Source: Pontivivens ytuae (GTDB taxonomy: Bacteria; Pseudomonadota; Alphaproteobacteria; Rhodobacterales; Rhodobacteraceae). Taken from it: DNA of 64,000 nucleotides. The first letter of the stretch is position 1, and each line of letters starts with the position of its first letter. Location: positions 1,086,001 through 1,150,000 of the forward strand of contig NZ_CP064942.1 of NCBI RefSeq assembly GCF_015679265.1. The letters are read 5' to 3'. The translations under genes were made by a program, and so were the position numbers. The notes under the pieces were generated by a model. That model had not been told where the DNA came from. It ran no database searches and saw only the letters and a program-made list of their open reading frames with translations. This document shows positions 1 to 64,000 of the stretch, piece by piece.

Positions 1-100
1 CGAGGGCGACTCTCGCGCCCACCCCGCCGATCCCGTCACCCGAAACACGACAAAGCGGTCATCGTCGGGCCTGACCCGACGATCTCCCGCACCCTTGCGC
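1..100. other. Intergenic stretch with a short palindrome
   Basis: No gene is seen here. At about 58-92 there is an imperfect palindrome built on TCGTCGGG/CCCGACGA. It resembles the palindromic units found in other gaps of this window (for example 14300-14463). It follows the 3' end of the mutase gene. There is no T-run, so I do not call it a terminator. Confidence 0.4.
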
Positions 101-2233
101 CTACTCCGCCGCCTTCGGCTGCCGTGCTTCCTCGATCAGCCGCAGGATGCCTGCCGCCGCCTCGGGGATGTTGGTCCCGGGACCGAAGATCGCCTTCACC
201 CCCGCCGCCCGCAGGAAGTCGTAGTCCTGCTGCGGGATCACGCCGCCGCAGACCACGATGATGTCCTCGGCGTTCTGCGCCTTCAGCGCCTCGACGAGCT
301 TCGGCGCCAGCGTCTTGTGCCCCGCCGCCTGCGAACTGATCCCGACCACATGCACGTCGTTGTCCACCGCGTCCTGAGCGGCCTCCTCCGGCGTCTGGAA
401 CAGCGGGCCGACATCGACGTCGAAGCCGATATCGGCGAAGGCCGTGGCGATCACCTTCGCGCCCCGGTCGTGCCCGTCCTGCCCCATCTTGACCACCAGC
501 ATCCGTGGCCGCCGCCCCTCGGCCTCCGCAAACGCTTCCACGTCGCGCTGGATCTGGGCGAAGCCCTCGTCACCCTCGTAAGCCGCGCCGTAGACGCCCG
601 CGAGCGTCTTCACCTCGGCGCGGTGCCGTCCGAATACCTTTTCCATCGCGTCCGAAATCTCCCCCACGCTCGCCCGCGCCCGCGCGGCCTCGACCGCCGC
701 GGCCAGCAGGTTGCCGTCGCCCCGCGCGGCCTCTTCCAGTGCGGCCAGCGCCGCCTCGCATTTCGCCTGATCGCGGCTGGCGCGGATCTGCTCCAGCCGC
801 TTCACCTGCGCCTCGCGCACCGCGACATTGTCGATGTCGAGCACGTCGATCGGCTCCTCCTCGTCGCGGCGGTACTTGTTGACGCCGACGATGACCTCCT
901 CGCCCCGGTCGATGCGGGCCTGTTTCTGGGCGGCCGCCTCCTCGATCCGCAGCTTCGGCATGCCGGAGGCGACGGCCTTGGTCATACCGCCGAGCCCCTC
1001 GACCTCCTCGATCAGCGCCCAAGCGGCCTCCGCCAGATCGGCGGTCAACTTCTCGACGTAGTAGGAGCCGGCCAATGGGTCGATCACGTTGGTGATCCCC
1101 GTCTCCTCTTGCAAGATGAGCTGCGTGTTCCGCGCGATCCGGCTGGAATGCGCCGTCGGCAGCCCGATCGCCTCATCAAACGAGTTGGTGTGCAGCGACT
1201 GCGTCCCACCCAGCACGGCCGCCAGCGCCTCATAGGCCGTGCGCACCACGTTGTTGTAGGGGTCCTGCTCCTGCAACGACACACCGGAGGTCTGGCAATG
1301 CGTCCGCAGCATCAGGCTCTGCGGCTTTTTAGGCTCGAACTCGCTCATGATCCGGTGCCACAGGAGCCGCGCCGCCCGCAGCTTCGCCGCCTCCATGAAG
1401 AAGTTCATGCCGATGGCGAAAAAGAAGCTCAGCCGTCCCGCGAACTTGTCCACATCCATGCCGGACGCCAGCGCCGCCCGCACATATTCCCGCCCGTCCG
1501 CGAGTGTGAAGGCCAGCTCCTGCACCAGGTTCGCCCCGGCCTCCTGCATGTGGTAGCCGCTGATGGAGATCGAGTTGAAGCGCGGCATCTCCTGCGCGGT
1601 GTACCCGATGATGTCCGACACGATCCGCATGCTGGGCTCGGGCGGATAGATATACGTGTTGCGGACCATGAACTCCTTGAGGATGTCGTTCTGGATGGTC
1701 CCCGACAGGTCCGCGATGGAGCATCCCTGCTCCTCCCCCGCCACGATGAAGCTCGCGAGCACCGGGATCACCGCCCCGTTCATCGTCATCGAGACCGAGA
1801 TGTCCTTGAGCGGGATCCCGTCGAAGAGGATCTTCATGTCCTCCACGCTGTCGATGGCCACGCCCGCCTTGCCCACATCGCCGACGACGCGCGGGTGGTC
1901 GCTGTCATAGCCGCGATGCGTGGCGAGGTCGAAGGCGACCGAAACCCCCTGCTGCCCCGCCTCCAGCGCCTTGCGGTAGAAGGCATTCGACTCCTCCGCC
2001 GTCGAGAACCCCGCATATTGCCGGATCGTCCAGGGCCGCCCCGCATACATCGTCGCCCGCGGTCCCCGGACGAAGGGCGCGTGGCCCGGCACCGTGCCCA
2101 GGTGCTCCAGCCCCTCCAGGTCCGCCTCGCTATAGAGCGGCTTCACGTCGATCCCCTCCGCCGTGTGCCAGGTCAGGTCGTCGAGCGGACGGCCCCGCAG
2201 TTCCTTCTCCGCCAGTGCTTTCCAGTCGGTCAT
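101..2233 (-). CDS. mcm: Methylmalonyl-CoA mutase
   Basis: The 710-aa protein is a full-length single-chain methylmalonyl-CoA mutase (EC 5.4.99.2), which converts (R)-methylmalonyl-CoA to succinyl-CoA with adenosylcobalamin. The N-terminal TIM barrel binds the acyl-CoA; the window around residues 80-260 has the family signatures ([40 protein letters not shown]). The C-terminal domain (about 575-705) binds B12 through DGHDRG, with His588 as the cobalt ligand. The start has AAGGAG eight bases upstream. It lies 12 nt downstream of the aldo/keto reductase gene, probably in one transcript, and completes the propionyl-CoA route begun by pccA/pccB. No methylmalonyl-CoA epimerase gene is in this window. 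Confidence 0.97.
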
Positions 2234-2245
2234 GTCGGATCTCCT

Positions 2246-3124
2246 TCAGGGCATCGGGTGGCCGAGGGATGCTTCCAAGACAGCATACCAGTCCCGGCGG
2301 GTCATTTGGATGTCGTAAGCCGCCGCGGCGGCGCGAATACGATCGGGGTTCTGCGAGCCGAGGATCGGGATCGGCCGCGCCGGGTGCGCCATCAGCCAGG
2401 CGAGCGCCGCCGCGGCCCGGTCGCCGCCCCCGATCCGGTCGAGCTCGACCGCCACCGGCCCGTCCCCGGTCATCAGAGCACCACCGCCGAGGGGGCTCCA
2501 CGCCATCGGGGTCAGCCCCACCTCCTGCGCGAGGTCCAGCGTGCCGTCGAACAGCGCCGAGGTCTCGGTCACCGAGATCTCCGGCTGCGTCACGACCATC
2601 GGAAAATCGAGGAAGCGCTGCAAAGCACGCGTCTGCGCCGGGGTGAAGTTCGACACCCCGACCTCCTGCACCACGCCCCGCGCCCGCAGGTCGGTCAGCG
2701 CGCCGGCCACCTCCTCATGGCTCACCAGAAGGTCCGGCCGGTGGACCAGGAACACGTCGATCACGTCGACCTTCAGCCGCTTCAATGAGGCCTCGGCACT
2801 CGCGATCAGTTCGGGCGCCCGGCTGTCGTAGGGCTCCGGCGGTACGATCCCGCCCTTCGTCACCAGCACGACCCGCTCGCGCAGGCCCGGATCGGCCGCG
2901 AACAGATCGCCCAGCCGCTCCTCCGCCTCGCCGAAACCGGTCTCGCCAAACCCGTAGATCGCGGCCGTGTCGAGCAGGTTCGCCCCGACCTCCAGCGCGG
3001 CCCCCACCTTGGCCCGCGCGTCCTCCAGTTTGGTGCCCGCAAAGCGCCAGCAACCATAGGCGAGCGCGCCCACGTCGAACGGCCCGATGGTCCTCGTTCG
3101 CGGAACTGTCAGAATGTCGCTCAC
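2246..3124 (-). CDS. Aldo/keto reductase
   Basis: A 292-aa (alpha/beta)8-barrel aldo/keto reductase, probably NADPH-dependent and cytosolic. The catalytic tetrad is visible as Asp52 and Tyr57 (in LDTAAIYG), Lys90 (VLVTKGG) and His128 (VFLVHRP). Length is usual for the family. It starts 57 nt from the divergent DUF4174 gene and is followed after 12 nt by the mutase gene, so the two are probably co-transcribed. Substrate is not predictable; a link to propionyl-CoA metabolism is only suggested by position. Confidence 0.9.
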   Translation of the reverse strand: MSDILTVPRTRTIGPFDVGALAYGCWRFAGTKLEDARAKVGAALEVGANLLDTAAIYGFGETGFGEAEERLGDLFAADPGLRERVVLVTKGGIVPPEPYDSRAPELIASAEASLKRLKVDVIDVFLVHRPDLLVSHEEVAGALTDLRARGVVQEVGVSNFTPAQTRALQRFLDFPMVVTQPEISVTETSALFDGTLDLAQEVGLTPMAWSPLGGGALMTGDGPVAVELDRIGGGDRAAAALAWLMAHPARPIPILGSQNPDRIRAAAAAYDIQMTRRDWYAVLEASLGHPMP

Positions 3125-3181
3125 GCTTGCCTCTCCCCTCCGTCAAAAAACCGATTATCTTGGGCAGCGAAGGGAGCCGAC

Positions 3182-3610
3182 ATGCTCAGACTGCTTGCCG
3201 CCATCACACTCGCCGCCGCTCCGGCGCTGGCCCAGGACGACCCGCTCGCCGAATACCTCTGGGAGGCGCGGCCGATCCTGATCTTCGCCGACAGCCCGCG
3301 CGACCCGCGCGTCGTCGCCCAGCTCGCCCAGTTCGAGGCGGCACAGCGCGACCTCGACGAGCGCGACATCGTCGTCATCCTCGACACCGAGGAGGACAGC
3401 GCGCTGCGCGACCGCTTCCACCCGCGCGACTTCCAGTTCGTCCTGATCGGCAAGGATGGCGAGGTGAAGTACCGCAAGCCCGACCCGGTCCCGATCCGCG
3501 AGCTCGTCCGCCTGATCGACCGCATCCCGCTGCGCCAGCAGGAGATGCGGGCCCAGCGCGCGCTGCGCGGCATCGCCCCCTCGAGCGACAGCAGCGAGCT
3601 CACCGAATAG
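3182..3610 (+). CDS. DUF4174 domain protein, exported
   Basis: A 142-aa protein with a clear signal peptide (about residues 1-18, cleavage after APALAQ) followed by a thioredoxin-like DUF4174 domain: a strand with ILIFADSPRDPR, then DERDIVVILD, then FQFVLIGKDGEVKYRKPDPV. The CxxC motif of true thioredoxins is absent, so no redox function can be claimed. It is a single gene, divergent from the aldo/keto reductase, and is followed by an interspersed 39-bp repeat. Function is unknown. Confidence 0.85.
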   Translation: MLRLLAAITLAAAPALAQDDPLAEYLWEARPILIFADSPRDPRVVAQLAQFEAAQRDLDERDIVVILDTEEDSALRDRFHPRDFQFVLIGKDGEVKYRKPDPVPIRELVRLIDRIPLRQQEMRAQRALRGIAPSSDSSELTE

Positions 3611-3619
3611 GCCCGCCCC

Positions 3620-3658
3620 TTCATCTGTCCCGAAGTATCCCCGCCGGAGGCGCACGGC
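3620..3658 (+). repeat. 39-bp interspersed repeat, copy 1
   Basis: The 39 bases beginning TTCATCTGTCCCGAA and ending GAGGCGCACGGC recur in reverse orientation at 37152-37190 with a single mismatch. The copy sits between two convergent genes, just after the DUF4174 stop codon. Confidence 0.8.
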
Positions 3659-3662
3659 GCCC

Positions 3663-4892
3663 CTACTCGGTGAACTCCGCCGCGTCGGGGATCCGGTTGA
3701 AGGCGATCTTGGCGCCCGTGTAGGCCACCTTGTGCGGCGGCAGCTCGCCGAAGCGGATCGTGTCCTGCCCGAACTTCCGGTTGAGCCCATCGATGGCCGA
3801 GCACAGCGCCTCGCGCCCCGTCTGCTCCTCCCGCGCACCCAGCAGGTCGCCCGTATCCGCGCCCACCTCGTGCAGCCCGCCCAGCATCACGCTGACCGAG
3901 ACCGGTTCGTCGAAGCGCAGCCGCGCCCAGTACCGCTCGAAGGTGCGAAGGAGCGTGAAGCTGTCCTGCGTCGCCGCGATCTCCCCCTCCGAGCCGCGCC
4001 GGCCCCGCACGCCGCATTTCACGCTCACGTGCAGCGAGCGGGCGAGCAGCCCCTCGCGCCGCAGCCGCGACGCGGCCTTGACCAGCAGCCGCCGCGCCAC
4101 CAGCCGCGCGCCCTCGGCGGAGCGGTTCTGCGGCGTCAGGATCTGTCCGTGGCCCAGCGAATGCCGCTCCGTCGCCGGATAGACCACCGCTTCGCCGTGC
4201 AACTGCCGCAGGAACCGCTCGCCCTCCACGTTGCGCCACAGGTGCCGCGCCGCCTTCGGATCCATCGCATGGAGCGTGGCCACGTCGCGGATCCCTGCCC
4301 GCTCCAGCCGCGGCAGGATGCCCCGCGACACGCCCGGCAGGTCCTTCAGCCTCAGATGCGCGATCTTGCCCGGCAGCACGTCCGGGTGCAGCCAGTCCAC
4401 CGCCGGTTTGCGCAAGCCCGCCGCCACCTTCGCCAGCATCTTGTTGGGCGCGACGCCCACCGAGCAGTTCAGCGCCGGGCTCACCTCGTCGAGGATCACC
4501 TGCTGCACCTGCCGCCCGATCTCCAGCGCCTTCGAAAGCCGCCGCTGCGAGCCGGTCAGCCAGCAGGAGAACTCGTCCACCGACCAGGCCCGCTCGATCG
4601 GGATCACCATGTCGACGGCGGCCCGGATGCGGTGGTGGTAACTGACGAAGAGGTCGTGCTTCGCCTCGCGCAGCTCGATCGAGGGGCAGAGCCTGCGCGC
4701 CTCGCCCACCCGCGTCGCCATCCCGATGCCGAGGCGCTTGGCCTCCTTGCTCGCCGCGATCAGGGCCGCGCCGGGCGCATCCACCGTCGCCACGCCCACC
4801 GGACGCCCGCACAGTTCCGGCTCCTCCGCCTGCCAGACGGAGGCGAAGAAGGAGTTCATGTCGAAGAACAGGACGTCGACCTGCGGTTCCAT
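3663..4892 (-). CDS. Y-family DNA polymerase (DinB/UmuC type)
   Basis: This 409-aa protein is an ImpB/MucB/SamB-type translesion polymerase. Catalytic metal ligands look intact: Asp11 in DMNSFFASV and Asp106-Glu107 in AWSVDEFSCW. The thumb/HhH region (RLKDLPGVSRGILPRLERAGI) and a C-terminal little-finger region follow. An active centre argues against the inactive ImuB class. I chose ATG 4892 (MEPQVD). A longer reading from TTG 4925 would start inside a LexA-type box at 4920-4934, which is better read as the promoter operator. It is a single gene, convergent with DUF4174. Proteins of this group are sometimes mislabelled type VI secretion protein ImpB. Confidence 0.92.
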   Translation of the reverse strand: MEPQVDVLFFDMNSFFASVWQAEEPELCGRPVGVATVDAPGAALIAASKEAKRLGIGMATRVGEARRLCPSIELREAKHDLFVSYHHRIRAAVDMVIPIERAWSVDEFSCWLTGSQRRLSKALEIGRQVQQVILDEVSPALNCSVGVAPNKMLAKVAAGLRKPAVDWLHPDVLPGKIAHLRLKDLPGVSRGILPRLERAGIRDVATLHAMDPKAARHLWRNVEGERFLRQLHGEAVVYPATERHSLGHGQILTPQNRSAEGARLVARRLLVKAASRLRREGLLARSLHVSVKCGVRGRRGSEGEIAATQDSFTLLRTFERYWARLRFDEPVSVSVMLGGLHEVGADTGDLLGAREEQTGREALCSAIDGLNRKFGQDTIRFGELPPHKVAYTGAKIAFNRIPDAAEFTE

Positions 4893-4919
4893 GATCCGAC
4901 TCGGCACCGGTTGAAATCG

Positions 4920-4934
4920 GAACAAAAATAGAAC
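4920..4934 (-). promoter_or_regulatory. LexA/SOS box (GTTC-N7-GTTC)
   Basis: Read on the minus strand this is GTTC TATTTTT GTTC, an exact match to the direct-repeat LexA operator GTTC-N7-GTTC known from Rhodobacter and other alphaproteobacteria. It lies 28 nt upstream of the chosen polymerase start, which is where a damage-inducible translesion polymerase would carry it. Confidence 0.85.
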
Positions 4935-5048
4935 ATATTGTCAGCCAAGGCGAGTCCCCCGTCAGGACCCGCTTGCCACACCGCGCCGCGGTGCCCATAT
5001 TCGTGTTGCGTCCGATCCCGCCGGATCGGCGCTGGAAGGATGTGGGAC

Positions 5049-5117
5049 ATGGCTGATAACAAGAAGACATCTCAGGATCCCATCACCGGCCGGACTGGTC
5101 CGCGACCGGTCTATTGA
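5049..5117 (+). CDS. Possible 22-aa small protein
   Basis: A short open frame encodes MADNKKTSQDPITGRTGPRP plus two residues. It has a strong ribosome-binding site (GGAAGGA at 5034-5040, eight bases before ATG). A plausible promoter, TTGCCA-N17-CATATT, lies near 4973-5001. The last third overlaps the 3' end of the opposite-strand gene. I do not recognise it; size makes chance occurrence possible, but the RBS and spacing are better than expected for a random frame. Confidence 0.35.
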   Translation: MADNKKTSQDPITGRTGPRPVY

Positions 5118-5682
5118 TGGGTGAGGCGCCCTGCTCCAGCAGGGCGATGCTCTCGCTCAGGCTCTCGATCGCCTTCTGCCCCCGGCGCAACAGGTTGCGC
5201 TTCGTATCCATGTAATCGGCAAAGAACAGCGCTCGCCGCTCGGGATCGAGCGCGCCGTAGCGTTCGCTGCGCATGTCCTCGGTCATAGCGTCGATGGTGG
5301 CGAGGATGTCGTAATAGACCACCACAGGCCGGATCGTGTCCGTCGGCAGCACCTGGATATCGCCCACGAGCACCGCGAAGATCACGTCGTGCCGCTCCCG
5401 CGGGATGAAGGGCACGTAGCCCGGATCGCTCCCGAAGAGCGTCGCCACGACCTCCGCCACCCGGTCCAGATCGTCGCGTTCGAGCTGGTAGACATGCGTC
5501 TCGATCTCCGCCCGGATCGCCTTCTGCACGTCGATCACCCGCTCCCGCCGCCTGCGCCGCTCCCGCCGTTCATCCCGAAAGAACGCGAAGACCCAGCTGA
5601 GCACCGCCACCACGGCCGAGACCGCAGCAGCAATGATCGCGGCCGTGACGCGGTCATCCATGGCATCGACGGGCGAGTTCAT
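5083..5682 (-). CDS. Hypothetical membrane-anchored protein
   Basis: About 199 aa from the start chosen here (MNSPVDAMDDRV). It has one N-terminal transmembrane segment (VTAAIIAAAVSAVVAVLSWV), then a strongly basic stretch (RDERRERRRRRERV), then a soluble, mostly helical cytoplasmic domain with a possible coiled-coil end (KAIESLSESIALLEQ). A longer start at 5721 would overlap the upstream gene by 68 nt; a shorter one at 5661 would overlap by 8 nt. No family recognised. It is the last gene of the pccA transcript. Confidence 0.7.
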   Translation of the reverse strand: MNSPVDAMDDRVTAAIIAAAVSAVVAVLSWVFAFFRDERRERRRRRERVIDVQKAIRAEIETHVYQLERDDLDRVAEVVATLFGSDPGYVPFIPRERHDVIFAVLVGDIQVLPTDTIRPVVVYYDILATIDAMTEDMRSERYGALDPERRALFFADYMDTKRNLLRRGQKAIESLSESIALLEQGASPINRPVADQSGR

Positions 5683-6685
5683 CCGTCCCCAACGGCGGAG
5701 ACGACGCCTCAACAGCATCAAGATCGACCGCCGTTGCCGACTTCAGTCGCTGCCTATGTTCAGACGTCAGACGCGGTACAACCTTATGATGCAATCCGAT
5801 CATGAGAGGCTGCTCAGTCTCGATGCGCCGAAGCAGGCTTTCGATGTCTTGGTCCTTCATGGAACCAAAGAACGAAATGCAAAGCGGTTCTCGGGGAGCG
5901 AAGCGCTTTCGCAGGGTGCCGTCCTGGAACCGCACCAGAGCGTTCACGCAACAAAACTCCGTCGGTCGTTTTCGCCGCAGGAGAAACGCCTGGGGCAAGC
6001 CGCCGCGTGTCCGCGCAACAGAAGCCTCGGTCACCCGCAACACATCCGCCTCGACCGGGAACGGCGTCGCGAACGTCGTATGCTCATCGAATTCCGCAGC
6101 CGTCTGGCTCGACCCCACGGCGTGTAACGAAGGCGGCAGCCAGGTATCGATCATCCGCCAGAATGCGGCGTTCCCGTCACGTCGGGACATCATCGGAATG
6201 CGCACCCTCCCGTCGCCTTCGAAGAAATCCTCCAGGGAGGGCGCATCGCACCACACGTTCTTGCCGTCCAGGATAACCACGTGGCGCGCATGGCAAACGC
6301 GACCCAACGCGAGCTTCATCATCTGCTGAGTAACCCACCCGCGATAGCCGCCCCAGCCCAGCCGGCTCTTGCGATCTCGCCAGCGACGCAGCGGGAAGAC
6401 CGTCTGGGATAGACGCGCCAGCGGGCTGCTGCCGCGCGGGGCGGTACTTAGCAACTCGTCTCCACTAACGATCCGGACCTTGGGGGCCAGCGCGCCGTAG
6501 AGAGGCACGATGCCATCCACTGCGCTCCGCAGCGGCCCCTCGTCAACAGCGTTGAGCACCACGATAATCTCGTCCACCAGATCCGGCCCGACATGCCGCG
6601 CGAAGGAGTGTGCCTGGAGCCGCAGCAGGTGCAGCTCCAGATCGTAGATCACTGTCGCGAAGGCCAGTGGGCCGGAAGGTGGCAT
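5654..6685 (-). CDS. DUF6492-like protein, possible glycosyltransferase fold
   Basis: A 343-aa cytosolic protein. The start ATG overlaps the pccA stop by one base (TGATG), so translation is coupled to pccA. The N-terminal half has a nucleotide-sugar-transferase look: strand FATVIYDLELHLLRLQAHSF, then DEIIVVLNAVDE, then HARHVVILDGKNVWCDAPS, in which the D-G-K takes the place of a DxD. This resembles the DUF6492 group from memory only. Base composition is lower than neighbours (31 G+C of 60 at 5761-5820), suggesting transfer. It has no evident role in propionate metabolism. Confidence 0.7.
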   Translation of the reverse strand: MPPSGPLAFATVIYDLELHLLRLQAHSFARHVGPDLVDEIIVVLNAVDEGPLRSAVDGIVPLYGALAPKVRIVSGDELLSTAPRGSSPLARLSQTVFPLRRWRDRKSRLGWGGYRGWVTQQMMKLALGRVCHARHVVILDGKNVWCDAPSLEDFFEGDGRVRIPMMSRRDGNAAFWRMIDTWLPPSLHAVGSSQTAAEFDEHTTFATPFPVEADVLRVTEASVARTRGGLPQAFLLRRKRPTEFCCVNALVRFQDGTLRKRFAPREPLCISFFGSMKDQDIESLLRRIETEQPLMIGLHHKVVPRLTSEHRQRLKSATAVDLDAVEASSPPLGTDELARRCHG

Positions 6686-8679
6686 CACTCGAACTCCATG
6701 ATCACCTCGTCCACGGCGAGGCTGTCGCCGGGGGCCGCGTTGATCTTTGCCACCGTGCCCTTCCGTTCGGCGCGCAGGACGTTCTCCATCTTCATCGCCT
6801 CGACGGTGCAGAGCGCCTGACCCTCCTGAACCTCGTCGCCCTCCTCCACGGCCAGCGAAACCACGAGGCCCGGCATCGGGCACAGCAGCATCTTCGAGGT
6901 GTCGGGCGGCAGCTTCTCCGGCATCAGCGCCGCGAGCTCGGCCACGCGCGGGCTGCGGACGAAGACCTTCCGCCGCGCGCCGCGCCACGCCATGTCGTAG
7001 CCATTGGTGATCCGTCCCGCCTTGATCCGCATCGCGGCGCCATCGACCACCGCGTCGATCAGCACGTCGCCGGGGCGCCAGGCGGTCAGGTCCACCGCCA
7101 TCTTCACCCCCGCCACGGTCACGTCGAACAGCCAGTCGCCCGAATCGACCACCTCGACCTCGCGCGCCTCGCCGTTCATCTGCACGACCCAGTCGGAACC
7201 GGGCTTGTACTCCCGCCCCTCCATCGCGCCGGAGACCTGGGCCCCGCGCCGCTGACGCACGAGGTGCGTGGCCGCGGCCACGGCACTCATGCGCACCGCG
7301 TCGGCCTGCGACAGCTCCGCCCCCTCGAAGCCGTCGGGATACTCCTCCGCGATGAAGGCCGTGGTGATGTTGCCCGAGACGAAGCGGGGATGGTCCATCA
7401 CCGCCGAGAGGAACGGCAGGTTGTGCCCGATCCCGTCCACCTCGAACCGATCGAGCGCCTGCCGCATCCGGTCGATCGCCGTCTCCCGCGTCTGGCCCCA
7501 GGTGCAGAGCTTCGCGATCATCGGGTCGTAATACATCGAGATCTCGCCGCCCTCGTAGACGCCGGTGTCGTTGCGCACGCGCCGCTCGACCTCTTCCGGC
7601 GGGCGATACCGCGTCAGCCGCCCGATGGAGGGCAGGAAGTTGCGGAACGGATCCTCCGCATAAAGCCGGCTCTCCATCGCCCAGCCGTCCAGCTTCACGT
7701 CGTCCTGGCTCATCGTCAGCTTTTCGCCCGCCGCCACCCGGATCATCTGCTCCACCAGGTCCACGCCGGTGATCAGCTCCGTCACAGGATGCTCCACCTG
7801 CAGGCGTGTGTTCATCTCCAGGAAGTAGAAGTTGCGCTCCCCGTCCACGATGAACTCGACGGTGCCCGCGGAGCAGTAATCCACGGCCTTCGCCAGCGCG
7901 ACCGCCTGCTCGCCCATCGCCTTGCGCGTTTCCTCATCGAGAAACGGCGAGGGCGCCTCCTCGATCACCTTCTGGTTCCGTCGCTGGATCGAGCATTCCC
8001 GCTCGCCCAGGTAGATGCAATTGCCGTGCGTGTCGCCGAGCACCTGGATCTCGATATGCCGCGGCTGGGTCACGAACTTCTCGATGAAGATGCGGTCGTC
8101 GCCGAAGGAACTCGCCGCCTCGCTCTTCGAAAGCTGGAAGCCCTCGCGCGCCTCGTCGTCGGTCCAAGCAATGCGCATGCCCTTGCCGCCACCGCCGGCG
8201 GACGCCTTGATCATCACCGGGTAGCCGATCTCGGTCGCGATCTTCACGGCATGCTCCGCATCGTCGATCAGGCCCATGAAGCCGGGCACGGTGGAGACAC
8301 CCGCCTCCGCCGCCAGCTTCTTCGACGTGATCTTGTCGCCCATCGCCTCGATCGCGCCGGGGGGCGGGCCGATGAAGGCGACGCCCTCCTTGGCCAGTGC
8401 CTCCGCGAACTCGGCCCGTTCGGAGAGGAACCCGTAGCCCGGATGCACCGCCTCCGCCCCCGTCTGGCGGATCGCGTCGAGGATCTTCTCGATCACGATG
8501 TAGGACTGGTTGGCCGGCGGCGGGCCGATATGCACCGCCTCGTCCGCCATGCTCACATGCAGCGCGTCGCGGTCCGCGTCGGAATAGACGGCGACCGTGG
8601 CGATCCCCATCTTGCGCGCCGTCTTGATGACGCGGCAGGCGATTTCCCCCCGGTTGGCGATCAGGATCTTCTTGAACAT
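6685..8679 (-). CDS. pccA: Propionyl-CoA carboxylase alpha subunit (biotin carboxylase/BCCP)
   Basis: The 664-aa protein carries, in order, the biotin carboxylase N-domain (FKKILIANRGEIACRVI), ATP-grasp (IKASAGGGGKGMR, IFIEKFV), carboxylase C-domain (FLEMNTRLQVEHPVTE), a BT linker, and a biotinyl domain with EAMKMEN near the end, placing the biotinylated lysine at 630. Together with PccB it makes (S)-methylmalonyl-CoA from propionyl-CoA. In many relatives pccB, pccA and mcm lie close together; here about 2.5 kb of lipoprotein and hypothetical genes separate pccB from pccA. Length is typical for alphaproteobacterial PccA. Confidence 0.96.
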   Translation of the reverse strand: MFKKILIANRGEIACRVIKTARKMGIATVAVYSDADRDALHVSMADEAVHIGPPPANQSYIVIEKILDAIRQTGAEAVHPGYGFLSERAEFAEALAKEGVAFIGPPPGAIEAMGDKITSKKLAAEAGVSTVPGFMGLIDDAEHAVKIATEIGYPVMIKASAGGGGKGMRIAWTDDEAREGFQLSKSEAASSFGDDRIFIEKFVTQPRHIEIQVLGDTHGNCIYLGERECSIQRRNQKVIEEAPSPFLDEETRKAMGEQAVALAKAVDYCSAGTVEFIVDGERNFYFLEMNTRLQVEHPVTELITGVDLVEQMIRVAAGEKLTMSQDDVKLDGWAMESRLYAEDPFRNFLPSIGRLTRYRPPEEVERRVRNDTGVYEGGEISMYYDPMIAKLCTWGQTRETAIDRMRQALDRFEVDGIGHNLPFLSAVMDHPRFVSGNITTAFIAEEYPDGFEGAELSQADAVRMSAVAAATHLVRQRRGAQVSGAMEGREYKPGSDWVVQMNGEAREVEVVDSGDWLFDVTVAGVKMAVDLTAWRPGDVLIDAVVDGAAMRIKAGRITNGYDMAWRGARRKVFVRSPRVAELAALMPEKLPPDTSKMLLCPMPGLVVSLAVEEGDEVQEGQALCTVEAMKMENVLRAERKGTVAKINAAPGDSLAVDEVIMEFE

Positions 8680-8766
8680 GTCCCTCGTCCTTTTCAGGCA
8701 GCACGAACGGCCCGCGCTCCGGGACGGAGGCGGGCGGGGCGAGCCGCGTTGGTGTTCAGTGTCGGA

Positions 8767-8973
8767 TTATCTCCAGACCGGGCGGCCCAGATTGATCTGG
8801 CTGGAGTCGGTGAGAGCCCCGGCCGCCGCGCCGACCACGATGGCCGGGGCTGCCGCCGCACCGACGAGCACGCCGGTGCCGAGCCCGATCGCACCGCCGG
8901 ACAGGCCGCGATCGCCGGTTGAACTGCCGCAGGCGGCGAGCGCCGCCACTGCGATGAAGAGAAGGATGCGCAT
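8767..8973 (-). CDS. Small glycine-zipper lipoprotein 4
   Basis: A 68-aa protein with a lipoprotein signal (MRILLFIAVAALAAC, acylated Cys15) and a Gly/Ala-rich hydrophobic stretch (GGAIGLGTGVLVGAAAAP, then VVGAAAGALTD) in a G-x3-G pattern. Glycine-zipper proteins of this size sit in the envelope; no enzymatic role is expected. It lies directly upstream of pccA on the same strand and is the most divergent of four such genes. Confidence 0.75.
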   Translation of the reverse strand: MRILLFIAVAALAACGSSTGDRGLSGGAIGLGTGVLVGAAAAPAIVVGAAAGALTDSSQINLGRPVWR

Positions 8974-9052
8974 GTATCTTGCCCACGTTCGTCCGGCCTC
9001 AGCCGGGCCGTGGCGGACCCTAGCACAACCGCAGATTGCGCGACAAACCCCC

Positions 9053-9400
9053 TCACGGCTCGAAAACCTCGGGGAATGACCTGCGTGCAACATCCTCGTC
9101 GATGCGCAGCAAGGCGTCATAGGATGTGGGGTCGAACGGCTCCTCGGCAGGCACCACCTCGCGCCCGAAGAGCCACGACAGGCGCCCGGCATCGAGGTTG
9201 CCGCGCTCGAAGGGCTCGGCCCCGAAATGCTCCCAGAGGGCAGCCATGAAGGCCGCGTCGGCCTCCCGGTCCTCCTTGCGGCGGTCGCGATAGCGCTCCC
9301 GCGCCTTGAGCTCGGTCGCGCCCTTGGGCGAGGCGCGGCGCAGCACGAACTGGTAGTCGGTGCCGCGCAGGCGGCCGGGGAACCCGCGGTGCTTCAGCAT
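9053..9400 (-). CDS. Conserved-looking hypothetical protein (115 aa)
   Basis: A basic soluble protein, rich in Arg and Glu in the middle (TELKARERYRDRRKEDREAD), ending with an acidic tail (LLRIDEDVARRSFPEVFEP). No signal peptide or membrane segment. It lies among the lipoprotein genes on the same strand but does not resemble them. I do not recognise a family. Start at ATG 9400. Confidence 0.6.
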   Translation of the reverse strand: MLKHRGFPGRLRGTDYQFVLRRASPKGATELKARERYRDRRKEDREADAAFMAALWEHFGAEPFERGNLDAGRLSWLFGREVVPAEEPFDPTSYDALLRIDEDVARRSFPEVFEP

Positions 9401-9411
9401 GGCACCGCCCC

Positions 9412-9457
9412 CGGCCGCGAGGGCCCGTTACTGCCCGGCCGCGAGGGCCAATTACTG
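9412..9457. repeat. Tandem 24-bp direct repeat
   Basis: Two near-identical copies of a unit that begins CGGCCGCGAGGGCC and ends TTACTG lie head to tail with a period of 24 bp, differing at two positions. The second copy includes the stop codon of the lipoprotein gene at 9452-9649. It looks like a small slippage duplication behind the gene. Confidence 0.7.
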
Positions 9458-9649
9458 GATGGCGAGACCCACGCCCGCACCGACGAGGCCGCCGACCGCG
9501 GCACCGTCCTCGATATCGTTGCCCGTGGCCTCGGCCGCGATGGCCCCTGCCCCGGCACCGACCGCCGCGCCGGTCGCGACCGCGCAGCCCGACAGGCCGA
9601 GAATGAGGAGAAGCCCCGCAGCGGGGTAGAAGAAGACGTTCCGAACCAT
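9452..9649 (-). CDS. Small glycine-zipper lipoprotein 3
   Basis: A 65-aa protein with signal peptide and lipobox (LILGLSGC, Cys22), followed by GAAVGAGAGAIAAEATGND and GAAVGGLVGAGVGLAI, two G-x3-G zipper segments joined by a charged loop. It is clearly paralogous to the next gene upstream (same loop pattern A-A-E-A-T-x-N). Predicted envelope lipoprotein; function unknown. Confidence 0.75.
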   Translation of the reverse strand: MVRNVFFYPAAGLLLILGLSGCAVATGAAVGAGAGAIAAEATGNDIEDGAAVGGLVGAGVGLAIQ

Positions 9650-9757
9650 CGCATCCTCCGGTTGCTGTGTCCCTGGCGAAGGGACAACGGGCCATGCGCG
9701 ATTTGGTTCAGGAACAATGGCGCGAGGGGCGCAGCGCGACCGCGCCCCCCGGCTGTA

Positions 9758-9982
9758 TCAGCGGCGTTGGAACGTCCCGCTGCCGACAGCGGCCGCACCG
9801 ACGGCAGCGCCGATGACGGCACCTTCGGTCTTCTCGTTGTCGGTCGCTTCGGCCGCGAGGGCGCCGAGCCCTCCGCCGAGCACGGCCCCGGCTGCGACCT
9901 CGTCGCCCCGGACGCCGTTGCAGCCCGCCAGAAGCAGGATGCCGAGGCCCGCGAGCGCAGGCAGGCTGTATGATTTAACCAT
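9758..9982 (-). CDS. Small glycine-zipper lipoprotein 2
   Basis: A 74-aa protein starting MVKSYSLPALAGLGILLLAGC (acylated Cys21). I chose ATG 9982 because the signal peptide begins there; a longer frame from 10018 adds a poorly suited leader. The mature part is two glycine-zipper segments around the loop EATDNEKTEGA. A close paralogue of the gene at 9452-9649. Confidence 0.75.
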   Translation of the reverse strand: MVKSYSLPALAGLGILLLAGCNGVRGDEVAAGAVLGGGLGALAAEATDNEKTEGAVIGAAVGAAAVGSGTFQRR

Positions 9983-10045
9983 GGATCCCTCCGTAGGGTA
10001 CATCTGGGTGATGCCCACGGCCGGGGTGAAACCGTGGACGGAGGA

Positions 10046-10252
10046 TCAGTTGGTCGCGGCGCCGACGGTCGCGCCCACGGCTGCGCCGCCGATGGCCCCG
10101 TCGGAGATGTCGCGATCGGTGATGGCCGCAGCGGCCGCGCCGCCCACGGCGCCGATGGCCGCGCCCCGTGCCGCACCGGCCTGCTGGCTCTGCGTGCAGG
10201 CTGCGAGACCGGCGAGAGCGACCGCGAAGGCGGACATACGGATGATGGACAT
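10046..10252 (-). CDS. Small glycine-zipper lipoprotein 1
   Basis: A 68-aa protein: signal peptide with lipobox LAGLAAC (Cys19), a polar spacer (TQSQQ), then GAARGAAIGAVGGAAAAAI, the loop TDRDISDGA and a second zipper GGAAVGATVGAA. The start ATG 10252 has AAGGAG seven bases upstream. First gene of the four-member lipoprotein run. Confidence 0.78.
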   Translation of the reverse strand: MSIIRMSAFAVALAGLAACTQSQQAGAARGAAIGAVGGAAAAAITDRDISDGAIGGAAVGATVGAATN

Positions 10253-10351
10253 GTCAGTGCTCCTTTCCACTTTGACGTGTGCGGAGAGAACCACGACATT
10301 TCGTCACGGTTCCATAACAGCACCGTCAACGCGGCGGCGGAGTTCCGCCCA

Positions 10352-10981
10352 TCAGTCACGCAGAGCCTCGATCAGTTCGTCCTTCGTCATGTCCGAGCGC
10401 CCCTTGATCTCGAGCTCCTGCGCCCGGTCGTAGAGCTCGTCCTTCGTCCATTGCTCGTAGGGTTTCGCCTTCCCGCCCTTCTCAGACGGGTTCATGTCGT
10501 CATTGGCCTGCGCATTGGCGATGGCCGCGGCCTTCTGCTGGTCGTAGCCCTTGTCGCGCAGCGCCTCGTAGGTCTCGTCGTCCTTGATGGACGGTCCGTG
10601 ATCCTTGGTCATGTCATCTCCTCCTGTGATGGAGGGGGAGGTAGCGCGAAGCGCCGCATGGACCCGCCAGCGGGCCCGCAGTGCGGGATCGTGAAGCAAC
10701 TCGGCAATGGCCTCGGAGGTGCCCGGCGGCACCCGCCCCTCCACCTGTCCGCCCGCCCGCACCCGCAAGCCGGAGGGACGGCGGCGTACCTCCACCACCG
10801 GAGAGAACCCGCGCAACCGCTTGAGCCGACGCCACAGGTCCTGCCGCACCTGATGCGCCAGCCGCCCCCGCCGCAACGGCGGAAACTCCGCTGTGGCCTC
10901 CACATCGAAGCGCGGCGGCAGGCGCCGGGCGAGCGTCAGCACCTCGGCGTCGCGAAGGGTATGCCAGCGGGAACCGCTCAT
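10352..10981 (-). CDS. Hypothetical N-domain joined to a Rho-N/SAP-type small domain
   Basis: The open frame encodes 209 aa that look like two proteins in one frame. Residues 1-115 are a basic soluble unit of unknown family (PPRFDVEATAEFPPLRRGR, RQDLWRRLKRLRGF). Residues 124-209 start MTKDHGPSIKDDETYEAL and end with a Rho-termination-factor N-domain-like helix pair (WTKDELYDRAQELEIKG, MTKDELIEALRD), which usually occurs as a separate protein of about 86 aa. The internal ATG at 10612 has AGGAGG just upstream, so the short protein is probably also made, or alone. The start ATG 10981 sits at the edge of a repeated segment. Confidence 0.6.
   Translation of the reverse strand: MSGSRWHTLRDAEVLTLARRLPPRFDVEATAEFPPLRRGRLAHQVRQDLWRRLKRLRGFSPVVEVRRRPSGLRVRAGGQVEGRVPPGTSEAIAELLHDPALRARWRVHAALRATSPSITGGDDMTKDHGPSIKDDETYEALRDKGYDQQKAAAIANAQANDDMNPSEKGGKAKPYEQWTKDELYDRAQELEIKGRSDMTKDELIEALRD
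10612..10625 (-). promoter_or_regulatory. Internal ribosome-binding site and start codon
   Basis: On the minus strand AGGAGG (10625-10620) stands seven bases before ATG 10612, in frame within the 209-aa reading frame. This is a near-perfect anti-Shine-Dalgarno match and supports independent initiation of an 86-aa Rho-N-domain protein. Confidence 0.65.
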
Positions 10982-11256
10982 GGCTGTCCAGACATAGGAA
11001 ACGAGGCGATGAGGGCGGCGCCCGAGCCTGGGTGGGCGCTCACGACATCAGAGCCACTTGATACGTCCCAAGCCTCAAAACCGGTGCTCCCGGCAGACAC
11101 GTCACAATGCGCCCTCCCGGGGGGAGGCTCGGGCGCCGCCCGGCGGTGCCGCCGGGCGATACCGGTATGGAGCGCAGCACTCAAAACCGGTCCGGGCTCA
11201 CCTGGATCAGGACGCATCGCCACCCTCACAACGGAATGTTGTCGTGCTTCTTCCAC
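10978..11256. repeat. Segmental duplication, copy 1 (pccB 3' end to next start codon)
   Basis: This segment aligns without gaps (constant offset 23312) with 34290-34568. It includes the last few codons of pccB, the intergenic repeat element at 11013-11156 and the sequence up to the next gene's start codon. The region holds no other gene. Confidence 0.8.
11013..11156 (+). repeat. Interspersed TIR element, subfamily B, copy 1
   Basis: The element begins GGGCGGCGCCCGAGCCT (11013-11029) and ends with its exact reverse complement (11125-11141), preceded by a six-G bulge. A terminal hairpin CCCGGCGG-TG-CCGCCGGG follows at 11139-11156. Core length is 129 bp. It lies between pccB and the next gene on the same strand. 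Confidence 0.85.
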
Positions 11257-12758
11257 GGGCGGTCCTGGCGCTTGTTGCGCAGCATCGCGAAGGCGCGCGT
11301 GACCCGTCGCCGGGTCGAGTGGGGCATGATGACCTCGTCGATGAAGCCCTTCTCCGCCGCCTTGAAGGGGTTGGCGAAGGTCTCCTCGTACTCCGCCGTG
11401 CGCTCCGCGATCTTGTCCGCGTCGCCGAGCTCGGAGCGGTAGATGATCTCCACCGCACCCTTCGCGCCCATCACCGCGATCTCCGCCGTCGGCCAGGCGT
11501 AGCTGATGTCGGAGCGAATGTGCTTGGAGGCCATCACGTCGTAGGCCCCGCCATAGGCCTTGCGCGTGATGACCGTGACCATCGGCACCGTCGCCTCGCC
11601 ATAGGCGTAGAGCAGCTTGGCGCCGTGCTTGATGACCCCGTTCCACTCCTGCGAGGTCCCCGGCAGGAAGCCCGGCACGTCCACCAGCGTCAGCAGCGGG
11701 ATCTCGAAGCAGTCGCAGAACCGGACGAAGCGCGCAGCCTTGCGCGACGCCGCGATGTCGAGGCACCCGGCCAGCACCATCGGCTGGTTCGCCACCACGC
11801 CCACCGTGCGCCCCTCCAGCCGGATGAAGCCGGTGAGGATGTTCTTCGCATACGCCCCCTGCATCTCGAAGAAGTCGCCCTCGTCGGCGATCTTCGTGAT
11901 CAGCTCCTTCATGTCGTAAGGCGTGTTGGGGTTGTCCGGGATCAGCGTGTCGAGGCTGTCGTCGATCCGGTTCGCGTCGTCGAAGCTGGGCCGGACCGGC
12001 GGCTTCTCGCGGTTGTTTAGGGGGAGCAGATCGACGAGGCGGCGCACCTCGCCCAGCGCCTCGACGTCGTTCTCATAGGCCGCATCGGCGACGGAGCTTT
12101 TCGAGGTGTGGGTCGCGGCACCGCCCAGTTCCTCCGCCGTCACGGTCTCGTTCGTCACGGTTTTCACCACGTCGGGGCCGGTGACGAACATGTAGGAGCT
12201 GTCGCGCACCATGAAGATGAAGTCGGTCATCGCGGGCGAATAGACCGCCCCGCCCGCGCACGGCCCCATGATGACGGAGATCTGGGGGATCACGCCCGAC
12301 GCCTCGATATTCCGCTGGAACACCTCGCCATAGGCGGCGAGGGAGCCGACGCCCTCCTGGATCCGCGCGCCACCGGAGTCGTTGAGGCCGATCACCGGCG
12401 CGCCGTTCTGCACGGCCATGTCCATGATCTTGCAGATCTTCTGGGCGTGGGTCTCGCTCACCGAGCCGCCGAGCACCGTGAAATCCTGGCTGAAGACATA
12501 GACCAGCCGCCCGTTGATCGTGCCCCAGCCGGTCACGACCCCGTCGCCGGGATGCTTGTGCTCGCCCATCCCGAAATCGGTCGCGCGATGGGCGACGAAC
12601 ATGTCGTATTCCTCGAAGGAACCGGGATCGAGCAGCACCTCCAGCCGTTCGCGCGCGGTGAGCTTGCCGTTCTCGTGCTGCCGGTCGATCCGCTTCTGTC
12701 CGCCGCCGAGCCGCGCCTGCGCGCGCCGCTCCTCGAGCTGGTCGAGAATGTCCTTCAT
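11226..12758 (-). CDS. pccB: Propionyl-CoA carboxylase beta subunit (carboxyltransferase)
   Basis: The 510-aa protein is an acyl-CoA carboxyltransferase with both crotonase-fold halves: N-terminal [21 protein letters not shown], the oxyanion region [18 protein letters not shown], and C-terminal [30 protein letters not shown] split over the second active-site region with [11 protein letters not shown]. It ends KKHDNIPL, as is usual. Start ATG 12758 has GAGGAA upstream. It partners PccA. The divergent promoter region carries TTTGC(A/G)AA boxes, so control by the ScfR regulator at 14896 is likely, as shown for PccR in Rhodobacter sphaeroides. Confidence 0.96.
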
Positions 12759-12822
12759 CGCCGGTTCCTCCCTCTTGTTGCGCTGCACACTAGCGGTGGG
12801 GTCCGCCCGCGCAACGGCTGTT

Positions 12823-12877
12823 CTGCGAATTTGCAAACTCTGACAGCAGCAGCCTCTGCGATTTGCGAAATTGCGAA
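12823..12877 (-). promoter_or_regulatory. Candidate ScfR/PccR operators upstream of pccB
   Basis: An exact TTTGCAAA lies at 12830-12837. The 13-mer pattern TGCGAA-(T/A)-TTGC(A/G)AA occurs twice, starting at 12824 and 12864, exactly 40 bp apart. PccR of R. sphaeroides acts at TTTGCAAA-N4-TTTGCAAA upstream of pccB; here spacing differs (8 bp between TGC cores), so the assignment rests on the half-site and position. Confidence 0.6.
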
Positions 12878-12906
12878 GTCGCTTGCCACCGCCGCACCTC
12901 ACGATA

Positions 12907-12919
12907 TGAACACAGTTCA
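12907..12919. promoter_or_regulatory. TetR-type operator, site 1 (TGAAC-N3-GTTCA)
   Basis: The perfect palindrome TGAAC ACA GTTCA lies 11 bp before the tetR start, next to its RBS (AAGGAG). The same pattern occurs three more times directly after the gene, so this is probably the autoregulatory site. It also lies in the divergent region shared with pccB. Confidence 0.75.
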
Positions 12920-12930
12920 AAGGAGACGTC

Positions 12931-13533
12931 ATGAGTGCAGTCGAAGATCGCCGCGCCGCCCTGCGCGAAACCCTGATCGACGCGGCCGAGCGGCGGGTCG
13001 AGGCGGACGGCCTCGCCTCCATCCGCGCGCGCGATCTCGCGAAGGAGGCCGGGTGCTCGGTCGGGGCGATCTACAACATCTTCGACGATCTCGACGCGCT
13101 GATCCTGGCGGTGAACCTGCGGACCTTCGCCAAGATGGGGGCGGAGATCCGACAGGCCATGGCCGAGGCCGGCGACGTGCCCCCGGCCCAGCGCATGATC
13201 GTGATGGCGAACGCCTACCTCGACTACGCCTCGGCCCATCCGCGGCGCTGGCGGACGCTGTTCGATTTCCAGATGTCCATCGAGTCGGACGTGCCCGAAT
13301 GGTATCTGAAGGCCCTCGGCGAGCTTTTCGAACTGATCGCCGCCCCCCTGCGCGAGCTGTTCCCGGACGCGGAGCCCGAGCGGATCGATATGCTGATGCG
13401 CGGGCTCTTCTCCTCGGTCCACGGCATCGTACTGTTGGGCGTGGAAAGCCGCATCTCCGGCGTCCCGCGGGCGCGGCTGGAGGAGATGATCGCCTTCATC
13501 ATCACCGCAGCATCTGACGCCACGTTACACTGA
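12931..13533 (+). CDS. TetR/AcrR family transcriptional regulator
   Basis: A 200-aa repressor-type protein. The N-terminal helix-turn-helix spans about residues 10-55 ([20 protein letters not shown], then [19 protein letters not shown]). The C-terminal ligand and dimer domain contains [11 protein letters not shown] and [18 protein letters not shown], as in the TetR subgroup with a WHG-type C-domain. RBS AAAGGAG precedes ATG 12931. Its stop codon is the first half of an operator palindrome. Neighbouring identical palindromes suggest it controls itself and the following pspA-like gene. The ligand is unknown. Confidence 0.9.
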
Positions 13534-13600
13534 ACAACGTTCACGAATGACTTGAACGGCGTTCAGGAATCTCCAATTCTCTCCCCGTGAACAGCGTTCA
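13531..13600 (+). promoter_or_regulatory. Three tandem TetR-type operators and promoter of the pspA-like gene
   Basis: Three palindromes of the form TGAAC-N3-GTTCA stand at 13531-13543, 13553-13565 and 13588-13600, with spacers AAC, GGC and AGC. The middle one overlaps a possible -35 (TTGAAC, 13552-13557), 17 bp before a weak -10 (AATTCT, 13575-13580). The first overlaps the tetR stop codon. The last ends 13 bp before the pspA-like start. Confidence 0.8.
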
Positions 13601-13613
13601 TGGAGGAAACAGG

Positions 13614-14291
13614 ATGCTGAGACTGATGGATACGCTGATCCGGGGCGCGCGTGCGCGGGCCGAGGATGCAGTCACCGACCGCTATGCGATCGAGCTCATC
13701 GAGCAGAAGATCCGCGACGCGCAGGCGAGCTTTCGCGCCGCCAAGACGACGCTGGCCACGCTGATGCAGCGCCAGCGCGTGGAGGAGCGGACGGTCGAGG
13801 AACTCGACATCCGCATCGCGGACCTGACGGACCGCGCCGCCCAGGCGCTGGAGGCGGGGCGCGAGGATCTCGCCCAGGAGGGGGCGCTCGCCATCGCGGA
13901 TCTGGAGAACGAGCGCGCGGTGCGCCAGCAGACCCTCGACCGGCTGGAGGCGAAGGTGACCCGCCTGCGCCACAGCCTCGACCGGGCGAACCGGCGGATC
14001 ATCGACCTCAAGCAAGGAGCTATCGGCGCGAAGGCGGTGGAGCGGGAGCGGCGCGCGCAGGCGGGCCTCGGCCGGACATTCACTTCGACCCCGCATGTGC
14101 AGGAGGCCGAGGAGCTGATCGCCCGCGTCATGGGCGCCGACGACCCGTTCGAACAGGACGAGATCCTGCGCGAGATCGATGCCGAGCTCGACCACAGCAA
14201 CGTCGCCGACCGGCTGGGCGAGGCGGGCTTCGGCAAGCGCTCCCGGGTCAGCGCAGACGACGTGCTCGACAGACTGAGGAAGGGCGACTGA
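13614..14291 (+). CDS. pspA: PspA/IM30 family protein
   Basis: A 225-aa protein that is almost entirely alpha-helical coiled coil (about residues 20-165) and starts MLRLMDTLIRGARARAEDA, a short amphipathic helix typical of PspA. Family members bind stressed inner membrane as ESCRT-III-like oligomers. Start ATG 13614 has GGAGG upstream; an in-frame ATG at 13587 would start inside an operator. It is preceded by three TetR-type operators and followed by a YiaAB-type membrane protein, suggesting an envelope-stress unit controlled by the TetR protein rather than by PspF. Confidence 0.88.
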   Translation: MLRLMDTLIRGARARAEDAVTDRYAIELIEQKIRDAQASFRAAKTTLATLMQRQRVEERTVEELDIRIADLTDRAAQALEAGREDLAQEGALAIADLENERAVRQQTLDRLEAKVTRLRHSLDRANRRIIDLKQGAIGAKAVERERRAQAGLGRTFTSTPHVQEAEELIARVMGADDPFEQDEILREIDAELDHSNVADRLGEAGFGKRSRVSADDVLDRLRKGD

Positions 14292-14564
14292 CACCCGCTG
14301 TCATCCTCGGACGTGATCCGGGGGTCTCCCACGAAGCGGGAGATGGCCCGGTCACGCCGGACCATGACACCCCCCTTGCCGCCGTCATCCTCGGACCGGA
14401 TCCGAGGATCTCCTAGGAAACCGGGAGATGGCCGGGTCGAGCCCGACCATGACGCCCCTTGCAACCGTACCCCGGGCCGCTGCCCGCGGCCCCTTTTCAA
14501 CCGTCACCCTCGGGCCTGACCCGGGGACCTGCCGAAACCAGAGACCAACGAGAGGAACTTCAAC
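14292..14564. repeat. Intergenic palindromic repeats, tandem unit of 84 bp
   Basis: No gene. Two direct copies of a unit start GTCATCCTCGGAC at 14300 and 14384 and each end in CCATGAC followed by a C-rich run; within each are small palindromes (CGGGAGATGGCC and TCCGAGGATC types). A third degenerate palindrome, CCTCGGGCCTGACCCGGGG, lies near 14508. Confidence 0.7.
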
Positions 14565-14840
14565 ATGATCAACGACAACGGAAACTCGATCTACACGACC
14601 TTCAACTTCGCCGGCGTGGCCGTCGCCTACGGGATGCTCGCGCTCTCGATCTGGCTCGCCCCGGTGGACCTGTCGACGAAGGGGTTCTGGGGCATGGGGG
14701 TGTTTCTGCTGACCCTGAGCCTCGTGAACCTCGTGAAGTACCGGATCGATAACCGCATCCGCGAGGACCGGATCCGGCAGCTCGAGGCGGCGCGCGACGA
14801 CAAGCTGCTCGAAGAGTTCGTGACCGACCCCAAGGTCTGA
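14565..14840 (+). CDS. YiaAB-type two-helix inner membrane protein
   Basis: A 91-aa protein with two transmembrane helices (NFAGVAVAYGMLALSIWLA and GFWGMGVFLLTLSLVNLV) and a charged cytoplasmic tail (NRIREDRIRQLEAARDDKLL). This matches the YiaA/YiaB two-helix family. The start has GAGAGGAA upstream. It probably shares a transcript with the pspA-like gene, although 273 bp of palindromic repeats separate them. Function is unknown; context suggests the envelope. Confidence 0.8.
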   Translation: MINDNGNSIYTTFNFAGVAVAYGMLALSIWLAPVDLSTKGFWGMGVFLLTLSLVNLVKYRIDNRIREDRIRQLEAARDDKLLEEFVTDPKV

Positions 14841-14854
14841 TCTTGCGCCAAGGG

Positions 14855-14884
14855 TTTGCAAAGCCCTAGCGTCGGCTTTGCAAA
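14855..14884 (+). promoter_or_regulatory. Two TTTGCAAA operators before the ScfR gene
   Basis: Exact TTTGCAAA palindromes lie at 14855-14862 and 14877-14884, 22 bp centre to centre (about two helical turns), the second ending 11 bp before the start codon. TTTGCAAA is the half-site reported for PccR, so autoregulation is the natural reading. Confidence 0.8.
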
Positions 14885-14895
14885 CCGGAGGCGCC

Positions 14896-16278
14896 ATGAC
14901 CCGCACCAAACTCTATGCCGGCGTCCAGCTCCGCGAGCTGCGGCGCCGGCATGACCTCACGCAGAAGGCCTTCGCCGCGCGGCTGGGCGTCTCGCTCTCC
15001 TACCTCAACCAGATGGAGAACAACCACCGCCCGGTGGCCTCCTCCGTGCTGCTCGCGCTGGCTCGGGAGTTCGCCTACGACATCTCGACCCTCGATGCGG
15101 GCGAGGCGGAGCGGCTGGTCGCCGACATGAAGGAGGCGCTGGCCGATCCGGGGCTGGGCGAGGTGCCGGTGCCTGACCTGTCGCTGGTGGCATCCAACGC
15201 CCCGGCGCTGGCGCGGGCGTTTCTGGCCCTCCACCGCCAGCATCGGGAGGTGCGGGATCGCCTCGCCACGCTGGACGCCCGGATGGCGGGGACGGGGCAC
15301 GCGCCGCAACCCTGGGAGGAGGTGCGCGACTTCTTCCACTACTGCGACAACTACATCGACGCGATCGACCGGGCGGCGGAGGGCTTCGCCGCGCGCCATC
15401 TGACGGGCGTGGACGCGCTGGAGGATTGCGCCGCGTGGCTCAAGGCGCAGGGCACCCAGCTCATCCGCCTGCCGCGCGGACCGCTGCGCCGGTACGAGGG
15501 CGATACGCTCACCATCTCGACGGAGCCGGAGCGGGCGACCCAGCTTTTCCAGGTGCTCCACCAGGTCGGGCTGATCGCCCATGGCGACCTGATCGACGCG
15601 ACGCTGGACCTCGCGCGCTTCTCGACGCAGGACGCGCGGGACATCGCGCGGGTGGGGCTCGCGAACTACTTTGCCGGGGCCGCGCTGCTGCCCTACGGCG
15701 ACTTCGCCCGAGCGGCGCGGGAGATGCGGCACGATCTGGAGCGGCTCGCCCGCCGCTTCGGCGCCTCGATCGAACAGGTGGCGCACCGGCTGTCGACGCT
15801 GCAAAGGCCGGGGGAGAAGGGGGTGCCCTTCTTCTTCGTCCGCGTGGATCCGGCGGGGACGATCACCAAGCGGCACTCTGCCACCCGGCTGCAATTCGCG
15901 CGGTTCGGCGGGGCGTGTCCGCTCTGGAACGTGCATCGGGCCTTCGAGACGCCGGGGCGGTTCCTCACCCAGCTCGCCCAGACGCCGGACGGGGTGCGCT
16001 ATGTGTGCCTCGCCCGTGAAGTCACGAAGCCCGGCGGCAGCTATCGCGCGCAGGTCCCGCGCCACGCGATCGGGCTGGGGTGCGAGGTGGAGCATGCCGG
16101 GGAGCTGATCTACGCCGACGGGATGCGGGTGGACGACGCCGCGGCCTTCGAGCCCATCGGCGTGTCCTGCCGCATCTGCGAGCGCACCCGCTGCCACCAG
16201 CGCGCCCTGCCCCCGCTGGAACGCCCGGTGCGCATCGACGCAAACCGCCGCGGGGCGTTGCCGTATGCGCTGGAGTGA
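14896..16278 (+). CDS. pccR: Short-chain fatty acyl-CoA regulator (ScfR family, PccR-like)
   Basis: A 460-aa regulator: N-terminal XRE-type helix-turn-helix (LRELRRRHDLTQKAFAARLG, SLSYLNQMENNHRPVA), a central IrrE/ImmA-like region, and a C-terminal ScfR domain ending with paired cysteines (VSCRICERTRCHQRA). In R. sphaeroides PccR senses propionyl-CoA status and is needed for pccB induction. The gene's closeness to pccB and the TTTGCAAA boxes at both promoters support the same role here. I chose ATG 14896 (MTRTKLYAG), since an upstream start at 14878 would lie within the operator. Confidence 0.88.
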   Translation: MTRTKLYAGVQLRELRRRHDLTQKAFAARLGVSLSYLNQMENNHRPVASSVLLALAREFAYDISTLDAGEAERLVADMKEALADPGLGEVPVPDLSLVASNAPALARAFLALHRQHREVRDRLATLDARMAGTGHAPQPWEEVRDFFHYCDNYIDAIDRAAEGFAARHLTGVDALEDCAAWLKAQGTQLIRLPRGPLRRYEGDTLTISTEPERATQLFQVLHQVGLIAHGDLIDATLDLARFSTQDARDIARVGLANYFAGAALLPYGDFARAAREMRHDLERLARRFGASIEQVAHRLSTLQRPGEKGVPFFFVRVDPAGTITKRHSATRLQFARFGGACPLWNVHRAFETPGRFLTQLAQTPDGVRYVCLAREVTKPGGSYRAQVPRHAIGLGCEVEHAGELIYADGMRVDDAAAFEPIGVSCRICERTRCHQRALPPLERPVRIDANRRGALPYALE

Positions 16279-16663
16279 AGCCCTACGGTAGGCCATCTGA
16301 ACCGAGGATCGCGTCCGATCCCGAGGGCGAGGTTGGGCGCCCCGGCGGGACTATTGATCTGCTGATCTGCGATTGCGCCGAGAATCACTAATCTATGCGA
16401 ATGCCAAAATGAGATCGGGGCTAGGAGGGCAGCGCCCGACCCTGGGTGGGCGCTTCGGGACCCGTGAACAGCAGCCGAATTTCGCAAGCCTCCGAGCCTC
16501 AGTCAGAATTGACCCGTCGCAAAAGCGCCCTCCCGTGGGGAGGGTCGGGCGCTGCCCGGCGGTGCCGCCGGGCGGAAAGCTCGGGCGCCGGCCTCCCGTT
16601 GCGCCGGTGATTGCAAACCGCCCTGCCCCGTGCCTACCTGTGCCGAAACCGAAGGAGGCCCCC
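16279..16663. other. Intergenic region with TIR element
   Basis: A 385-bp gap. Its middle is the repeat element at 16427-16572. The first part (16279-16426) shows only a weak GAGGATCG/CGATCCCGAGG palindrome. The last part leads into the coxG RBS (GAAGGAGG, 16651-16658). No coding frame with a credible start was found. Confidence 0.5.
16427..16572 (+). repeat. Interspersed TIR element, subfamily C
   Basis: The element begins GGGCAGCGCCCGACCCT (16427-16443) and ends with the exact reverse complement (16541-16557), preceded by the bulge GTGGGG. The terminal hairpin CCCGGCGG-TG-CCGCCGGG spans 16555-16572. Core length is 131 bp. Its end sequences differ from subfamilies A and B but remain self-complementary. 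Confidence 0.82.
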
Positions 16664-17116
16664 ATGGAAATGTCCGGAACCCGCGAGATCGCAGCCCCGC
16701 GTGCCACCGTCTGGGCCGCGCTCAACGACCCCGAGGTGCTCAAGGCCTGCATCCCCGGCTGCCAGGAGCTCACCGGCTCGCCCGAGGACGGCTTCGAGGC
16801 CACCGTCGTCCAGAAGGTCGGACCCGTGAAGGCGACCTTCAGAGGCGGCGTGACGCTGGAGGACGTGACAGCCCCCGAAAGCTACCGCCTCGTCGGCGAG
16901 GGCAAGGGCGGCGCCGCGGGCTTCGCCAAGGGGGCCGCGGACGTGAAGCTGACCGAGACGGCGGAGGGCACGGAACTCGCCTACACCGTCGACGCCAAGG
17001 TCGGCGGCAAGCTCGCCCAGCTCGGTTCCCGCATCGTGGACGGTTTCGCGAAAAAGATGGCCGACCAGTTCTTCGAGCGCTTCAAGGACGAAGTGGAGGG
17101 GGCTGGGGTCAGCTGA
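16664..17116 (+). CDS. coxG: CoxG-family SRPBCC protein (CO dehydrogenase subunit G)
   Basis: A 150-aa START/Bet v1-like protein: MEMSGTREIAAPRATVWAAL, LKACIPGCQELTG, and a C-terminal amphipathic helix (RIVDGFAKKMADQFFERF) that can bind membrane. CoxG proteins assist assembly or membrane attachment of molybdenum hydroxylases, but no coxLMS genes are in this window, so the partner is unknown. RBS GAAGGAGG precedes ATG 16664. Its last 8 bp overlap the convergent KAP gene. Confidence 0.88.
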   Translation: MEMSGTREIAAPRATVWAALNDPEVLKACIPGCQELTGSPEDGFEATVVQKVGPVKATFRGGVTLEDVTAPESYRLVGEGKGGAAGFAKGAADVKLTETAEGTELAYTVDAKVGGKLAQLGSRIVDGFAKKMADQFFERFKDEVEGAGVS

Positions 17117-18503
17117 GGCGTCCCGCCTTGCGGATCAATGCGGGGTAGTAATTGAACGCGCAGTCCCAAACGTGCTCATCGTTTATGGTTGGACCCCAGG
17201 AAATCTGAAACCACGCTTCATCAATATCCTGCGCCAATAGAGCCACCATCGCTTTCGGGAGGCCAGTTTCCGCAAGCTTTTCCTGTTGCCCCCTCAGCGA
17301 CCAGACATTTCTGAAATACGTCTCGAGCGTGAGAGCAACAGGGTACTCTTCGTCCCCTTGAGTATATCGCGGAACACCGAGATGGATTGGCTTGGCGAAG
17401 ATCTTGGCATGCGCATCAAGAGCACGTTGCACGCCCTCTTCTCCTCTCCAAGCCTCTCTTTCAATATCATTGAATTCGGTGTGAAAGCCTTGCTGATGAA
17501 TTACGATCAGCGGGATGAGTACCGCTAGGTTGAGAGGAACGGGTTTATCCCAGACATGCATTGTATCGGCGATGATGGTGAGACACTGCCGCGCGTCTCT
17601 CAGCGAAGCATTCTGCGCCTCCAGCATCTGTTCCAAGACATGGAGCGGATCGACGTCATGTGGCATGGGAAGTTCTGCATCCCGAATGATGCTTGCTTCT
17701 GGCGAGTTTAAAATGATCCCTTGCAGGCTACCCTCATCGAACCGATACGTCCGGTCAAAGAACCGCCGCAGGTAGGCCTTCGCGTCGAAGCCCTCGCCGT
17801 AGACCGCGCGGATGGAGTGCTGGAGTTGCTCCGTGTCCGTCGCGATCACGAAGGCAACGTTCCTCACGCCGAAGAGGTGCTTGATGCGCTCCAGCATCTC
17901 GATGGCGTAGGTGGGACGGCAGCGGTCGAGCTCGTCGATCAGGATGTGGAGTGGGGTGTCGCGGTCCTTCACGGCTTCGACCAAAGCTTCCTTGAAGTCG
18001 GTCACGGTTTTCTGCTGCGTCTCGAACCGCGCTATGAGGGCGGTGCTCGCCTCATCCAGCGCCGCCGAAAGGCCGGCTTCCGTGATCTCGGCCCCGGTCT
18101 CGCCGATCTGCTCGGCCACTTCCTCCACAGCCTCGCCGATCATCTTGCGCCCAACCTGTTTTGCCATGCCCTTTCCGATGGTCAGGGCCATGCGCGAGCC
18201 CTTCTGGAGCAGGGAGTTCGCCACTGTCTCGGCCGAGCCGCTCCCTGATCGCAGCGCCTCCGTCACCGCCTTGAGCACCGGCAGCAGGGGATCGTCGGCG
18301 AAGTCGCTTTCCCACGCGTTCACCATGACCGCGTCGTCGCCGAGGCGCTTCTTCAGGAGGCGCAGGAAGGTCGTCTTGCCCATGCCCCACGCCGCATCGA
18401 CGTTGAGCACCAGGCCCTGCGGGCCAGTAGCGCGGGCGGCGGCGAAGCGAGCGACGGTTTCCGCATCTTCGCTCCGCCCCAGGACGTCGTTGATCTTTTC
18501 CAT
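17109..18503 (-). CDS. KAP-family P-loop NTPase
   Basis: A 464-aa protein. Walker A is NVDAAWGMGKTTFLRLL (Lys43), Walker B is PLHILIDELDRCRP (Asp190-Glu191), and YAIEMLERIKHLFGVRNVAFV follows, all typical of KAP NTPases. KAP proteins include PifA and QatA, which act against phage or plasmids, but other roles are known. No partner gene of a known defence system is beside it. The 3' half of the gene is much less GC-rich (62 of 120 bases at 17161-17280) than the 5' half. Start at ATG 18503; an upstream start at 18578 would overlap the divergent gene. Confidence 0.85.
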   Translation of the reverse strand: MEKINDVLGRSEDAETVARFAAARATGPQGLVLNVDAAWGMGKTTFLRLLKKRLGDDAVMVNAWESDFADDPLLPVLKAVTEALRSGSGSAETVANSLLQKGSRMALTIGKGMAKQVGRKMIGEAVEEVAEQIGETGAEITEAGLSAALDEASTALIARFETQQKTVTDFKEALVEAVKDRDTPLHILIDELDRCRPTYAIEMLERIKHLFGVRNVAFVIATDTEQLQHSIRAVYGEGFDAKAYLRRFFDRTYRFDEGSLQGIILNSPEASIIRDAELPMPHDVDPLHVLEQMLEAQNASLRDARQCLTIIADTMHVWDKPVPLNLAVLIPLIVIHQQGFHTEFNDIEREAWRGEEGVQRALDAHAKIFAKPIHLGVPRYTQGDEEYPVALTLETYFRNVWSLRGQQEKLAETGLPKAMVALLAQDIDEAWFQISWGPTINDEHVWDCAFNYYPALIRKAGRLS

Positions 18504-18552
18504 CGGCGGAGCTTCAGCGCTAAGCTCGCGCCACGCAAGATGGAGGGTCGCG

Positions 18553-19055
18553 ATGATCTCGCCCGACTGGGTCCGCATGATGGCGCGCTACAATGCCTGG
18601 CAGAACGGGCTCGTCTACGACTGTGCCGAGCGGGTGGGGGCCGCGGCGCGGCAGGCGGAGCGCGGGGCCTTCTTCGGCTCGATCGAGAAGACGCTGAACC
18701 ACCTCCTGTGGGCCGACCGGATGTGGATGAGCCGCTTTGCCGGGACGCCGAAGCCGAAGACGGGCTCCATCGCCGCCTCGGTGGGGGAGGAGGCGGACTG
18801 GGCGACGCTCGCGGCGGAGCGGGTGGCGATGGACCGCGTGATCTCCGACTGGGCAGCGGGCTGGAGGCGGGCGCGCTAGAGGGCGATCTCACCTGGTTCT
18901 CCGGCGCCTCGGGGCGGGAAGTGACGAAGCCGCTCGCGGGTCTCGTGGTGCATTTCTTCAACCACCAGACGCATCATCGCGGGCAGGTCAATGCGATGCT
19001 GACGGCGGCGGGCGAGCGGCCGGGCGATACCGATCTGTTCCTGATGCCCGGGTGA
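18553..19055 (+). pseudogene. DinB-family (DUF664-like) protein, frameshifted
   Basis: The N-terminal part (MISPDWVRMMARYNAWQNGL, GSIEKTLNHLLWADRMW) is read from 18553 to about 18860; the rest (ALEGDLTWFSGASGREV, VVHFFNHQTHHRGQVNAML) continues in another frame to 19055. Together they give a normal DinB-like four-helix protein of about 167 aa with its metal-binding histidines. Restoring one G to the GGG run at 18858-18860 would rejoin the frames. It could be a true mutation or a homopolymer sequencing error. RBS GGAGG lies at 18542-18546. Confidence 0.85.
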
Positions 19056-19062
19056 AGGCGGC

Positions 19063-19815
19063 TCAGGCGAAGGGATCCTCCGGGTAGCCGACCTCCATCA
19101 GGTAGAGCCCGTCCGGCGGGGCGACGGGGCCGCAGCGGGCGCGGTCGCGGGCGTCCAGGGCGGCCTCGACATCGTTGGGGGTCCAGGCGCCCGCGCCGAC
19201 CCGCTCCAGCGTTCCGGCGAAGCTGCGGACCTGGTTGTGGAGGAACGAGCGGGCGCGGACGTAGAGGTGGACCTCGGCGCCCTCACGCCGGACGTCGAGC
19301 GCATCGAGCGTCTTCACCGGGCTCAGCGCCTGGCACATGGTCGAGCGGAAGGTGGTGAAGTCGTGCCGGCCGAGAAGCCGGTTCGCGGCCTCCTGCATCG
19401 CATCCACGTCCATCTCCTGCCGGACCTGCCAGACGAGACCCGCATCGAGGGCCGCGGGCGCGCGACGCGGCAGGATGCGGTAGAGATAGCGGCGGGAGAT
19501 GGCCGAGAAGCGGGCGTGCCAGTCGGGGGCGACCTGCGCGGCTGCGGTGACGGCCACGGGCAGCGGGCGCATGTGGTGGTTGATCGCCTGCGACAGGCGG
19601 AAGGGATCCCAATCGCGCTCCGTGTCGAGATGCGCGACCTGCCCGCGGGCGTGGACGCCCGCGTCGGTCCGGCCGGCGCCGGTGACGGTGGTGTTCTCAC
19701 CGAGCTTCGCTGTCGCTTCCTCCAGCGCCTGCTGAACGGAAGGGTGCGCGCGCTGGCGCTGCCACCCGGCAAAGGGCGCGCCGTGATACTCGATGCGGAG
19801 GGCGTAACGGGGCAT
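19063..19815 (-). CDS. truA: tRNA pseudouridine(38-40) synthase TruA
   Basis: A 250-aa enzyme that isomerises uridines 38-40 in the anticodon arm. The catalytic aspartate is Asp51 in [15 protein letters not shown], and the N-terminal [15 protein letters not shown] and C-terminal [17 protein letters not shown] blocks are typical. Length is normal. It is convergent with the frameshifted DinB gene, 7 nt apart. Confidence 0.96.
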
Positions 19816-19883
19816 GACGCCTTGGCCTAGCGGGCGCGGGTGAGGGAGGCAAGTGGGGGTACTGGCGGCATTCGAAGCGCTGA

Positions 19884-20089
19884 GGGCCGCGCCCGACCTG
19901 GAGGGCGCTTGCGGGACGGTGTTGATGGGGCCGCGCCCTCAAGCATCGATGTCGTGCCTTCTGCGAATGACAGCGACAACGCGTCCTCCGGGGGGAGGGT
20001 GATCCGGCTTCTCGGAAACTATCCGGTGGACAGTTTCGCCGGATCACGGGCGGAGCCCCGAGCGGGCGCGGCCCGGCCTATCAGCCGGG
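19884..20089 (+). repeat. Interspersed TIR element, subfamily A long form, copy 1
   Basis: It begins GGGCCGCGCCCGACCT (19884-19899) and ends CGGGCGCGGCCC (20063-20074), with the terminal hairpin CCCGGC-CTATCA-GCCGGG to 20089. It is 191 bp long between the end repeats because of a 63-bp module containing the hairpin at 20001-20045 (GATCCGGC ... GCCGGATC). Confidence 0.85.
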
Positions 20090-20164
20090 CGAGACAACCA
20101 TTCTGCGAGGCGCCGCCCCAGACTTGATCCGCAGGCTTTTGCTATCGAAGCGCATGATCTTCCA

Positions 20165-20385
20165 AAAGGTCCCGGCGCTTCGGCCGGGACGGTGGCGAGG
20201 GTTGTCATGGTCGGGCTTGGCGCGGCGGTCTTCAGGAACGGGAGATCCTCGGGTCGAGCCCGAGGATGACCCCGCGTTGGGAGACCGCAGAAGGCGGTAC
20301 CGTGGCCGTGGCCCGGACGGCATGCGTTCTAGAGCGCCGCATCGACCCTTGAAGCGCCGCCCCGGACTTGATCCGGGGCCTCCCG
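20165..20385. repeat. Cluster of short intergenic palindromes
   Basis: It contains GTCCCGGCGCTTCGGCCGGGAC (20177 region), ATCCTCGGGTCGAGCCCGAGGAT (20237 region) and CCCCGGACTTGATCCGGGG (20358 region). The same three palindrome types recur in several other gaps of this window. Confidence 0.7.
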
Positions 20386-20492
20386 CCAACGGCCCCAACG
20401 CCACGGCTCCACTGAGACCACCCCGAACGCCGTGCTCGCATTCCGGGCCCGCCGCGCCCATATTGGCCTTCGCACCGATCGCGAGGCCGCCC

Positions 20493-21914
20493 TTGATCAT
20501 CAACGACATCGCCGACGGGCTCCTGCGGGGGGTCGAGGATGCGCAGGCCGGGCTGCGGGAGGCTCTGTTCGACCCGGTGATCCGGCTCGGGGTCACGGGG
20601 CTCAGCCGATCGGGCAAGACGGTCTTCATCACCTCGCTGGTCGCCAACCTGATGGAGCGGGGGCGGATGCCGCAACTCCGCGCCGCCGCGGACGAGCGGA
20701 TCACGACCGCCTATCTCCAGCCCCAGCCCGACGACGCGGTGCCGCGCTTTGCCTTCGAGGATCACCTCACCGCCCTCACCGGACCCGAGCCACATTGGCC
20801 GGAGAGCACGCGGGCGATCTCCCAGCTTCGGCTCTCGCTCAAGGTGCGGCGGGGCAACTGGGTGACGGGGCTCGGCGGGCCGCGGACCGTGCATCTCGAC
20901 ATCGTGGATTATCCCGGCGAGTGGCTGCTGGACCTGCCGTTGATGGAGAAGAGCTTTCGCCAGTGGTCCGACGAGGTGTTGGCCGCCGCGCGCGATCCGG
21001 TGCGGGCGGAGCATGCCGCGCCCTGGCTCGCCGCACTGGAGGAGGCCGATCCGGCCCGCAAGCTCGACGAGCCGGAGGCGCAGCGGCTCGCCGCCGCCTT
21101 CACCGACTATCTCGGCCGGATGCGCGCGGCGGGGCTGTCGGGCTTTGCCCCCGGGCGCTTCCTGATGCCCGGCGATCTGGCGGGGAGCCCGGCGCTTACC
21201 TTCGCTCCGCTGCCCGCCGGGGCTACGCCCTCGGGCTCGCTGGCGAAGGAGTTCGCGCGGCGGTTCGAGGCCTACAAGCGGCTGGTCGTGAAACCCTTCT
21301 TCCGCGACCACTTCGCCCGGATCGACCGGCAGGTGGTGCTTGTCGACGCGCTCGGCGCGATCCATGCGGGGCCGCCGGCTGTGGAGGATCTGCGGGTGGC
21401 GATGACCAACATCCTGGAGGCGTTCCGCCCCGGCCCGAACTCCTGGCTCTCCGCGATCCTCGGCAAGCGGGTGGAGCGGATCCTGTTCGCCGCGACCAAG
21501 GCGGACCACCTGCACCATAGCCAGCACGCCGCTCTGACCGCGATCATGGAGGCTCTCCTGGCGGACGCGAAGCGCCGCGCGGATTTCAAGGGCGCGCAGA
21601 CGCAGGCGCTGGCGATTGCCGCGATCAGGGCGACGGTGGAGCAGGAGCTGGCGCATCAGGGGGCCAAGCTGCCGGTCGTGCGCGGCCGGCTGGAGGACAG
21701 CGGGAAGGAGGCCGCACTCCATCCCGGCGACCTGCCGAGCGATCCCTCCGCACTGCTGGTGCCGGCGCGCAAAGGCGCTGCGGAATGGCTCGACGAGGGC
21801 TACTCCGTGATGCGCTTCGCGCCGCCGGTGCTGAGCCGTGCGCCCGGAGAGGGGCCGCCGCATATCCGGCTGGACCGCGCGGCGGAGTTCCTGATCGGGG
21901 ATCGGTTGCTGTGA
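20493..21914 (+). CDS. ycjX: YcjX-family P-loop protein
   Basis: A 473-aa member of the YcjX/DUF463 family with P-loop GLSRSGKTVFITSLVANLM near the N-terminus and the conserved blocks DIVDYPGEWLLDLPLM and ILFAATKADHLHHSQH. The frame stays open upstream, but the family sequence begins at IINDIADGL, so I chose TTG 20493, which has GAGG six bases before it. YcjX is normally followed directly by YcjF; here a repeat element separates them. The E. coli pair is stress-induced; its exact role is not settled. Confidence 0.88.
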   Translation: MIINDIADGLLRGVEDAQAGLREALFDPVIRLGVTGLSRSGKTVFITSLVANLMERGRMPQLRAAADERITTAYLQPQPDDAVPRFAFEDHLTALTGPEPHWPESTRAISQLRLSLKVRRGNWVTGLGGPRTVHLDIVDYPGEWLLDLPLMEKSFRQWSDEVLAAARDPVRAEHAAPWLAALEEADPARKLDEPEAQRLAAAFTDYLGRMRAAGLSGFAPGRFLMPGDLAGSPALTFAPLPAGATPSGSLAKEFARRFEAYKRLVVKPFFRDHFARIDRQVVLVDALGAIHAGPPAVEDLRVAMTNILEAFRPGPNSWLSAILGKRVERILFAATKADHLHHSQHAALTAIMEALLADAKRRADFKGAQTQALAIAAIRATVEQELAHQGAKLPVVRGRLEDSGKEAALHPGDLPSDPSALLVPARKGAAEWLDEGYSVMRFAPPVLSRAPGEGPPHIRLDRAAEFLIGDRLL

Positions 21915-22374
21915 CGGGGGTGCTGGAGAGCGTGACGTTTGGTGGTTCGGCCGCAGTTGCGTTGAGCAGGTGGAAGCGCGCTGAGGGCGGCAAGCCATCT
22001 GGGCACCTACGTCGCTCACCTGTCCTGCCCGGCTGCCAGGCCGGGCCGCGCCCGCCCGGGGCTCCGCCCGCGATCCGGCGAAACTGTCCACCGGACAGTT
22101 TCCGGGAAGCCGGATCACCCTCGCCCAGGAGGGCGCGATGGCGAAGTCATTCGCAGAACACGCAAGGTCGACGCTTGAGAGCGCAAACCCATCAATACCG
22201 TCCCGCAAGCGCCCTCCAGGTCGGGCGCGGCCCTCAGCGCATCTCCGCTCTGACAGGGCAAGGCGCTGCAACTAGCCACGTTCATGCGGCGCAAGGAGAT
22301 CAGATCGATCAGACGCACACCCAGCGTCGGGCGACGCCCTCCGCCCGTCGGTCCCCCCGATTGCAGGTGCCCTC
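21915..22374. other. Intergenic region splitting ycjX and ycjF
   Basis: A 460-bp gap between two genes that are usually adjacent. The middle is the TIR element at 22028-22233. The rest shows no credible coding frame. Confidence 0.6.
22028..22233 (-). repeat. Interspersed TIR element, subfamily A long form, copy 2
   Basis: In reverse orientation: terminal hairpin CCCGGC-TGCCAG-GCCGGG at 22028-22045, left end GGGCCGCGCCCG (22043-22054), right end AGGTCGGGCGCGGCCC (22218-22233). The 63-bp module includes a hairpin at 22072-22116 whose inner stem GAAACTGTCC/GGACAGTTTC is perfect with a 3-nt loop. Confidence 0.87.
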
Positions 22375-23379
22375 ATGACCACCGATCCGCCCCGCCGCGG
22401 TCCCGTCCTGATCGAGGATGTGGAGACCCTGCCCGACGCCCCCGCCGTTACCGAGGCGCCGCCCGTTCCCGACGGCCCGCCACCCGCGATGCTGCGCGCG
22501 ACGCGCATGGCCGCGCGGCGGAGCTCTTGGCGGGGCAGGCTCTTCTGGGGCGCGCTCACCTCGCTCCTCGCGCTCCTGATCGGCAACGCGGCGTGGGAGG
22601 CGGTGCTGGCGCTGACCGAGCGCAACCTTTGGCTCGGCCGCGCGGCAATGGCCCTCGCTGCCATCGTCGTCATCATCGCGCTTGCAAGCGTCCTCAAGGA
22701 ACTCGCCGCCCTCGCCCGCCTCTCCAATGTCGAGACGATCAAGACGAAGGCCGCAGCGGCACTCGCCAGCGGCTCGGTAGACGAAGCGAAGGGCGTCCTC
22801 GACAAGCTCCATGGCCTCTATGCGAGCCGCGACGACCTCGCCGATGCGGCGGCCAGCGTGAAGCGTGCGCGCGATGAGACGGTGGACGCCGATGCCCTCC
22901 TGGAGCTCGCCGAGCGGCACTACTTCGCGGCCCTCGACCGGCAGGCGGCGGCCGAGGTCCAGTCGGCGGCGCGCACCGTCGCGGGCGTCACGGCGCTGGT
23001 GCCGATCGCGCTCGCAGACGTGCTCGCGGCCCTCAGTGCGAACATGCGCATGATCCGCCGGATCGCGGAGATCTATGACGGGCGCGCGGGCGTGGTCGGC
23101 ACCTGGCGACTGTTCCGCGCGGTGGCCGCGCACATGATCGCGACCGGGGCTGTGGCCGTGGGCGACGATCTGATCGGGGCGGTGGCGGGTGGCGGCGTGC
23201 TCGCCAAGGTCTCCCGCCGGTTCGGGGAGGGCGTGGTGAACGGTGCGCTCACGGCCCGCGTCGGCGTCGCGGCGATGGAGGTCTGCCGACCCCTCCCCTT
23301 CGCGGCGCTCAAGCGACCGTCCGTGACCTCGATCCTGCAGCGCGCCCTGTCCGGCATGTTCGCGAAAGGCGACGCCTGA
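22375..23379 (+). CDS. ycjF: YcjF-family (TIGR01620) inner membrane protein
   Basis: A 334-aa protein with a proline-rich acidic N-terminal tail, two adjacent transmembrane helices (LFWGALTSLLALLIGNAAW; AAMALAAIVVIIALASVL) and a C-terminal DUF697-like helical domain (MRMIRRIAEIYDGRAGVV, VAVGDDLIGAVAGGG). This is the usual partner of YcjX. Start ATG 22375. Confidence 0.88.
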   Translation: MTTDPPRRGPVLIEDVETLPDAPAVTEAPPVPDGPPPAMLRATRMAARRSSWRGRLFWGALTSLLALLIGNAAWEAVLALTERNLWLGRAAMALAAIVVIIALASVLKELAALARLSNVETIKTKAAAALASGSVDEAKGVLDKLHGLYASRDDLADAAASVKRARDETVDADALLELAERHYFAALDRQAAAEVQSAARTVAGVTALVPIALADVLAALSANMRMIRRIAEIYDGRAGVVGTWRLFRAVAAHMIATGAVAVGDDLIGAVAGGGVLAKVSRRFGEGVVNGALTARVGVAAMEVCRPLPFAALKRPSVTSILQRALSGMFAKGDA

Positions 23380-23436
23380 CCCTCTTGTGCACGCGCCGCG
23401 CGAACGGCATCTTCGGGACAAGCTACGGAGGATGCC

Positions 23437-23874
23437 ATGGCCGCGCTCACCATCGACTTCGCCACGTCCGAGGCCGACCTGGAGGTCTGCCGCACGCTGC
23501 GCCGGACCGTCTTCATCGAGGAGCAGGGCGTGAGCGAGAGCGACGAGGTCGACGGGCTCGACGACGCCTGCCTCCACGTGCTGGCCCGCGAGGGCGGCGC
23601 GCCGATCGGGGCCGCACGGGTCCACATCCAGGGTGGCACCGCGAAGATCGGCCGGGTCTGCGTGCTGCCCCCGGGCCGCGGGCGCGGCATCGGCGGCGAG
23701 ATCATCGGCTTCATCCTCACCCACCTGCGCGCGGACCCGCAGATCACCCAAGCCAAGCTCGGCTCCCAGATCGCGGCGATGTCCCTCTACTCCCGCGCCG
23801 GCTTCCGCCCGGTGGGTGACCGCTACATGGAGGCGGGGCTGGAGCACCAGGACATGGAGCATACGCTGGAGTAG
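23437..23874 (+). CDS. GNAT family N-acetyltransferase
   Basis: A 145-aa acetyltransferase. The acetyl-CoA pyrophosphate loop is VCVLPPGRGRGIGGEII, and the N-terminal LRRTVFIEEQGVSESDEVDG block is typical of the ElaA/YjcF-like GNAT group. RBS GGAGG precedes ATG 23437. The substrate is not predictable. It follows ycjF by 57 nt. Confidence 0.9.
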   Translation: MAALTIDFATSEADLEVCRTLRRTVFIEEQGVSESDEVDGLDDACLHVLAREGGAPIGAARVHIQGGTAKIGRVCVLPPGRGRGIGGEIIGFILTHLRADPQITQAKLGSQIAAMSLYSRAGFRPVGDRYMEAGLEHQDMEHTLE

Positions 23875-23914
23875 AGCGCAGCGCAGTCTGTGGTTTCTGG
23901 CTGAGTAGGGACGC

Positions 23915-23990
23915 CACCATCCCGGCCAAAGCGCCGGGACCGCTTCCTTTCCGAGAGACCCCGGATCAAGTCCGGGGTGGTACTTCTCCG
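23915..23990. repeat. Short palindrome pair
   Basis: ATCCCGGCCAAAGCGCCGGGAC followed after about 20 nt by ACCCCGGATCAAGTCCGGGGT. The same pair, in the same order, occurs near 26030, 26130 and 52280. Confidence 0.7.
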
Positions 23991-24002
23991 AAATCAAGTC
24001 CT

Positions 24003-24181
24003 GGCCGGGGCTCCGCCCGTGATCCGGCGAAACTGTCCACAAGACAGTTTCCGGGAAGCCGGATCACCCTCACCCGGAGGGCGCGTTGGCGATGCCGGAA
24101 GCAAAATGCGCGGCATGAAAGCTTTAGGGCGCGGACTTATCAACCCCCTTCCGCAAGCGCACTCCAGGTCGGGCGCGGCCC
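24003..24181 (-). repeat. Interspersed TIR element, subfamily A long form, copy 3, truncated
   Basis: The right end AGGTCGGGCGCGGCCC (24166-24181) is complete. The left end and terminal hairpin are missing: the copy starts within the 63-bp module (GGCCGGGGCTCCGCCCGT). The module hairpin lies at 24021-24065, with GAAACTGTC/GACAGTTTC and a 5-nt loop. Confidence 0.82.
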
Positions 24182-24189
24182 TCAGCTCT

Positions 24190-24615
24190 TTAGTCTCGCA
24201 CGTAGTACACGTCGAACTCCGTCCGACGCTCCTCGACGAACCCATGGCGCTGGTAGAACCGGTTCGCGGCACTGCCCTTCAACGCCCCGAGCCGGATCGG
24301 GCGCCCTCCTGCTTCCGACACGATCCGCTTCATCGCGGTGGCTCCCAGGCCCTGCCCCGCCACCTCATGCGCGATGTAGAGGTGGGAGAGGAAGAGGTCC
24401 GCGCCGCGATCCTCCAGCACGTAGAAGCCGACGATCCGGCCCTCGGCCTCGACCACCGTGCAGGCCGCGGGCTCGAACCCGTCCAGCAGACGTGCGCGGG
24501 CCCGGTCCGGGTCGAAGCGGCCGAGGGCGCGCAAGCTGGGCTCCATCGCGGCGGCGCGAAGGTCCGCCAGAGCCTCCGCGTCCTCGGCCCGCGCCGTCCG
24601 GAACGCGGGCCTCAC
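24190..24615 (-). CDS. GNAT family N-acetyltransferase
   Basis: A 141-aa acetyltransferase: RTARAEDAEALADLRAAAM, then VGFYVLEDRGADLFLSHLYIAHEVAGQGLGATAM (acetyl-CoA loop), and NRFYQRHGFVEERRTEFDV. I chose GTG 24615, whose GTGA overlaps the TGA of the amidase gene by four bases, which fits translational coupling. A longer frame from 24702 is only the amidase read in another frame. Confidence 0.86.
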   Translation of the reverse strand: MRPAFRTARAEDAEALADLRAAAMEPSLRALGRFDPDRARARLLDGFEPAACTVVEAEGRIVGFYVLEDRGADLFLSHLYIAHEVAGQGLGATAMKRIVSEAGGRPIRLGALKGSAANRFYQRHGFVEERRTEFDVYYVRD

Positions 24616-25946
24616 CGCACGCCCAGCGCCGTCTCGACCGCGGCACCGATGCGCAGCAGTGCGGCCTCGCCCATCGGGCAGCCCATGACGGAGAGGCCGC
24701 ACATCGGGGTGCCCGTCGGCAGCGTCAGCACCGGCAGGCCCATCAGGTTGCCGATGCGCGTGTTGCGCAGGGCCATCAGGTTCTCGGAGCGGTAGAAGGC
24801 GCCATCCTCGGCCACCCGAGCAGCGTTCGGCGCCAGGATCGGAGCGGTGGGCACGAGCACCGCGTCATAGGCCGCGGTGGCGGCGCGGTAGGCCTTGCGC
24901 AGCTCCTCCAACCGGGCGCGGGCGCGCAGGTAGTCGGCCGCACTCACCTTCGCCCCGGCGAGGAAACGGTCGCGGACCTCGGCGAACATCACGTCGGGGT
25001 TGGCCTCGATCAGCTCGCCTTGCGTGGCGTAGGCCTCGGGCGCAAAGAGGAGCGCGCCGGCCTCCATGCCCTCTGCCACCTCGGGTACGGCGATCCGGTC
25101 GATCCGGGCCCCTGCGTTGGAGAGGCGGGTGACAGCGTCTTCGAAGGCGGCGCCGGGCGCCTCGCGCAGATCGTCGAGGGCCACGGTCTCCAGCACGGCG
25201 AGGCGGAGGTTGGAGGCGTCGCCGCCCTTCAGGTCGGGTGCGGCACCACCACCAAAGGCGTCGAAGATGAGGGCCGCGTCCTCCACCGTCCGGCAGAGCG
25301 GCCCGATCGTGTCGAAATAGGCGCAGAGCGGCACGACCCCATCGAGCGGCAGCGCACCGGAGGTCGTCTTCAGCCCCACGAGGTCGTTCCAGGCGGAGGG
25401 GACGCGGACCGACCCGCCCGTGTCCGACCCGATCCCCGCCGCCGCGAGCCCGAAGGCGACCGAGGTGGCCGCGCCCGAGCTGGAGCCCCCCGGCAGCAGC
25501 TCCGGATCGTTGATGTTGGGCGGCGTGGCGGTGACGGGATTGTAGCCGAGGCCCGCGAAGGCGAGCTCCGTCATGTGGGTCTTGCCGAGGCAGACGAGTC
25601 CGGCGCGGGTGGCGCGGGCGAGCACTTCGGCGTCTTCCGTGGGGACGCGGCCCTTGAGGAGGGCTGAGCCCGCCTCGGTCGCCGTGCCCGCGATGTCGAA
25701 AAGGTCCTTCCAAGAGATCGGCACACCGTCGAGCGGGCCGCGGCGGACGCCGTTCTTCGCTCTCTGGGCCGCGGCCTGCGCCTCGGCCAGGGCGCGCTCG
25801 GGGGTGGTGCGGGCGTAGATCCGCGCGCCGTGCTCCGAGGCCGCGATGGCGTCGAGGTAGCTCTCGGTCAGCGCGACGGGGTCGAGGCGGCCTGCGGCGA
25901 TCTCCCGCCCCAGATCGGCGGCAGGGCGGGTGAGATGGTCGGTCAT
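24612..25946 (-). CDS. Amidase (amidase signature family)
   Basis: A 444-aa amidase-signature hydrolase with the Ser-cisSer-Lys triad: Lys80 (PISWKDLFD), Ser155 (LPGGSSSGA) and Ser179 (GIGSDTGGSVRVP). Length and the C-terminal block GLPVLTLPTGTP are typical of GatA-like amidases, but no gatB/gatC is nearby, so it is probably a metabolic amidase. Start ATG 25946. It is followed by a GNAT gene with a 4-nt overlap. Confidence 0.92.
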   Translation of the reverse strand: MTDHLTRPAADLGREIAAGRLDPVALTESYLDAIAASEHGARIYARTTPERALAEAQAAAQRAKNGVRRGPLDGVPISWKDLFDIAGTATEAGSALLKGRVPTEDAEVLARATRAGLVCLGKTHMTELAFAGLGYNPVTATPPNINDPELLPGGSSSGAATSVAFGLAAAGIGSDTGGSVRVPSAWNDLVGLKTTSGALPLDGVVPLCAYFDTIGPLCRTVEDAALIFDAFGGGAAPDLKGGDASNLRLAVLETVALDDLREAPGAAFEDAVTRLSNAGARIDRIAVPEVAEGMEAGALLFAPEAYATQGELIEANPDVMFAEVRDRFLAGAKVSAADYLRARARLEELRKAYRAATAAYDAVLVPTAPILAPNAARVAEDGAFYRSENLMALRNTRIGNLMGLPVLTLPTGTPMCGLSVMGCPMGEAALLRIGAAVETALGVR

Positions 25947-26024
25947 GGGCGCTCCCTCTCGCGGTCGGCGCACGGTAGCGGGCGGGTGGGGGCGGTGCAA
26001 TCGGAGTGGTTGGGTGTTAGGGGC

Positions 26025-26205
26025 GGGGCCGTCCCGACCGCAGCGGCGGGACCTTTAGCAACCGTTTTCTGCTGCGGCGAAAGACCCCGGATCAAGTCCG
26101 GGGTGGTTGGACGACTTGGTACCGTCCCGGCCAATGCGCCGGGACCGTTGCGCTCCGGTGCGCGCCAAAACCGAAGACCCCGGATCAGGTCCGGGGTGGT
26201 ACCGC
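26025..26205. repeat. Two successive short palindrome pairs
   Basis: Each pair is GTCCC(G)-type palindrome (for example GTCCCGGCCAATGCGCCGGGAC) followed by ACCCCGGATCAAGTCCGGGGT or its GG variant after 30-40 nt. The two pairs are in direct orientation, one after the other. Confidence 0.72.
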
Positions 26206-26222
26206 ATAGAATGGGCGCCCCG

Positions 26223-26429
26223 CCCGGCGGCCACGCCGGGCCGCGCCCGTCCGGGGCTCCGCCCGCGATCCGGTGAAACTGTTCACTGAACAGTTTCCGG
26301 GAAGCCGGATCATCCTCCCCCCGGAGGGCGCGTTGGCGATGTAGTTCGCAGAAGGCGCGACACGGATACTTGAGAGCATGCGCTCAGAAAAAAGCGTTTC
26401 AAGCGCGCCTTCCAGGTCGGCCGCAGCCC
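26223..26429 (-). repeat. Interspersed TIR element, subfamily A long form, copy 4
   Basis: Terminal hairpin CCCGGC-GGCCAC-GCCGGG at 26223-26240, left end GGGCCGCGCCCG (26238-26249), degenerate right end AGGTCGGCCGCAGCCC (26414-26429). The module hairpin at 26267-26311 has GAAACTGTTC/GAACAGTTTC: compared with copy 2 one stem pair changed from C-G to T-A, so pairing is kept. Confidence 0.85.
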
Positions 26430-26601
26430 TCCGCACAACAGCCTATAGGTCGCTAAGTCTCGTCAGGACGCCTGCAGCGTCCGTGTATCGAGCCGATGCG
26501 AGGTCCAGCGCGGAACCACCTCCATAAACCAACCCCAAAATCCACCCCAGCGACTCCGCGCCGCGATGGACATGACGCGCCGCAGCCCCATAGATACGGG
26601 C

Positions 26602-27825
26602 ATGACGCCGGACACCGATATCGCCATCGTCGGGGGCGGGCTGAACGGCCCGGCTCTCGCCCTCGCGCTCGCCTCCGCGGGCTTTCGCGTCACGCTGCTC
26701 GACGCGCTGCCGCCGGAGACCTTCGCCGATCCGGAATTCGACGGGCGCGCCTACGCGATCGCGCTCGGCTCGCAGCGCCTTCTGCAGGGGCTCGGCGTGT
26801 GGGAGACGGTCCGCGACCGCTCGCAGCCCATCAATGATATCGTGGTGAGCGACGGGCGCGTGGGCTTCGGCGGGTCGCCCCTCCACGTCCATTTCGACCA
26901 CCGCGAGATCGAGGAGGGGCCCTTCGGCGCGCTGATCGAGGATCGCTGGCTGCGCAGCGCCCTTGCCGACGCCGTGACGCGCGCGGGGATCGAGACGCGT
27001 GCGCCTGTCCGCGTCACCGGCCAGACCATCCACCCGACCCATGCGGAGCTCGCGCTGGAGGGGGGCGAGACCCTGTCCTGCCGGCTCATCATCGGGTGCG
27101 ACGGCCGCGGCTCAGGCACGGCCGAGCGTGCGGGGATCAAGCGCATGGCGTGGGGCTACGGGCAGACCAGCCTCGTGTGCGCCGTCGAGCACGAACAGCC
27201 GCACGAGGGCGTCGCCCACCAGATGTTCTTTCCCGAAGGCCCGCTCGCGATCCTGCCGCTGCCGGGCAACCGCTCCTCCATCGTGTGGACGGAGGAGACG
27301 GAGCGGGCGGAGGCGGTGCAGGCCGCCGATGACGAGAGCTACCTCGCCGCGCTGCGCCCGCGCTTCGGCGATTTCCTCGGGGAGATCCGGCTGGCGGGCA
27401 AGCGCTACACCTACCCGCTGGGGCTGAGCCTCGCGCGGGCCTGGACGGCGGAGCGGGTGGCGCTCGCGGGCGATGCGGCGCACGGGATCCATCCGCTGGC
27501 GGGTCAGGGGCTGAACCTCGGGCTGCGCGATGTCGCAGCACTCGCCGAAGTGCTGGCGGATGCGAAGCGGCGTGGCGAGGACTGGTCGCGGCCCAGCGTG
27601 CTGGAGCGCTACGCCCGCTGGCGTCGCTTCGACACGGGCGGTCTGGCGCTGGCGACGGACGGGCTCAACCGGCTGTTCTCCAACGATAACCCGGTGCTGC
27701 GGGGCCTGCGCGACCTCGGTCTCGGCGCGGTGAACGCGATCCCGGCGGCGCGGCGCGGCTTCATGCGGGAGGCCGCGGGCCTGACCGGCGACCTGCCGCG
27801 CCTGATGCGGGGCCGGCCGCTGTGA
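26602..27825 (+). CDS. UbiH/UbiF/COQ6-family FAD-dependent hydroxylase
   Basis: A 407-aa flavoprotein monooxygenase. The dinucleotide-binding motif is DIAIVGGGLNGPALALALA near the N-terminus; the second FAD motif is VALAGDAAHGIHPLAGQGLNLGLRD near residue 290. This set is typical of the ubiquinone-biosynthesis ring hydroxylases. Start is uncertain: in-frame ATGs lie at 26566, 26572 and 26602, none with a clear RBS; I chose 26602 because family members begin just before the glycine motif. Which ring position it hydroxylates cannot be told. Confidence 0.88.
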   Translation: MTPDTDIAIVGGGLNGPALALALASAGFRVTLLDALPPETFADPEFDGRAYAIALGSQRLLQGLGVWETVRDRSQPINDIVVSDGRVGFGGSPLHVHFDHREIEEGPFGALIEDRWLRSALADAVTRAGIETRAPVRVTGQTIHPTHAELALEGGETLSCRLIIGCDGRGSGTAERAGIKRMAWGYGQTSLVCAVEHEQPHEGVAHQMFFPEGPLAILPLPGNRSSIVWTEETERAEAVQAADDESYLAALRPRFGDFLGEIRLAGKRYTYPLGLSLARAWTAERVALAGDAAHGIHPLAGQGLNLGLRDVAALAEVLADAKRRGEDWSRPSVLERYARWRRFDTGGLALATDGLNRLFSNDNPVLRGLRDLGLGAVNAIPAARRGFMREAAGLTGDLPRLMRGRPL

Positions 27826-27829
27826 GCAC

Positions 27830-28600
27830 ATGACGTCGGAGGCCGGCTTCGACGCCTACATCATCTGTACCGCGCCACGCAGCGGGAGCACACTGCTCTG
27901 CCGCCTGCTCGCGGCCACGGGCGTGGCGGGGCAGCCGGGTTCTCACTTCCACCGGCCTTCGCTGGAGGGGTGGCTGTCGGCCTACGATCTGCAGGCGGCG
28001 GACTTCGCGTCGGAGCGGGCGGCGGCGCAGGCAGCGCTCGACGCCGGGCGGCGACGTGGTACGGGGCCGAACGGGGTGTTCGGGCTGCGAATGCAGGGAG
28101 GCAGCTTCGACTTCTTCCGCGCGCAGCTCGAGATCCTGCATCCGGGACTGCCGAGCGACGTGGCCCGGATCGAGGCGGCCTTCGGCCGGACGCTCTTCGT
28201 CCACCTCAGCCGCGCGGACAAGCTGGCGCAGGCGATCTCGCGCACGCGGGCGGAGCAGACCGGGCTGTGGCACCGGCATGCGGATGGCTCGGAGCTCGAA
28301 CGGCTCGCGCCGCCGCAGGAGCCCCACTACGACGCGGAGACGATCGCGCGGCACATCGCGGAGCTTACGGCACTGGAGGCGGACTGGGCGCAGTGGTTCG
28401 AGCGGGAGCGCATCTCGCCCGTCCACATCGACTACGACGCGCTCGCTGCCGATCCGCGTGGTGTGCTGGCAGGGTTGCTGGGTGCGCTGAGGCTCGACCC
28501 GGCGGCGGCCGGCGTGGAGGTACCGACGGCGCGGCTGGCGGATGAGGTCAATGCCGACTGGGCGGAGCGGTTTCGCCGCGATGCAGCGCGCGCCGGCTAG
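27830..28600 (+). CDS. Stf0-family sulfotransferase
   Basis: A 256-aa protein with the PAPS 5'-phosphosulfate loop ICTAPRSGSTLLCRLLAATG near the N-terminus and LFVHLSRADKLAQAISRTRAEQTGLWH, the 3'-phosphate-binding region typical of Stf0 (trehalose 2-sulfotransferase-like) enzymes. It starts 4 nt after the ubiH-like gene and is followed immediately (TAG-ATG) by a VOC gene, so the three are likely one operon. Acceptor unknown. Confidence 0.87.
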   Translation: MTSEAGFDAYIICTAPRSGSTLLCRLLAATGVAGQPGSHFHRPSLEGWLSAYDLQAADFASERAAAQAALDAGRRRGTGPNGVFGLRMQGGSFDFFRAQLEILHPGLPSDVARIEAAFGRTLFVHLSRADKLAQAISRTRAEQTGLWHRHADGSELERLAPPQEPHYDAETIARHIAELTALEADWAQWFERERISPVHIDYDALAADPRGVLAGLLGALRLDPAAAGVEVPTARLADEVNADWAERFRRDAARAG

Positions 28601-29227
28601 ATGCTGCGCCTCGACCATCTCACGGTCATCGCGCCGACGCTCGGCGAGGGGGTGGCGCATGTGCGCGATTGCCTCGACCTCGACGTGCCGTTCGGGACGC
28701 GGCACCTCTACATGGGCACCCACAACCACCGCCTGCAGCTCGGCGATCGGGTCTATCTGGAGATCGTGGCGCTGGATCCGGAGGGCACGCCGCCCGGCCG
28801 CGCGCGCTGGTTCGGGCTCGACGATCAGGGCGCGGTGCGGCGGGACTGGGACGCCGGGCGGCGACTGCGGGGGTGCGTGGCGAGCACCACCAACATCGCC
28901 GCCCACGGAGCGCTGTTCGGAGAGGAAGTGCCGCTGCCGCCCGAGGACCCGTCCTTCGCCTTCGCCATCCCCGCCGATGGGTCCCTGCCGATGGGCGGGG
29001 CTCTGCCCTCGCTGATCGACCACCGGGGCGACCCGACCGCGATGGCGGAGATCCCGGATCTGGGCGCGCAGCTGATATCGCTGCACCTAACCCACCCAAG
29101 GCCGGAGGAGATCGCGGCGCTCTACACGGGCCTGTCGCTCGACCGCCCGCCGGAGATCACCCAAGGCGCGGAAACCCGATGGACCGCCCGGATCGAGACA
29201 CCGACCGGCGTAAGAGAGCTGACCTGA
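28601..29227 (+). CDS. VOC/glyoxalase-like domain protein
   Basis: A 208-aa protein starting LRLDHLTVIAPTLGEGVAHV with repeated beta-alpha-beta-beta-beta units typical of the glyoxalase-like (vicinal oxygen chelate) family; ISLHLTHPRPEEIAALY marks the second unit. Function unknown. ATG follows the sulfotransferase stop codon directly. Confidence 0.8.
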   Translation: MLRLDHLTVIAPTLGEGVAHVRDCLDLDVPFGTRHLYMGTHNHRLQLGDRVYLEIVALDPEGTPPGRARWFGLDDQGAVRRDWDAGRRLRGCVASTTNIAAHGALFGEEVPLPPEDPSFAFAIPADGSLPMGGALPSLIDHRGDPTAMAEIPDLGAQLISLHLTHPRPEEIAALYTGLSLDRPPEITQGAETRWTARIETPTGVRELT

Positions 29228-29242
29228 CCGGCCCGCACCTGC

Positions 29243-29620
29243 TCACTCCACCTTCCGGATCTCCTCCATCAGTTCCTTGAAATCGACCAGCGCCGCGATC
29301 TGCTTGTCACCCAGCTTGTCGCGGTCGAAGCTCCCGTCCTCCTTCGTCAGGAGCGCGTCGACCACCGCCTCCAGCGCCTCGGAGATGCGGCCGAGCTGGC
29401 GGCCGTAGCTGCCGGCCTGTTCGAGGATGCGCCGCTCCCGATCCGCATCGGAGCTCTTGCCGAGATTGATGTTGATCAGGCTCCACTGGCCGGCGAAGCG
29501 CAGCCACCAGGTCCACGGCAGGATGTCCTGCGTGACGTTGCCGGAGAACGGGGCGGCGTTGGCCTGCATGGGCCGCACCGATGTGAGGGAGGACGGGAGC
29601 TGAACAGACTGATTACGCAT
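29243..29620 (-). CDS. Conserved-looking hypothetical protein (125 aa)
   Basis: A soluble protein with a striking Trp-rich centre (DILPWTWWLRFAGQWSLININ) and a helical C-terminal half (SYGRQLGRISEALEAVVDALL, ending LVDFKELMEEIRKVE). No signal peptide. I do not recognise a family. It is convergent with the VOC gene (16 nt). Its upstream region, 29621-29720, is unusually AT-rich and probably holds the promoters of this and the creA-like gene. Confidence 0.7.
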   Translation of the reverse strand: MRNQSVQLPSSLTSVRPMQANAAPFSGNVTQDILPWTWWLRFAGQWSLININLGKSSDADRERRILEQAGSYGRQLGRISEALEAVVDALLTKEDGSFDRDKLGDKQIAALVDFKELMEEIRKVE

Positions 29621-29814
29621 TACGCATCCACCTAGCGATGATCACAAAACAGCCACGACACTACATGTAAAAGCATTAGAAACGAACATATGTTTCAGTA
29701 AAGCCGCGGCGCGTGTCCAATTCACCATAGTGTTCAGGCGCCGCGCACCCGGTCGCGATCGCAGGCGAAAACGCGGAGAACGGGCCTATCTCTCTTCACA
29801 AAAGGAGACGCACC
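29621..29814. promoter_or_regulatory. AT-rich divergent promoter region
   Basis: This gap between divergent genes contains an AT-rich island (about 29630-29700) and the 10-bp palindrome AACATATGTT at 29685-29694 within GAAACGAACATATGTTTC. It is the only clearly AT-rich stretch for several kb. The palindrome could be an operator or simply part of a promoter. Confidence 0.4.
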
Positions 29815-30279
29815 ATGATCCGTATCGCCGCACTTTGCGCCCTCATCGCCCTGCCTACCGCCGCCCCCGCCGAAGAGATCGGCGAGGTCACCACCGCCTG
29901 GCGGCTGCTCGGCGCCAATCACCGCATCGTCGTGGAGGCGTTCGATGATCCGAAGGTGGAGGGCGTGTCCTGCTTCGTCTCGCGCGCCCGAACCGGCGGC
30001 ATCCAGGGCTCGCTGGGCATCGCGGAGGACACGTCCGACGCCTCCATCGCCTGCCGCCAGACCGGGCCGATCTCCTTCGAACCCGAGGAGCTTGACGAAG
30101 GGGAGGAGGTTTTCGGCCAGCGCGCCTCCCTGCTCTTCAAGCGGGTGCAGGTCGTGCGCTTCTTTGACGAGGCGCGCAACACGCTGATCTACCTCACCTA
30201 TTCGGACCGGCTGATCGAGGGGAGCCCGAAGAACGCGATCTCCGCCGTCGTCATCCGGCCGTGGGATGCGGCCGGTTAA
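29815..30279 (+). CDS. creA: CreA-family protein, exported
   Basis: A 154-aa protein with signal peptide (about residues 1-18, cleavage near AAPAEE) and the CreA domain: [67 protein letters not shown] (read in sections). The two conserved cysteines are present. CreA is a periplasmic protein of unknown biochemical role. RBS AAAGGAG precedes ATG. It overlaps the convergent next gene by 4 nt. Confidence 0.88.
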
Positions 30280-31076
30280 CGGAAGCGGTTCGCGACGGCG
30301 TCCGATAGGCGGTAGACGTCGGGGCGGCCCTCTACGGGGACGAAATGGCCCTTCTCCACCAGCGTGCCGAACGCGGCCTTCGGCTCCGCCGGTTCCAGCG
30401 GACGGCCGATGTCGATGCGGGTCATCTCGGCCAGCACGGCCTCGCCGCGGAACTCCGTCTCGCCGCGCAGGTGGTGATTGTAGGCCGCCGCAATCTCCAG
30501 TGCGTCGACGGGCCGGCGCGGGCGGCGCGGGGCGGCGTAGTCGCGCAGGCTGAGCATCGGGGCGGCCCGCTTGGCACCGGGCTCCGGCCCCGCCACGCTC
30601 TGCGTCATCGCGCGGTCGAGCGCGCTGGCGAGCGCGTCGTCGGGCAGCGCGGGAGCCATCTTCTCCAGCTCCTCGATGCTGGTGATCTCCTTTTCCGCAC
30701 CGGGCTTCGGCATGGCGAGGTCGCTGTCGGGCGTGGCGGGCGCGCGGGCCGCCGGGGCGCCGGACGCGAAGAAGTTGTCGTCCTCGTCGTCGTCCTCCTC
30801 CGCATCATCGCCCTCGAAGACAAGCGCATCGGCCCCGCCGGTGTCGCGCAGGACGAGGCGGCCGTCGGTCACCTCGGCGTGGAGGGAGCCCTCGGTCACG
30901 AGGCTCGCGTTGAGCTCGGACAGGGGTGCGACGCGCTGGCCGAACTCGGGATTGCGCTGCTCCACCTCCTCGCAGAACGCCACGAGGCGCTGGAGCGTGG
31001 CCACGGGATCCTCGACGCCCTCCATCTCGCAGGAAAACGCGCCGAAGCGCAGGGCAATGCGCGACCGTCGGTTCAT
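30276..31076 (-). CDS. Hypothetical protein with acidic linker (266 aa)
   Basis: A cytosolic protein. N-terminal block [20 protein letters not shown] and [16 protein letters not shown] are of a type I recall from many Rhodobacterales hypotheticals. A very acidic linker follows ([16 protein letters not shown]) and a C-terminal helical domain ([35 protein letters not shown]) with a winged-helix look. No function can be given. Confidence 0.7.
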
Positions 31077-31167
31077 GTGTCCCCTCCCTCGTTTTCGGCG
31101 AGCCTAGCCGGGCGGCGGGGCGATGCAAGCGCTTGACGCCGCGTGCGGGAGGCGAAAGGTGGGGCGG

Positions 31168-31818
31168 ATGACGCCGCTCCTCGAATATGATGCACCGGTG
31201 CTACTGGTCGGCGGCGGTCCGCTGGACGCGGAGCTGGTCCATGGGCTCGCCGCGCGCACGTCCGGCATGGTGGCGGCGGATGGCGGGGCGGACGGCCTCG
31301 CGGAACTGGGGCTGCGGCCCGACGCAGTGATCGGCGATCTCGACTCGCTGAAGGATCCGGCGGCGTGGAGCGGCGTGCCGGTGCACCGCATCGACGATCA
31401 GGACAGTACGGATTTCGAGAAGTGCCTCGAGCGCATGGTGGCTCCGCTGGTGCTCGCTACGGGCTTCACCGGCGCGCGGATCGACCACCAGCTCGCGGTG
31501 ATGAGCACGTTGGTGGCGCGCGACGAGCGGGTGATCGTGGTCGATCCGGTGGACATCTGCTTTCGCTGGCGGGCGGGTCTGCGCCTCGACGTGGTGGAGG
31601 GCACCCGGGTATCCCTGTTCCCGATGGGGCGTGTGACCGGGCGCAGCACCGGCCTGCGCTGGCCCATCGACGGGCTGGAGCTGACGCCCGCGGGCCGGGT
31701 CGGCACCTCGAACATCGCGACAGGGCCAGTGGAGGTCGATGCAACGGGGCCACTCCTCGGCATCCTGCCGCGCGCCTGTCTGGACGTGGTGGCGGACGCG
31801 CTATGTGCCGTGGAATGA
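31168..31818 (+). CDS. Thiamine diphosphokinase
   Basis: A 216-aa thiamine pyrophosphokinase (EC 2.7.6.2), which makes thiamine diphosphate from thiamine and ATP. Motifs: GMVAADGGADGLAELGLRPD, AVIGDLDSL, and DQDSTDFEKCLERM, all active-site blocks of the family. I chose ATG 31168 (MTPLLEYDAP); an upstream in-frame ATG at 31123 adds 15 residues of poor character. The stop overlaps the next gene by 4 nt (ATGA). Confidence 0.92.
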   Translation: MTPLLEYDAPVLLVGGGPLDAELVHGLAARTSGMVAADGGADGLAELGLRPDAVIGDLDSLKDPAAWSGVPVHRIDDQDSTDFEKCLERMVAPLVLATGFTGARIDHQLAVMSTLVARDERVIVVDPVDICFRWRAGLRLDVVEGTRVSLFPMGRVTGRSTGLRWPIDGLELTPAGRVGTSNIATGPVEVDATGPLLGILPRACLDVVADALCAVE

Positions 31819-32129
31819 TGCGTTTCCTGCTCCCGCTCGTCCTGCTGGCGGCTTGTGCCGCGCCCCAGGATCCCGCCCGCCCCGACACCTCGGCCGTGGC
31901 GACCGAGGTCGTGGAGCGCATCCTCGCCATGAACTGTCAGGAGCTCGCGGCGACGGAGGCCCTGTTGAACCTGGTGGAGCAGGGCCAGTCCATGGCAGGC
32001 GTCCTGATCGCGGCGGGCGTGGCACCGGGGCTGCGGACGGACATCCTGGGCCAGACAGAGACGGCGCGACGCCAGACACAGGCGCTGATTGACTTCATGC
32101 AGGTGGTGCGGTTCTGCGGCCAGTCGTAG
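31815..32129 (+). CDS. Small hypothetical lipoprotein
   Basis: A 104-aa protein with lipoprotein signal MMRFLLPLVLLAACA (lipobox LLAAC) followed by a polar helical domain (VATEVVERILAMNCQEL, TETARRQTQALIDFMQ). Two cysteines in the mature part may form a disulfide. It overlaps the thiamine diphosphokinase stop by 4 nt, so translation is coupled. No family recognised. Confidence 0.75.
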   Translation: MMRFLLPLVLLAACAAPQDPARPDTSAVATEVVERILAMNCQELAATEALLNLVEQGQSMAGVLIAAGVAPGLRTDILGQTETARRQTQALIDFMQVVRFCGQS

Positions 32130-32570
32130 GGGTGAGGCCCCGGCGCGTCGGCCGGGGCGGTTGATAGGGGTCGAAACCGTCCCGGACTTGATCCGGGACC
32201 TTTCGCAACCCTGGATCATCAAAGACCTCTCGAACATCGGCGAATGTTGCTGAAGTGATCTGGCACGCCTGTACCCCCGGGCCGCTCGACCCTCGGCGCC
32301 CGTCACTCCGATGACAGGTATCGCCGAGGCAACGGCCAGCACCCGATCGGCCTGGCCTCCTTCTCAGCAGAAGGCAATGCCACTCCCACCCTGAATGCAT
32401 CTGCTCGAGCTGCTCCAGCGGCAGCCGTGTCCGAGCGAAGCGGCACTGCGCGCGGCATTCAAGTGGCGCGCAGATGGTGCCCAGTCCGCCGAACTATGCC
32501 GCTGCGCAAAGCCTCGGACCATCCAGCCGTGTCGCGACACCGTTCTCACATCATCCCGATGAAAGACGCC
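32130..32570. other. Intergenic region, 441 bp
   Basis: The first 90 bp hold short palindromes (GCCCCGGCGCGTCGGCCGGGGC and GTCCCGGACTTGATCCGGGAC). A weaker stem (CTCGGCG/CGCCGAG) lies near 32292-32333. Short frames occur (for example from ATG 32396) but none resembles a known protein, so I make no gene call. Confidence 0.5.
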
Positions 32571-33134
32571 CTACGGCACCAGCCACCGCCCTCGCCAGCC
32601 GGAGCTCCGTTCGTAGACCGCCCGGCTGTGCCGCTCCCGCCCCAGATGCAGCAGTTCGATCCGCTCCAGCCGCAGTCGGATCAGCGCGAAACCGGCCCAG
32701 GGGTCGGCGTCGAAGGCGGGCGCTGAGGGTGCGTCGATCTCCGCAGCGGGCTCCGGGCTCACGGCATAGATCGTCCGGCCATGCTCCGGCAGCGCGTCGA
32801 AGGCCGCCCGCGCCGCGGCGTCCTCCACATGGACCGTCGCCGCCCCGGCGAGCCGCATCTGCAGGCTGCGCTTCGCATCCCACACATGCAGCGCCGCGCG
32901 CGGCTCGGCCCGCAGCTCCGCCACTTTCCCGGCCAGCCGGTGCGAGTGGATGTCGAGCGTGCCCGCCTCGCGATCCGCCGCCCGCAGCACCACCGTCCGC
33001 ACCGCCGGGCCCTCGGCCCCCACGGTCGCGAGCGCCGGGCGGTTGGCGGCGGACTTGCTGTCCACCGTGCCGCGGCCGATCAGTTGCCAGGCGTCGTCCA
33101 GGAACGCGCCGAGATCCTCGGGCGCCTCACTCAT
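32571..33134 (-). CDS. Pyridoxamine 5'-phosphate oxidase-like flavin-binding protein
   Basis: A 187-aa split-barrel protein: RPALATVGAEGPAVRTVVLRAADRE and LDIHSHRLAGKVAELRAEPRAALHVWD are the FMN-binding strands of the PNPOx-like fold, and the C-terminal PWAGFALIRLRLERIELLHLG block is typical of the alphaproteobacterial group. Whether it oxidises pyridoxamine phosphate is unclear. It overlaps the AttH-like gene by 8 nt and is the last gene of that operon. Confidence 0.85.
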   Translation of the reverse strand: MSEAPEDLGAFLDDAWQLIGRGTVDSKSAANRPALATVGAEGPAVRTVVLRAADREAGTLDIHSHRLAGKVAELRAEPRAALHVWDAKRSLQMRLAGAATVHVEDAAARAAFDALPEHGRTIYAVSPEPAAEIDAPSAPAFDADPWAGFALIRLRLERIELLHLGRERHSRAVYERSSGWRGRWLVP

Positions 33135-34290
33135 ATCCCGTCATCTCCAGATAGCCGCGCCCTGCGTGGGAGCCCTCGATCCGCACCGGCCCCTCCCAGT
33201 AGGAGAAGAGCGTGCCCATCCAGCTTTGCGGGTTGAGGGCGTCGACCTCCACGTCGAGCCCCTCCTCGGGGATCTCCACCCGCCAGCGCACCGGGACCTC
33301 CCGCCCGGCGACCTCGGCCATCTCCAGCGGGGTGAAGCGCAGCGCTTCCGGCGGCAGTGGGCGAGGCGTGCCGTCGGAGCGGATCCAGGTGCCGGAGTTG
33401 TACGCACCGCGCGCCCCGCGAAGCTGGAAGGCCATGACCCGCGTCCCGTCATCGAGGTTGAGCGAGAACCAGTCCCACCCGGTCTGATCCTCCGACAGCA
33501 GTTGCGAGGACCATTCGCGGTCGAGCCAGGCGGTGCCCGTCACCTCCTCCGTCACGCCGTCGAGGGTGATGGTGCCGGTGACCCCGTAGAACGGTTGAGA
33601 GTAGTAGTAGCTCGCCTGCCCGTCCTGCGACTTGACCGAGTAGCCACGCTCGCCCTGCGGCACGAACGGACCGGTGGCCGAGAGCTGCAGGTCGTAGGAG
33701 AAATCCTCGCCATTCGCGCGCAGGGCAACGTCGGAGAGGGTCGGCCCCGCCATCTCCCAATCGTCGATCCAGGCGGCGAAGGGTTGCGGCTCCACCCCCG
33801 CCTGCCCGATGCCGTCGCGGGCGAAGAGCTCGGCATAGCGGTGCGTGGCGGGCGTGGTGAGCGCGGCGTGGCCCATCCAGATCTGCGGGCTTTCCCAGCC
33901 CTCGCCCCGCCGCGGCTCGAGGGCGGAGCGGAACAGCGTCCACTGGATGCCCCGCGCCTCGCCGGACGCGGTCTCGAGGTTCGCGGTCACGTACCACCAC
34001 TCGATGCGGTAGTCGGGATGCGCGCCATGGTCGATCGGGAACGCGAAGGGGCGGTCGGGCCGCGGGATTGCGAAGCCCTCGGCGGTCTGCCCGAGCCCCG
34101 CGAAGCCTTGTGAGTGGGTGGGGTGGGCAAGCAGCAGGGCGAGGAGGAGGGTGAGCGCTCGCGCAGCAGCGATCCTGATCCGCGACCTGTCAGAGCAGGG
34201 GGCGGACAGCTTCTTGTCTGTCCCTGAGGCGGGACGCCGAGGATGAAAGGCAACCAGCCCGTCGCGAAAGGCATTCCAGTGCGCGTTCAT
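33127..34290 (-). CDS. AttH/CrtC-type lipocalin-like exported protein
   Basis: A 387-aa protein. After an unusual ~40-residue basic leader comes a hydrophobic signal segment (ALTLLLALLLAHPTHSQG), then an AttH-type double lipocalin domain: FPIDHGAHPDYRIEWWYVTANL, GYSVKSQDGQASYYYSQPFY, TAWLDREWSSQLL. In other bacteria AttH is encoded with an FtsX-type ABC exporter, as here. The ATG at 34290 abuts a duplicated segment, and no nearer start codon exists, so the native start may have been replaced when the repeat arrived. Carotenoid hydratase activity is not implied. Confidence 0.82.
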   Translation of the reverse strand: MNAHWNAFRDGLVAFHPRRPASGTDKKLSAPCSDRSRIRIAAARALTLLLALLLAHPTHSQGFAGLGQTAEGFAIPRPDRPFAFPIDHGAHPDYRIEWWYVTANLETASGEARGIQWTLFRSALEPRRGEGWESPQIWMGHAALTTPATHRYAELFARDGIGQAGVEPQPFAAWIDDWEMAGPTLSDVALRANGEDFSYDLQLSATGPFVPQGERGYSVKSQDGQASYYYSQPFYGVTGTITLDGVTEEVTGTAWLDREWSSQLLSEDQTGWDWFSLNLDDGTRVMAFQLRGARGAYNSGTWIRSDGTPRPLPPEALRFTPLEMAEVAGREVPVRWRVEIPEEGLDVEVDALNPQSWMGTLFSYWEGPVRIEGSHAGRGYLEMTGYE

Positions 34291-34568
34291 TATGGCTGCC
34301 CCGACATCGAAGACGAAGCGAACAGGGCGGCGCCCGAGCCTGGGTGGGCGCTCATGACATCAGAGCTGCCTGTCAGGTCCCAAGCCTCACGATCCGCGCT
34401 CCTGATAGAGACGTCGCAATGCGCCCTCCCGGGGGGAGGCTCGGGCGCCGCCCGGCGGTGCCGCCGGGCGAAACCAGCATTGAGCGCAGCGTTCGAAAGC
34501 GGTCTGGAATCACGTGGATCAGGACGCATCGGTGCTCTCGAAATGAGATGGTGTCGTGCTTCTTCAGT
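34290..34568. repeat. Segmental duplication, copy 2
   Basis: A gap-free copy of 10978-11256. Its distal end carries a degenerate remnant of the last pccB codons (GTCGTGCTTCTT and neighbours), and its proximal end stops at the start codon of the AttH-like gene. The direction of copying is therefore from the pccB locus to here. Confidence 0.8.
34325..34468 (+). repeat. Interspersed TIR element, subfamily B, copy 2
   Basis: Ends GGGCGGCGCCCGAGCCT (34325-34341) and its reverse complement (34437-34453), terminal hairpin to 34468, six-G bulge before the right end; core 129 bp as in copy 1. Confidence 0.85.
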
Positions 34569-34619
34569 GGATCCGATCCGACGCCGTCCCGAACGGCGCG
34601 AACGTGCGGCTCTCACCCC

Positions 34620-34700
34620 GCCAGCGGTCCCGGCGCTTCGGCCGGGACGGTCACTCCCGAATGCAACCACCCCGGACTTGATCCGGGGCCGCCCGGCCCG
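34620..34700. repeat. Short palindrome pair
   Basis: GTCCCGGCGCTTCGGCCGGGAC and CCCCGGACTTGATCCGGGG, separated by about 22 nt, between the duplicated segment and the permease gene. Confidence 0.7.
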
Positions 34701-34731
34701 TGATGCGACCACCCCCAACCACCTCCAAGGA

Positions 34732-37128
34732 TCAGCGTTCATCGGCGAAGACCCTCAGCAGGGCGCCCGGCGGAGTGCGCGCGAGGCGGATGGCGGGCAG
34801 CGCCGCGGCCGCCAGCGCCGCGACCAGCGCCAGCGCGATCAGGCGCAACCAGTCGAGCGGGTAGAGGAAGACCGGCAGACGCCAGCCGAAGGCCTGCACG
34901 TTCACCACGTTCATCAGCACCCACGCCACCGCCAGCCCTAGCGGGATCGCCACGAGCGCAGTCAGCAGCGTCAGGCCGAGCACACGCGCGACCTCCAGCC
35001 GCGCGAGCCGCCCTCGGGTCAGCCCCATCGCCCAAACGGGGGCGACGCTCGGCAGGCGCATGAGTTGCAGGGTCAGGAGCGCGGTAAAAAGCGCCAGCGC
35101 CGCCACCCCGAGCGTCAGGATGTTCAGCGCGGCGGTCACAGTGAAGGTGCGCTCGAAGACCTCGATGGACAGCGCCTTCAGCGCGGACTGATCGGTGATC
35201 TGGCGTTCGGAGAGGCCCAGTTCCTCGATCAGGGCGGTGCGCAGGGCGTCGGCCTCCTCCGGCGCCACGCGCAGGCCGTAGCTGAGGCCTTCGATGCGCT
35301 CATAGCGGGCCGTGAGCTCGGGGATCGGCGCAATGAGCTGGCGGCGCGGGTTGCCGTAGTCGGAATAGACCGCCGCGATCTCGAGCGGCCACGGCCCGCC
35401 GGGCGTCGGCAGCTCGATCACGTCGCCGGGGGCGAGGCCCTCGCGCAGGGACAACTGCTCGTTGACCAGCACGCCCTCGCCCGCGAAGACGCGGTCCCAC
35501 GGGTCGCTCAGCCGGTCGATCAGGGGCCAGTTGTCGCGATAGGTCGCGTGATCGACGATGCCGAAGATCTCGACCTCCTGCCCCTGCCAGCGGAGCTCGA
35601 CGGAGCGGATCGGCAGGATCGCGTCGGCACGGTTGGCGGCGAAACCCTCGATCCGCTCGGCTTCCGCGGCGTCGCTGGCGCTGAGGTAGAGTTCCGCGGC
35701 GAGGCGCTGGTCGAGCCAGCCGACGAAGGTGTCGCGGAAGCTGGAGACCATCGTGCCGACGCCGACATTCACCGAGAGCGCGAGCAGCAGCGCCATCAGC
35801 GCCAGCGAGAGCCGCGACATCTGCTGGCGCGCGTCGGAGAAGGCCCAGAGCGCGACCGGCCCCCGCGCCCGCTGCGCCGCGAAGGAGAGGACGCGGGCGA
35901 GGACCGCGGGCAGCGCCAGCGCCGCGCCGATCAGCAGCGCACCCATCAGGGCGAAGCCTGCGGTGAGGGACGCGGCCTGCACGGTCAGGATGGCGGCGGA
36001 GGCGAGCAGCACGCCCGCCACGGCGAGCTGGATCCGGAGCCCCCGCGCCTGTGCCGCAGCCCAGGCCTGCGGTTGGGCCGGCGCCAGCAGCGGCAGCCGT
36101 GCCGTGCGCCACAGCGTGTCGGCGGCGGCCAGCATCGCCCCGGCGACCGAGATCCCGAGCCCCGCCAGCCACCACGCCGGGCGGAAGGCGAGCGATCCCG
36201 CCACCTGCGCGCCGTAGAGCCCCTCCAGCGTCAACGCCACGTCGGGCAGGAGGGCGGCGGCGATGACATAGCCCAACGCCACGCCAACCGCCCCGGCGAG
36301 GAGCGAGAGGAGCAGCAGCTCCGCCAGCATCACGCCGAGCAGGAGCCGCAGGGGGACGCCCAGCGCGCGCAGGGTGCGCAGCATCGGCTTTCTCTGTTCG
36401 AAGGCGAGGCCGATGGCGGAGTAGACGATGAAGAGCCCGACCGCGAAGGACAGCATCCCGAAGGCCGTGAGGTTGAGGTGGAAGCTGTCGGTGAGGGCGC
36501 CGATGCCCTCACCTTCTTCGGCGGCGGCGATGCGCTCGAACCCCGCGGGGGCGCCCTCGTCCCCGGGGGGCAGAACCATGCGGGTGAGCGCGCCCTCCGC
36601 CTCCAGCAGGGTTTGCGCGATGCCGATATCGAGGACGAGGGTATCGGGGGGCAGGCCCTCGGCAGGCTCCACAGCGAAGGGCGCGTCGGTGAGGGCGCGG
36701 GCGGTGCGTGGGGCGGCGAAGGCCCGGCCAGGCGGCGTGATGAAACCGAGGATGCCATCGCCCGCGACGGGCGGCACCGCCGTCTCGCCGGGCGGCAGCG
36801 TCACGGGGTCGATGCCGAGGATGGCGTAGCGCTCGCCCCCGATCCGGGTGCGGCCCTCCAGGATCGGGGAGACCGGCCAGCCGGCGCGGCGCAGCGCGAC
36901 ATAGACGTCCTGATCGAAGCGCTCGGCGCCGATGGGCCGAAGCGTGTCGAGCCGGTCGCCGCCCATCAGGGCCGCGGCCTGGTCGTAGCTCGCCCGCGCC
37001 TCCATGTTGATCGCCTGCACCCCGGACCAGAGCGCCGTGGCGACCGTCAGGCCGAGGAGCAGCGTCACGATCTGGAAGGGACGGCGGCGCCAGTGGCTGA
37101 GCAGGGCGTGGAGCGTGGGGCGGATCAT
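34732..37128 (-). CDS. ABC transporter permease, FtsX/MacB type
   Basis: A 798-aa integral membrane protein with an N-terminal anchor helix (IVTLLLGLTVATALWSGVQ), a large extracytoplasmic domain, a central bundle of helices (MLSFAVGLFIVYSAIGLAF; LLLGVMLAELLLLSLLAGAVG) and a C-terminal FtsX-type set (ILTLGVAALALFTALLTLQL to VAALAAAALPAIRLARTPP). This is the double-FtsX-domain layout of AttF/AttG-like exporters. It follows the ATPase gene by 94 nt on the same strand. The substrate is unknown; it may be a lipid or lipoprotein-like molecule. Confidence 0.9.
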   Translation of the reverse strand: MIRPTLHALLSHWRRRPFQIVTLLLGLTVATALWSGVQAINMEARASYDQAAALMGGDRLDTLRPIGAERFDQDVYVALRRAGWPVSPILEGRTRIGGERYAILGIDPVTLPPGETAVPPVAGDGILGFITPPGRAFAAPRTARALTDAPFAVEPAEGLPPDTLVLDIGIAQTLLEAEGALTRMVLPPGDEGAPAGFERIAAAEEGEGIGALTDSFHLNLTAFGMLSFAVGLFIVYSAIGLAFEQRKPMLRTLRALGVPLRLLLGVMLAELLLLSLLAGAVGVALGYVIAAALLPDVALTLEGLYGAQVAGSLAFRPAWWLAGLGISVAGAMLAAADTLWRTARLPLLAPAQPQAWAAAQARGLRIQLAVAGVLLASAAILTVQAASLTAGFALMGALLIGAALALPAVLARVLSFAAQRARGPVALWAFSDARQQMSRLSLALMALLLALSVNVGVGTMVSSFRDTFVGWLDQRLAAELYLSASDAAEAERIEGFAANRADAILPIRSVELRWQGQEVEIFGIVDHATYRDNWPLIDRLSDPWDRVFAGEGVLVNEQLSLREGLAPGDVIELPTPGGPWPLEIAAVYSDYGNPRRQLIAPIPELTARYERIEGLSYGLRVAPEEADALRTALIEELGLSERQITDQSALKALSIEVFERTFTVTAALNILTLGVAALALFTALLTLQLMRLPSVAPVWAMGLTRGRLARLEVARVLGLTLLTALVAIPLGLAVAWVLMNVVNVQAFGWRLPVFLYPLDWLRLIALALVAALAAAALPAIRLARTPPGALLRVFADER

Positions 37129-37151
37129 GGGCGGGCGGGACCGCGGGTTGG

Positions 37152-37190
37152 GCCGTGCGCCTCCGGCGGGGATATTTCGGGACAGATGAA
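37152..37190 (-). repeat. 39-bp interspersed repeat, copy 2
   Basis: Reverse complement of the repeat at 3620-3658 with one mismatch (CCCGAAA for CCCGAAG). Here it lies within an operon, between the ATPase and permease genes. Confidence 0.8.
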
Positions 37191-37222
37191 AGCGCGGCCG
37201 TATAGCGCGGGAAGGAGATGGG

Positions 37223-37867
37223 TCATGCCGCGACCTTGCCGTGGCTGAGATGGATCCGGCGGTCGAGGCGGGCGGCGAGGCGATCGGAATGGGTGACCAT
37301 CAGGAGCGCCGCTCCCGTTTCCGCCACCAGCTCCAACATCAGGTCGAGCACGGCGTCGCCGGTGTCCTCGTCGAGATTGCCGGTGGGCTCGTCGGCCAGC
37401 ACCAGCGGCGGGCGGGCGGCAAGCGTCCGGCCGACCGCAACGCGCTGCTGCTGGCCGCCGGAGAGCTGTTCGGGCCAGCGCGCCTCCAGCCCCGCGAGGC
37501 CAAGGCGCTCGGTCAGCCGCGCCTGCCAGTCGGGATCGTGGCGATCGGCGAGACGGGCCTGGAAGGCGAGATTGTCCCCGACGCTCAGCGACGGGATCAG
37601 GTTGAACTGCTGGAAGACGAGGCCCACGCGGGTGCGCCGCAGCTCCGCCCGCCCGGGGTCCGAGAGGCGCGCGAGGTCGGTGCCGTCGAGCCGGATCGCG
37701 CCCCCCTCGAACCGGTCGAGCCCGGCGATGAGGTGCAGGAGCGTGGACTTGCCCGAGCCGGACTCGCCGGTCAGGGCCAGCGTCTCTCCGGCGGCGAGCG
37801 CGAGGTCCACGCCGCGCAGGACGGGCACCGGGCCGAAGCTCTTCTGCAGGTTCTCGACATTCAGCAT
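37223..37867 (-). CDS. ABC transporter ATP-binding protein, LolD/MacB type
   Basis: A 214-aa ATPase: Walker A GESGSGKSTLLHLIAGLD, Q-loop VGLVFQQFNLIPSLSV, signature LSGGQQQRVAVGRTLA, Walker B PPLVLADEPTGNLD, H-loop MVTHSD. This is the LolD/MacB/AttE subclass that pairs with FtsX-type permeases. I chose ATG 37867 (MLNVENLQKSFG) because the conserved strand begins there; the frame is open to 37906. First gene of the four-gene operon. Confidence 0.93.
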   Translation of the reverse strand: MLNVENLQKSFGPVPVLRGVDLALAAGETLALTGESGSGKSTLLHLIAGLDRFEGGAIRLDGTDLARLSDPGRAELRRTRVGLVFQQFNLIPSLSVGDNLAFQARLADRHDPDWQARLTERLGLAGLEARWPEQLSGGQQQRVAVGRTLAARPPLVLADEPTGNLDEDTGDAVLDLMLELVAETGAALLMVTHSDRLAARLDRRIHLSHGKVAA

Positions 37868-37921
37868 GGCCGCTACCCTAATGCGTCGGGGCGCGGGGGC
37901 CAGCACCGCTTTGTCGCGGGC

Positions 37922-39265
37922 TCAGACCCGGCGCGTCAGGCGGTGAAAGCGCAGCGCCATGGCGGTGAAGCTCACCACGCTCGCCACCAGGATCCCTTGG
38001 TAGATGCCCATGAGGCCGCCTTCACTCCGGATCGCCAGCCACCAGCCGGCGGGCACCATGACGACCCAGTAGCTCATCATGTGCAGCGCCGTCGGCACCC
38101 AGGTGTCGCCCCGGCCTCGGCATGCATGGCTCATGACGGTCTGGTTGCCGTCAAAGACGAGCGCCAGCGACATCCACACCATGACCGGGGCGGCGGCGGC
38201 GAGCACCGTGGGATCGTCGGTGAAGAGGCGCAGCATCCCCTCGGGCAGGGTAACGTAGAGCAGCGCGAAGGCGAGGGAGGAGAGGGTCGCGAGGCCCAGC
38301 CCCGTCCACCCCGCCAGTGCCATGCCGCGCGGATCGCCCCGGCCCCAGGCATTGCCCACCCGCACCTGCGTCGCCGCGGCGATCCCGAAGGCGAGCATGA
38401 ATGTGGTCGCCAGGAACTGGAACAGCACCGCGTGGGAGGCGAGCGCCAGCGTGCCGAGCCAGCCCACGAAGAGGGTCATCATGACGAAGGCCCCGGCCTC
38501 GAAAGAATAGGAGAGCCCGGCCCCGTAGCCGATCCGCCGCTGCTCGCCGGGTGAGGGCGCAGGCGCGGTCTGCCCGATCCCGTAGCGCTCCCGCCCCGGC
38601 AGGCGGTGGCGGGTATAGGCCCAGAGGGTGAGCGCCAGCAGACCGGAATTGATCACGGTGGCGAGTGCAGCCCCCTCCGCCCCCATCGCGGGAACGGGGC
38701 CGAGGCCGAAGACCAGCACGATGTTGAGCCCCAGATTGGTAATGTTGGCCGCGGCCACCGCCCACATGCCGACGAGGGGGCGGTGCAGCGCCTCCAGAAA
38801 CGTGGTCGTGGAGAAGTAGATCGCGACGAAGGGCAGCGCGAGGGCGACAAGGCGCGTGACGTTGCCCGCACTCTCCGCCCGCTCCGGCGTCTGACCGAGC
38901 AGGCCGTAGAGCGGCTCGGCCAGTTGCAGGAGGAGTGCTGCCGCACAGCCCACCGCGGCGCCGTAGATCACCCCCCGGCGCCAGATGGTCCCGGCCGCCA
39001 GGTCGTCGCCCGCGCCGGTCACGCGCGCCGTCAGCACGCCGACACCCATGGTCAGGCCGGCAAGGGCGGCGAGCATGCTGTCGTAGATCGCGAGGCCGAG
39101 GGTATAGTCGGCAAGCTCCTCCGCCCCCGCGCGGCCCAGCACAATCACGTCCGCCGTCGCAAAGCCGACCAGCCCCAGCCGCGCCAGCATCACCGGCCAG
39201 GCGAGGATGATCGTCCGCCGGATGTGATCACCCAGCGTGTGGGACTGCAGCGCTGCTTCGGTCAT
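37922..39265 (-). CDS. MATE family efflux transporter
   Basis: A 447-aa protein with about 12 transmembrane helices arranged as two six-helix halves. MATE hallmarks: IILAWPVMLARLGLVGFATADVIVLGRAG at the N-terminus and the second-half repeat FGIAAATQVRVGNAWGRGD. Members export cationic drugs by Na+ or H+ antiport. Start ATG 39265; the upstream open frame to 39415 is basic and proline-rich and unlike the family. Another MATE protein, in a different subgroup, lies at 52538. Confidence 0.92.
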   Translation of the reverse strand: MTEAALQSHTLGDHIRRTIILAWPVMLARLGLVGFATADVIVLGRAGAEELADYTLGLAIYDSMLAALAGLTMGVGVLTARVTGAGDDLAAGTIWRRGVIYGAAVGCAAALLLQLAEPLYGLLGQTPERAESAGNVTRLVALALPFVAIYFSTTTFLEALHRPLVGMWAVAAANITNLGLNIVLVFGLGPVPAMGAEGAALATVINSGLLALTLWAYTRHRLPGRERYGIGQTAPAPSPGEQRRIGYGAGLSYSFEAGAFVMMTLFVGWLGTLALASHAVLFQFLATTFMLAFGIAAATQVRVGNAWGRGDPRGMALAGWTGLGLATLSSLAFALLYVTLPEGMLRLFTDDPTVLAAAAPVMVWMSLALVFDGNQTVMSHACRGRGDTWVPTALHMMSYWVVMVPAGWWLAIRSEGGLMGIYQGILVASVVSFTAMALRFHRLTRRV

Positions 39266-39341
39266 GCCACGGGCTCTACAGGAGGCGGCCCGCCGCGGAT
39301 AGGGGGCGGGTGCGAAACACCTGTTTCCAAAGGAGATACGG

Positions 39342-39365
39342 ATGGATCGGCGCTGCCTCAGCTGA
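39342..39365 (+). other. Possible 7-codon leader peptide with strong RBS
   Basis: ATG GAT CGG CGC TGC CTC AGC TGA encodes MDRRCLS. It is preceded by AAAGGAG with a 6-nt spacer, as good an RBS as any in the window. The stop codon lies in the 14-bp palindrome GCCTCAGCTGAGGC (39355-39368). A GC-rich hairpin follows immediately. This arrangement recalls leader-peptide attenuators. Confidence 0.35.
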
Positions 39366-39383
39366 GGCCTTTCCGGAACGAGG

Positions 39384-39466
39384 GCGCCCGCCCCGGGGGA
39401 AAGGGGCGGGCGCATCCGGTGGTACCTCCGGCCGTCGGCAGGGGATCGTGCACAGCCCCTGCGACG
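39384..39466 (+). other. Two strong consecutive hairpins
   Basis: Stem 1 is GCGCCCGCCCC (39384-39394) with GGGGCGGGCGC (39403-39413), 11 perfect pairs and an 8-nt loop. Stem 2 is CGTC-G-GCAGGGG (39433-39444) with CCCCTGC-GACG (39456-39466), 11 pairs with one bulge. No U-tract follows, so neither is a classical terminator. Confidence 0.6.
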
Positions 39467-39763
39467 CGCTGAAAGGTAATCCGCGTGCGGGCACCGTCAA
39501 ATCCAAAACCCCTTGATAAAAAACGAAAATCGTCTCTATCGGGGACGGAGAACCGTGACACAGACGGGGGTTGCAAGACGAAGAAACCCGCGCCGAGCTC
39601 CGAGGCAAGACAACGGCATGACCGGGCCTGTCATTCGGCGAAGTGCTACGAATACGCACAAATCAGGGAAAGACATCGCGGCGACGTGTTGAGGCGTTTT
39701 GTTGAGGCGACGGGCCATTTGCCGTAGCCTCGGAACCGGGGTTAGGAGTTCAGGGGGGTCGCA

Positions 39764-40774
39764 ATGGCCGTTTTTCGGATCGGTATCATCCAGTTCGACG
39801 ATCTGTCGCCGGCGTTCTCGACGACGAACACGACCGGCAGCGGGATCCCGAACCAGAGCTTCACGGTCAATGGCAACGCCTCGCCGATCACGCTGTTCAT
39901 CGATGACGACGACAGCGACTTCGACGATGGTTTCATCGATCCGCCGGGCAATTCGACGAACAACAACAATCAGCTCGTCGCGGAGCCGGTGACGATCAAC
40001 GGGACCGAGTACGGGCCCGCGGCGTCCGGTGGCACGCCGGAGGATCAGGTCGAGCTCGAGTTTGCCTTCACCACCGACGACGGGCAGGTCTTCTACGTCG
40101 TGCGGATCAACGGGGTGAATGTGGGCCTCACGGGGCCGACGCTGCCCCAAGCCGGGCAGAGCTTCACGGTGGACAGTGCCAGCGATGGCGAGGACGAGCC
40201 CTATGCCAACCTCGCCTGCTTCGTCTCCGGCACGCCGATCGACACGCCCGCGGGCGCACGCGCCATCGAGGAGATCCGCCCCGGCGATCCGGTCCTGACC
40301 TACGACAGCGGTCCAATGGCGGTGCGGGAGGTCGCGCAGCGGACGCTGAGCGTGGCGGAGCTCCTCGCCCATCCGCACCTGCGCCCGATCCGGTTCGAGG
40401 CAGGCATGATCGGCAATGCGCGCCCGCTTCTGGTGTCGCCCCAGCACCGCGTGCTGCTGCGCGGGCCGCGGGCCGAGCTGCTCTTCGGCGAGGCGGAGGT
40501 GCTGGCCGCCGCCACGTCGCTCGTGGACGGGCGCCAGGTGACGCGCGCGGCGCTCACGGGGCCGGTCACCTATCACCACCTGATCTTCGACGCGCACCAG
40601 CTCGTGCTGAGCGACGGCGCGGTGAGCGAGAGCCTCGACCCCAACGGGGCGGCCGCGCAGGATCCGGCGGTGACGGAGTTCCACGCACTCTTCGGCCCGA
40701 TCCCGCGGCCGGACCCGGGCCTCGTCCGCCCCTCGCTCACCCGCCGTGAAGCGCGGATGCTGATGCGCGGCTGA
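39764..40774 (+). CDS. Hint-domain protein
   Basis: A 336-aa protein. The N-terminal half is acidic and low-complexity (DDDDSDFDDGFIDPPGNSTNNNNQ) and looks extracellular, without a classical signal peptide. The C-terminal half is a Hint (Hedgehog/intein) domain starting ACFVSGTPIDTPAGARAIEEIRPGDPVLTYDSGP, with the catalytic Cys and later LLVSPQHRVLLRGPRAELLFG and TYHHLIFDAHQLVLSDG blocks. Such proteins are numerous in Rhodobacterales and may be exported by type I systems and self-cleave; neither is shown here. No secretion genes are adjacent. Confidence 0.85.
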   Translation: MAVFRIGIIQFDDLSPAFSTTNTTGSGIPNQSFTVNGNASPITLFIDDDDSDFDDGFIDPPGNSTNNNNQLVAEPVTINGTEYGPAASGGTPEDQVELEFAFTTDDGQVFYVVRINGVNVGLTGPTLPQAGQSFTVDSASDGEDEPYANLACFVSGTPIDTPAGARAIEEIRPGDPVLTYDSGPMAVREVAQRTLSVAELLAHPHLRPIRFEAGMIGNARPLLVSPQHRVLLRGPRAELLFGEAEVLAAATSLVDGRQVTRAALTGPVTYHHLIFDAHQLVLSDGAVSESLDPNGAAAQDPAVTEFHALFGPIPRPDPGLVRPSLTRREARMLMRG

Positions 40775-40783
40775 GCACCGGTC

Positions 40784-41626
40784 TCACGTGAGAAGAGGCC
40801 GCACGGCCGACCACGCCTCCGCATCGGCGATCACCTTGTCGCGGCAGAAGGAGTTGCAGAAGCCGATCACGCGGCCATCCACCTCCGCCAGACCGTCGGG
40901 CGCGACCGGGCGGCCGGAGAAGGGACAGGTCTCGTTGACCGCCGGGCCGTTCGTGGCCACCCGCGCCGGGCGGCGGGTGCCAGGCCAGTCGTGCGTCGGC
41001 AGATCGAGGTCGTAGCCGGGTTGCACGGAATGCTCGGCGATCCCCATGGCGCGCCAGCGACGGACGGCCTTATGGGCGAGATGGCGCTCGACATAGGCCT
41101 GCGCCTCCGCCCCGACCTCCAGCCCGTAGCCCGCAATCCGCATCGCGACCGGGGCGTAGAACACGTCGGCGATCGAGTAGTCGCCGAAGAGCCAGCCGGG
41201 CGCACCGGACCACAGGGCCTCCACCCGGTCGAGGTCGCGACGCACGGCATCGTCCGGCTCGAAGCCCTCGTAGACGTGGCGCATGTTCATCGGACAGGCG
41301 GAGCGCAGCGCGGTGAAACCCGAATGCATCTCGGCCACCATGGCCCGTGCGCGCGCCCGGTCGGCCGCCGCCGCGGGCCACATCCCGGGCACCTCCTCGG
41401 CCAGCGTCTCCGCCATCGCGAGCGTGTCCCAGATCACCACGCCGTCGCGCCGCATCTGCGGCACCAGCCCGCTGCCGGAGCCGAAATCGGCGAGGTGAGC
41501 GGCCAGCGCCTCGGAGAACATCGGCGCCTGGGTGACCTTGACCGGCGTGCCGAACGCCTCGAACAGCAGCCAGCCGCGCAGCGACCAGCTCGAATAGATG
41601 CGATCTCCGATCAGCAGTTCCCACAT
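40784..41626 (-). CDS. Glutathione S-transferase family protein with C-terminal Cys-rich domain
   Basis: A 280-aa protein. Residues 1-210 are a GST: the thioredoxin-like N-domain (LIGDRIYSSWSLRGWLLFEAF, DTLAMAETLAEE) and the all-helical C-domain (WLFGDYSIADVFYAPVAMRI). About 45 extra residues at the end contain CPFSGRPVAPDGLAEVDG and GFCNSFCRDKV, a probable metal-binding knuckle. Start ATG 41626 (MWELLIGDRIY). The substrate is unknown; the tail suggests metal or redox sensing, which is inference. Confidence 0.87.
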   Translation of the reverse strand: MWELLIGDRIYSSWSLRGWLLFEAFGTPVKVTQAPMFSEALAAHLADFGSGSGLVPQMRRDGVVIWDTLAMAETLAEEVPGMWPAAAADRARARAMVAEMHSGFTALRSACPMNMRHVYEGFEPDDAVRRDLDRVEALWSGAPGWLFGDYSIADVFYAPVAMRIAGYGLEVGAEAQAYVERHLAHKAVRRWRAMGIAEHSVQPGYDLDLPTHDWPGTRRPARVATNGPAVNETCPFSGRPVAPDGLAEVDGRVIGFCNSFCRDKVIADAEAWSAVRPLLT

Positions 41627-41699
41627 GATGCGTCCTCCTCCGCGCGAGGGTGGGCGATCGGAGCACGGCGCGTCCAATCAGCATTTGGCGGGTGGGCCG

Positions 41700-42254
41700 T
41701 CAGGGCTGGTGATTGATCCGGTCCACCGCCCACGGGCCGTCCAACCAGTCGAGCCGGGTCAGCGACAGGGGTGCCACGCGGAATGAGAGCGCCATGGCCG
41801 GCGCCATCCCGGTGGCGAGTGCGAGCGCCGCGAGGATCACCCCCATATGCGCCACCGCGATCACGTCGCCGCCCAGCGCATTCTGCCGCGCGATGACGGG
41901 GGCGAGCCGGGCGGTGAGGTCGTTCCAGCTCTCGCCCCCGGGCGGCGCGACATCGCCCGGCGCCTCCCAGAAGCGGCGGGCGAGAGCGGGATCGACCTCG
42001 TCATAGCTGCGACCTTCCCACGCGCCGTAATGGAGCTCGCGCAGCGCCGGATCCTCCTCCGGCGCCAGCCCCAGGGCCTGCGCGGTGTCCCGCGCGCGGG
42101 ATAAATCGGAGGACAAAACGCGCGCCTCGCGCGGCAGGATGTCGCGCAGCCGGGCCAGCGGGGAACCGTCGCTCAGATCCGCCGGAAGGTCGGTCCAGCC
42201 GACCATCGTGCGGGCATGCGTCGGGCCATGACGGACCCACCACCACCTTGTCAT
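41700..42254 (-). CDS. cobC: Histidine phosphatase family protein, probable alpha-ribazole phosphatase
   Basis: A 184-aa phosphoglycerate-mutase-like phosphatase: RHG motif WWWVRHGPTHARTMVGWTD with the phospho-accepting His, LSSDLSRARDTAQAL, LRELHYGAWEGRSYDEVD and IAVAHMGVI with the second catalytic His. Its ATGA overlap with cobU suggests the CobC role (dephosphorylation of alpha-ribazole 5'-phosphate in cobalamin assembly). It is short for a general PGM. The B12-dependent mutase at 101-2233 gives a use for the product. Confidence 0.85.
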   Translation of the reverse strand: MTRWWWVRHGPTHARTMVGWTDLPADLSDGSPLARLRDILPREARVLSSDLSRARDTAQALGLAPEEDPALRELHYGAWEGRSYDEVDPALARRFWEAPGDVAPPGGESWNDLTARLAPVIARQNALGGDVIAVAHMGVILAALALATGMAPAMALSFRVAPLSLTRLDWLDGPWAVDRINHQP

Positions 42255-42784
42255 TGCAGGACTTTCGGCATCTCGCCCTTCAGGACCAGCGGCAGGCCCG
42301 CGGCCACGAACAGCACCGTCCCCGCCTGGGCCGCCACCGCCTGGTTCAACCGGCCCTGCGCATCACGAAATTGCCGCCCGAGCGAATTGTCGGGAACCAA
42401 ACCCATACCAACCTCGTTGGAGACAATGACGAGTTCGGCCTTCGTCCTCGAAATGGCACTCACCAAGCGATCCGTTTCCGAGCCCAGGTCGTACTCACCC
42501 AGCAGAACGTTGGACAGCCAGAGGGTGAGACAATCGATGAGAACGATGTTCGTCTTCGACACTGCCTCCAGGACCCCGACCAGATCGAGCGGTTCCTCCG
42601 TCGTGACCCAGCCGTCCCCGCGATCATTCACATGCTGCGCGATCCGCGCCCGCATCTCGTCATCGAATGCTTGAGCGGTCGCCACATACCACCAGGGGCC
42701 GGGATGCGCACGCACCAGCCGTTCGGCAATGGCGGATTTGCCGGATCGGGCGCCGCCCAGCACGAGTTTCACATTTGTTAGCAT
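42251..42784 (-). CDS. cobU: Adenosylcobinamide kinase / adenosylcobinamide-phosphate guanylyltransferase
   Basis: A 177-aa bifunctional enzyme (CobU/CobP) that phosphorylates adenosylcobinamide and transfers GMP to it. P-loop VLGGARSGKSAIAERL; WWYVATAQAFDDEMRARI; IDCLTLWLSNVLL; VIVSNEVGMGLVPDNSLGRQFRD. I chose ATG 42784 (MLTNVKLVLGG). Base composition is lower than neighbours (33 G+C of 60 at 42421-42480). I found no cobalamin riboswitch in the 114 bp upstream. Confidence 0.93.
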   Translation of the reverse strand: MLTNVKLVLGGARSGKSAIAERLVRAHPGPWWYVATAQAFDDEMRARIAQHVNDRGDGWVTTEEPLDLVGVLEAVSKTNIVLIDCLTLWLSNVLLGEYDLGSETDRLVSAISRTKAELVIVSNEVGMGLVPDNSLGRQFRDAQGRLNQAVAAQAGTVLFVAAGLPLVLKGEMPKVLQ

Positions 42785-42898
42785 CTGATCGGCACACCTC
42801 ATGCCGGTCCATCCCGGTCCGGCCCGCTCCTGCGGCGTTCGAACCTCATAACCTCACGCGGGACGTACCCGCAATCTCTGCCGACAGGGGAGTTTGGC

Positions 42899-43777
42899 AT
42901 GGCACTTGATGATTCCGTTTCGCGGTCCGTCACCCGACAGGCTATGGGCGCAGAGATGCTGGATGCGGAGACCGAGCTGATGCTCGCCCGGGCCTGGCGC
43001 GACGAGGGGTGTGAGAAGTCGCTGCACCGCCTCGTGAACGCCTACATGCGCCTCGCGGTGTCGATGGCGTCCAAGTATCGCCGCTACGGCGCGTCGATGC
43101 CCGACCTCATTCAGGAGGCCGGTGTCGGCCTCATGAAGGCGGCCGAGAAGTTCGACCCCGACCGCGGCGTGCGCTTTTCCACCTACGCGGTGTGGTGGAT
43201 CAAGGCGTCGATCCAGGATTACGTGATGCGCAACTGGTCGATGGTACGCACTGGCTCGACATCCTCGCAGAAGGCCCTCTTCTTCAACCTGCGCCGCGTG
43301 AAGGCGAAGCTGGAGCGGGAGGCGAAGGGCGAGGCTCACATCTCCAGCCACGAGCTGCGCGAGATGATCGCGGACGAGGTCGGCGTGCCCCTGCGCGACG
43401 TGGAGATGATGGAGGCGCGGCTGTCGGGCTCCGACTTCTCGCTGAACGCCCAGCAGGCCGGTGACGAAGGCCGCGAGTGGGTCGAGGCGTTGGAGGACGA
43501 GGGCCCCCGCGCCGAGGAGACCGTCAGCCACGATGTCGACCTCATCCGCGTCCGCGGCTGGATCGCCGACGCGATGGAGGCGCTGAGCGCCCGCGAGAAG
43601 ATGATCGTGATCGAGCGCAAGATGCGCGACGACCCCCGCACGCTGGAAAGCCTCGGCAACGAGCTGGGTCTGTCCAAGGAGCGGATTCGCCAACTCGAGG
43701 CGCAGGCGCTGAAGAAGCTCCGCAAGCGGCTGGAGGCGGCGAACGGCGCCACGGCCGAGATGCTGGCACTGGCCTGA
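42899..43777 (+). CDS. rpoH2: RNA polymerase sigma-32 type factor RpoH2
   Basis: A 292-aa sigma-70 family factor with regions 2 (LVNAYMRLAVSMASKYRRYG, FSTYAVWWIKASIQDYVMRNWSMV) and 4 (LESLGNELGLSKERIRQLEAQALKKL). Of the two RpoH paralogues of Rhodobacteraceae this one, starting MALDDSVSRSVTRQAMGAEM, resembles RpoHII, which drives singlet-oxygen and oxidative-stress genes. RBS AGGGGAG precedes ATG. I did not find a TGATC-N18-TAAG type RpoE promoter in the short upstream region. A terminator follows at 43787. Confidence 0.92.
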   Translation: MALDDSVSRSVTRQAMGAEMLDAETELMLARAWRDEGCEKSLHRLVNAYMRLAVSMASKYRRYGASMPDLIQEAGVGLMKAAEKFDPDRGVRFSTYAVWWIKASIQDYVMRNWSMVRTGSTSSQKALFFNLRRVKAKLEREAKGEAHISSHELREMIADEVGVPLRDVEMMEARLSGSDFSLNAQQAGDEGREWVEALEDEGPRAEETVSHDVDLIRVRGWIADAMEALSAREKMIVIERKMRDDPRTLESLGNELGLSKERIRQLEAQALKKLRKRLEAANGATAEMLALA

Positions 43778-43786
43778 CACGAGACA

Positions 43787-43820
43787 GGGAGCGGCCCGCC
43801 CGCTCCCTTCACATCTTTAT
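43787..43820 (+). terminator. Rho-independent terminator of rpoH2
   Basis: Stem GGGAGCGG (43787-43794) with CCGCTCCC (43800-43807), 5-nt loop, followed by the T-rich TTCACATCTTTAT. It starts 10 bp after the rpoH2 stop codon. Confidence 0.75.
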
Positions 43821-43874
43821 AATTGGCCGCATTGCACCCTTGTGTGACGTGGCGTGAAGCCTAGCTTCGCAAGT

Positions 43875-44594
43875 ATGCGTTTCGCGATCATCCTCCCCTT
43901 CGTGCTGATGACCGGAGCCGCCGTCGCGCAGGAGCAACGCGAAGCGGGGCTGGAGCTTGTGCTCCTCGCCGACGCCTCCGGCTCCATCGATGCGGAGGAG
44001 CTGGCCTTCCAGCGGCAGGGCTACGCGCTCGCCATGACCGATCCCAGCGTGATCAACGCAATCCAGAACTCGATCTACGGCACCGTCGCGGTCACTTACG
44101 TGGAATGGGCCGCCAACACCGCCGTCATCGCCGACTGGACCATCATCGACGGGCCGGACAGTGCCGCCGCCTTCGCCGCGGAGCTGATCGACGCGCCCCG
44201 CGGCGCGTTCGGCCGCAACGCGATCGGCACCGCCCTCCTCGAAGGCAAGCGCCTGATCGAGGAGAACGACATCTACGCGCCGCGTGCGGTCATCGACTTC
44301 TCCGGCGACAGCGTGCGCAACTTCTCCGGCGTGTCGATCGAGGATGCGCGGGCCGAGGTGCTGGCCGCTGGCATGACGATCAACGCCCTGCCGATCCTGA
44401 CGCCGGAGGATGGGCGGCGCGCCAATATCGACCTCGAACAGCTCTACGCCGACCGCATCATCGGCGGCCCCGGCGCCTTCATGGTGACCGCCACCGGGCG
44501 TGAAACCTTTGCCGAGACGGTGCGCCGCAAGCTGATGCTGGAGATCGTCGGCCACACGCCCGAAAGCTTCGACGTGGTCTACACCGGCAACTGA
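43875..44594 (+). CDS. DUF1194 family exported protein (VWA-like)
   Basis: A 239-aa protein with signal peptide (MRFAIILPFVLMTGAAVAQ) and a von Willebrand A-like domain: ELVLLADASGSIDAEELAFQRQ (MIDAS-like DxSxS), TYVEWAANTAVIADWTII, VIDFSGDSVRNFSG. Conserved in Rhodobacterales with no assigned function. I chose ATG 43875; a GTG at 43854 is in frame. Single gene after the rpoH2 terminator. Confidence 0.87.
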   Translation: MRFAIILPFVLMTGAAVAQEQREAGLELVLLADASGSIDAEELAFQRQGYALAMTDPSVINAIQNSIYGTVAVTYVEWAANTAVIADWTIIDGPDSAAAFAAELIDAPRGAFGRNAIGTALLEGKRLIEENDIYAPRAVIDFSGDSVRNFSGVSIEDARAEVLAAGMTINALPILTPEDGRRANIDLEQLYADRIIGGPGAFMVTATGRETFAETVRRKLMLEIVGHTPESFDVVYTGN

Positions 44595-44670
44595 GCCGCG
44601 CACGAACCCTTTGCATTCTGCACCGGCGCATCGAATAAGATTGGGGAAAATCCGCGAACGAAGGTCCCCC

Positions 44671-45468
44671 ATGCGCCTCGCCCTTGCCCTGCTGCTCCCC
44701 CTCCTGGCCGCCTGCACCCCGCCGCCCGACTTCGCCGGTGAGGCCGATGTCGTCGTCATCGGGGAGGTGCACGGCGTCGCCGATCACCATGCCTTCCAGG
44801 CCAGCGAGGTCGCGCGGCTGCAGCCCGCGGCCATCGTCTTCGAACAGGTGCAGGGGGCGGATACGGCCCGCCTCAACGGCCTCCTGCGCCAGCGCGCCTC
44901 GACGGAAGAAATCGCCGAGCGCCTGAATTGGGAGGAGAGCGGCTGGCCCGATTTCTGGCTCTACCACCAGGTCATGCTCGCCGCGCCGGGCGCGCAGGTC
45001 GTCGGTGGCGGCGCCCCGGTGGATCTGGTGCGCCGCGCCTCGGTGCTGGGGGCCGAAGGGGTGTTCGGCGCGGATGCAGCACTCTACGGCCTCGACGAGC
45101 CCCTGCCCCCGGCCCAGCGCGCGACGCGGGAGCTGGAGCAGTTCGCCGTGCATTGCGAGGCGATCCCGCTCAGCGCCATGCCCGGCTTCGTCGAGGCGCA
45201 GCGCTTCCGCGACGCCCGCCTCGCACAGGCGGTGCTGCTGGCCCGCGAGCGGGTGAATGGCGGGCAGGTGGTGCTGATCACCGGCAACGGTCACGCCCGC
45301 GTCGACTGGGGCGTTCCGGCCGCACTGGCGACGGCCGCGCCGGAGCTCACCACCTTCTCCATCGGGCAGGTGGGGCCGGGCGACACCACGCCCTTCAACG
45401 ACGTGCGCGTCGCGGACCTGCCCGACCAGGGCGACCCCTGCGAAGCCTTCGCTGAGGGCGGGACTTGA
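44671..45468 (+). CDS. ChaN-family lipoprotein
   Basis: A 265-aa protein: lipoprotein signal MRLALALLLPLLAAC (lipobox LLAAC), then the ChaN domain, VVVIGEVHGVADHHAFQASEV, IVFEQVQGADTARLNGLL, ITGNGHARVDWGVPAAL. ChaN-like proteins bind haem and belong to the Tiki/TraB-type fold. Here E and H of GEVHG and the HARxD motif are intact. ATG 44671 is chosen since the signal peptide begins there. Confidence 0.88.
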   Translation: MRLALALLLPLLAACTPPPDFAGEADVVVIGEVHGVADHHAFQASEVARLQPAAIVFEQVQGADTARLNGLLRQRASTEEIAERLNWEESGWPDFWLYHQVMLAAPGAQVVGGGAPVDLVRRASVLGAEGVFGADAALYGLDEPLPPAQRATRELEQFAVHCEAIPLSAMPGFVEAQRFRDARLAQAVLLARERVNGGQVVLITGNGHARVDWGVPAALATAAPELTTFSIGQVGPGDTTPFNDVRVADLPDQGDPCEAFAEGGT

Positions 45469-45514
45469 ACGCGAGGGGTGCGAGGGCTACCCCTTACGTC
45501 AAGGGGACAGACAT

Positions 45515-46705
45515 ATGACCTCCAAGCGCATTCTTCTGATCGTCGGCGGCGGCATCGCGGCCTACAAGAGCCTCGAGCTCATCCGCCTGCTCACCGGCGC
45601 GGGCCATGCGGTGACGCCGGTCCTGACCTCCGCCGCCCAGCATTTCGTCACGCCGCTCTCCGTCGCGGCACTGGCGCGGGAGAAGGTGCATACCGAGCTC
45701 TTCGACCTCACGGCGGAGGCGGAGATGGGGCATATCGAGCTTTCCCGCTCCGCCGACCTGATCGTGACAGCCCCCGCCACCGCCGACCTGATGGCGAAGA
45801 TGGCCACGGGCCGCGCCGATGATCTGGCGAGCACCCTGCTGCTCGCCACCGACACGCCCGTCCTGATCGCGCCCGCCATGAACGTGCGGATGTGGGACCA
45901 CCCGGCGACCCAGCGCAATCTGGAGACGCTGCGCGGCGACGGTATCGCGGTCGTCGGCCCCAATTCCGGCGACATGGCCTGCGGCGAGTACGGGCCGGGC
46001 CGCATGGCCGAACCGGCGGAGATCCTGGCCGCCGTCACCGCCCATTTCACCGACGGCCCGCTGACCGGGCGGCACGTCCTCGTCACCTCCGGCCCCACGC
46101 ATGAGCCCATCGACCCGGTGCGCTACATCGCCAACCGCTCCTCCGGCGCGCAGGGCACCGCGATTGCCGAGGCGCTGAGCAAGCTCGGTGCTGATGTAAG
46201 CTTCGTGACCGGCCCCGCCACCGCCCCGCGCCCCCGCGGCCCGCGGATCACCGAGGTGGAAACCGCCCGCGAGATGCTGACCGCCGTCGAGGCGGCCCTG
46301 CCCGCCGACGCCGCGATCTTCTGCGCCGCCGTCGCGGACTGGCACGTCGTCAACGCCGGCCCCTCCAAGATGAAGAAGGAGGCGGGCGGCCTGCCCGCCC
46401 TAGACTTTGCGGAGAACCCCGACATCCTCGCCACCATCGCCCGGCGGAACGAGAACCGCCCTCGCCTCGTCGTGGGCTTCGCCGCCGAGACCGATGACGT
46501 CGTCGCCCACGCCACCGCGAAGCGCGCGCGTAAGGGCTGCGACTGGATCGTGGCCAACGACGTGAGCCCCGAAACCGGCATCATGGGTGGCGGCCACAAT
46601 GCCGTCACCCTCATCACCGAAGACGGGGCCGAGGACTGGCCGCGCCTCACCAAGGTGGAGACGGCGCGCCGCCTCGCCCAACGCATCGCGGAGGCGCTGG
46701 CATGA
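45515..46705 (+). CDS. coaBC: Bifunctional phosphopantothenoylcysteine decarboxylase/synthetase
   Basis: The 396-aa protein carries CoaC at the N-terminus (ILLIVGGGIAAYKSLELIR, LTSAAQHFVTPLS, PAMNVRMWDHPATQRNL) and CoaB at the C-terminus (VTSGPTHEPIDPVRYIANRSSG). Together they convert 4'-phosphopantothenate and cysteine to 4'-phosphopantetheine in coenzyme A synthesis. RBS AAGGGG precedes ATG 45515. It overlaps dut by 4 nt. Length is typical. Confidence 0.97.
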   Translation: MTSKRILLIVGGGIAAYKSLELIRLLTGAGHAVTPVLTSAAQHFVTPLSVAALAREKVHTELFDLTAEAEMGHIELSRSADLIVTAPATADLMAKMATGRADDLASTLLLATDTPVLIAPAMNVRMWDHPATQRNLETLRGDGIAVVGPNSGDMACGEYGPGRMAEPAEILAAVTAHFTDGPLTGRHVLVTSGPTHEPIDPVRYIANRSSGAQGTAIAEALSKLGADVSFVTGPATAPRPRGPRITEVETAREMLTAVEAALPADAAIFCAAVADWHVVNAGPSKMKKEAGGLPALDFAENPDILATIARRNENRPRLVVGFAAETDDVVAHATAKRARKGCDWIVANDVSPETGIMGGGHNAVTLITEDGAEDWPRLTKVETARRLAQRIAEALA

Positions 46706-47205
46706 ACGGCCTGAAACTCTCTATGCCCGGCGTGGAAATCCGCGTCACCCGTGCCGAGGGCGCGGATGTCGAGGTTCCGCTGCCGAGCTATGCGACGCCG
46801 GGGGCCGCGGGCATGGACCTCTATGCCAATTTCGGGGCGGACAAGCGGGCGCGCGGCATCACCCTGATGCCCGGTGGACGGGCGCTGATCCCGACGGGTC
46901 TCGCCATGGAAATCCCCCGCGGGTTCGAGGTGCAGATCCGCCCCCGCTCCGGCCTCGCCCTGCGCCACGGCGTGACCATCGCCAACGCGCCGGGCACGAT
47001 CGACAGCGACTATCGCGGGCAGGTCTCAGTGATCCTGCTGAACATGGGGCATGAGACCTTCGACGTGAACCACGGCGACCGGGTCGCGCAGATGGTCCTC
47101 GCCCCCGTCACCCATGTGCAGTGGGTGGAGGCCAAGGAGCTGGGTGAGACCGAGCGCGGCTTCGGCGGCTTCGGCTCCACCGGGCGGAGCGATCGGGACC
47201 GGTGA
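46702..47205 (+). CDS. dut: dUTP diphosphatase
   Basis: A 167-aa trimeric dUTPase with all five motifs: TPGAAGMDLYAN, RPRSGLALRHG, NAPGTIDSDYRGQVSVIL, GDRVAQMVLAPV, and the C-terminal ERGFGGFGSTGR that closes over the site. It removes dUTP and gives dUMP. The ATG overlaps the coaBC stop, and its own stop overlaps the next GTG. Confidence 0.97.
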   Translation: MNGLKLSMPGVEIRVTRAEGADVEVPLPSYATPGAAGMDLYANFGADKRARGITLMPGGRALIPTGLAMEIPRGFEVQIRPRSGLALRHGVTIANAPGTIDSDYRGQVSVILLNMGHETFDVNHGDRVAQMVLAPVTHVQWVEAKELGETERGFGGFGSTGRSDRDR

Positions 47206-47909
47206 GCGCCCTTCTCGGCACGCTCGCGGGCGGCGGGCTTCTGACATTGCTGCTGGCGGGCGGCTTCAGTGCCGCCTTCGCCATGGTCGGCGGGGCGGAC
47301 CGGCGGCGGGCGCTGCGCATCGGCCTGATGATCGCGGCAGTGCTGGCCGCGGTGCTGTCACTCGATGCGGGTTTCCGCGCACAGATGGGCCAGTCGCTGG
47401 TCGCGGCCTTCTGGCTCGCCCTCGCCGCCGTGCCGATCCTCGGTTACGTCGTCCTCCTGCGCCGCCTGCGCCGCCGTGCCCAGCCGGAGGAGGCGCCGCA
47501 GCCCGCAGGCCTGCGCCTGATCGAGGACGATGCCGCCCTGACCGCCGACAGCCTTGCCGCGATCCGGGCCGAGAGTGCCGCCCAGCCCGGCTTCGAGCGC
47601 GAAAGCTTCTCCGTTGCCTGGAAGGACGAGACAGGTGCAGTGCGCGGGGCGGTGCAGGTCATCCGCGTCATGGAGCTCGCCGAGTTCCGCACCCTCCACG
47701 TCGATCCCGACTGGCGCGGCCGGGGCCTTGCCCGCGACCTCCTGCAGGGTGCCGAGGACGAGGCCCGCGCCCGCGGCGCCCGCCATGCCCGCCTCGGCAC
47801 CTATAGCTGGCAAGCGCCCGAGCTTTACGAGAAACTCGGCTGGCGCGAGGTCGCCCGTTTTCCCGCCGGCACGGACACGCACCGCATCGAATACGAGAAG
47901 GCCCTGTGA
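47202..47909 (+). CDS. Membrane-anchored GNAT acetyltransferase
   Basis: A 235-aa protein starting with GTG 47202 (GTGA overlap with dut). Residues 1-90 hold about three hydrophobic segments (LLGTLAGGGLLTLLLAGGFS, IGLMIAAVLAAVLSL, VAAFWLALAAVPILGYVVLL). Residues 100-235 are a GNAT domain (LAEFRTLHVDPDWRGRGLARDLLQGAEDEARARG in sections, LYEKLGWREVARF). A membrane-anchored GNAT is unusual. No substrate can be given; the position between dut and moeB may be only a housekeeping context. Confidence 0.83.
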   Translation: MSALLGTLAGGGLLTLLLAGGFSAAFAMVGGADRRRALRIGLMIAAVLAAVLSLDAGFRAQMGQSLVAAFWLALAAVPILGYVVLLRRLRRRAQPEEAPQPAGLRLIEDDAALTADSLAAIRAESAAQPGFERESFSVAWKDETGAVRGAVQVIRVMELAEFRTLHVDPDWRGRGLARDLLQGAEDEARARGARHARLGTYSWQAPELYEKLGWREVARFPAGTDTHRIEYEKAL

Positions 47910-48655
47910 GCTTCACCCCCGAAGAGCTGGAGCGCTACGCCCGCCACATCGTCCTGCGCGAGGTCGGCGGGCCGGGTCAGGCCAAGCTGAAGGCCGCGCG
48001 CGTACTGGTGGTCGGCGCCGGCGGGCTGGGTGCCCCGGCGCTGATGTATCTGGCGGCAGCCGGCGTCGGTACGCTGGGGGTGGTGGATGACGACGCGGTC
48101 AGCCTCTCCAACCTCCAGCGGCAGGTCATCCATGATACCGAAGCGGTCGGCGTGCCCAAGGTCGTGAGCGCCGCCCGCAGCCTCGCCCGGATCAACCCGC
48201 ATGTGGCGGTCGAGGGGCACGAGACCCGGCTGGATGCGGCGACGGGGGCGGAACTGATCGGCGCCTACGACCTTGTCCTCGACGGCTCCGATAACTTTGA
48301 GACGCGCTACCTCGTCAACCACCTCTGCGTCGCGGCGGGCGTGCCCCTGATCGCAGCGGCCATGACCCAGTGGGAGGGGCAGATCAGCCTCTATCACCCG
48401 GCAGCGGGCGCCCCCTGCTATCAGTGCGTCTTCCCGGAGGCTCCCGCGCCGGGCCTCGTGCCGACCTGCGCCGAGGCCGGGATCGTCGGCGCGCTCGCCG
48501 GGATCATGGGCTCGATGATGGCGGCGGAGGCGGTGAAGCACATCACCGGCGCGGGCGAAACGCTGCGCGGCGCCCTCCTCATCCACGACGCTCTCTACGC
48601 CGAAAGCCGCCGGATCAGCGTGGCCCGCAGACCGGACTGCCCGGTCTGCGGCTAG
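47906..48655 (+). CDS. moeB: HesA/MoeB/ThiF family adenylyltransferase
   Basis: A 249-aa E1-like enzyme: ATP site VLVVGAGGLGAPALMYLAAAG, then VVDDDAVSLSNLQRQVIHDT, and zinc cysteines in PCYQCVF and the C-terminal CPVCG. It adenylates the C-terminal Gly-Gly of a sulfur carrier (MoaD or ThiS). It starts with GTG 47906, overlapping the previous stop. No rhodanese domain is fused. MoeB or ThiF use cannot be decided from sequence. Confidence 0.92.
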   Translation: MSFTPEELERYARHIVLREVGGPGQAKLKAARVLVVGAGGLGAPALMYLAAAGVGTLGVVDDDAVSLSNLQRQVIHDTEAVGVPKVVSAARSLARINPHVAVEGHETRLDAATGAELIGAYDLVLDGSDNFETRYLVNHLCVAAGVPLIAAAMTQWEGQISLYHPAAGAPCYQCVFPEAPAPGLVPTCAEAGIVGALAGIMGSMMAAEAVKHITGAGETLRGALLIHDALYAESRRISVARRPDCPVCG

Positions 48656-48656
48656 G

Positions 48657-49124
48657 TCAGAAGAGCTTGCGGAACACCACCTTCGCATCGTTCGGCCCGT
48701 ACCAGTCGCGCAGCCGCGCCTCTTCCTCGTAAGCAAGGGAGAGGTAGAGCGTGCGCGCCGGGACGAAGGCCGGTTCGGAGGATGTCTCGATGATGAGCAT
48801 CCGTGCCCCGGCGGCGCGCACCGCCGCCTCGATCTCGCCGATCAGCGCACGGGCGAGACCTGTGCGCCGCGCGGCCGGGGCGACGCCGATGAAGCGCATG
48901 TTCCAGATGCCCTCGGCCATCGGCTCGGGCTCGGCATAGGCCGCCCCATCAGGGCCGGGCCCCGCGACGCGCCAGATCGCCTCGCCCGGCTCGGCGAGCT
49001 GGGTGGCGATCATGGCGCCGAACCAGTCGAGCTCGTCAGGCCGGAACATCTCCGTTCCGGCCGCGATTTCCCGGATCCGCACGGCATCCTCCGCGCGGGC
49101 AGGTCGGATATCGGTCGAGGTCAT
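48657..49124 (-). CDS. GNAT acetyltransferase, possible YjhQ-like antitoxin
   Basis: A 155-aa GNAT: IRPARAEDAVRIREIAAGTEM, WNMRFIGVAPAARRTGLARALIGEIE (acetyl-CoA loop), MLIIETSSEP. It starts 3 nt after the YjhX-family gene, with GGAGC upstream. In E. coli the YjhX toxin is paired with YjhQ, a GNAT-family protein, and the pair here has the same make-up. Overall similarity to YjhQ cannot be judged by eye, so the antitoxin role is inference. Confidence 0.82.
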   Translation of the reverse strand: MTSTDIRPARAEDAVRIREIAAGTEMFRPDELDWFGAMIATQLAEPGEAIWRVAGPGPDGAAYAEPEPMAEGIWNMRFIGVAPAARRTGLARALIGEIEAAVRAAGARMLIIETSSEPAFVPARTLYLSLAYEEEARLRDWYGPNDAKVVFRKLF

Positions 49125-49127
49125 GGG

Positions 49128-49388
49128 TCAGCTCCGATTGTCGGCCTGCGCCCGCACCGAGGTGCGGCCCAGCCGGGTGATGCGATAGGACGCGCCGTTC
49201 CGCGAGCGGATCAACCGCTTGGCGCGCAGGCGGGTGAAGACGGCGAGCGTGCAATCGCTCAGCACGTTGCCGTCATGGGTGAAACAGGTCACGGCCACGA
49301 CCTTGGCGCGGTGGTCGCGCTCATGCCGGATCAGGCCGCGCTGTGCCAGCACGTGAAGCACGCGCTGTTCGGGTTTCGAGATGTTCAA
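49128..49388 (-). CDS. yjhX: YjhX family toxin (UPF0386)
   Basis: An 86-aa protein that matches YjhX along its length: MNISKPEQRVLHVLAQRG, KVVAVTCFTHDGNVLSDCTL, AVFTRLRAKRLIRSRNGASY (read in sections), ending TSVRAQADNR. The fold is a winged-helix-like small domain. Known biology: YjhX is reported as the toxin of a toxin-antitoxin pair in E. coli. Next to it on the same strand is a GNAT gene. No mobile-element gene is nearby. Confidence 0.87.
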   Translation of the reverse strand: MNISKPEQRVLHVLAQRGLIRHERDHRAKVVAVTCFTHDGNVLSDCTLAVFTRLRAKRLIRSRNGASYRITRLGRTSVRAQADNRS

Positions 49389-49661
49389 GGGAGTTTCCCG
49401 GAGTGTTCGTCAGCCACAGAAAAGCACCCGCCGCGGGGCGGAACGCTGGGATGAGGCCTGTCAGCGCAGGGGCCTCAGCGGCTGTGCCGGGTCTCGGACA
49501 AAAACACTCCGTCGGTTGTCGGCTTCCACATAGCGGCGGAGGCACGGGCAACCAAGGGCGAGACCGCCTCCGGCGGGCGTATTCCGGGAGAGTGATGCAG
49601 GGGCGCGGCGCCCTGCCCCGTCACTCTCGTCAAATACGCACCGCAGCAGGCGGAAACGGCG
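49389..49661. other. Intergenic region with long inverted repeat
   Basis: At 49577-49639 an imperfect hairpin has outer arms GCGTATT/AATACGC, middle arms GAGAGTGA/TCACTCTC and an inner GC-rich part (GGGGCGCGGCGCCC). It lies just behind the 3' end of the dehydrogenase-like gene and could stop its transcript or be a REP-like element; a T-run is lacking. No gene was found. Confidence 0.5.
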
Positions 49662-52151
49662 TCAGCCGTCCCGGCGGATCGTCTCGTTCTTCGGGTCGTA
49701 GGGGCTGTCCTCGGCGACCTCGGCATCCCACAGTTCGCGGAACATGCGGACCGTGAGCTTCGTGCCCGGTTCCGCGAGGTCGGGGCGGACATAGCCCATG
49801 CCGATCGACTTGCCGAAGGCGGTGGAGTAGCCGCCGGAGGTGAGGCGGCCGATCTTCTCGCCGTTGTGCAGGATCGCCTCCCGCCCCCAGGGGTCGGCAT
49901 CGGCCGGGCCGTCGATCAGAAGTGTTACACATTTCCAGCGGATGCCGGTTTTCTGTAACATGTCCTTGCCGTGGAAGTCCTTGTCGAGGTCGACGAACCG
50001 GTCGAGCCCGGCCTCCAGCGGCGTCGCGTCCCGGCCGAGCTCCGTTCCGAAGGCGCGGTAGCTCTTCTCCTGGCGCAGCCAGTTCTGCGCGCGGGCGCCG
50101 ACGAGTTTCAGCCCGTGCGGCGCGCCCGCCTCAATCAGCTTGTCCCAGAGGTGGGTCTGCATCTCGATCGGGTGGTGGAGTTCCCAGCCGAGTTCGCCCG
50201 TATAGGCCACCCGGATCGCCATGGTCGGGACCATGCCGAGCTCGATGTTGCGCATCGAAAGCCACGGGAAGCGCTTGTTGGAGAGCGCCGTGTCCGGCTC
50301 CGCATCCCGGATCAGGGCCTTCAGCACGTCGCGGGACTTCGGGCCAGCGAGTGCGAAGACGCCCCATTGGGTGGTCACGTCCTGCTCGTTGATGCGGCCG
50401 AACTCCTCCTCCTTTTCCCAGATCGCCTTGTAGAGGACATCCTCGTCATAGGCGTGCCAGGCACCGGCGGAGACGAGGTAATAGTCGTTCTCGGCCAGCC
50501 GCACGATGGTGTACTCGGTGCGCACGGTCCCGGCGGAGGTCAGCGCGTAGGTGAGGTTGATCCGCCCCGGCTTCGGCAGCCTGTTCGTCGTGAACCAGTC
50601 GAGGAAGGCGGTCGCGCCCGGCCCGCTGATCCGGTGCTTGGCGAAGGCGGTGGCGTCGATCAGGCCGACGCCGCTGCGGATCGCCTCGGCCTCCTCCTTC
50701 GCGTATTGCCACCAGCCGCCGCGGCGGAAGGAGCGTGCGGCGTGGTCGTCGAAGCCCTCGGGCGCGTAGTAATTCGGCCGCTCCCAGCCGTTCACCTGCC
50801 CGAACTGGGCGCCCGCCGCCTTCTGCCGGTCATAGGCGGGGGAGGTGCGCAGGGGCCGGGCTGCGGGCCGCTCCTCGTCGGGGTGATGGAGGATGTAGAC
50901 GTGCTCGTAGGCCTCCTCGTTCTTGCGGGCGGCATACTCCGTCGTCATCCAGTCGCCGTAGCGCTTGGGGTCGAGGGAGGCCATGTCGATCTCCGCCTCG
51001 CCCTCGACCATCATCTGGGCGAGGTAGTGGCCCGCCCCGCCCGCAGCCGTGATGCCGAAGGAGAAGCCCTCCGCCAGCCACATGTTCTGCATGCCGGGCG
51101 CTGGGCCGATCAGCGGGTTGCCGTCGGGGGTGTAGCAGATCGGGCCGTTGAAATCGTCCTTGAGCCCCGCGGTCTCGGAGCTCGGAATGCGGTGGATCAT
51201 CGACATGTACTCCTCCTCGATCCGGTCGAGATCGAGGGGGAAGAGGTCGGCGCGGAAGCTGTCGGGCACGCCGTACTCGAAGCGCGCCGGCGCATTGCGC
51301 TCATAGGGGCCGAGGATCCAGCCGCCGCGCTCCTCCCGCACGTACCACTTGGCGTCGGCGTCGCGGAGCACCGGATGCTCGCCATTCGTCTTGCGCCATT
51401 CCTGCAGGGCCGGGTCGGGCTCGGTGACGATGTACTGGTGCTCGACGGGAATGGCAGGGATCTTGATGCCGAGGAGCTTCGCCGTGCGCTGCGCGTGGTT
51501 GCCGGTGGCGGTCACGACATGCTCGCAGGTGATGTCCCAGGTCTCCTCGCCGGGGACGAGGTTGCCGCCCTTCTCCACCATGCGGCGGCAGTGGACGCGC
51601 CAGCCGTCGGGGGTCTGCGTGTAGCCGTCGACCTGCACCTTGCGCTGGATCTCGACGCCTCGCTGGCGCGCACCCTTGGCCATCGCCTGTGTGACGTCGG
51701 CAGGGTTAATGTAGCCGTCCGTGGGGTGGTAGATCGCGCCGACGAGGTCGTCGGTGCGCACCAGCGGGTAGCGGTCCTTGATGTCCTGCGGGGTCAGCCA
51801 TTCGAAGGGGACGCCGACGCTTTCCGCCGTGCTGGCGTAGAGCATGTATTCGTCGAGGCGCTCCTTCGACTGCGCCATGCGCAGGTTGCCCACGACGGAG
51901 AACCCGGCGTTCAGGCCCGTCTCCTCCTCCAGCGTCTTGTAGAACTTGATGGAGTAGTCGTGGATCCAAGTCGTGGCGTAACTCATGTTGAAATAGGGGA
52001 GCAGGCCTGCCGCGTGCCAGGTGGAGCCGGAGGTGAGTTCGTCGCGTTCGAGGAGCAGCGTGTCGGCCCACCCGGCCTTTGCCAGGTGATAGGCGATGGA
52101 GGCCCCCACCGCGCCGCCGCCGACGACCACTGCCCGTGCGCTCGTTCTCAT
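49662..52151 (-). CDS. FAD-dependent dimethylglycine/sarcosine dehydrogenase-like enzyme with GcvT domain
   Basis: An 829-aa protein. Residues 1-400 are a DAO-type FAD domain (RAVVVGGGAVGASIAYHLAKAG) with LTSGSTWHAAGLLPYF, where the His corresponds to the one covalently flavinylated in dimethylglycine dehydrogenase. The C-terminal half is a GcvT-like folate domain (VGLIDATAFAKHRISGPGA, RVAYTGELGWELHHPIEM, GRLTSGGYSTAFGKSIGMGYV in sections). It oxidatively demethylates an N-methyl compound and passes the one-carbon unit to tetrahydrofolate. The true substrate (dimethylglycine, sarcosine, methylaminobutyrate) is open. RBS AAGGAG. Confidence 0.92.
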   Translation of the reverse strand: MRTSARAVVVGGGAVGASIAYHLAKAGWADTLLLERDELTSGSTWHAAGLLPYFNMSYATTWIHDYSIKFYKTLEEETGLNAGFSVVGNLRMAQSKERLDEYMLYASTAESVGVPFEWLTPQDIKDRYPLVRTDDLVGAIYHPTDGYINPADVTQAMAKGARQRGVEIQRKVQVDGYTQTPDGWRVHCRRMVEKGGNLVPGEETWDITCEHVVTATGNHAQRTAKLLGIKIPAIPVEHQYIVTEPDPALQEWRKTNGEHPVLRDADAKWYVREERGGWILGPYERNAPARFEYGVPDSFRADLFPLDLDRIEEEYMSMIHRIPSSETAGLKDDFNGPICYTPDGNPLIGPAPGMQNMWLAEGFSFGITAAGGAGHYLAQMMVEGEAEIDMASLDPKRYGDWMTTEYAARKNEEAYEHVYILHHPDEERPAARPLRTSPAYDRQKAAGAQFGQVNGWERPNYYAPEGFDDHAARSFRRGGWWQYAKEEAEAIRSGVGLIDATAFAKHRISGPGATAFLDWFTTNRLPKPGRINLTYALTSAGTVRTEYTIVRLAENDYYLVSAGAWHAYDEDVLYKAIWEKEEEFGRINEQDVTTQWGVFALAGPKSRDVLKALIRDAEPDTALSNKRFPWLSMRNIELGMVPTMAIRVAYTGELGWELHHPIEMQTHLWDKLIEAGAPHGLKLVGARAQNWLRQEKSYRAFGTELGRDATPLEAGLDRFVDLDKDFHGKDMLQKTGIRWKCVTLLIDGPADADPWGREAILHNGEKIGRLTSGGYSTAFGKSIGMGYVRPDLAEPGTKLTVRMFRELWDAEVAEDSPYDPKNETIRRDG

Positions 52152-52274
52152 GTCCCGATCTCCTTGGCGTTTCGGATCGTTCTAGCGGGTCATGCGACGG
52201 GCGCGGTTCGGGCGGGCGACGGTTGGGGGGTGGAATGCGACCTGTGGTGCGGGGGATGTGGGGCGGTTGGTCCG

Positions 52275-52365
52275 TGGTGACCGTCCCGGCCGCAGCGCCG
52301 GGACCTTTCCGAGCCGATGCGCCCCGTCACAAAAGGCCCCGGATCAGGTCCGGGGCTGTATCAAG
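52275..52365. repeat. Short palindrome pair
   Basis: GTCCCGGCCGCAGCGCCGGGAC followed after about 30 nt by GCCCCGGATCAGGTCCGGGGC, in the same order as the pairs near 23918, 26030 and 26132, and likewise directly before a TIR element. Confidence 0.72.
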
Positions 52366-52381
52366 CAGAACCACTCTTCCG

Positions 52382-52524
52382 CCCGGCTGACAGGCCGGGC
52401 CGCGCCCGACCTCCCCCCGGAGGGCGCGTTGGCGATGTCATTCGCAGTATGAGCGCCGTTGATGCTTGAGGGCGCGGACGCTGAACAATTGTCACTCATG
52501 CGCCCTCCAGGTCGGGCGCGGCCC
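52382..52524 (-). repeat. Interspersed TIR element, subfamily A short form, copy 5
   Basis: Terminal hairpin CCCGGC-TGACAG-GCCGGG (52382-52399); left end GGGCCGCGCCCGACCT (52397-52412); right end its exact reverse complement (52509-52524). Length between outer ends is 128 bp. Inside the ends, six C then GGAGGGCGC pairs with GCGCCCTCC. It lacks the 63-bp module. Confidence 0.87.
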
Positions 52525-52537
52525 TCCACTCTTTGGT

Positions 52538-53920
52538 TCAGGCGGCCTGCTTTTCGGGCTGCACGATCTCCACGCCCTCCGCCCGCGTGACCCAGAGCGT
52601 CACGATGAGCGCCAGCACCGCGCCGCTGATCGCCGCGGCAAGCAGGGCCCACCAGACGCCCGCCGCCCCGAGGTCCAGCGGCCCGGTGAAGAGCCAGGCG
52701 AAGAGGGCGAGGCCCAGCCCGAGCCGCCACAGCCCGATCAGGAGGGGCCAGCGGGGTTGCTGCAGCCCCTGCAGCAGGTTCTGCGTCACGAAGATCACGA
52801 CGAAGAAGGGCAGCGCGCCAGACAGGATCCGCAGGTAGGCGACCGCGTGGTCGACCACCGCTTGTTCGTCGTTGAAGAGAGCCACGGCGGGTCGGGCCAG
52901 CGTCCAGATCACCACCGCCCCCAGCGCCACGAAACCGAGCGCCACGGCGCCGGTCACGCGCACCGCGCGGCGCACGCGCTCCGGCTGGTCCGCGCCCATG
53001 TTCTGCGCCGTGATCGGCAACAGCGCAGTCGTCAGCCCGATCACCGGCAGCAGCAGGAGCTGTTGCAGTCGGAAGCCGACGCCATAGGCCGCCACTGCAT
53101 CGGCGCCGTGGTTGCGCAGGAAGAACTGACAGATCACGCCGCCCAGCACCGTGACGTAGATCGTGCCTGCGGCCGGGACCACTTCGGCCATCAGGTCCTT
53201 CTGCTGTCCGACCTGCGGCAGAACGTCGGACCAGTCGAAGCCGCGCATGACCTCCGAGCGCAGGGCGTTCCAGCCGATGAAGGCGAGCACGCCGGTCTGG
53301 GAGACGACGGTCGCCACCGCGATCCCGTTCAGCCCGAAGCCGTCCCAGATCCCCGGGATGCCCCAGATGAAGAGCGGGTTGAGCCCGATATTCGCGACCG
53401 TGGCGACGAGCTGCGCCCGCTCCTGCGTGACCGTGTCGCCCTGCGCGGTCAGCGTCCCTGTCATCGCGTAGGTCACGATGAAGCCGGGGGCGGCGAGCAG
53501 CATGATCCGCATGTAGGTGACCGCGTCGTCCACGTAGGAGCTGCCACCGGCTACCGCGCGGGCGAGCGCGGGCAGGCCCCAATAGCCCGCCACCATCGCC
53601 ACCGCGCAGGCCACGATGGAGGCGCCGATCGCCTGCGCGGCGGCGCAGGACGCGCCCTTTCCATCCCCCTCCCCGATCGCGTTGCCGACGAAGGCGGAGA
53701 CCCCGATGCGGAAACCGACGCCCGTCGCGATGATCAGGAAGTAGAATTGGGAGCCGATGCCGAGGCCGGCCTGAGCCTCGGTCGAGATCTTGCCCGCGTA
53801 GAACGTGTCGATGACGTTGTAGAGCGTCACGAACAGGAGCGAGAGCGCGGCCGGGACGGCGACCGCGCGGATATGGCCGAGGATCGCGCCCTCGGTGAGG
53901 TCGCGCTCCTTCCCGCTCAC
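52538..53920 (-). CDS. MATE family efflux transporter
   Basis: A 460-aa polytopic protein of the MATE family: HIRAVAVPAALSLLFVTLYNVIDTFYAGKI, GVGFRIGVSAFVGNAIGEGD, LNPLFIWGIPGIWDGFGLNG and the second-half GLTTALLPITAQNMGADQPERVRRA (in sections). It is closer to the DinF/NorM-like branch than the protein at 37922. Its start overlaps the M3 peptidase stop by 4 nt, so the two are translationally coupled. Confidence 0.92.
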   Translation of the reverse strand: MSGKERDLTEGAILGHIRAVAVPAALSLLFVTLYNVIDTFYAGKISTEAQAGLGIGSQFYFLIIATGVGFRIGVSAFVGNAIGEGDGKGASCAAAQAIGASIVACAVAMVAGYWGLPALARAVAGGSSYVDDAVTYMRIMLLAAPGFIVTYAMTGTLTAQGDTVTQERAQLVATVANIGLNPLFIWGIPGIWDGFGLNGIAVATVVSQTGVLAFIGWNALRSEVMRGFDWSDVLPQVGQQKDLMAEVVPAAGTIYVTVLGGVICQFFLRNHGADAVAAYGVGFRLQQLLLLPVIGLTTALLPITAQNMGADQPERVRRAVRVTGAVALGFVALGAVVIWTLARPAVALFNDEQAVVDHAVAYLRILSGALPFFVVIFVTQNLLQGLQQPRWPLLIGLWRLGLGLALFAWLFTGPLDLGAAGVWWALLAAAISGAVLALIVTLWVTRAEGVEIVQPEKQAA

Positions 53921-55893
53921 GCCGCGAGGCCGCGTCCGCGCAACAGCGCCTCAGGCCCCGGCATCCGGCCGCGGAAATCGGTGTAGAGATCCTCGGGCGG
54001 GCGGGTGCCGCCGGCGGAGTAGATGAACTCCTCCAGCTTGTCGGCCATGCCCGCGTCGAAGACGTCGCCGGTTTCCTCGAACGCCTCGAAGGCGTCGGCG
54101 TCCATGACCTCGGACCACATGTAGCTGTAGTAGCCTGCGGAGTAGCCGTCGCCGGAGAAGATATGCGCGAAGTGCGGCGTGGCATGCCGCATCGGGATCG
54201 CGTCGGGCATGCCGATGCGCGCCAGCGTCTCGGCCTGGGCCTGCATCGGATCGGCGGGCGGCGCGCCGGTGTGGAAGTCGAGATCGACCAGCGCCGACGC
54301 CACGTATTCCACCGTCTGGAACCCCTGGCCGAAGGTCTCGGCGGCGAGCAGCTTGTCGAGCAGGTCCTCCGGGATCGGCTCCCCGGTCTCGTAGTGCCTG
54401 GCGTAGCCGCGCAGGATGTCGGGCACGCTCAGCCAGTGCTCGTAGAGCTGGGAGGGCAGCTCCACGAAATCGCGCGCGACCGAGGTGCCGGAAACGCGGG
54501 CATAGGTCGCCTCGCTCAGGAGGTGGTGGAGCGCGTGGCCGAACTCGTGGAACAGCGTGCGTGCGTCGTCGTAGGTTAGCAGCGCCGGGTCGCCCTTCGC
54601 GAAGTTGCAGACATTGGTGACGATGGGTCGGGTCGCCCCCTCCTGCGACTGCATGCTGCCGCACCATGCGCCGGAGCGCTTGCCGGGCCGGGCGAAGTAG
54701 TCGCCGACGAGGACGCCCATGTGACGGTCGCCCTGCCGGATCTGCCAGATGCGGGCGTCGGGGTGGGGTCCGGGTACGTCGAGTTCGTGGGCGGTGAGGT
54801 CGAACAGGCGGTTCGCGACCTCGAAGCTCGCTTCGATCATGCGGTCGAGGGTGAAGTAGGGCTTCAGCTCGGCCGCATCGAAATCATGCTCGGCGGCGCG
54901 CAACTTCTCCTCGTAGAAGCGCCAGTCCCAGCCTTCGAGCGGGTGGTTCTGGCCGTCCGCGGCGATCAGCGCGCGCAGGCGGTCGGCATCTGCTTCGGCC
55001 TTCGCCTTCGCGGGCTCCCAGACCTGCATCAGAAGGTCGCGGACGGCGCCGGGCTCCTTCGCCATCTCGGGCGCGAGCTTGAAGGAGGCGAAATCGTCGA
55101 AGCCGAGGAGCTGCGCGCGCTCATGGCGCAGCGCGAGGATCTCGGCCGCGATCTGGCGGTTGTCGGTCTCGCCGCCATTGGCACCGCGGGCGGTCCAGGC
55201 CGTCCACGCGGTCTCGCGCAGGTCGCGGCGGGTCGAGGTCTCGAGGAACGGCACGACGACGGAGCGGCTGAGGGTGAGCTTGTAGCCGTCCTTCGTCTCC
55301 ATCGCGCGTTTCAGGTCGTCGGGCAGCCCGGCGAGGTCGTCCTCGGCCAGCATCAGCTCCCAGTCGCGCTCGTCGGCGAGCAGGTTCTGGGTGAAGGCGG
55401 TGCCAAGCTCGGCGAGCCGCTGCATGATCTCGGCCAGCCGCTGGCGCCCATCGGCGTCGAGGGCGGCACCCGACCGGACGAAGGAGCGGTGGTAGAGCTC
55501 CAGCACCCGCGCCTCCTCCCCGGTCAGCTCGTTGTCCTGGTAGAGTGCGTCGACCCGCGCCCAGAGCTGCTGGTTCTGGTAGACCTCGGAGGAGAAGGCG
55601 GCGAGCTTCGGCGACATCTCGCGTTGCAGCGCCTCGGTTTCGGGCGTCGACTGGGTGGCGGCCTCGTGGAAGAAGAGGGAGGCGGCCTTGTCGAGCGCCT
55701 CGCCCGAGCGTTCCAGGGCGGCGATGGTGTTCTCGAAGGTCGGCACCGTCTCCTGCTCCGCGATCTCGGTGGTGCGGGCGCGCGCCTCGGCCAGGCCCTC
55801 CTCCAGCGCGGGGCCGTAATGCTCGAAACGAACGGCGGCGAAGTCGGGCAGACCGTGCGGTCCGGTCCAGTCGGAGAGGATGGGATTGGTCAT
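53917..55893 (-). CDS. M3 family metallopeptidase (oligopeptidase A / dipeptidyl carboxypeptidase)
   Basis: A 658-aa zinc peptidase. The zinc-binding site is LFHEFGHALHHLLS at about residue 450, with the distal Glu in the following helix; FEVANRLFDLTAHEL, GVLVGDYFARPGKRSGAWCG and YSAGYYSYMWSEVMDADAF are typical of the Dcp/PrlC group. It degrades short peptides in the cytoplasm; no signal peptide is seen. I chose ATG 55893 (MTNPILSDWTGPHG); the frame is open to 56010 but without family character. Confidence 0.93.
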   Translation of the reverse strand: MTNPILSDWTGPHGLPDFAAVRFEHYGPALEEGLAEARARTTEIAEQETVPTFENTIAALERSGEALDKAASLFFHEAATQSTPETEALQREMSPKLAAFSSEVYQNQQLWARVDALYQDNELTGEEARVLELYHRSFVRSGAALDADGRQRLAEIMQRLAELGTAFTQNLLADERDWELMLAEDDLAGLPDDLKRAMETKDGYKLTLSRSVVVPFLETSTRRDLRETAWTAWTARGANGGETDNRQIAAEILALRHERAQLLGFDDFASFKLAPEMAKEPGAVRDLLMQVWEPAKAKAEADADRLRALIAADGQNHPLEGWDWRFYEEKLRAAEHDFDAAELKPYFTLDRMIEASFEVANRLFDLTAHELDVPGPHPDARIWQIRQGDRHMGVLVGDYFARPGKRSGAWCGSMQSQEGATRPIVTNVCNFAKGDPALLTYDDARTLFHEFGHALHHLLSEATYARVSGTSVARDFVELPSQLYEHWLSVPDILRGYARHYETGEPIPEDLLDKLLAAETFGQGFQTVEYVASALVDLDFHTGAPPADPMQAQAETLARIGMPDAIPMRHATPHFAHIFSGDGYSAGYYSYMWSEVMDADAFEAFEETGDVFDAGMADKLEEFIYSAGGTRPPEDLYTDFRGRMPGPEALLRGRGLAA

Positions 55894-56004
55894 GTCATGG
55901 GGCCTTCTGCTGTGTACTTGAAGATGGCGGTGCAGGGGGCGGAGGCAAGCGGGCGTGTTGTCTCGTTGGACGTGCGGAGGGATGAGCGGGGCGTTTAGGT
56001 GCGG

Positions 56005-56090
56005 TGCCACCCCGGACTTGATCCGGGGTCTTTGGCTCCGGGGGTGCCGGGTTCAGGACGGTCCCGGCTCTGCGGCCGGGACGGTGGTTA
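56005..56090. repeat. Short palindrome pair
   Basis: ACCCCGGACTTGATCCGGGGT followed after about 28 nt by GTCCCGGCTCTGCGGCCGGGAC, the inverse order of the pairs near 23918 and 26030. Confidence 0.7.
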
Positions 56091-56095
56091 GGGGG

Positions 56096-56956
56096 TCAGA
56101 ACCATTGCCCAGGTTCCATGAAGCCGAGTTCCATGAGCTGCGTGTCCGTCCATTCGAAGGGCACGGAGCGGCGCCACATGAAGGTGGGGATCTCGAAGGT
56201 GGAGCCCGGATTGCGCTTCAGGCTTTTCGCCACGCGGAACGAGGCGATCGCCACCGTCACGTTGTGGTGCCACGGGCAGGAGATCGTGTTCATCTCGGGC
56301 TCGTTCAGCCGCAGGTCCTCCCCGATCCGCAGGCCTTCGGTCGCCTTGAAGAGCGCCACGCGGTCGATGCGCCGCCGCTCCCACGGCACGAACTCCTCGT
56401 AGCGCCAGGCGAGCCCGCCGAAGATGTCGTATTGCCGATCGAGCGGCTCGCCATCCTCCCAGCGCTGGAAGCCGTAATAGCCGGAGCCGTCGAGATGCGC
56501 CGTCTCGCGCGAGACGCCGTTGGGCGCCTTGTCGAGGTCCGCGGCGTAGAGATCGACGACGTAGGTGAAAACGTGATCGCGCCGCTCCTCCTCCATGAAC
56601 CCGGTCAGATCGGCGATGCGGCGGCTCTTCATGTAAGGATAGAACAGGTATTCGCCGTTGAAGCTCCAATAGATCCAGCGGCCTGCGAAGCGCGCGATGA
56701 GGCGGTTCAGGACCTCTGCCGCCTCGGCCCGGTTCGCCACCGACATCTCGATACGGCTGAGCGCCTGGCCATCGATCTCCGCCCCGCCATCGTGGGCGCG
56801 GCCGACGGTCACGATCTCCTCGAAGCCCAGCGCGGCATGGTGGGAGAGGGTCGAGGGCACCTCGACAGCATCTTCGCAGAACAGAATGGCGACGGGACCG
56901 GCGCTGCGCGGCCGCGGGGCAGTATCGAGGTATTCGTCGAGGCCGGCGTAGATCAT
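56096..56956 (-). CDS. Hypothetical protein (286 aa)
   Basis: A soluble protein with a glycosyltransferase-like look only in part: PVAILFCEDAVEVPSTLSHH, ALGFEEIVTVGRAHDGG, RWIYWSFNGEYLFYPYMKSRRIADL, then FTYVVDLYAADLDKA and a C-terminal block NTISCPWHHNVTVAIASFRVAKSL. The combination recalls uncharacterised Rhodobacterales proteins of the glyco_tranf_2_4 type, but I cannot confirm it. Single gene; ATG 56956. Confidence 0.7.
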   Translation of the reverse strand: MIYAGLDEYLDTAPRPRSAGPVAILFCEDAVEVPSTLSHHAALGFEEIVTVGRAHDGGAEIDGQALSRIEMSVANRAEAAEVLNRLIARFAGRWIYWSFNGEYLFYPYMKSRRIADLTGFMEEERRDHVFTYVVDLYAADLDKAPNGVSRETAHLDGSGYYGFQRWEDGEPLDRQYDIFGGLAWRYEEFVPWERRRIDRVALFKATEGLRIGEDLRLNEPEMNTISCPWHHNVTVAIASFRVAKSLKRNPGSTFEIPTFMWRRSVPFEWTDTQLMELGFMEPGQWF

Positions 56957-57090
56957 GTGCGATGCTTAGCCGATCGGACCGCCGGGCAAAATCCCCGATT
57001 GCGCCGGTCGCGATGGGCGATCTTTAGCCGGAAATACTTCACGTTAACAAAATTGCTAAGATGCGCCCGTAATAGAAAGGCGCTTTTGCA

Positions 57091-57118
57091 TTGCACATTG
57101 GGGTTTGGTCGCTATATC
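57091..57118 (+). promoter_or_regulatory. Probable sigma-70 promoter of mucR
   Basis: TTGCAC (57091-57096), 16-bp spacer, TATATC (57113-57118), in an AT-rich stretch (57030-57200) unlike the surrounding DNA. It leaves an 80-nt leader before the start codon. Confidence 0.5.
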
Positions 57119-57201
57119 ACGAGATACCGCGTCTGCCTCAAACTAAAACATCACGCCTGGCAGACCGGGGGGCCAAACATAACAACGAAAGCGAGACACT
57201 G

Positions 57202-57615
57202 ATGAGTGAAATGCAGGATATCGACAAGGGCGAGCTTCTGGCACTGACATCGGAGATCGTGTCGTCCCATGTGGCGAACAATCCGGTGGCCATGGGCGAC
57301 CTCCCGAACCTGATCGAAAGCGTTTACGGAAAACTCAATGACCTGTCGGCAGGGGCTGACGAGCAGGTCGAGGAGCTGGTTCCGGCGGTTCCGATCAAGA
57401 AGTCGGTGACGAACGAGTACATCGTTTGTCTTGAAGACGGCCGGAAGCTGAAGATGCTCAAGCGGCATCTGAAGACGGCCTACGACATGACGCCCGAAGA
57501 GTACCGCGCGAAGTGGGGCCTGCCCTCGGACTATCCGATGGTGGCACCGGCCTACGCGCAGAAGCGTCAGGAGCTGGCCAAGAAGATCGGCCTGGGGCGC
57601 AAGCCTCGCAAGTAA
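57202..57615 (+). CDS. mucR: MucR/Ros family transcriptional regulator
   Basis: A 137-aa regulator with the MucR DNA-binding domain: NEYIVCLEDGRKLKMLKRHLKTAYDMTPEEYR in sections, then KWGLPSDYPMVAPAYAQKRQEL, IGLGRKPRK. In Ros the zinc finger begins C-x2-C; here the second position is Asp (CLED), as in some MucR homologues that coordinate zinc differently or not at all. N-terminal helices mediate oligomerisation. MucR proteins are heterochromatin-like silencers of AT-rich promoters. ATG 57202 was chosen because the protein family starts there. A terminator follows. Confidence 0.92.
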   Translation: MSEMQDIDKGELLALTSEIVSSHVANNPVAMGDLPNLIESVYGKLNDLSAGADEQVEELVPAVPIKKSVTNEYIVCLEDGRKLKMLKRHLKTAYDMTPEEYRAKWGLPSDYPMVAPAYAQKRQELAKKIGLGRKPRK

Positions 57616-57652
57616 AGCCCGGTTGCGGGGACGCCCGCGGCCCGGTAGATCA

Positions 57653-57692
57653 CGGCGTGGCCCCGGGGGACGGGGCCACGCCGATTTCTTTC
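57653..57692 (+). terminator. Rho-independent terminator of mucR
   Basis: Perfect 12-bp stem CGGCGTGGCCCC (57653-57664) with GGGGCCACGCCG (57672-57683), 7-nt loop, followed by ATTTCTTTC. It stands between mucR and miaB. Confidence 0.9.
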
Positions 57693-57711
57693 GTACAAAG
57701 GCCCTCGAGTG

Positions 57712-59031
57712 ATGTCCGCGCCCAAGAAGCTCTTCGTGAAGACCTATGGCTGTCAGATGAACGTCTATGACAGCGAGCGGATGGCGGGCGCCCTGGGGGC
57801 CGCGGGCTACGAGGAGACGCAGGATCAGGCCGAGGCCGACATGATCCTGCTCAACACCTGCCACATCCGGGAAAAGGCGGCGGAGAAGGTCTATTCCGAG
57901 CTCGGCCGCCTGCGCCCGCTGAAGGACGCGAACCCGGACCTCAAGATCGGCGTCGCGGGCTGCGTCGCGCAGGCCGAGGGTGAGGAGATCATGCGCCGCC
58001 AGCCGCTGGTGGACCTCGTCGTCGGCCCGCAAGCCTATCACCGCCTGCCCGCAATGGAGGCGAAGGTGCGCAACGGGGAGAAGGCGCTCGACACCGACTT
58101 CCCCGAAGAGGACAAGTTCGACCACCTTCCGCGCGGCCCGAAGATGCGGCGCGCGCCCGCCGCTTTCCTCACCGTGCAGGAGGGCTGCGACAAGTTCTGC
58201 GCCTTCTGCGTGGTGCCCTATACCCGCGGCGCCGAGGTGTCCCGCCCCGCCGAGCGATTGCTGGCCGAGGCGCGGGATCTGGTGGAACGCGGCGTGGTGG
58301 AGATCACTCTGCTCGGTCAGAACGTGAACGCCTATCACGGCGACGGGCCGGATGGCGTCTGGTCGTTGGCCCGGCTGGTGCGGGAGCTCGCGCAGATCGA
58401 CGGGCTGGAGCGGATCCGCTACACGACCAGCCATCCCAACGACATGACCGACGACCTCATCGCCGCCCATGGTGAGGAGGCGAAGCTGATGCCCTACCTC
58501 CACCTGCCGGTGCAGGCGGGTTCGGACGCGGTGCTGAAGGGCATGAACCGCAAGCACACGGCAGAGGAGTATCTTCGCCTGATCGAGCGGATCCGGGCGG
58601 CGCGGCCCGACATCGCCATGTCAGGCGACTTCATCGTCGGGTTCCCGGGCGAGAGCGATGCCGATTTCGAGGCGACGCTGGAGCTGTGCCGGGAGGTCCG
58701 CTACGCCTCCGCCTTCTCGTTCAAGTACTCGCCGCGGCCAGGTACGCCCGCCGCCGGGCGCGACTTCGTGAGCGACGACGTGGCGTCGGAGCGGCTGGCG
58801 CGGCTCCAGGCGCTGCTGACCGAGCACCAGCGGGACTTCCAGCAGGCGCAGGTCGGCCGCACCCTGCCGGTGCTGATCGAGAAGCCGGGACGCGAGCCGG
58901 GGCAGATGGTGGGCAAGTCGCCCTACCTGCACGCCGTCCATCTCGACGCCCCGGACAGCATCGGCCGAGTGCTGGATGTCGAGATCGTGGCGTCGAACCC
59001 GAACTCGCTGGCCGGTCGCCTCAGAAGCTGA
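57712..59031 (+). CDS. miaB: tRNA-2-methylthio-N6-dimethylallyladenosine synthase MiaB
   Basis: A 439-aa radical-SAM methylthiotransferase that adds the methylthio group to i6A37 of tRNA. N-terminal [4Fe-4S] cysteines: [32 protein letters not shown]. Radical SAM cluster: [19 protein letters not shown]-terminal TRAM domain follows ([20 protein letters not shown]). GTG 57709 and ATG 57712 are both possible starts; I prefer the ATG. It overlaps the convergent next gene by 11 nt. Confidence 0.96.
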
Positions 59032-59335
59032 GGCTGACGCCCGCCTGCATCCCCTCGTCCCGGCTCCAGTCGAGGAACAGGCTCGTGCCGGTGCCCAGCG
59101 CATTGCCGAGAACCGAGCCGATCCCGTCCTCCGGCGGGCGCTTGAGACGAAGACGAGTCCGGTCCGGGCTCCCCTCGATCTGCAGCTCACCGATGTATTC
59201 CGGCCACATGTTCGACGATGACGCCCGATCGTTCACGAACAGATCCGGCGGCAACTGCGAATCGTTAAAATGTTGAGCAAACCCCGGCACGCCTAATAAA
59301 AAAAGCCCCACGACGGTGGCTGCCGTCTTCTGCAT
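59021..59335 (-). CDS. Hypothetical exported protein (104 aa)
   Basis: Signal peptide [21 protein letters not shown], then a small mature domain ([39 protein letters not shown]) ending MQAGVSLSF, whose terminal Phe recalls beta-barrel or surface proteins, though the protein is too short for a barrel. The start ATG 59335 lies where the signal peptide begins. It overlaps the 3' end of miaB by 11 bp. No family recognised. Confidence 0.65.
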
Positions 59336-59427
59336 CCGCGTTCTCCCCCCGAAGTCCCGCAAGATTATGACGGGGAGAATACTACCGCAGGTTGATCGTG
59401 TGGCAACAATGTTGCGTGGGCGATGCG

Positions 59428-59916
59428 TCAGGCGCCCAGATCGGAGTCGGTGCCCCAGAGCGCCCGGTCGAGCACCCAGCCGCCATGGCCGCTCGCCTCG
59501 ATCCGGCACCAGCCGGCCTCGCACCGGTCGAGCCGCGCGATGGCGCCACCTTGCGCGATCGCGGCCACGGGCGCGTCGGCGGCAGGGTCGGATTTCAGCT
59601 CCACCGTTTCGCCGCGCACCAGCACCGTGCGCACGCCGGACAGGAGCGCGAAATGGACCCAGCCGCCCATGCCTTCGTGATCGCGCACCTGCCGCCAGTT
59701 CTCGTATTCGGCGACGACGCGCAGCGGCATCCCGCGGTGCAGGAAGCGCCAGTCGATCCGATGGGCGAGGCCGGGTCCGCGCCGCACGTTCGCGCTACCC
59801 GCCTTGAGGCTAACGAAGCGCGGCAGCGGCAGGCCCGTCACCTGCCCGCGGTCCTGCGCCCCGACCGGCAGCGCGGCAAGGGTGGAGAGCATGAACAGGC
59901 GGCGGGTGAGGCGCAT
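59428..59916 (-). CDS. Exported SH3 domain protein
   Basis: A 162-aa protein with signal peptide (MRLTRRLFMLSTLAALPVGAQ) and two bacterial SH3-like units: RFVSLKAGSANVRRGPGLAH to NWRQVRDHEGMGGWVHFALL, and VELKSDPAADAPVAAIAQGG to WCRIEASGHGGWVLDRALWG. SH3 proteins of this type act in the periplasm, probably near peptidoglycan. Start ATG 59916. Divergent from the dehydrogenase gene. Confidence 0.87.
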   Translation of the reverse strand: MRLTRRLFMLSTLAALPVGAQDRGQVTGLPLPRFVSLKAGSANVRRGPGLAHRIDWRFLHRGMPLRVVAEYENWRQVRDHEGMGGWVHFALLSGVRTVLVRGETVELKSDPAADAPVAAIAQGGAIARLDRCEAGWCRIEASGHGGWVLDRALWGTDSDLGA

Positions 59917-59993
59917 TCGGTTTTCCGGTTCCAGTCGGAGCGTCGCGATCCTAAGCTGGCATGTGCCGGAAATCACGTCGAAAGGGGGCCTCC

Positions 59994-60980
59994 ATGCCCG
60001 CAACCCCGCTCACCGTTGCCGTCACGCGCCGCCTGCCCGAACCGGTGGAGACACGGCTTGCCGAGCTCTTCGACGTGCGGCTGAGCGAGAGCGACGTGCC
60101 GCTGGCGCGCAGCGATCTCGCCGCGCTGATGGCGGACACGGACGTGCTGGTCCCGACGCTGGGCGACCGGATCGACGCAGCTTTGCTGTCGGGCGCGGGC
60201 GAGCGGCTGCGGCTGATCGCGAATTACGGCGCCGGGGTGGACCATATCGACGTGGCCACAGCGCGGACGCGGGGGATCACCGTGTCGAACACCCCCGGCG
60301 TGCTGGCCGAGGACACGGCAGACATGGCGATGGCCCTGATCCTGGGCGTCACCCGGCGGCTGAAGGAGGGCGTGACCCTGATGCAGTCCGACGCCTGGCA
60401 GGGCTGGAGCCCGATGGCGCTGATGGGCCACCGGGTGGGTGGCATGCGCCTCGGCATCCTCGGCATGGGCCAGACAGGGCGTGCGGTGGCGCGGCGGGCG
60501 ACGGCCTTCGGCATGAGCGTCCACTACCACACCCGCCGCCGCCTGCGCCCGGAGACGGAGGAGGAGCTGGGCGCGCGCTTCTGGGAGAGCCTCGACCAGA
60601 TGCTCGCGCGGATCGACGTGCTGAGCGTGAACGTGCCGCATACGCCCGCGACCTTTCACCTGCTCAACGCGCGGCGACTGAAGCTGATGAAGCCCACGGC
60701 CTTCGTCGTGAACACGTCGCGCGGCGAGGTGATCGACGAGAACGCGCTGACGCGTGCGCTGCGGGCGGGGGAGTTGGCGGGCGCGGGCCTCGACGTCTTC
60801 GAGCATGGGACGAGCGTGAACCCGCGGCTGAAGGACCTGCCCAACGTGCTCCTGCTGCCCCACATGGGCTCCGCGACCGAGGAGGGGCGGCTGGAGATGG
60901 GGGAGAAGGTCCTCATCAACATCAAGACCTTCGCCGACGGCCACCGCCCCCCGGACCTCGTGGTGCCGGGGATGTTGTGA
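59994..60980 (+). CDS. D-isomer specific 2-hydroxyacid dehydrogenase (GyaR/GhrB-like)
   Basis: A 328-aa NAD(P)-dependent dehydrogenase. NAD fold: MRLGILGMGQTGRAVARRA. Catalytic Arg in FVVNTSRGEVIDENAL and IANYGAGVDHIDVATAR nearby; Glu in GLDVFEHG; His in LLPHMGSATEEGR. It probably reduces glyoxylate or hydroxypyruvate, or oxidises D-glycerate. ATG 59994 (MPATPLTVAVT) has AAAGGGGG upstream; an earlier frame adds a basic stretch without family character. Confidence 0.92.
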   Translation: MPATPLTVAVTRRLPEPVETRLAELFDVRLSESDVPLARSDLAALMADTDVLVPTLGDRIDAALLSGAGERLRLIANYGAGVDHIDVATARTRGITVSNTPGVLAEDTADMAMALILGVTRRLKEGVTLMQSDAWQGWSPMALMGHRVGGMRLGILGMGQTGRAVARRATAFGMSVHYHTRRRLRPETEEELGARFWESLDQMLARIDVLSVNVPHTPATFHLLNARRLKLMKPTAFVVNTSRGEVIDENALTRALRAGELAGAGLDVFEHGTSVNPRLKDLPNVLLLPHMGSATEEGRLEMGEKVLINIKTFADGHRPPDLVVPGML

Positions 60981-61174
60981 GCTGATCTGCGGAGAGATGA
61001 GGGCCGCGCCCGACCTGGAGGGCGCTGGCGGGACGGGATTGAGATGTCCGCGCCTTCAAGCATCGATGTCGCGTCTCCCGCGTATGGCATCGCCAACGCG
61101 TCCTCCGGGGGGAGGTCGGGCGCGGCCCGGCGATGCCGCCGGGCGGAACAGAGCTTCAAAGGAAACCCAAGGAA
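60981..61174. other. Intergenic region with TIR element
   Basis: The gap is nearly filled by the repeat element at 61001-61143. The last 30 bp carry the RBS of the next gene. Confidence 0.6.
61001..61143 (+). repeat. Interspersed TIR element, subfamily A short form, copy 6
   Basis: Starts GGGCCGCGCCCGACCT (61001-61016), ends with its exact reverse complement (61113-61128), six-G bulge inside, terminal hairpin CCCGGC-GATGCC-GCCGGG to 61143. Exactly 128 bp between outer ends, as in copy 5. Confidence 0.88.
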
Positions 61175-61536
61175 ATGATCCTCTATCGACCCACCGGGCA
61201 GGCCGAGCTCGACCTTGTCGCGGCGAGCAACTGGCGGCGTTGGCCGCCGCGGCTGCCGGATCAGCCGATCTTCTACCCTGTGCTGACCTTCGACTATGCG
61301 GAGAAGATCGCGCGGGACTGGAACTCGAAGGGTCCGGCTCCGAACGATGTCGGCTACGTGACCCGGTTCGAGATCACGGGGAGATGGCCGCGCGCTACCC
61401 GGTGGAGATCGCCGGGGGGCAGGCGCACAAGGAGCTCTGGGTTCCGGCCGAAGAGCTGGAGGCGTTCAACGACGCCATCGTCGGTGAGATCGAGGTGGTC
61501 GCAGAGTATCGCGGCGGGGTGCGGGTTCAGAGGTGA
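61175..61536 (+). pseudogene. Small conserved protein (ADP-ribosylation/crystallin J1-like), frameshifted
   Basis: From ATG 61175 the frame encodes ILYRPTGQAELDLVAASNWR, PPRLPDQPIFYPVLTFDYAE and GYVTRFEIT, and then must change frame at the GGGG run 61378-61381 to continue as GEMAARYPVEIAGGQAHKEL, WVPAEELEAFNDAIVGEIEV, to 61536. Joined, this is a typical ~120-aa protein of the group often labelled crystallin J1-like. One extra G would restore it. It is either a recent frameshift or a homopolymer error. RBS AAGGAA. Function unknown. Confidence 0.83.
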
Positions 61537-61544
61537 GCGCCCCG

Positions 61545-61700
61545 GCTCGGGGGCCGGGGCGGTTGCAAGAGGTGCCGTCCCGGACCTGATCCGGGACCTT
61601 TTGCTGCTGGGCTCAGCGGCGGAAGATCCTCGGGTCGGGCCCGAGGATGACGTGGGGCTGTGGGGAGCGGTCCCGGCTCTGGGGCCGGGACGGTCGACAA
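61545..61700. repeat. Cluster of short intergenic palindromes
   Basis: Contains GCCCCGGCTCGGGGGCCGGGGC, GTCCCGGACCTGATCCGGGAC, ATCCTCGGGTCGGGCCCGAGGAT and GTCCCGGCTCTGGGGCCGGGAC in a row. No gene in the gap 61537-61783. Confidence 0.72.
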
Positions 61701-61783
61701 GGGGCGTCATGCTCCGGTTTGACCGGAGCATCTCCCGCAAACGCCAGCGTTGAGCTACCGCACCGTCCCCGCACACCAATCGC

Positions 61784-62410
61784 CTACCGCCGCCGCACCA
61801 TCTCCAGCACGTCGTCGAGGGCGTTGCCGTCCTTGTCGGCATCCAGCATCGACATCAGCCCGCCGAGGCCGCCTTGCTGGCCGCCGCCTCCACCGGTGAG
61901 CGCCGACATGACGCCGCCGAGGATCCCGCCGCCTCCGCTACCTCCGAGCAGGCTCGCCAGACCCGCGCTGCTGTCGCGCTGCGCCGCAATCTCCGTATCG
62001 GGGACCTGCTTCTGCATGGCGCCCTGCATCAGGGCGGCAAGCGCGGGCATGAACTGGCTGACGGCATCCGGGGGTGCCGAGGTCTGCTCCGCCGCCCGGG
62101 CCGCGAGCGCATGCTGCGCATCGCCGCCGAGGATCTCCGACAGGAAGCGCTCGCCCTCGGCCCGCGCGTCGGGCTGGGCGGCGGCCTCGGGCGCGTCGAG
62201 GAGGCGGGCCTGCGCCTCGCCCTCGGCGGCCTTCAGCACGCTCTCGTCGGCGCCGCCCTGCGCGCGGATCGCGGTCGCCTTGCCCAGCGTCGGCGCGATG
62301 AGGTCGGTCAGCCGCTCGGTCTGGGCGGCATCGAGGCCGAACTGCGCGCCGAGTTGCGCCAGACCATGGCCGCCGGTCGCACCCTTCAAAAGCTCCGTGA
62401 GTGAGGACAT
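61784..62410 (-). CDS. DUF937 domain protein
   Basis: A 208-aa protein. The N-terminal DUF937 block is MSSLTELLKGATGGHGLAQL with GAQFGLDAAQTERLTDLIAP; the centre is Ala-rich helical; then a low-complexity Gly-rich stretch (LLGGSGGGGILGGVMSAL) and an EF-hand-like end (MLDADKDGNALDDVLEM). DUF937 proteins are widespread, without known role. I chose ATG 62410 (MSSLTELL), with GGGAG upstream. Confidence 0.87.
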   Translation of the reverse strand: MSSLTELLKGATGGHGLAQLGAQFGLDAAQTERLTDLIAPTLGKATAIRAQGGADESVLKAAEGEAQARLLDAPEAAAQPDARAEGERFLSEILGGDAQHALAARAAEQTSAPPDAVSQFMPALAALMQGAMQKQVPDTEIAAQRDSSAGLASLLGGSGGGGILGGVMSALTGGGGGQQGGLGGLMSMLDADKDGNALDDVLEMVRRR

Positions 62411-62431
62411 GTCGAACTCCCGCAAGTGACT

Positions 62432-63445
62432 CTACCTATGGGCGAGCCTATCACGGATGAGCCCTGCCGCGCGCGCCGCCATCGCGGGTGAGGTCTGCAC
62501 GCCGTAGCCCCCCTGCCCCGCGAGCCAGAGGAAGCCATCGGCGCCCCAGCCCACATGGGGCGTGCGGTCGGGGGTGAAGGTTCTGAGGCCCGCCCAGGTA
62601 CGCTCGACCCGCGTTACGGGCTCCGTCACCGCCTGCGCGTAGCGGTCGAGCCCCTCGGCCAGCACCATGTCGTCGGGCCAGGCGTCCATCGGCTCGACGG
62701 GGTCCTCGTCGGCGGGGGAGACCATGAGGCGGCCGGCCTCGGGCTTGGCATAGAAGGTCTCGGCGGCCGACAGCAGCATCGGCCAGCGGTCGATGTCGTG
62801 GCCGCCGGGCGCGGGCAGGATCGCGGCGGAGCGGCGGCAGGGGGTGAGGCCGAGCGGGGCGACGCCGGCCATCTGGGCGAGTACATCAGCCCAGGCCCCG
62901 GCGGCGTTTACCACGATCGGCGCAGTGAACATCCCGGCTGTGGTCTCCACCGTCCAGCCCGGCGCGAGGCCCGTCACCTCGGCCCGCGTCACGATCTCGC
63001 CGCCCGCCGCGCGCAGCGCCTTGCGGTGGTCGCCCATCAGCCGGTCCACATCGATATCGGAGGCGTCGGCCTCGTAGGCCGCGCGCACCGCCCGGTCCCG
63101 GTTCAGGATCGGGAAGCGGCGGGCGGCGTCATCTATGCCGATCTCCTGCATGGAGGAGCCGGTGAGCTGCGCCTCCAGCGCCGCCTCCTCGCCCGGCCCG
63201 GCCACGATCAGCACGCCGCGGGGGGAGAGATAAGGGGTTAGCGCCGCCCGGCTCTGCCGGTTCATCTCGCGCACGGCGGCGTTGCCGTAGTTCTCGACGA
63301 AGAGCGCGGCCGAACGGCCGGTGGCGTGCATCCCGGGATGCAACTCCCGCTCCAGCACGATGACGCGGTGATCGGGCGCAAGGGCCGCGGCGGCGGACAG
63401 GCCGGCGATGCCCGCGCCGACGATCAGGACGTCCGCGTCCCTCAC
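62432..63445 (-). CDS. FAD-dependent D-amino-acid-oxidase-like enzyme
   Basis: A 337-aa DAO-family flavoprotein: DADVLIVGAGIAGLSAAAAL, LERELHPGMHATGRSAALFVENYG (in sections), VNAAGAWADVLAQMAGV, and C-terminal WAGLRTFTPDRTPHVGW, LAGQGGYGVQTSPAMAA. Probably oxidises a 2-amino or N-methyl acid. The start is GTG 63445, giving a GTGA overlap with the upstream gene, so a shared pathway for an amino acid is likely. Confidence 0.9.
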   Translation of the reverse strand: MRDADVLIVGAGIAGLSAAAALAPDHRVIVLERELHPGMHATGRSAALFVENYGNAAVREMNRQSRAALTPYLSPRGVLIVAGPGEEAALEAQLTGSSMQEIGIDDAARRFPILNRDRAVRAAYEADASDIDVDRLMGDHRKALRAAGGEIVTRAEVTGLAPGWTVETTAGMFTAPIVVNAAGAWADVLAQMAGVAPLGLTPCRRSAAILPAPGGHDIDRWPMLLSAAETFYAKPEAGRLMVSPADEDPVEPMDAWPDDMVLAEGLDRYAQAVTEPVTRVERTWAGLRTFTPDRTPHVGWGADGFLWLAGQGGYGVQTSPAMAARAAGLIRDRLAHR

Positions 63446-64000
63446 AGCGTGTCGAGCGCCTTGCGGAAGACCGGGGCGTCGACATTGCCGCCGGTGGCGA
63501 CGCAGATCACGGTGTCGCCCTCGATCTCCTCGGGGTGGAAGAGGGCGGCGGCAAGGCTGACTGCGCCGCCCGGCTCCAGCACGACCTTGAGGCGGAGGAA
63601 GGCGTGGGCCATAGCGCGCAACGCCTCTTCCTCGGTCACGACGAGGCCGGGGCCGCAGCGCTCCTGCATGATCGGGAAGGTCAGCTTGCCGGGCGACGGC
63701 GTGATGATCGCATCGCAGAGCGAACCGGACAGGCGGTTGTTCCGCTCGATCCCGCCGGAGCGGAGGGAGCGGGCCACGTCGTCGAAGCCCTCGGGCTCCA
63801 CCGGACGCGCGCGCAGGGCCGTGCCGTCGAGCCCCAGCGAGACCCCGGCGGTGAGACCGCCACCGCCGCAGCACACGAGGACATCGGCATCGTCGACACC
63901 TGCGTCCTGCGCTATCTCCAGCCCTACGGTGCCCTGCCCCGCGATCACGTCGGCGTTGTCGAAGGGTTTGACGAGGGTGAGCCCGCGCTCCTCCGCCAGC
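63442..64000 (-). CDS. Threonine/serine dehydratase-like PLP enzyme, 5' end beyond window
   Basis: The visible 185 codons are the C-terminal part of a fold-type II PLP enzyme. LVKPFDNADVIAGQGTVGLE and DVLVCCGGGGLTAGVSLGL (phosphate-binding Gly loop) are the hallmarks, with VVLEPGGAVSLAAALF and ICVATGGNVDAPVFRKAL near the end. No ACT domain follows, so it is the catabolic or serine-racemase-like type rather than long IlvA. It runs off the right edge, so its start is not seen. It is coupled to the oxidase gene by GTGA. Confidence 0.9.
   Translation of the reverse strand, partial: LAEERGLTLVKPFDNADVIAGQGTVGLEIAQDAGVDDADVLVCCGGGGLTAGVSLGLDGTALRARPVEPEGFDDVARSLRSGGIERNNRLSGSLCDAIITPSPGKLTFPIMQERCGPGLVVTEEEALRAMAHAFLRLKVVLEPGGAVSLAAALFHPEEIEGDTVICVATGGNVDAPVFRKALDTL

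Follow-up and report, generated by a model that had tools for sequence, protein, structure and literature searches.

The ERIC (RU-1) sequences of enterobacteria, as portrayed in excerpts of two reports (PMC2267715, PMC2759123), are intergenic repeats of about 127 bp predicted to form a single long stem-loop, some copies of which were reported as open frames inside genes. Excerpts of other papers (PMC3116915, PMC2817692, PMC3733652) present REP sequences and REPINs with RAYT as palindromic halves in inverted orientation with a spacer between them, located between genes in many copies. Bacterial MITEs are characterised in an excerpt of PMC5896051 as small, non-coding, multi-copy elements with inverted repeats. 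The intrastrand triplex motif TM-ECO, according to part of the text of PMC4666352, combines C-rich and G-rich blocks, with one C block preceding two G blocks, and occurs in many genomes.

The repeats analysed here had been noted as a family without a known name, and neither Rfam nor the open-access literature supplied one. No Rfam family matches in the window; around one compact copy the best Rfam hit was SorX, at 18.6 bits versus a cut-off of 46.6. No description of the family was found in the open-access literature, including excerpts of PMC4666352, PMC12306157, PMC3733652, PMC2864571, PMC2267715, PMC4809877 and PMC2759123, and four sequence strings of the element had no match in the open-access papers searched. 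The interpretation that we regard as rather probable is that these are small, non-autonomous, structure-constrained repeats of Rhodobacterales, ERIC/REP-like in kind, which are spread by a putative enzyme and persist as 3' or intercistronic hairpins.

Anatomy of the element

The window, i.e., the whole stretch of 64,000 nucleotides of Pontivivens ytuae that was analysed (positions 1086001-1150000 of a single contig of 4,199,362 bp), has a G+C content of 69%. All nine copies of the repeat reported in it by the initial annotation are present, and the core pattern of the element matches four times in the window versus no match in 100 shuffles. The copies, and the parts of the one at 61001, are as follows.

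11013..11157, + strand: copy 1, subfamily B, long form
16427..16573, + strand: copy 2, subfamily B, long form
19884..20090, + strand: copy 3, subfamily A, with a module in the 3' arm
19999..20058, + strand: hairpin module of copy 3
22027..22233, - strand: copy 4, subfamily A, module at 22059-22118
24008..24181, - strand: copy 5, subfamily A, module at 24008-24067, without 3' arm and P2
26222..26422, - strand: copy 6, subfamily A, module at 26254-26313
34325..34469, + strand: copy 7, subfamily B, long form
52381..52524, - strand: copy 8, subfamily A, long form
61001..61144, + strand: copy 9, subfamily A, long form, with long hairpin P1 and 3' hairpin P2 (arm complementarity, anatomy, fold z -2.90)
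61001..61016, + strand: 5' outer arm of P1 in the 61001 copy (arm complementarity, anatomy)
61098..61106, + strand: 3' inner arm GCGTCCTCC of P1 in the 61001 copy (anatomy)
61107..61112, + strand: 6-nt GGGGGG bulge of the 61001 copy (anatomy)
61113..61128, + strand: 3' outer arm of P1 in the 61001 copy (arm complementarity, anatomy)
61126..61144, + strand: P2 hairpin CCCGGC-N6-GCCGGGC of the 61001 copy, its first bases common to the 3' arm (anatomy)

The element is composed of a long bulged hairpin (P1) and a short 3' hairpin (P2), which begins within the 3' arm of P1 and shares three to five bases with the P1 foot. The arms of the 61001 copy are 16 bp long, 100% complementary and 96 nt apart, and the inner pair of 9-10 bp, the 6-nt bulge and the CCCGGC hairpin that had been described are all found in it, the inner pair being 9 bp with one G-T (GGAGGGCGC vs. 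GCGTCCTCC). Paired ends of 16-17 bp, attributed earlier to all nine copies, are complete in those at 11013, 16427, 34325, 52382 and 61001 but not in those at 19884, 22028, 26223 and 24003. These four carry an extra module, so that complete inverted ends are not a feature of every copy: the 60-bp module interrupts the 3' arm in 19884, 22028 and 26223, leaving a 3' arm of 12 bases, and in 24003 the module is present and the 3' arm and the terminal hairpin are absent.

In majority letters, the arms of subfamily A read GGGCCGCGCCCGACCT..GGAGGGCGC / GCGCCCTCC-GGGGGG-AGGTCGGGCGCGGCCC, and those of subfamily B read GGGC[AG]GCGCCCGA[CG]CCT..GGGTGGGCGC / GCGCCCTCCC-N6-AGG[GC]TCGGGCGC[TC]GCCC. The P1 loop has about 70 nt in what we call the long form and a few nt in the compact form, and the 70-nt loop is homologous between copies of a lineage-specific burst. 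A motif search divided 132 pattern matches away from locus ends into 70 long and 37 compact ones, with no 5' arm detected in 25; under looser arm criteria, a second search classed 82 sequences as long and 43 as compact (n = 125). A P2 of at least 5 bp is present in 122 of these 125 sequences, compared with 71 in shuffled tails. Joint changes of the arm foot, the 3' arm and the distal P2 strand are seen in some other genera, as in GAGGC / GCCTC / GAGGC of locus L158.

Two readings of P2 were considered and rejected. The first was that P2 is a pre-existing genomic hairpin that attracts insertion. The window contains 17 CCCGGC..GCCGGG hairpin sites, eight of them in copies of the element; P2 looks integral to the element because the other nine, which end in GGGAC, GGGAT or GGGGC, belong to other repeats. 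The second was that the element is an intrinsic terminator: T runs are almost absent behind the 3' hairpin, with TTTT found within 8 nt in 2 of 123 sequences and a T fraction of 0.21.

Several copies show further structural variation. A hairpin module distinct from P1 and P2 (GTGATC..GATCAC, or GCCGTCTTGCAAA..TTTGAGGC), with stems that vary between copies but remain paired, occurs at window positions 19999-20058, 22059-22118, 24008-24067 and 26254-26313 and in loci L071, L340, L342 and L353; its place is the 3' arm of the element or, in one case (L353), the vicinity of a 5' arm. The Leisingera xdhC copy L385 lacks, relative to L384 and L380, exactly the 6-nt bulge, with frame and stem intact. 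Half-elements were seen in three unrelated copies (L390, L400, L351), in which one P1 strand was lost, apparently between short direct repeats AGCGCCC or CGGGYGCT. A truncated copy in L329 is bordered, from about position 1524, by 21 identical C/G bases in a row, which may represent a slippage site.

Copy number and distribution

Merging three blastn searches with the window copies and the matches of model R1 gave 80 clusters in the P. ytuae genome, of which 40 belong to subfamily A, 38 to subfamily B and compact relatives, and 2 are stray halves. The genome holds at least 79 copies or fragments (78 clusters and the 26223 copy), a lower bound, since each of the three blastn searches scored 40 of its first-look candidates, which numbered 147, 78 and 99. 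The density of one copy per about 7 kb estimated from the window does not apply to the genome, where one copy falls on about 53 kb in 4.2 Mb; the window density reflects a local cluster. The densest 64 kb of the genome lies here, the stretch from 1,090,000 having 9 of 78 clusters, and random placement gave at least nine clusters per 64 kb in 0.15% of 2000 trials.

The exact core pattern occurs in at least 120 stretches of GTDB contigs, nearly all titled Rhodobacterales or unnamed Alphaproteobacteria; among the matches listed there are single ones in an Opitutaceae MAG, a Neomegalonema MAG and a Nocardioides record. The compact copies L159 and L124, in records titled Nocardioides marinus and Opitutaceae MAG, possibly reflect contamination or misbinning. 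Model R1 detected the family in 13 of 41 genomes including that of P. ytuae, all of one family, with no match in 16 genomes from other families of the class. Model R2 matched in 23 of 41 family genomes (30 matches in P. ytuae, between 1 and 13 in the other 22, none in 18). Subfamily A was matched in 32 of 120 family genomes including P. ytuae, with seven candidates scored per genome; in the 31 of 119 others it is mainly the 3' half that matches, although in two genomes the match extends over 115-141 bases with 72-73% identity. Copies are also carried on plasmids (36 records of Phaeobacter, 27 of Leisingera, 2 of Tritonibacter, 2 of Paroceanicella and 1 of Ruegeria), and a search of phages with one compact query gave no match at E 1e-3.

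Covariation of the arms and folding

The ends of the element had been proposed to change together. This is seen mostly across genera, and the covariation found by searching the P. ytuae genome and its relatives extends beyond the nine window copies, but within P. ytuae two-sided arm change is limited to positions 5 and 14. Of 1213 arm cells in its 28 A and 19 B copies, 1142 form Watson-Crick pairs; the rest comprise 22 G-U, 11 A-C and 38 of other kinds, 18 of which are the T-T of subfamily B.

Three alignments of the wider family were compared with shuffles. Cells with two-sided changes number 17 vs. 3.8 in shuffles in alignment A3 (42 long forms, 12 outer pairs) and 17 vs. 6.4 in alignment A2 (36 compact forms, in which the 3' core was fixed by the search pattern except in two P. 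ytuae copies). In alignment A4 (39 sequences, 27 from cimA regions), 92.4% of cells are paired vs. 85.7% in shuffles and 42-51% in slid controls, there are 47 cells with two-sided changes vs. 13.8 (sd 2.8), and the covariation score is 0.212 vs. 0.095 in shuffles and at most 0.058 in slid controls. The number of A4 pairs with any two-sided change is a weaker indicator (8 vs. 5.8, reached by 26 of 500 shuffles). In the outer five pairs, 531 of 625 cells are paired, compared with a permuted mean of 461 and a maximum of 488 over 2000 permutations. The pairing of the element is kept while its sequence changes.

RNAalifold, applied to the compact set A2, chose a different, locally folded hairpin of the 3' half, with 0 of 17 pairs covarying; that structure was used for building model R1 and left out of the pair counts. 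The halves of P1 pair with each other, the 3' half also folds alone, and self-folding of the 5' half was read from sequence. For the two compact sequences tested, the fold lies below that of every one of 200 shuffles on both strands, with the better z on the opposite strand in each case, and 3 of 200 shuffles were as good as the 61001 copy (z -2.90).

Folding of both strands favours the view that the structure is selected as DNA, for instance as a cruciform protein-binding site or a supercoil-absorbing site, and so does the preference for convergent gene pairs described below, as positive supercoils meet between convergent genes. The wobble pairs, however, are asymmetric: with one inner column excluded, A4 contains 30 G-U vs. 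10 A-C cells (p 0.002), which is not expected of a symmetric duplex site, and we consider selection at the DNA level highly improbable. By orientation to cimA, the G-U to A-C counts are 8/1 in antisense copies, 11/6 in sense copies and 11/3 at other loci. The asymmetry thus tracks the element's own strand in any orientation to cimA, which fits inheritance through copying, or a mobile intermediate, better than a role in host transcripts. A hairpin of single-stranded DNA also tolerates G-T better, and single-stranded DNA would show the same excess of G-U over A-C.

Genomic location

Genes were called with a codon-model caller written for this analysis rather than a published tool; its start sites are approximate. 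None of the 80 cluster midpoints in P. ytuae and none of 122 midpoints in other species lies in a called gene. The P. ytuae clusters occupy convergent (35 of 80), tandem (41 of 80) and divergent (4 of 80) spacers, compared with 3 convergent, 13 tandem and 7 divergent among the 23 window spacers of at least 100 nt. Tandem copies have no orientation preference (18 sense vs. 23 antisense). In other species, convergent spacers hold 39 of the 84 long copies and 8 of the 38 compact ones, against a background of 85 of 413; the convergent bias therefore belongs to the long forms.

The compact copies have a placement of their own. In other species, 24 of 38 follow a co-directed gene, with the 5' end at a median of 22 nt past the stop codon, and 20 of 38 face a stop codon on the 3' side, at a median of 21 nt. 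Compact copies were found between rfbB and rfbD (where the copy runs over the start of a short gene annotated as hypothetical), between phnI and phnJ, and between genes of a TAXI binding protein and a TRAP permease. All these positions favour the explanation that the element is a host-selected cis-acting RNA, namely a stem-loop in 3' UTRs or between cistrons that serves mRNA stability or processing and was spread by operon transfer and gene conversion, not by mobility of its own. Against this explanation stand the absence of orientation preference in tandem pairs, the homology of the 70-nt loop in the lineage-specific burst, the variation in copy number from none to 30 between genera, and an exception to the intergenic rule, a compact copy inside the Leisingera xdhC gene, in frame. 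Among the 17 Leisingera rows listed, eight cover this copy and nine are without it; the annotated xdhC is 1008 bp long with the copy and 894 bp without, and the XdhC_C domain is shifted by 38 residues.

The cysS–cimA junction

Because the core-pattern loci included six genomes with the element in the cysS–cimA spacer (three per orientation), cimA was surveyed more widely across the family. The query matched in 182 of 198 family genomes (one per genus), and 110 cimA upstream regions, 30 from returned loci and 80 fetched separately, were read, the most similar first. A cysS match was obtained by tblastn in 81 of the 110 regions, and in 20 of the 33 that are positive with model R1. This model, built without the cimA loci, matches 33 of the 110 regions within 236 nt of cimA; 20 of its matches are sense and 13 antisense, which gives no orientation preference (p 0.30), and 5 are long by match length. 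Model R2, built partly from cimA loci, matches 42 of the 110. In 30 longer cimA loci (111 kb), every match of either model lies at the cysS–cimA junction, and P. ytuae itself has two antisense copies upstream of cimA.

For comparison, R1 matches 2 of 30 lpd loci, at distances of 0.45 and about 1 kb on the upstream side of lpd, so the odhB–lpd spacer was rejected as a second hot spot. The difference between 33 of 110 regions at cimA and 1 of 30 within 0.6 kb upstream of lpd is significant (Fisher p 0.0015).

Occupation of 33 of 110 cimA regions agrees with a host-selected cis-acting RNA, but the presence of both orientations at this one junction does not, and together with the objections above it leads us to regard that explanation as unlikely. 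The recurrence at cimA could result from re-insertion, inversion of the whole element or selective retention. We also entertain, doubtfully, a stronger version of the mobile-repeat interpretation, in which the elements would be a class of single-strand-folded mobile elements not described before, with a three-strand switch and order-wide spread, and would have been recruited more than once, in one orientation or the other, to serve at cysS–cimA as a control hairpin between the two genes. In such a switch, the 5' foot, the 3' arm and P2 would compete for the same bases. With copies lying both ways round at one operon joint in many genera, nature offers an experiment on target choice versus selection.

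Insertion sites and the search for a mobiliser

Stretches around the syntenic region of three congeners (224 kb in total) contain no element detectable by R2 at E 0.1 or by blastn of the nine copies at E 1e-3. At the sites 19884, 22028, 24003, 26223 and 61001, a matching spacer without the element is present in all three congeners. The 52382 site borders an inversion, and its element-free spacer was read in one congener; for sites 11013, 16427 and 34325 there is no alignment longer than 300 bases in these stretches. The flanks in the congeners are too diverged for defining an exact empty site. Full-length copies amplify in single lineages, and the element spreads in evolutionary terms.

The region is rearranged relative to the three congeners. 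Window positions 52604-55744 are inverted, with repeat arrays at both borders in P. ytuae, and the 19-27.8 kb block (19066-27818) is reversed. The 27.8-40.8 kb part has no alignment longer than 300 bases in the fetched stretches, and in all three congeners the 19.07 kb end adjoins 40.8-41.0 kb, with gaps of about 40-360 bases. Other palindromic repeats occur in the same spacers as the element: CCCCGGAC-N-TGATCCGGGG (seven in the window), GTCCCGGC..GCCGGGAC (six) and CCTCGGGTC..GCCCGAGG (two), at places including window positions 20360, 34670, 56010, 23977, 26103, 26196 and 52355.

Target-site duplication, sought in the flanks, was not detected: of 56 rows, 10 dropped out because an end was not located or because they duplicated others, and among the remaining 46 copies flanks match over at least 4 nt in 5, compared with 3.1 on average in shuffles. 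In 45 of the 46, an A immediately precedes the 5' arm. An outer inverted repeat past the element (CGAAGCG / GCTTCG in the flank consensus) had a summed paired length of 107 vs. a null mean of 98.9 and is not claimed, because these motifs do not pair within individual copies. Among the half-matches inspected there was no autonomous partner in the form of a larger relative whose arms enclose a gene. A search for the Y1 transposase (PF01797) gave no match in the one P. ytuae contig analysed, which need not include every plasmid of the genome, while the control search was positive in 5 of 14 genomes.

The initial annotation had suggested a MITE-like or a structured element. What holds of this is an intergenic repeat family with a kept structure; MITE-like mobility is backed in part, by the lineage-specific full-length A copies and the element-free congener stretches, but no target-site duplication was detected, nor an autonomous partner among the half-matches inspected. 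A classical MITE, with terminal inverted repeats bound by the DDE transposase of an IS located elsewhere, would share the inverted arms, small size, intergenic location and many copies of the element. We nevertheless judge it very unlikely: besides the lack of a detected target-site duplication and of a gene-bearing relative among the inspected half-matches, the arms vary between lineages with pairing kept, and P2 comes after the 3' arm, which is thus not terminal, in all eight window copies that retain a 3' end.

Three Leisingera sites were rejected as clean empty sites. At the plasmid sites xdhC and TRAP, the strains differ in more than the element; in the spacer after a thiamine-pyrophosphate gene, three aligned element-free strains have a terminator-like hairpin and six have the element or its remnants. 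An exact junction is obtained at none of the three. Leisingera plasmid sites with the element in some strains only make movement of the repeat and control of operons testable in cultured bacteria.

Proposed mechanism and comparison with known systems

To return to spread by a putative enzyme, such a trans-acting protein would recognise the folded single strand and copy or move the element. Once transcribed, the element would form a strong 3'-end or intercistronic hairpin, as do REP sequences, which also act in the control of malE-malF; a hairpin role at 3' ends would allow the element to persist behind genes. Both the trans-acting enzyme and the cellular effect of the element are what we infer from these patterns. 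With these results, the few hairpin repeats described in bacteria are joined by a family that extends across an order.

Like TM-ECO, the element has repeated C-rich and G-rich blocks; their order differs, the G block of the element preceding its C block and closing a stem, and for this reason an intrastrand triplex of that pattern was rejected. With bacterial MITEs the element has in common small size, non-coding sequence, many copies and inverted repeats; it differs from them by the lack of a detected target-site duplication and by arm letters that vary between lineages with pairing kept. REPs and REPINs resemble it in the intergenic location and the multiple copies, and possibly in having inverted palindromic halves with a spacer. 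The spacer of REPINs is near 70 nt. Unlike in REPIN/RAYT systems, a Y1 transposase is absent from the contig that carries the element. To our knowledge, ERIC sequences share neither the 3' hairpin nor the optional long loop, and they occur in bacteria other than Rhodobacterales. Compared by description only, ERIC (RU-1) and the element described here are alike as intergenic long-hairpin repeats, and the element displays the ERIC-like combination of a long hairpin, intergenic location, multiple copies and lineage-specific occurrence.
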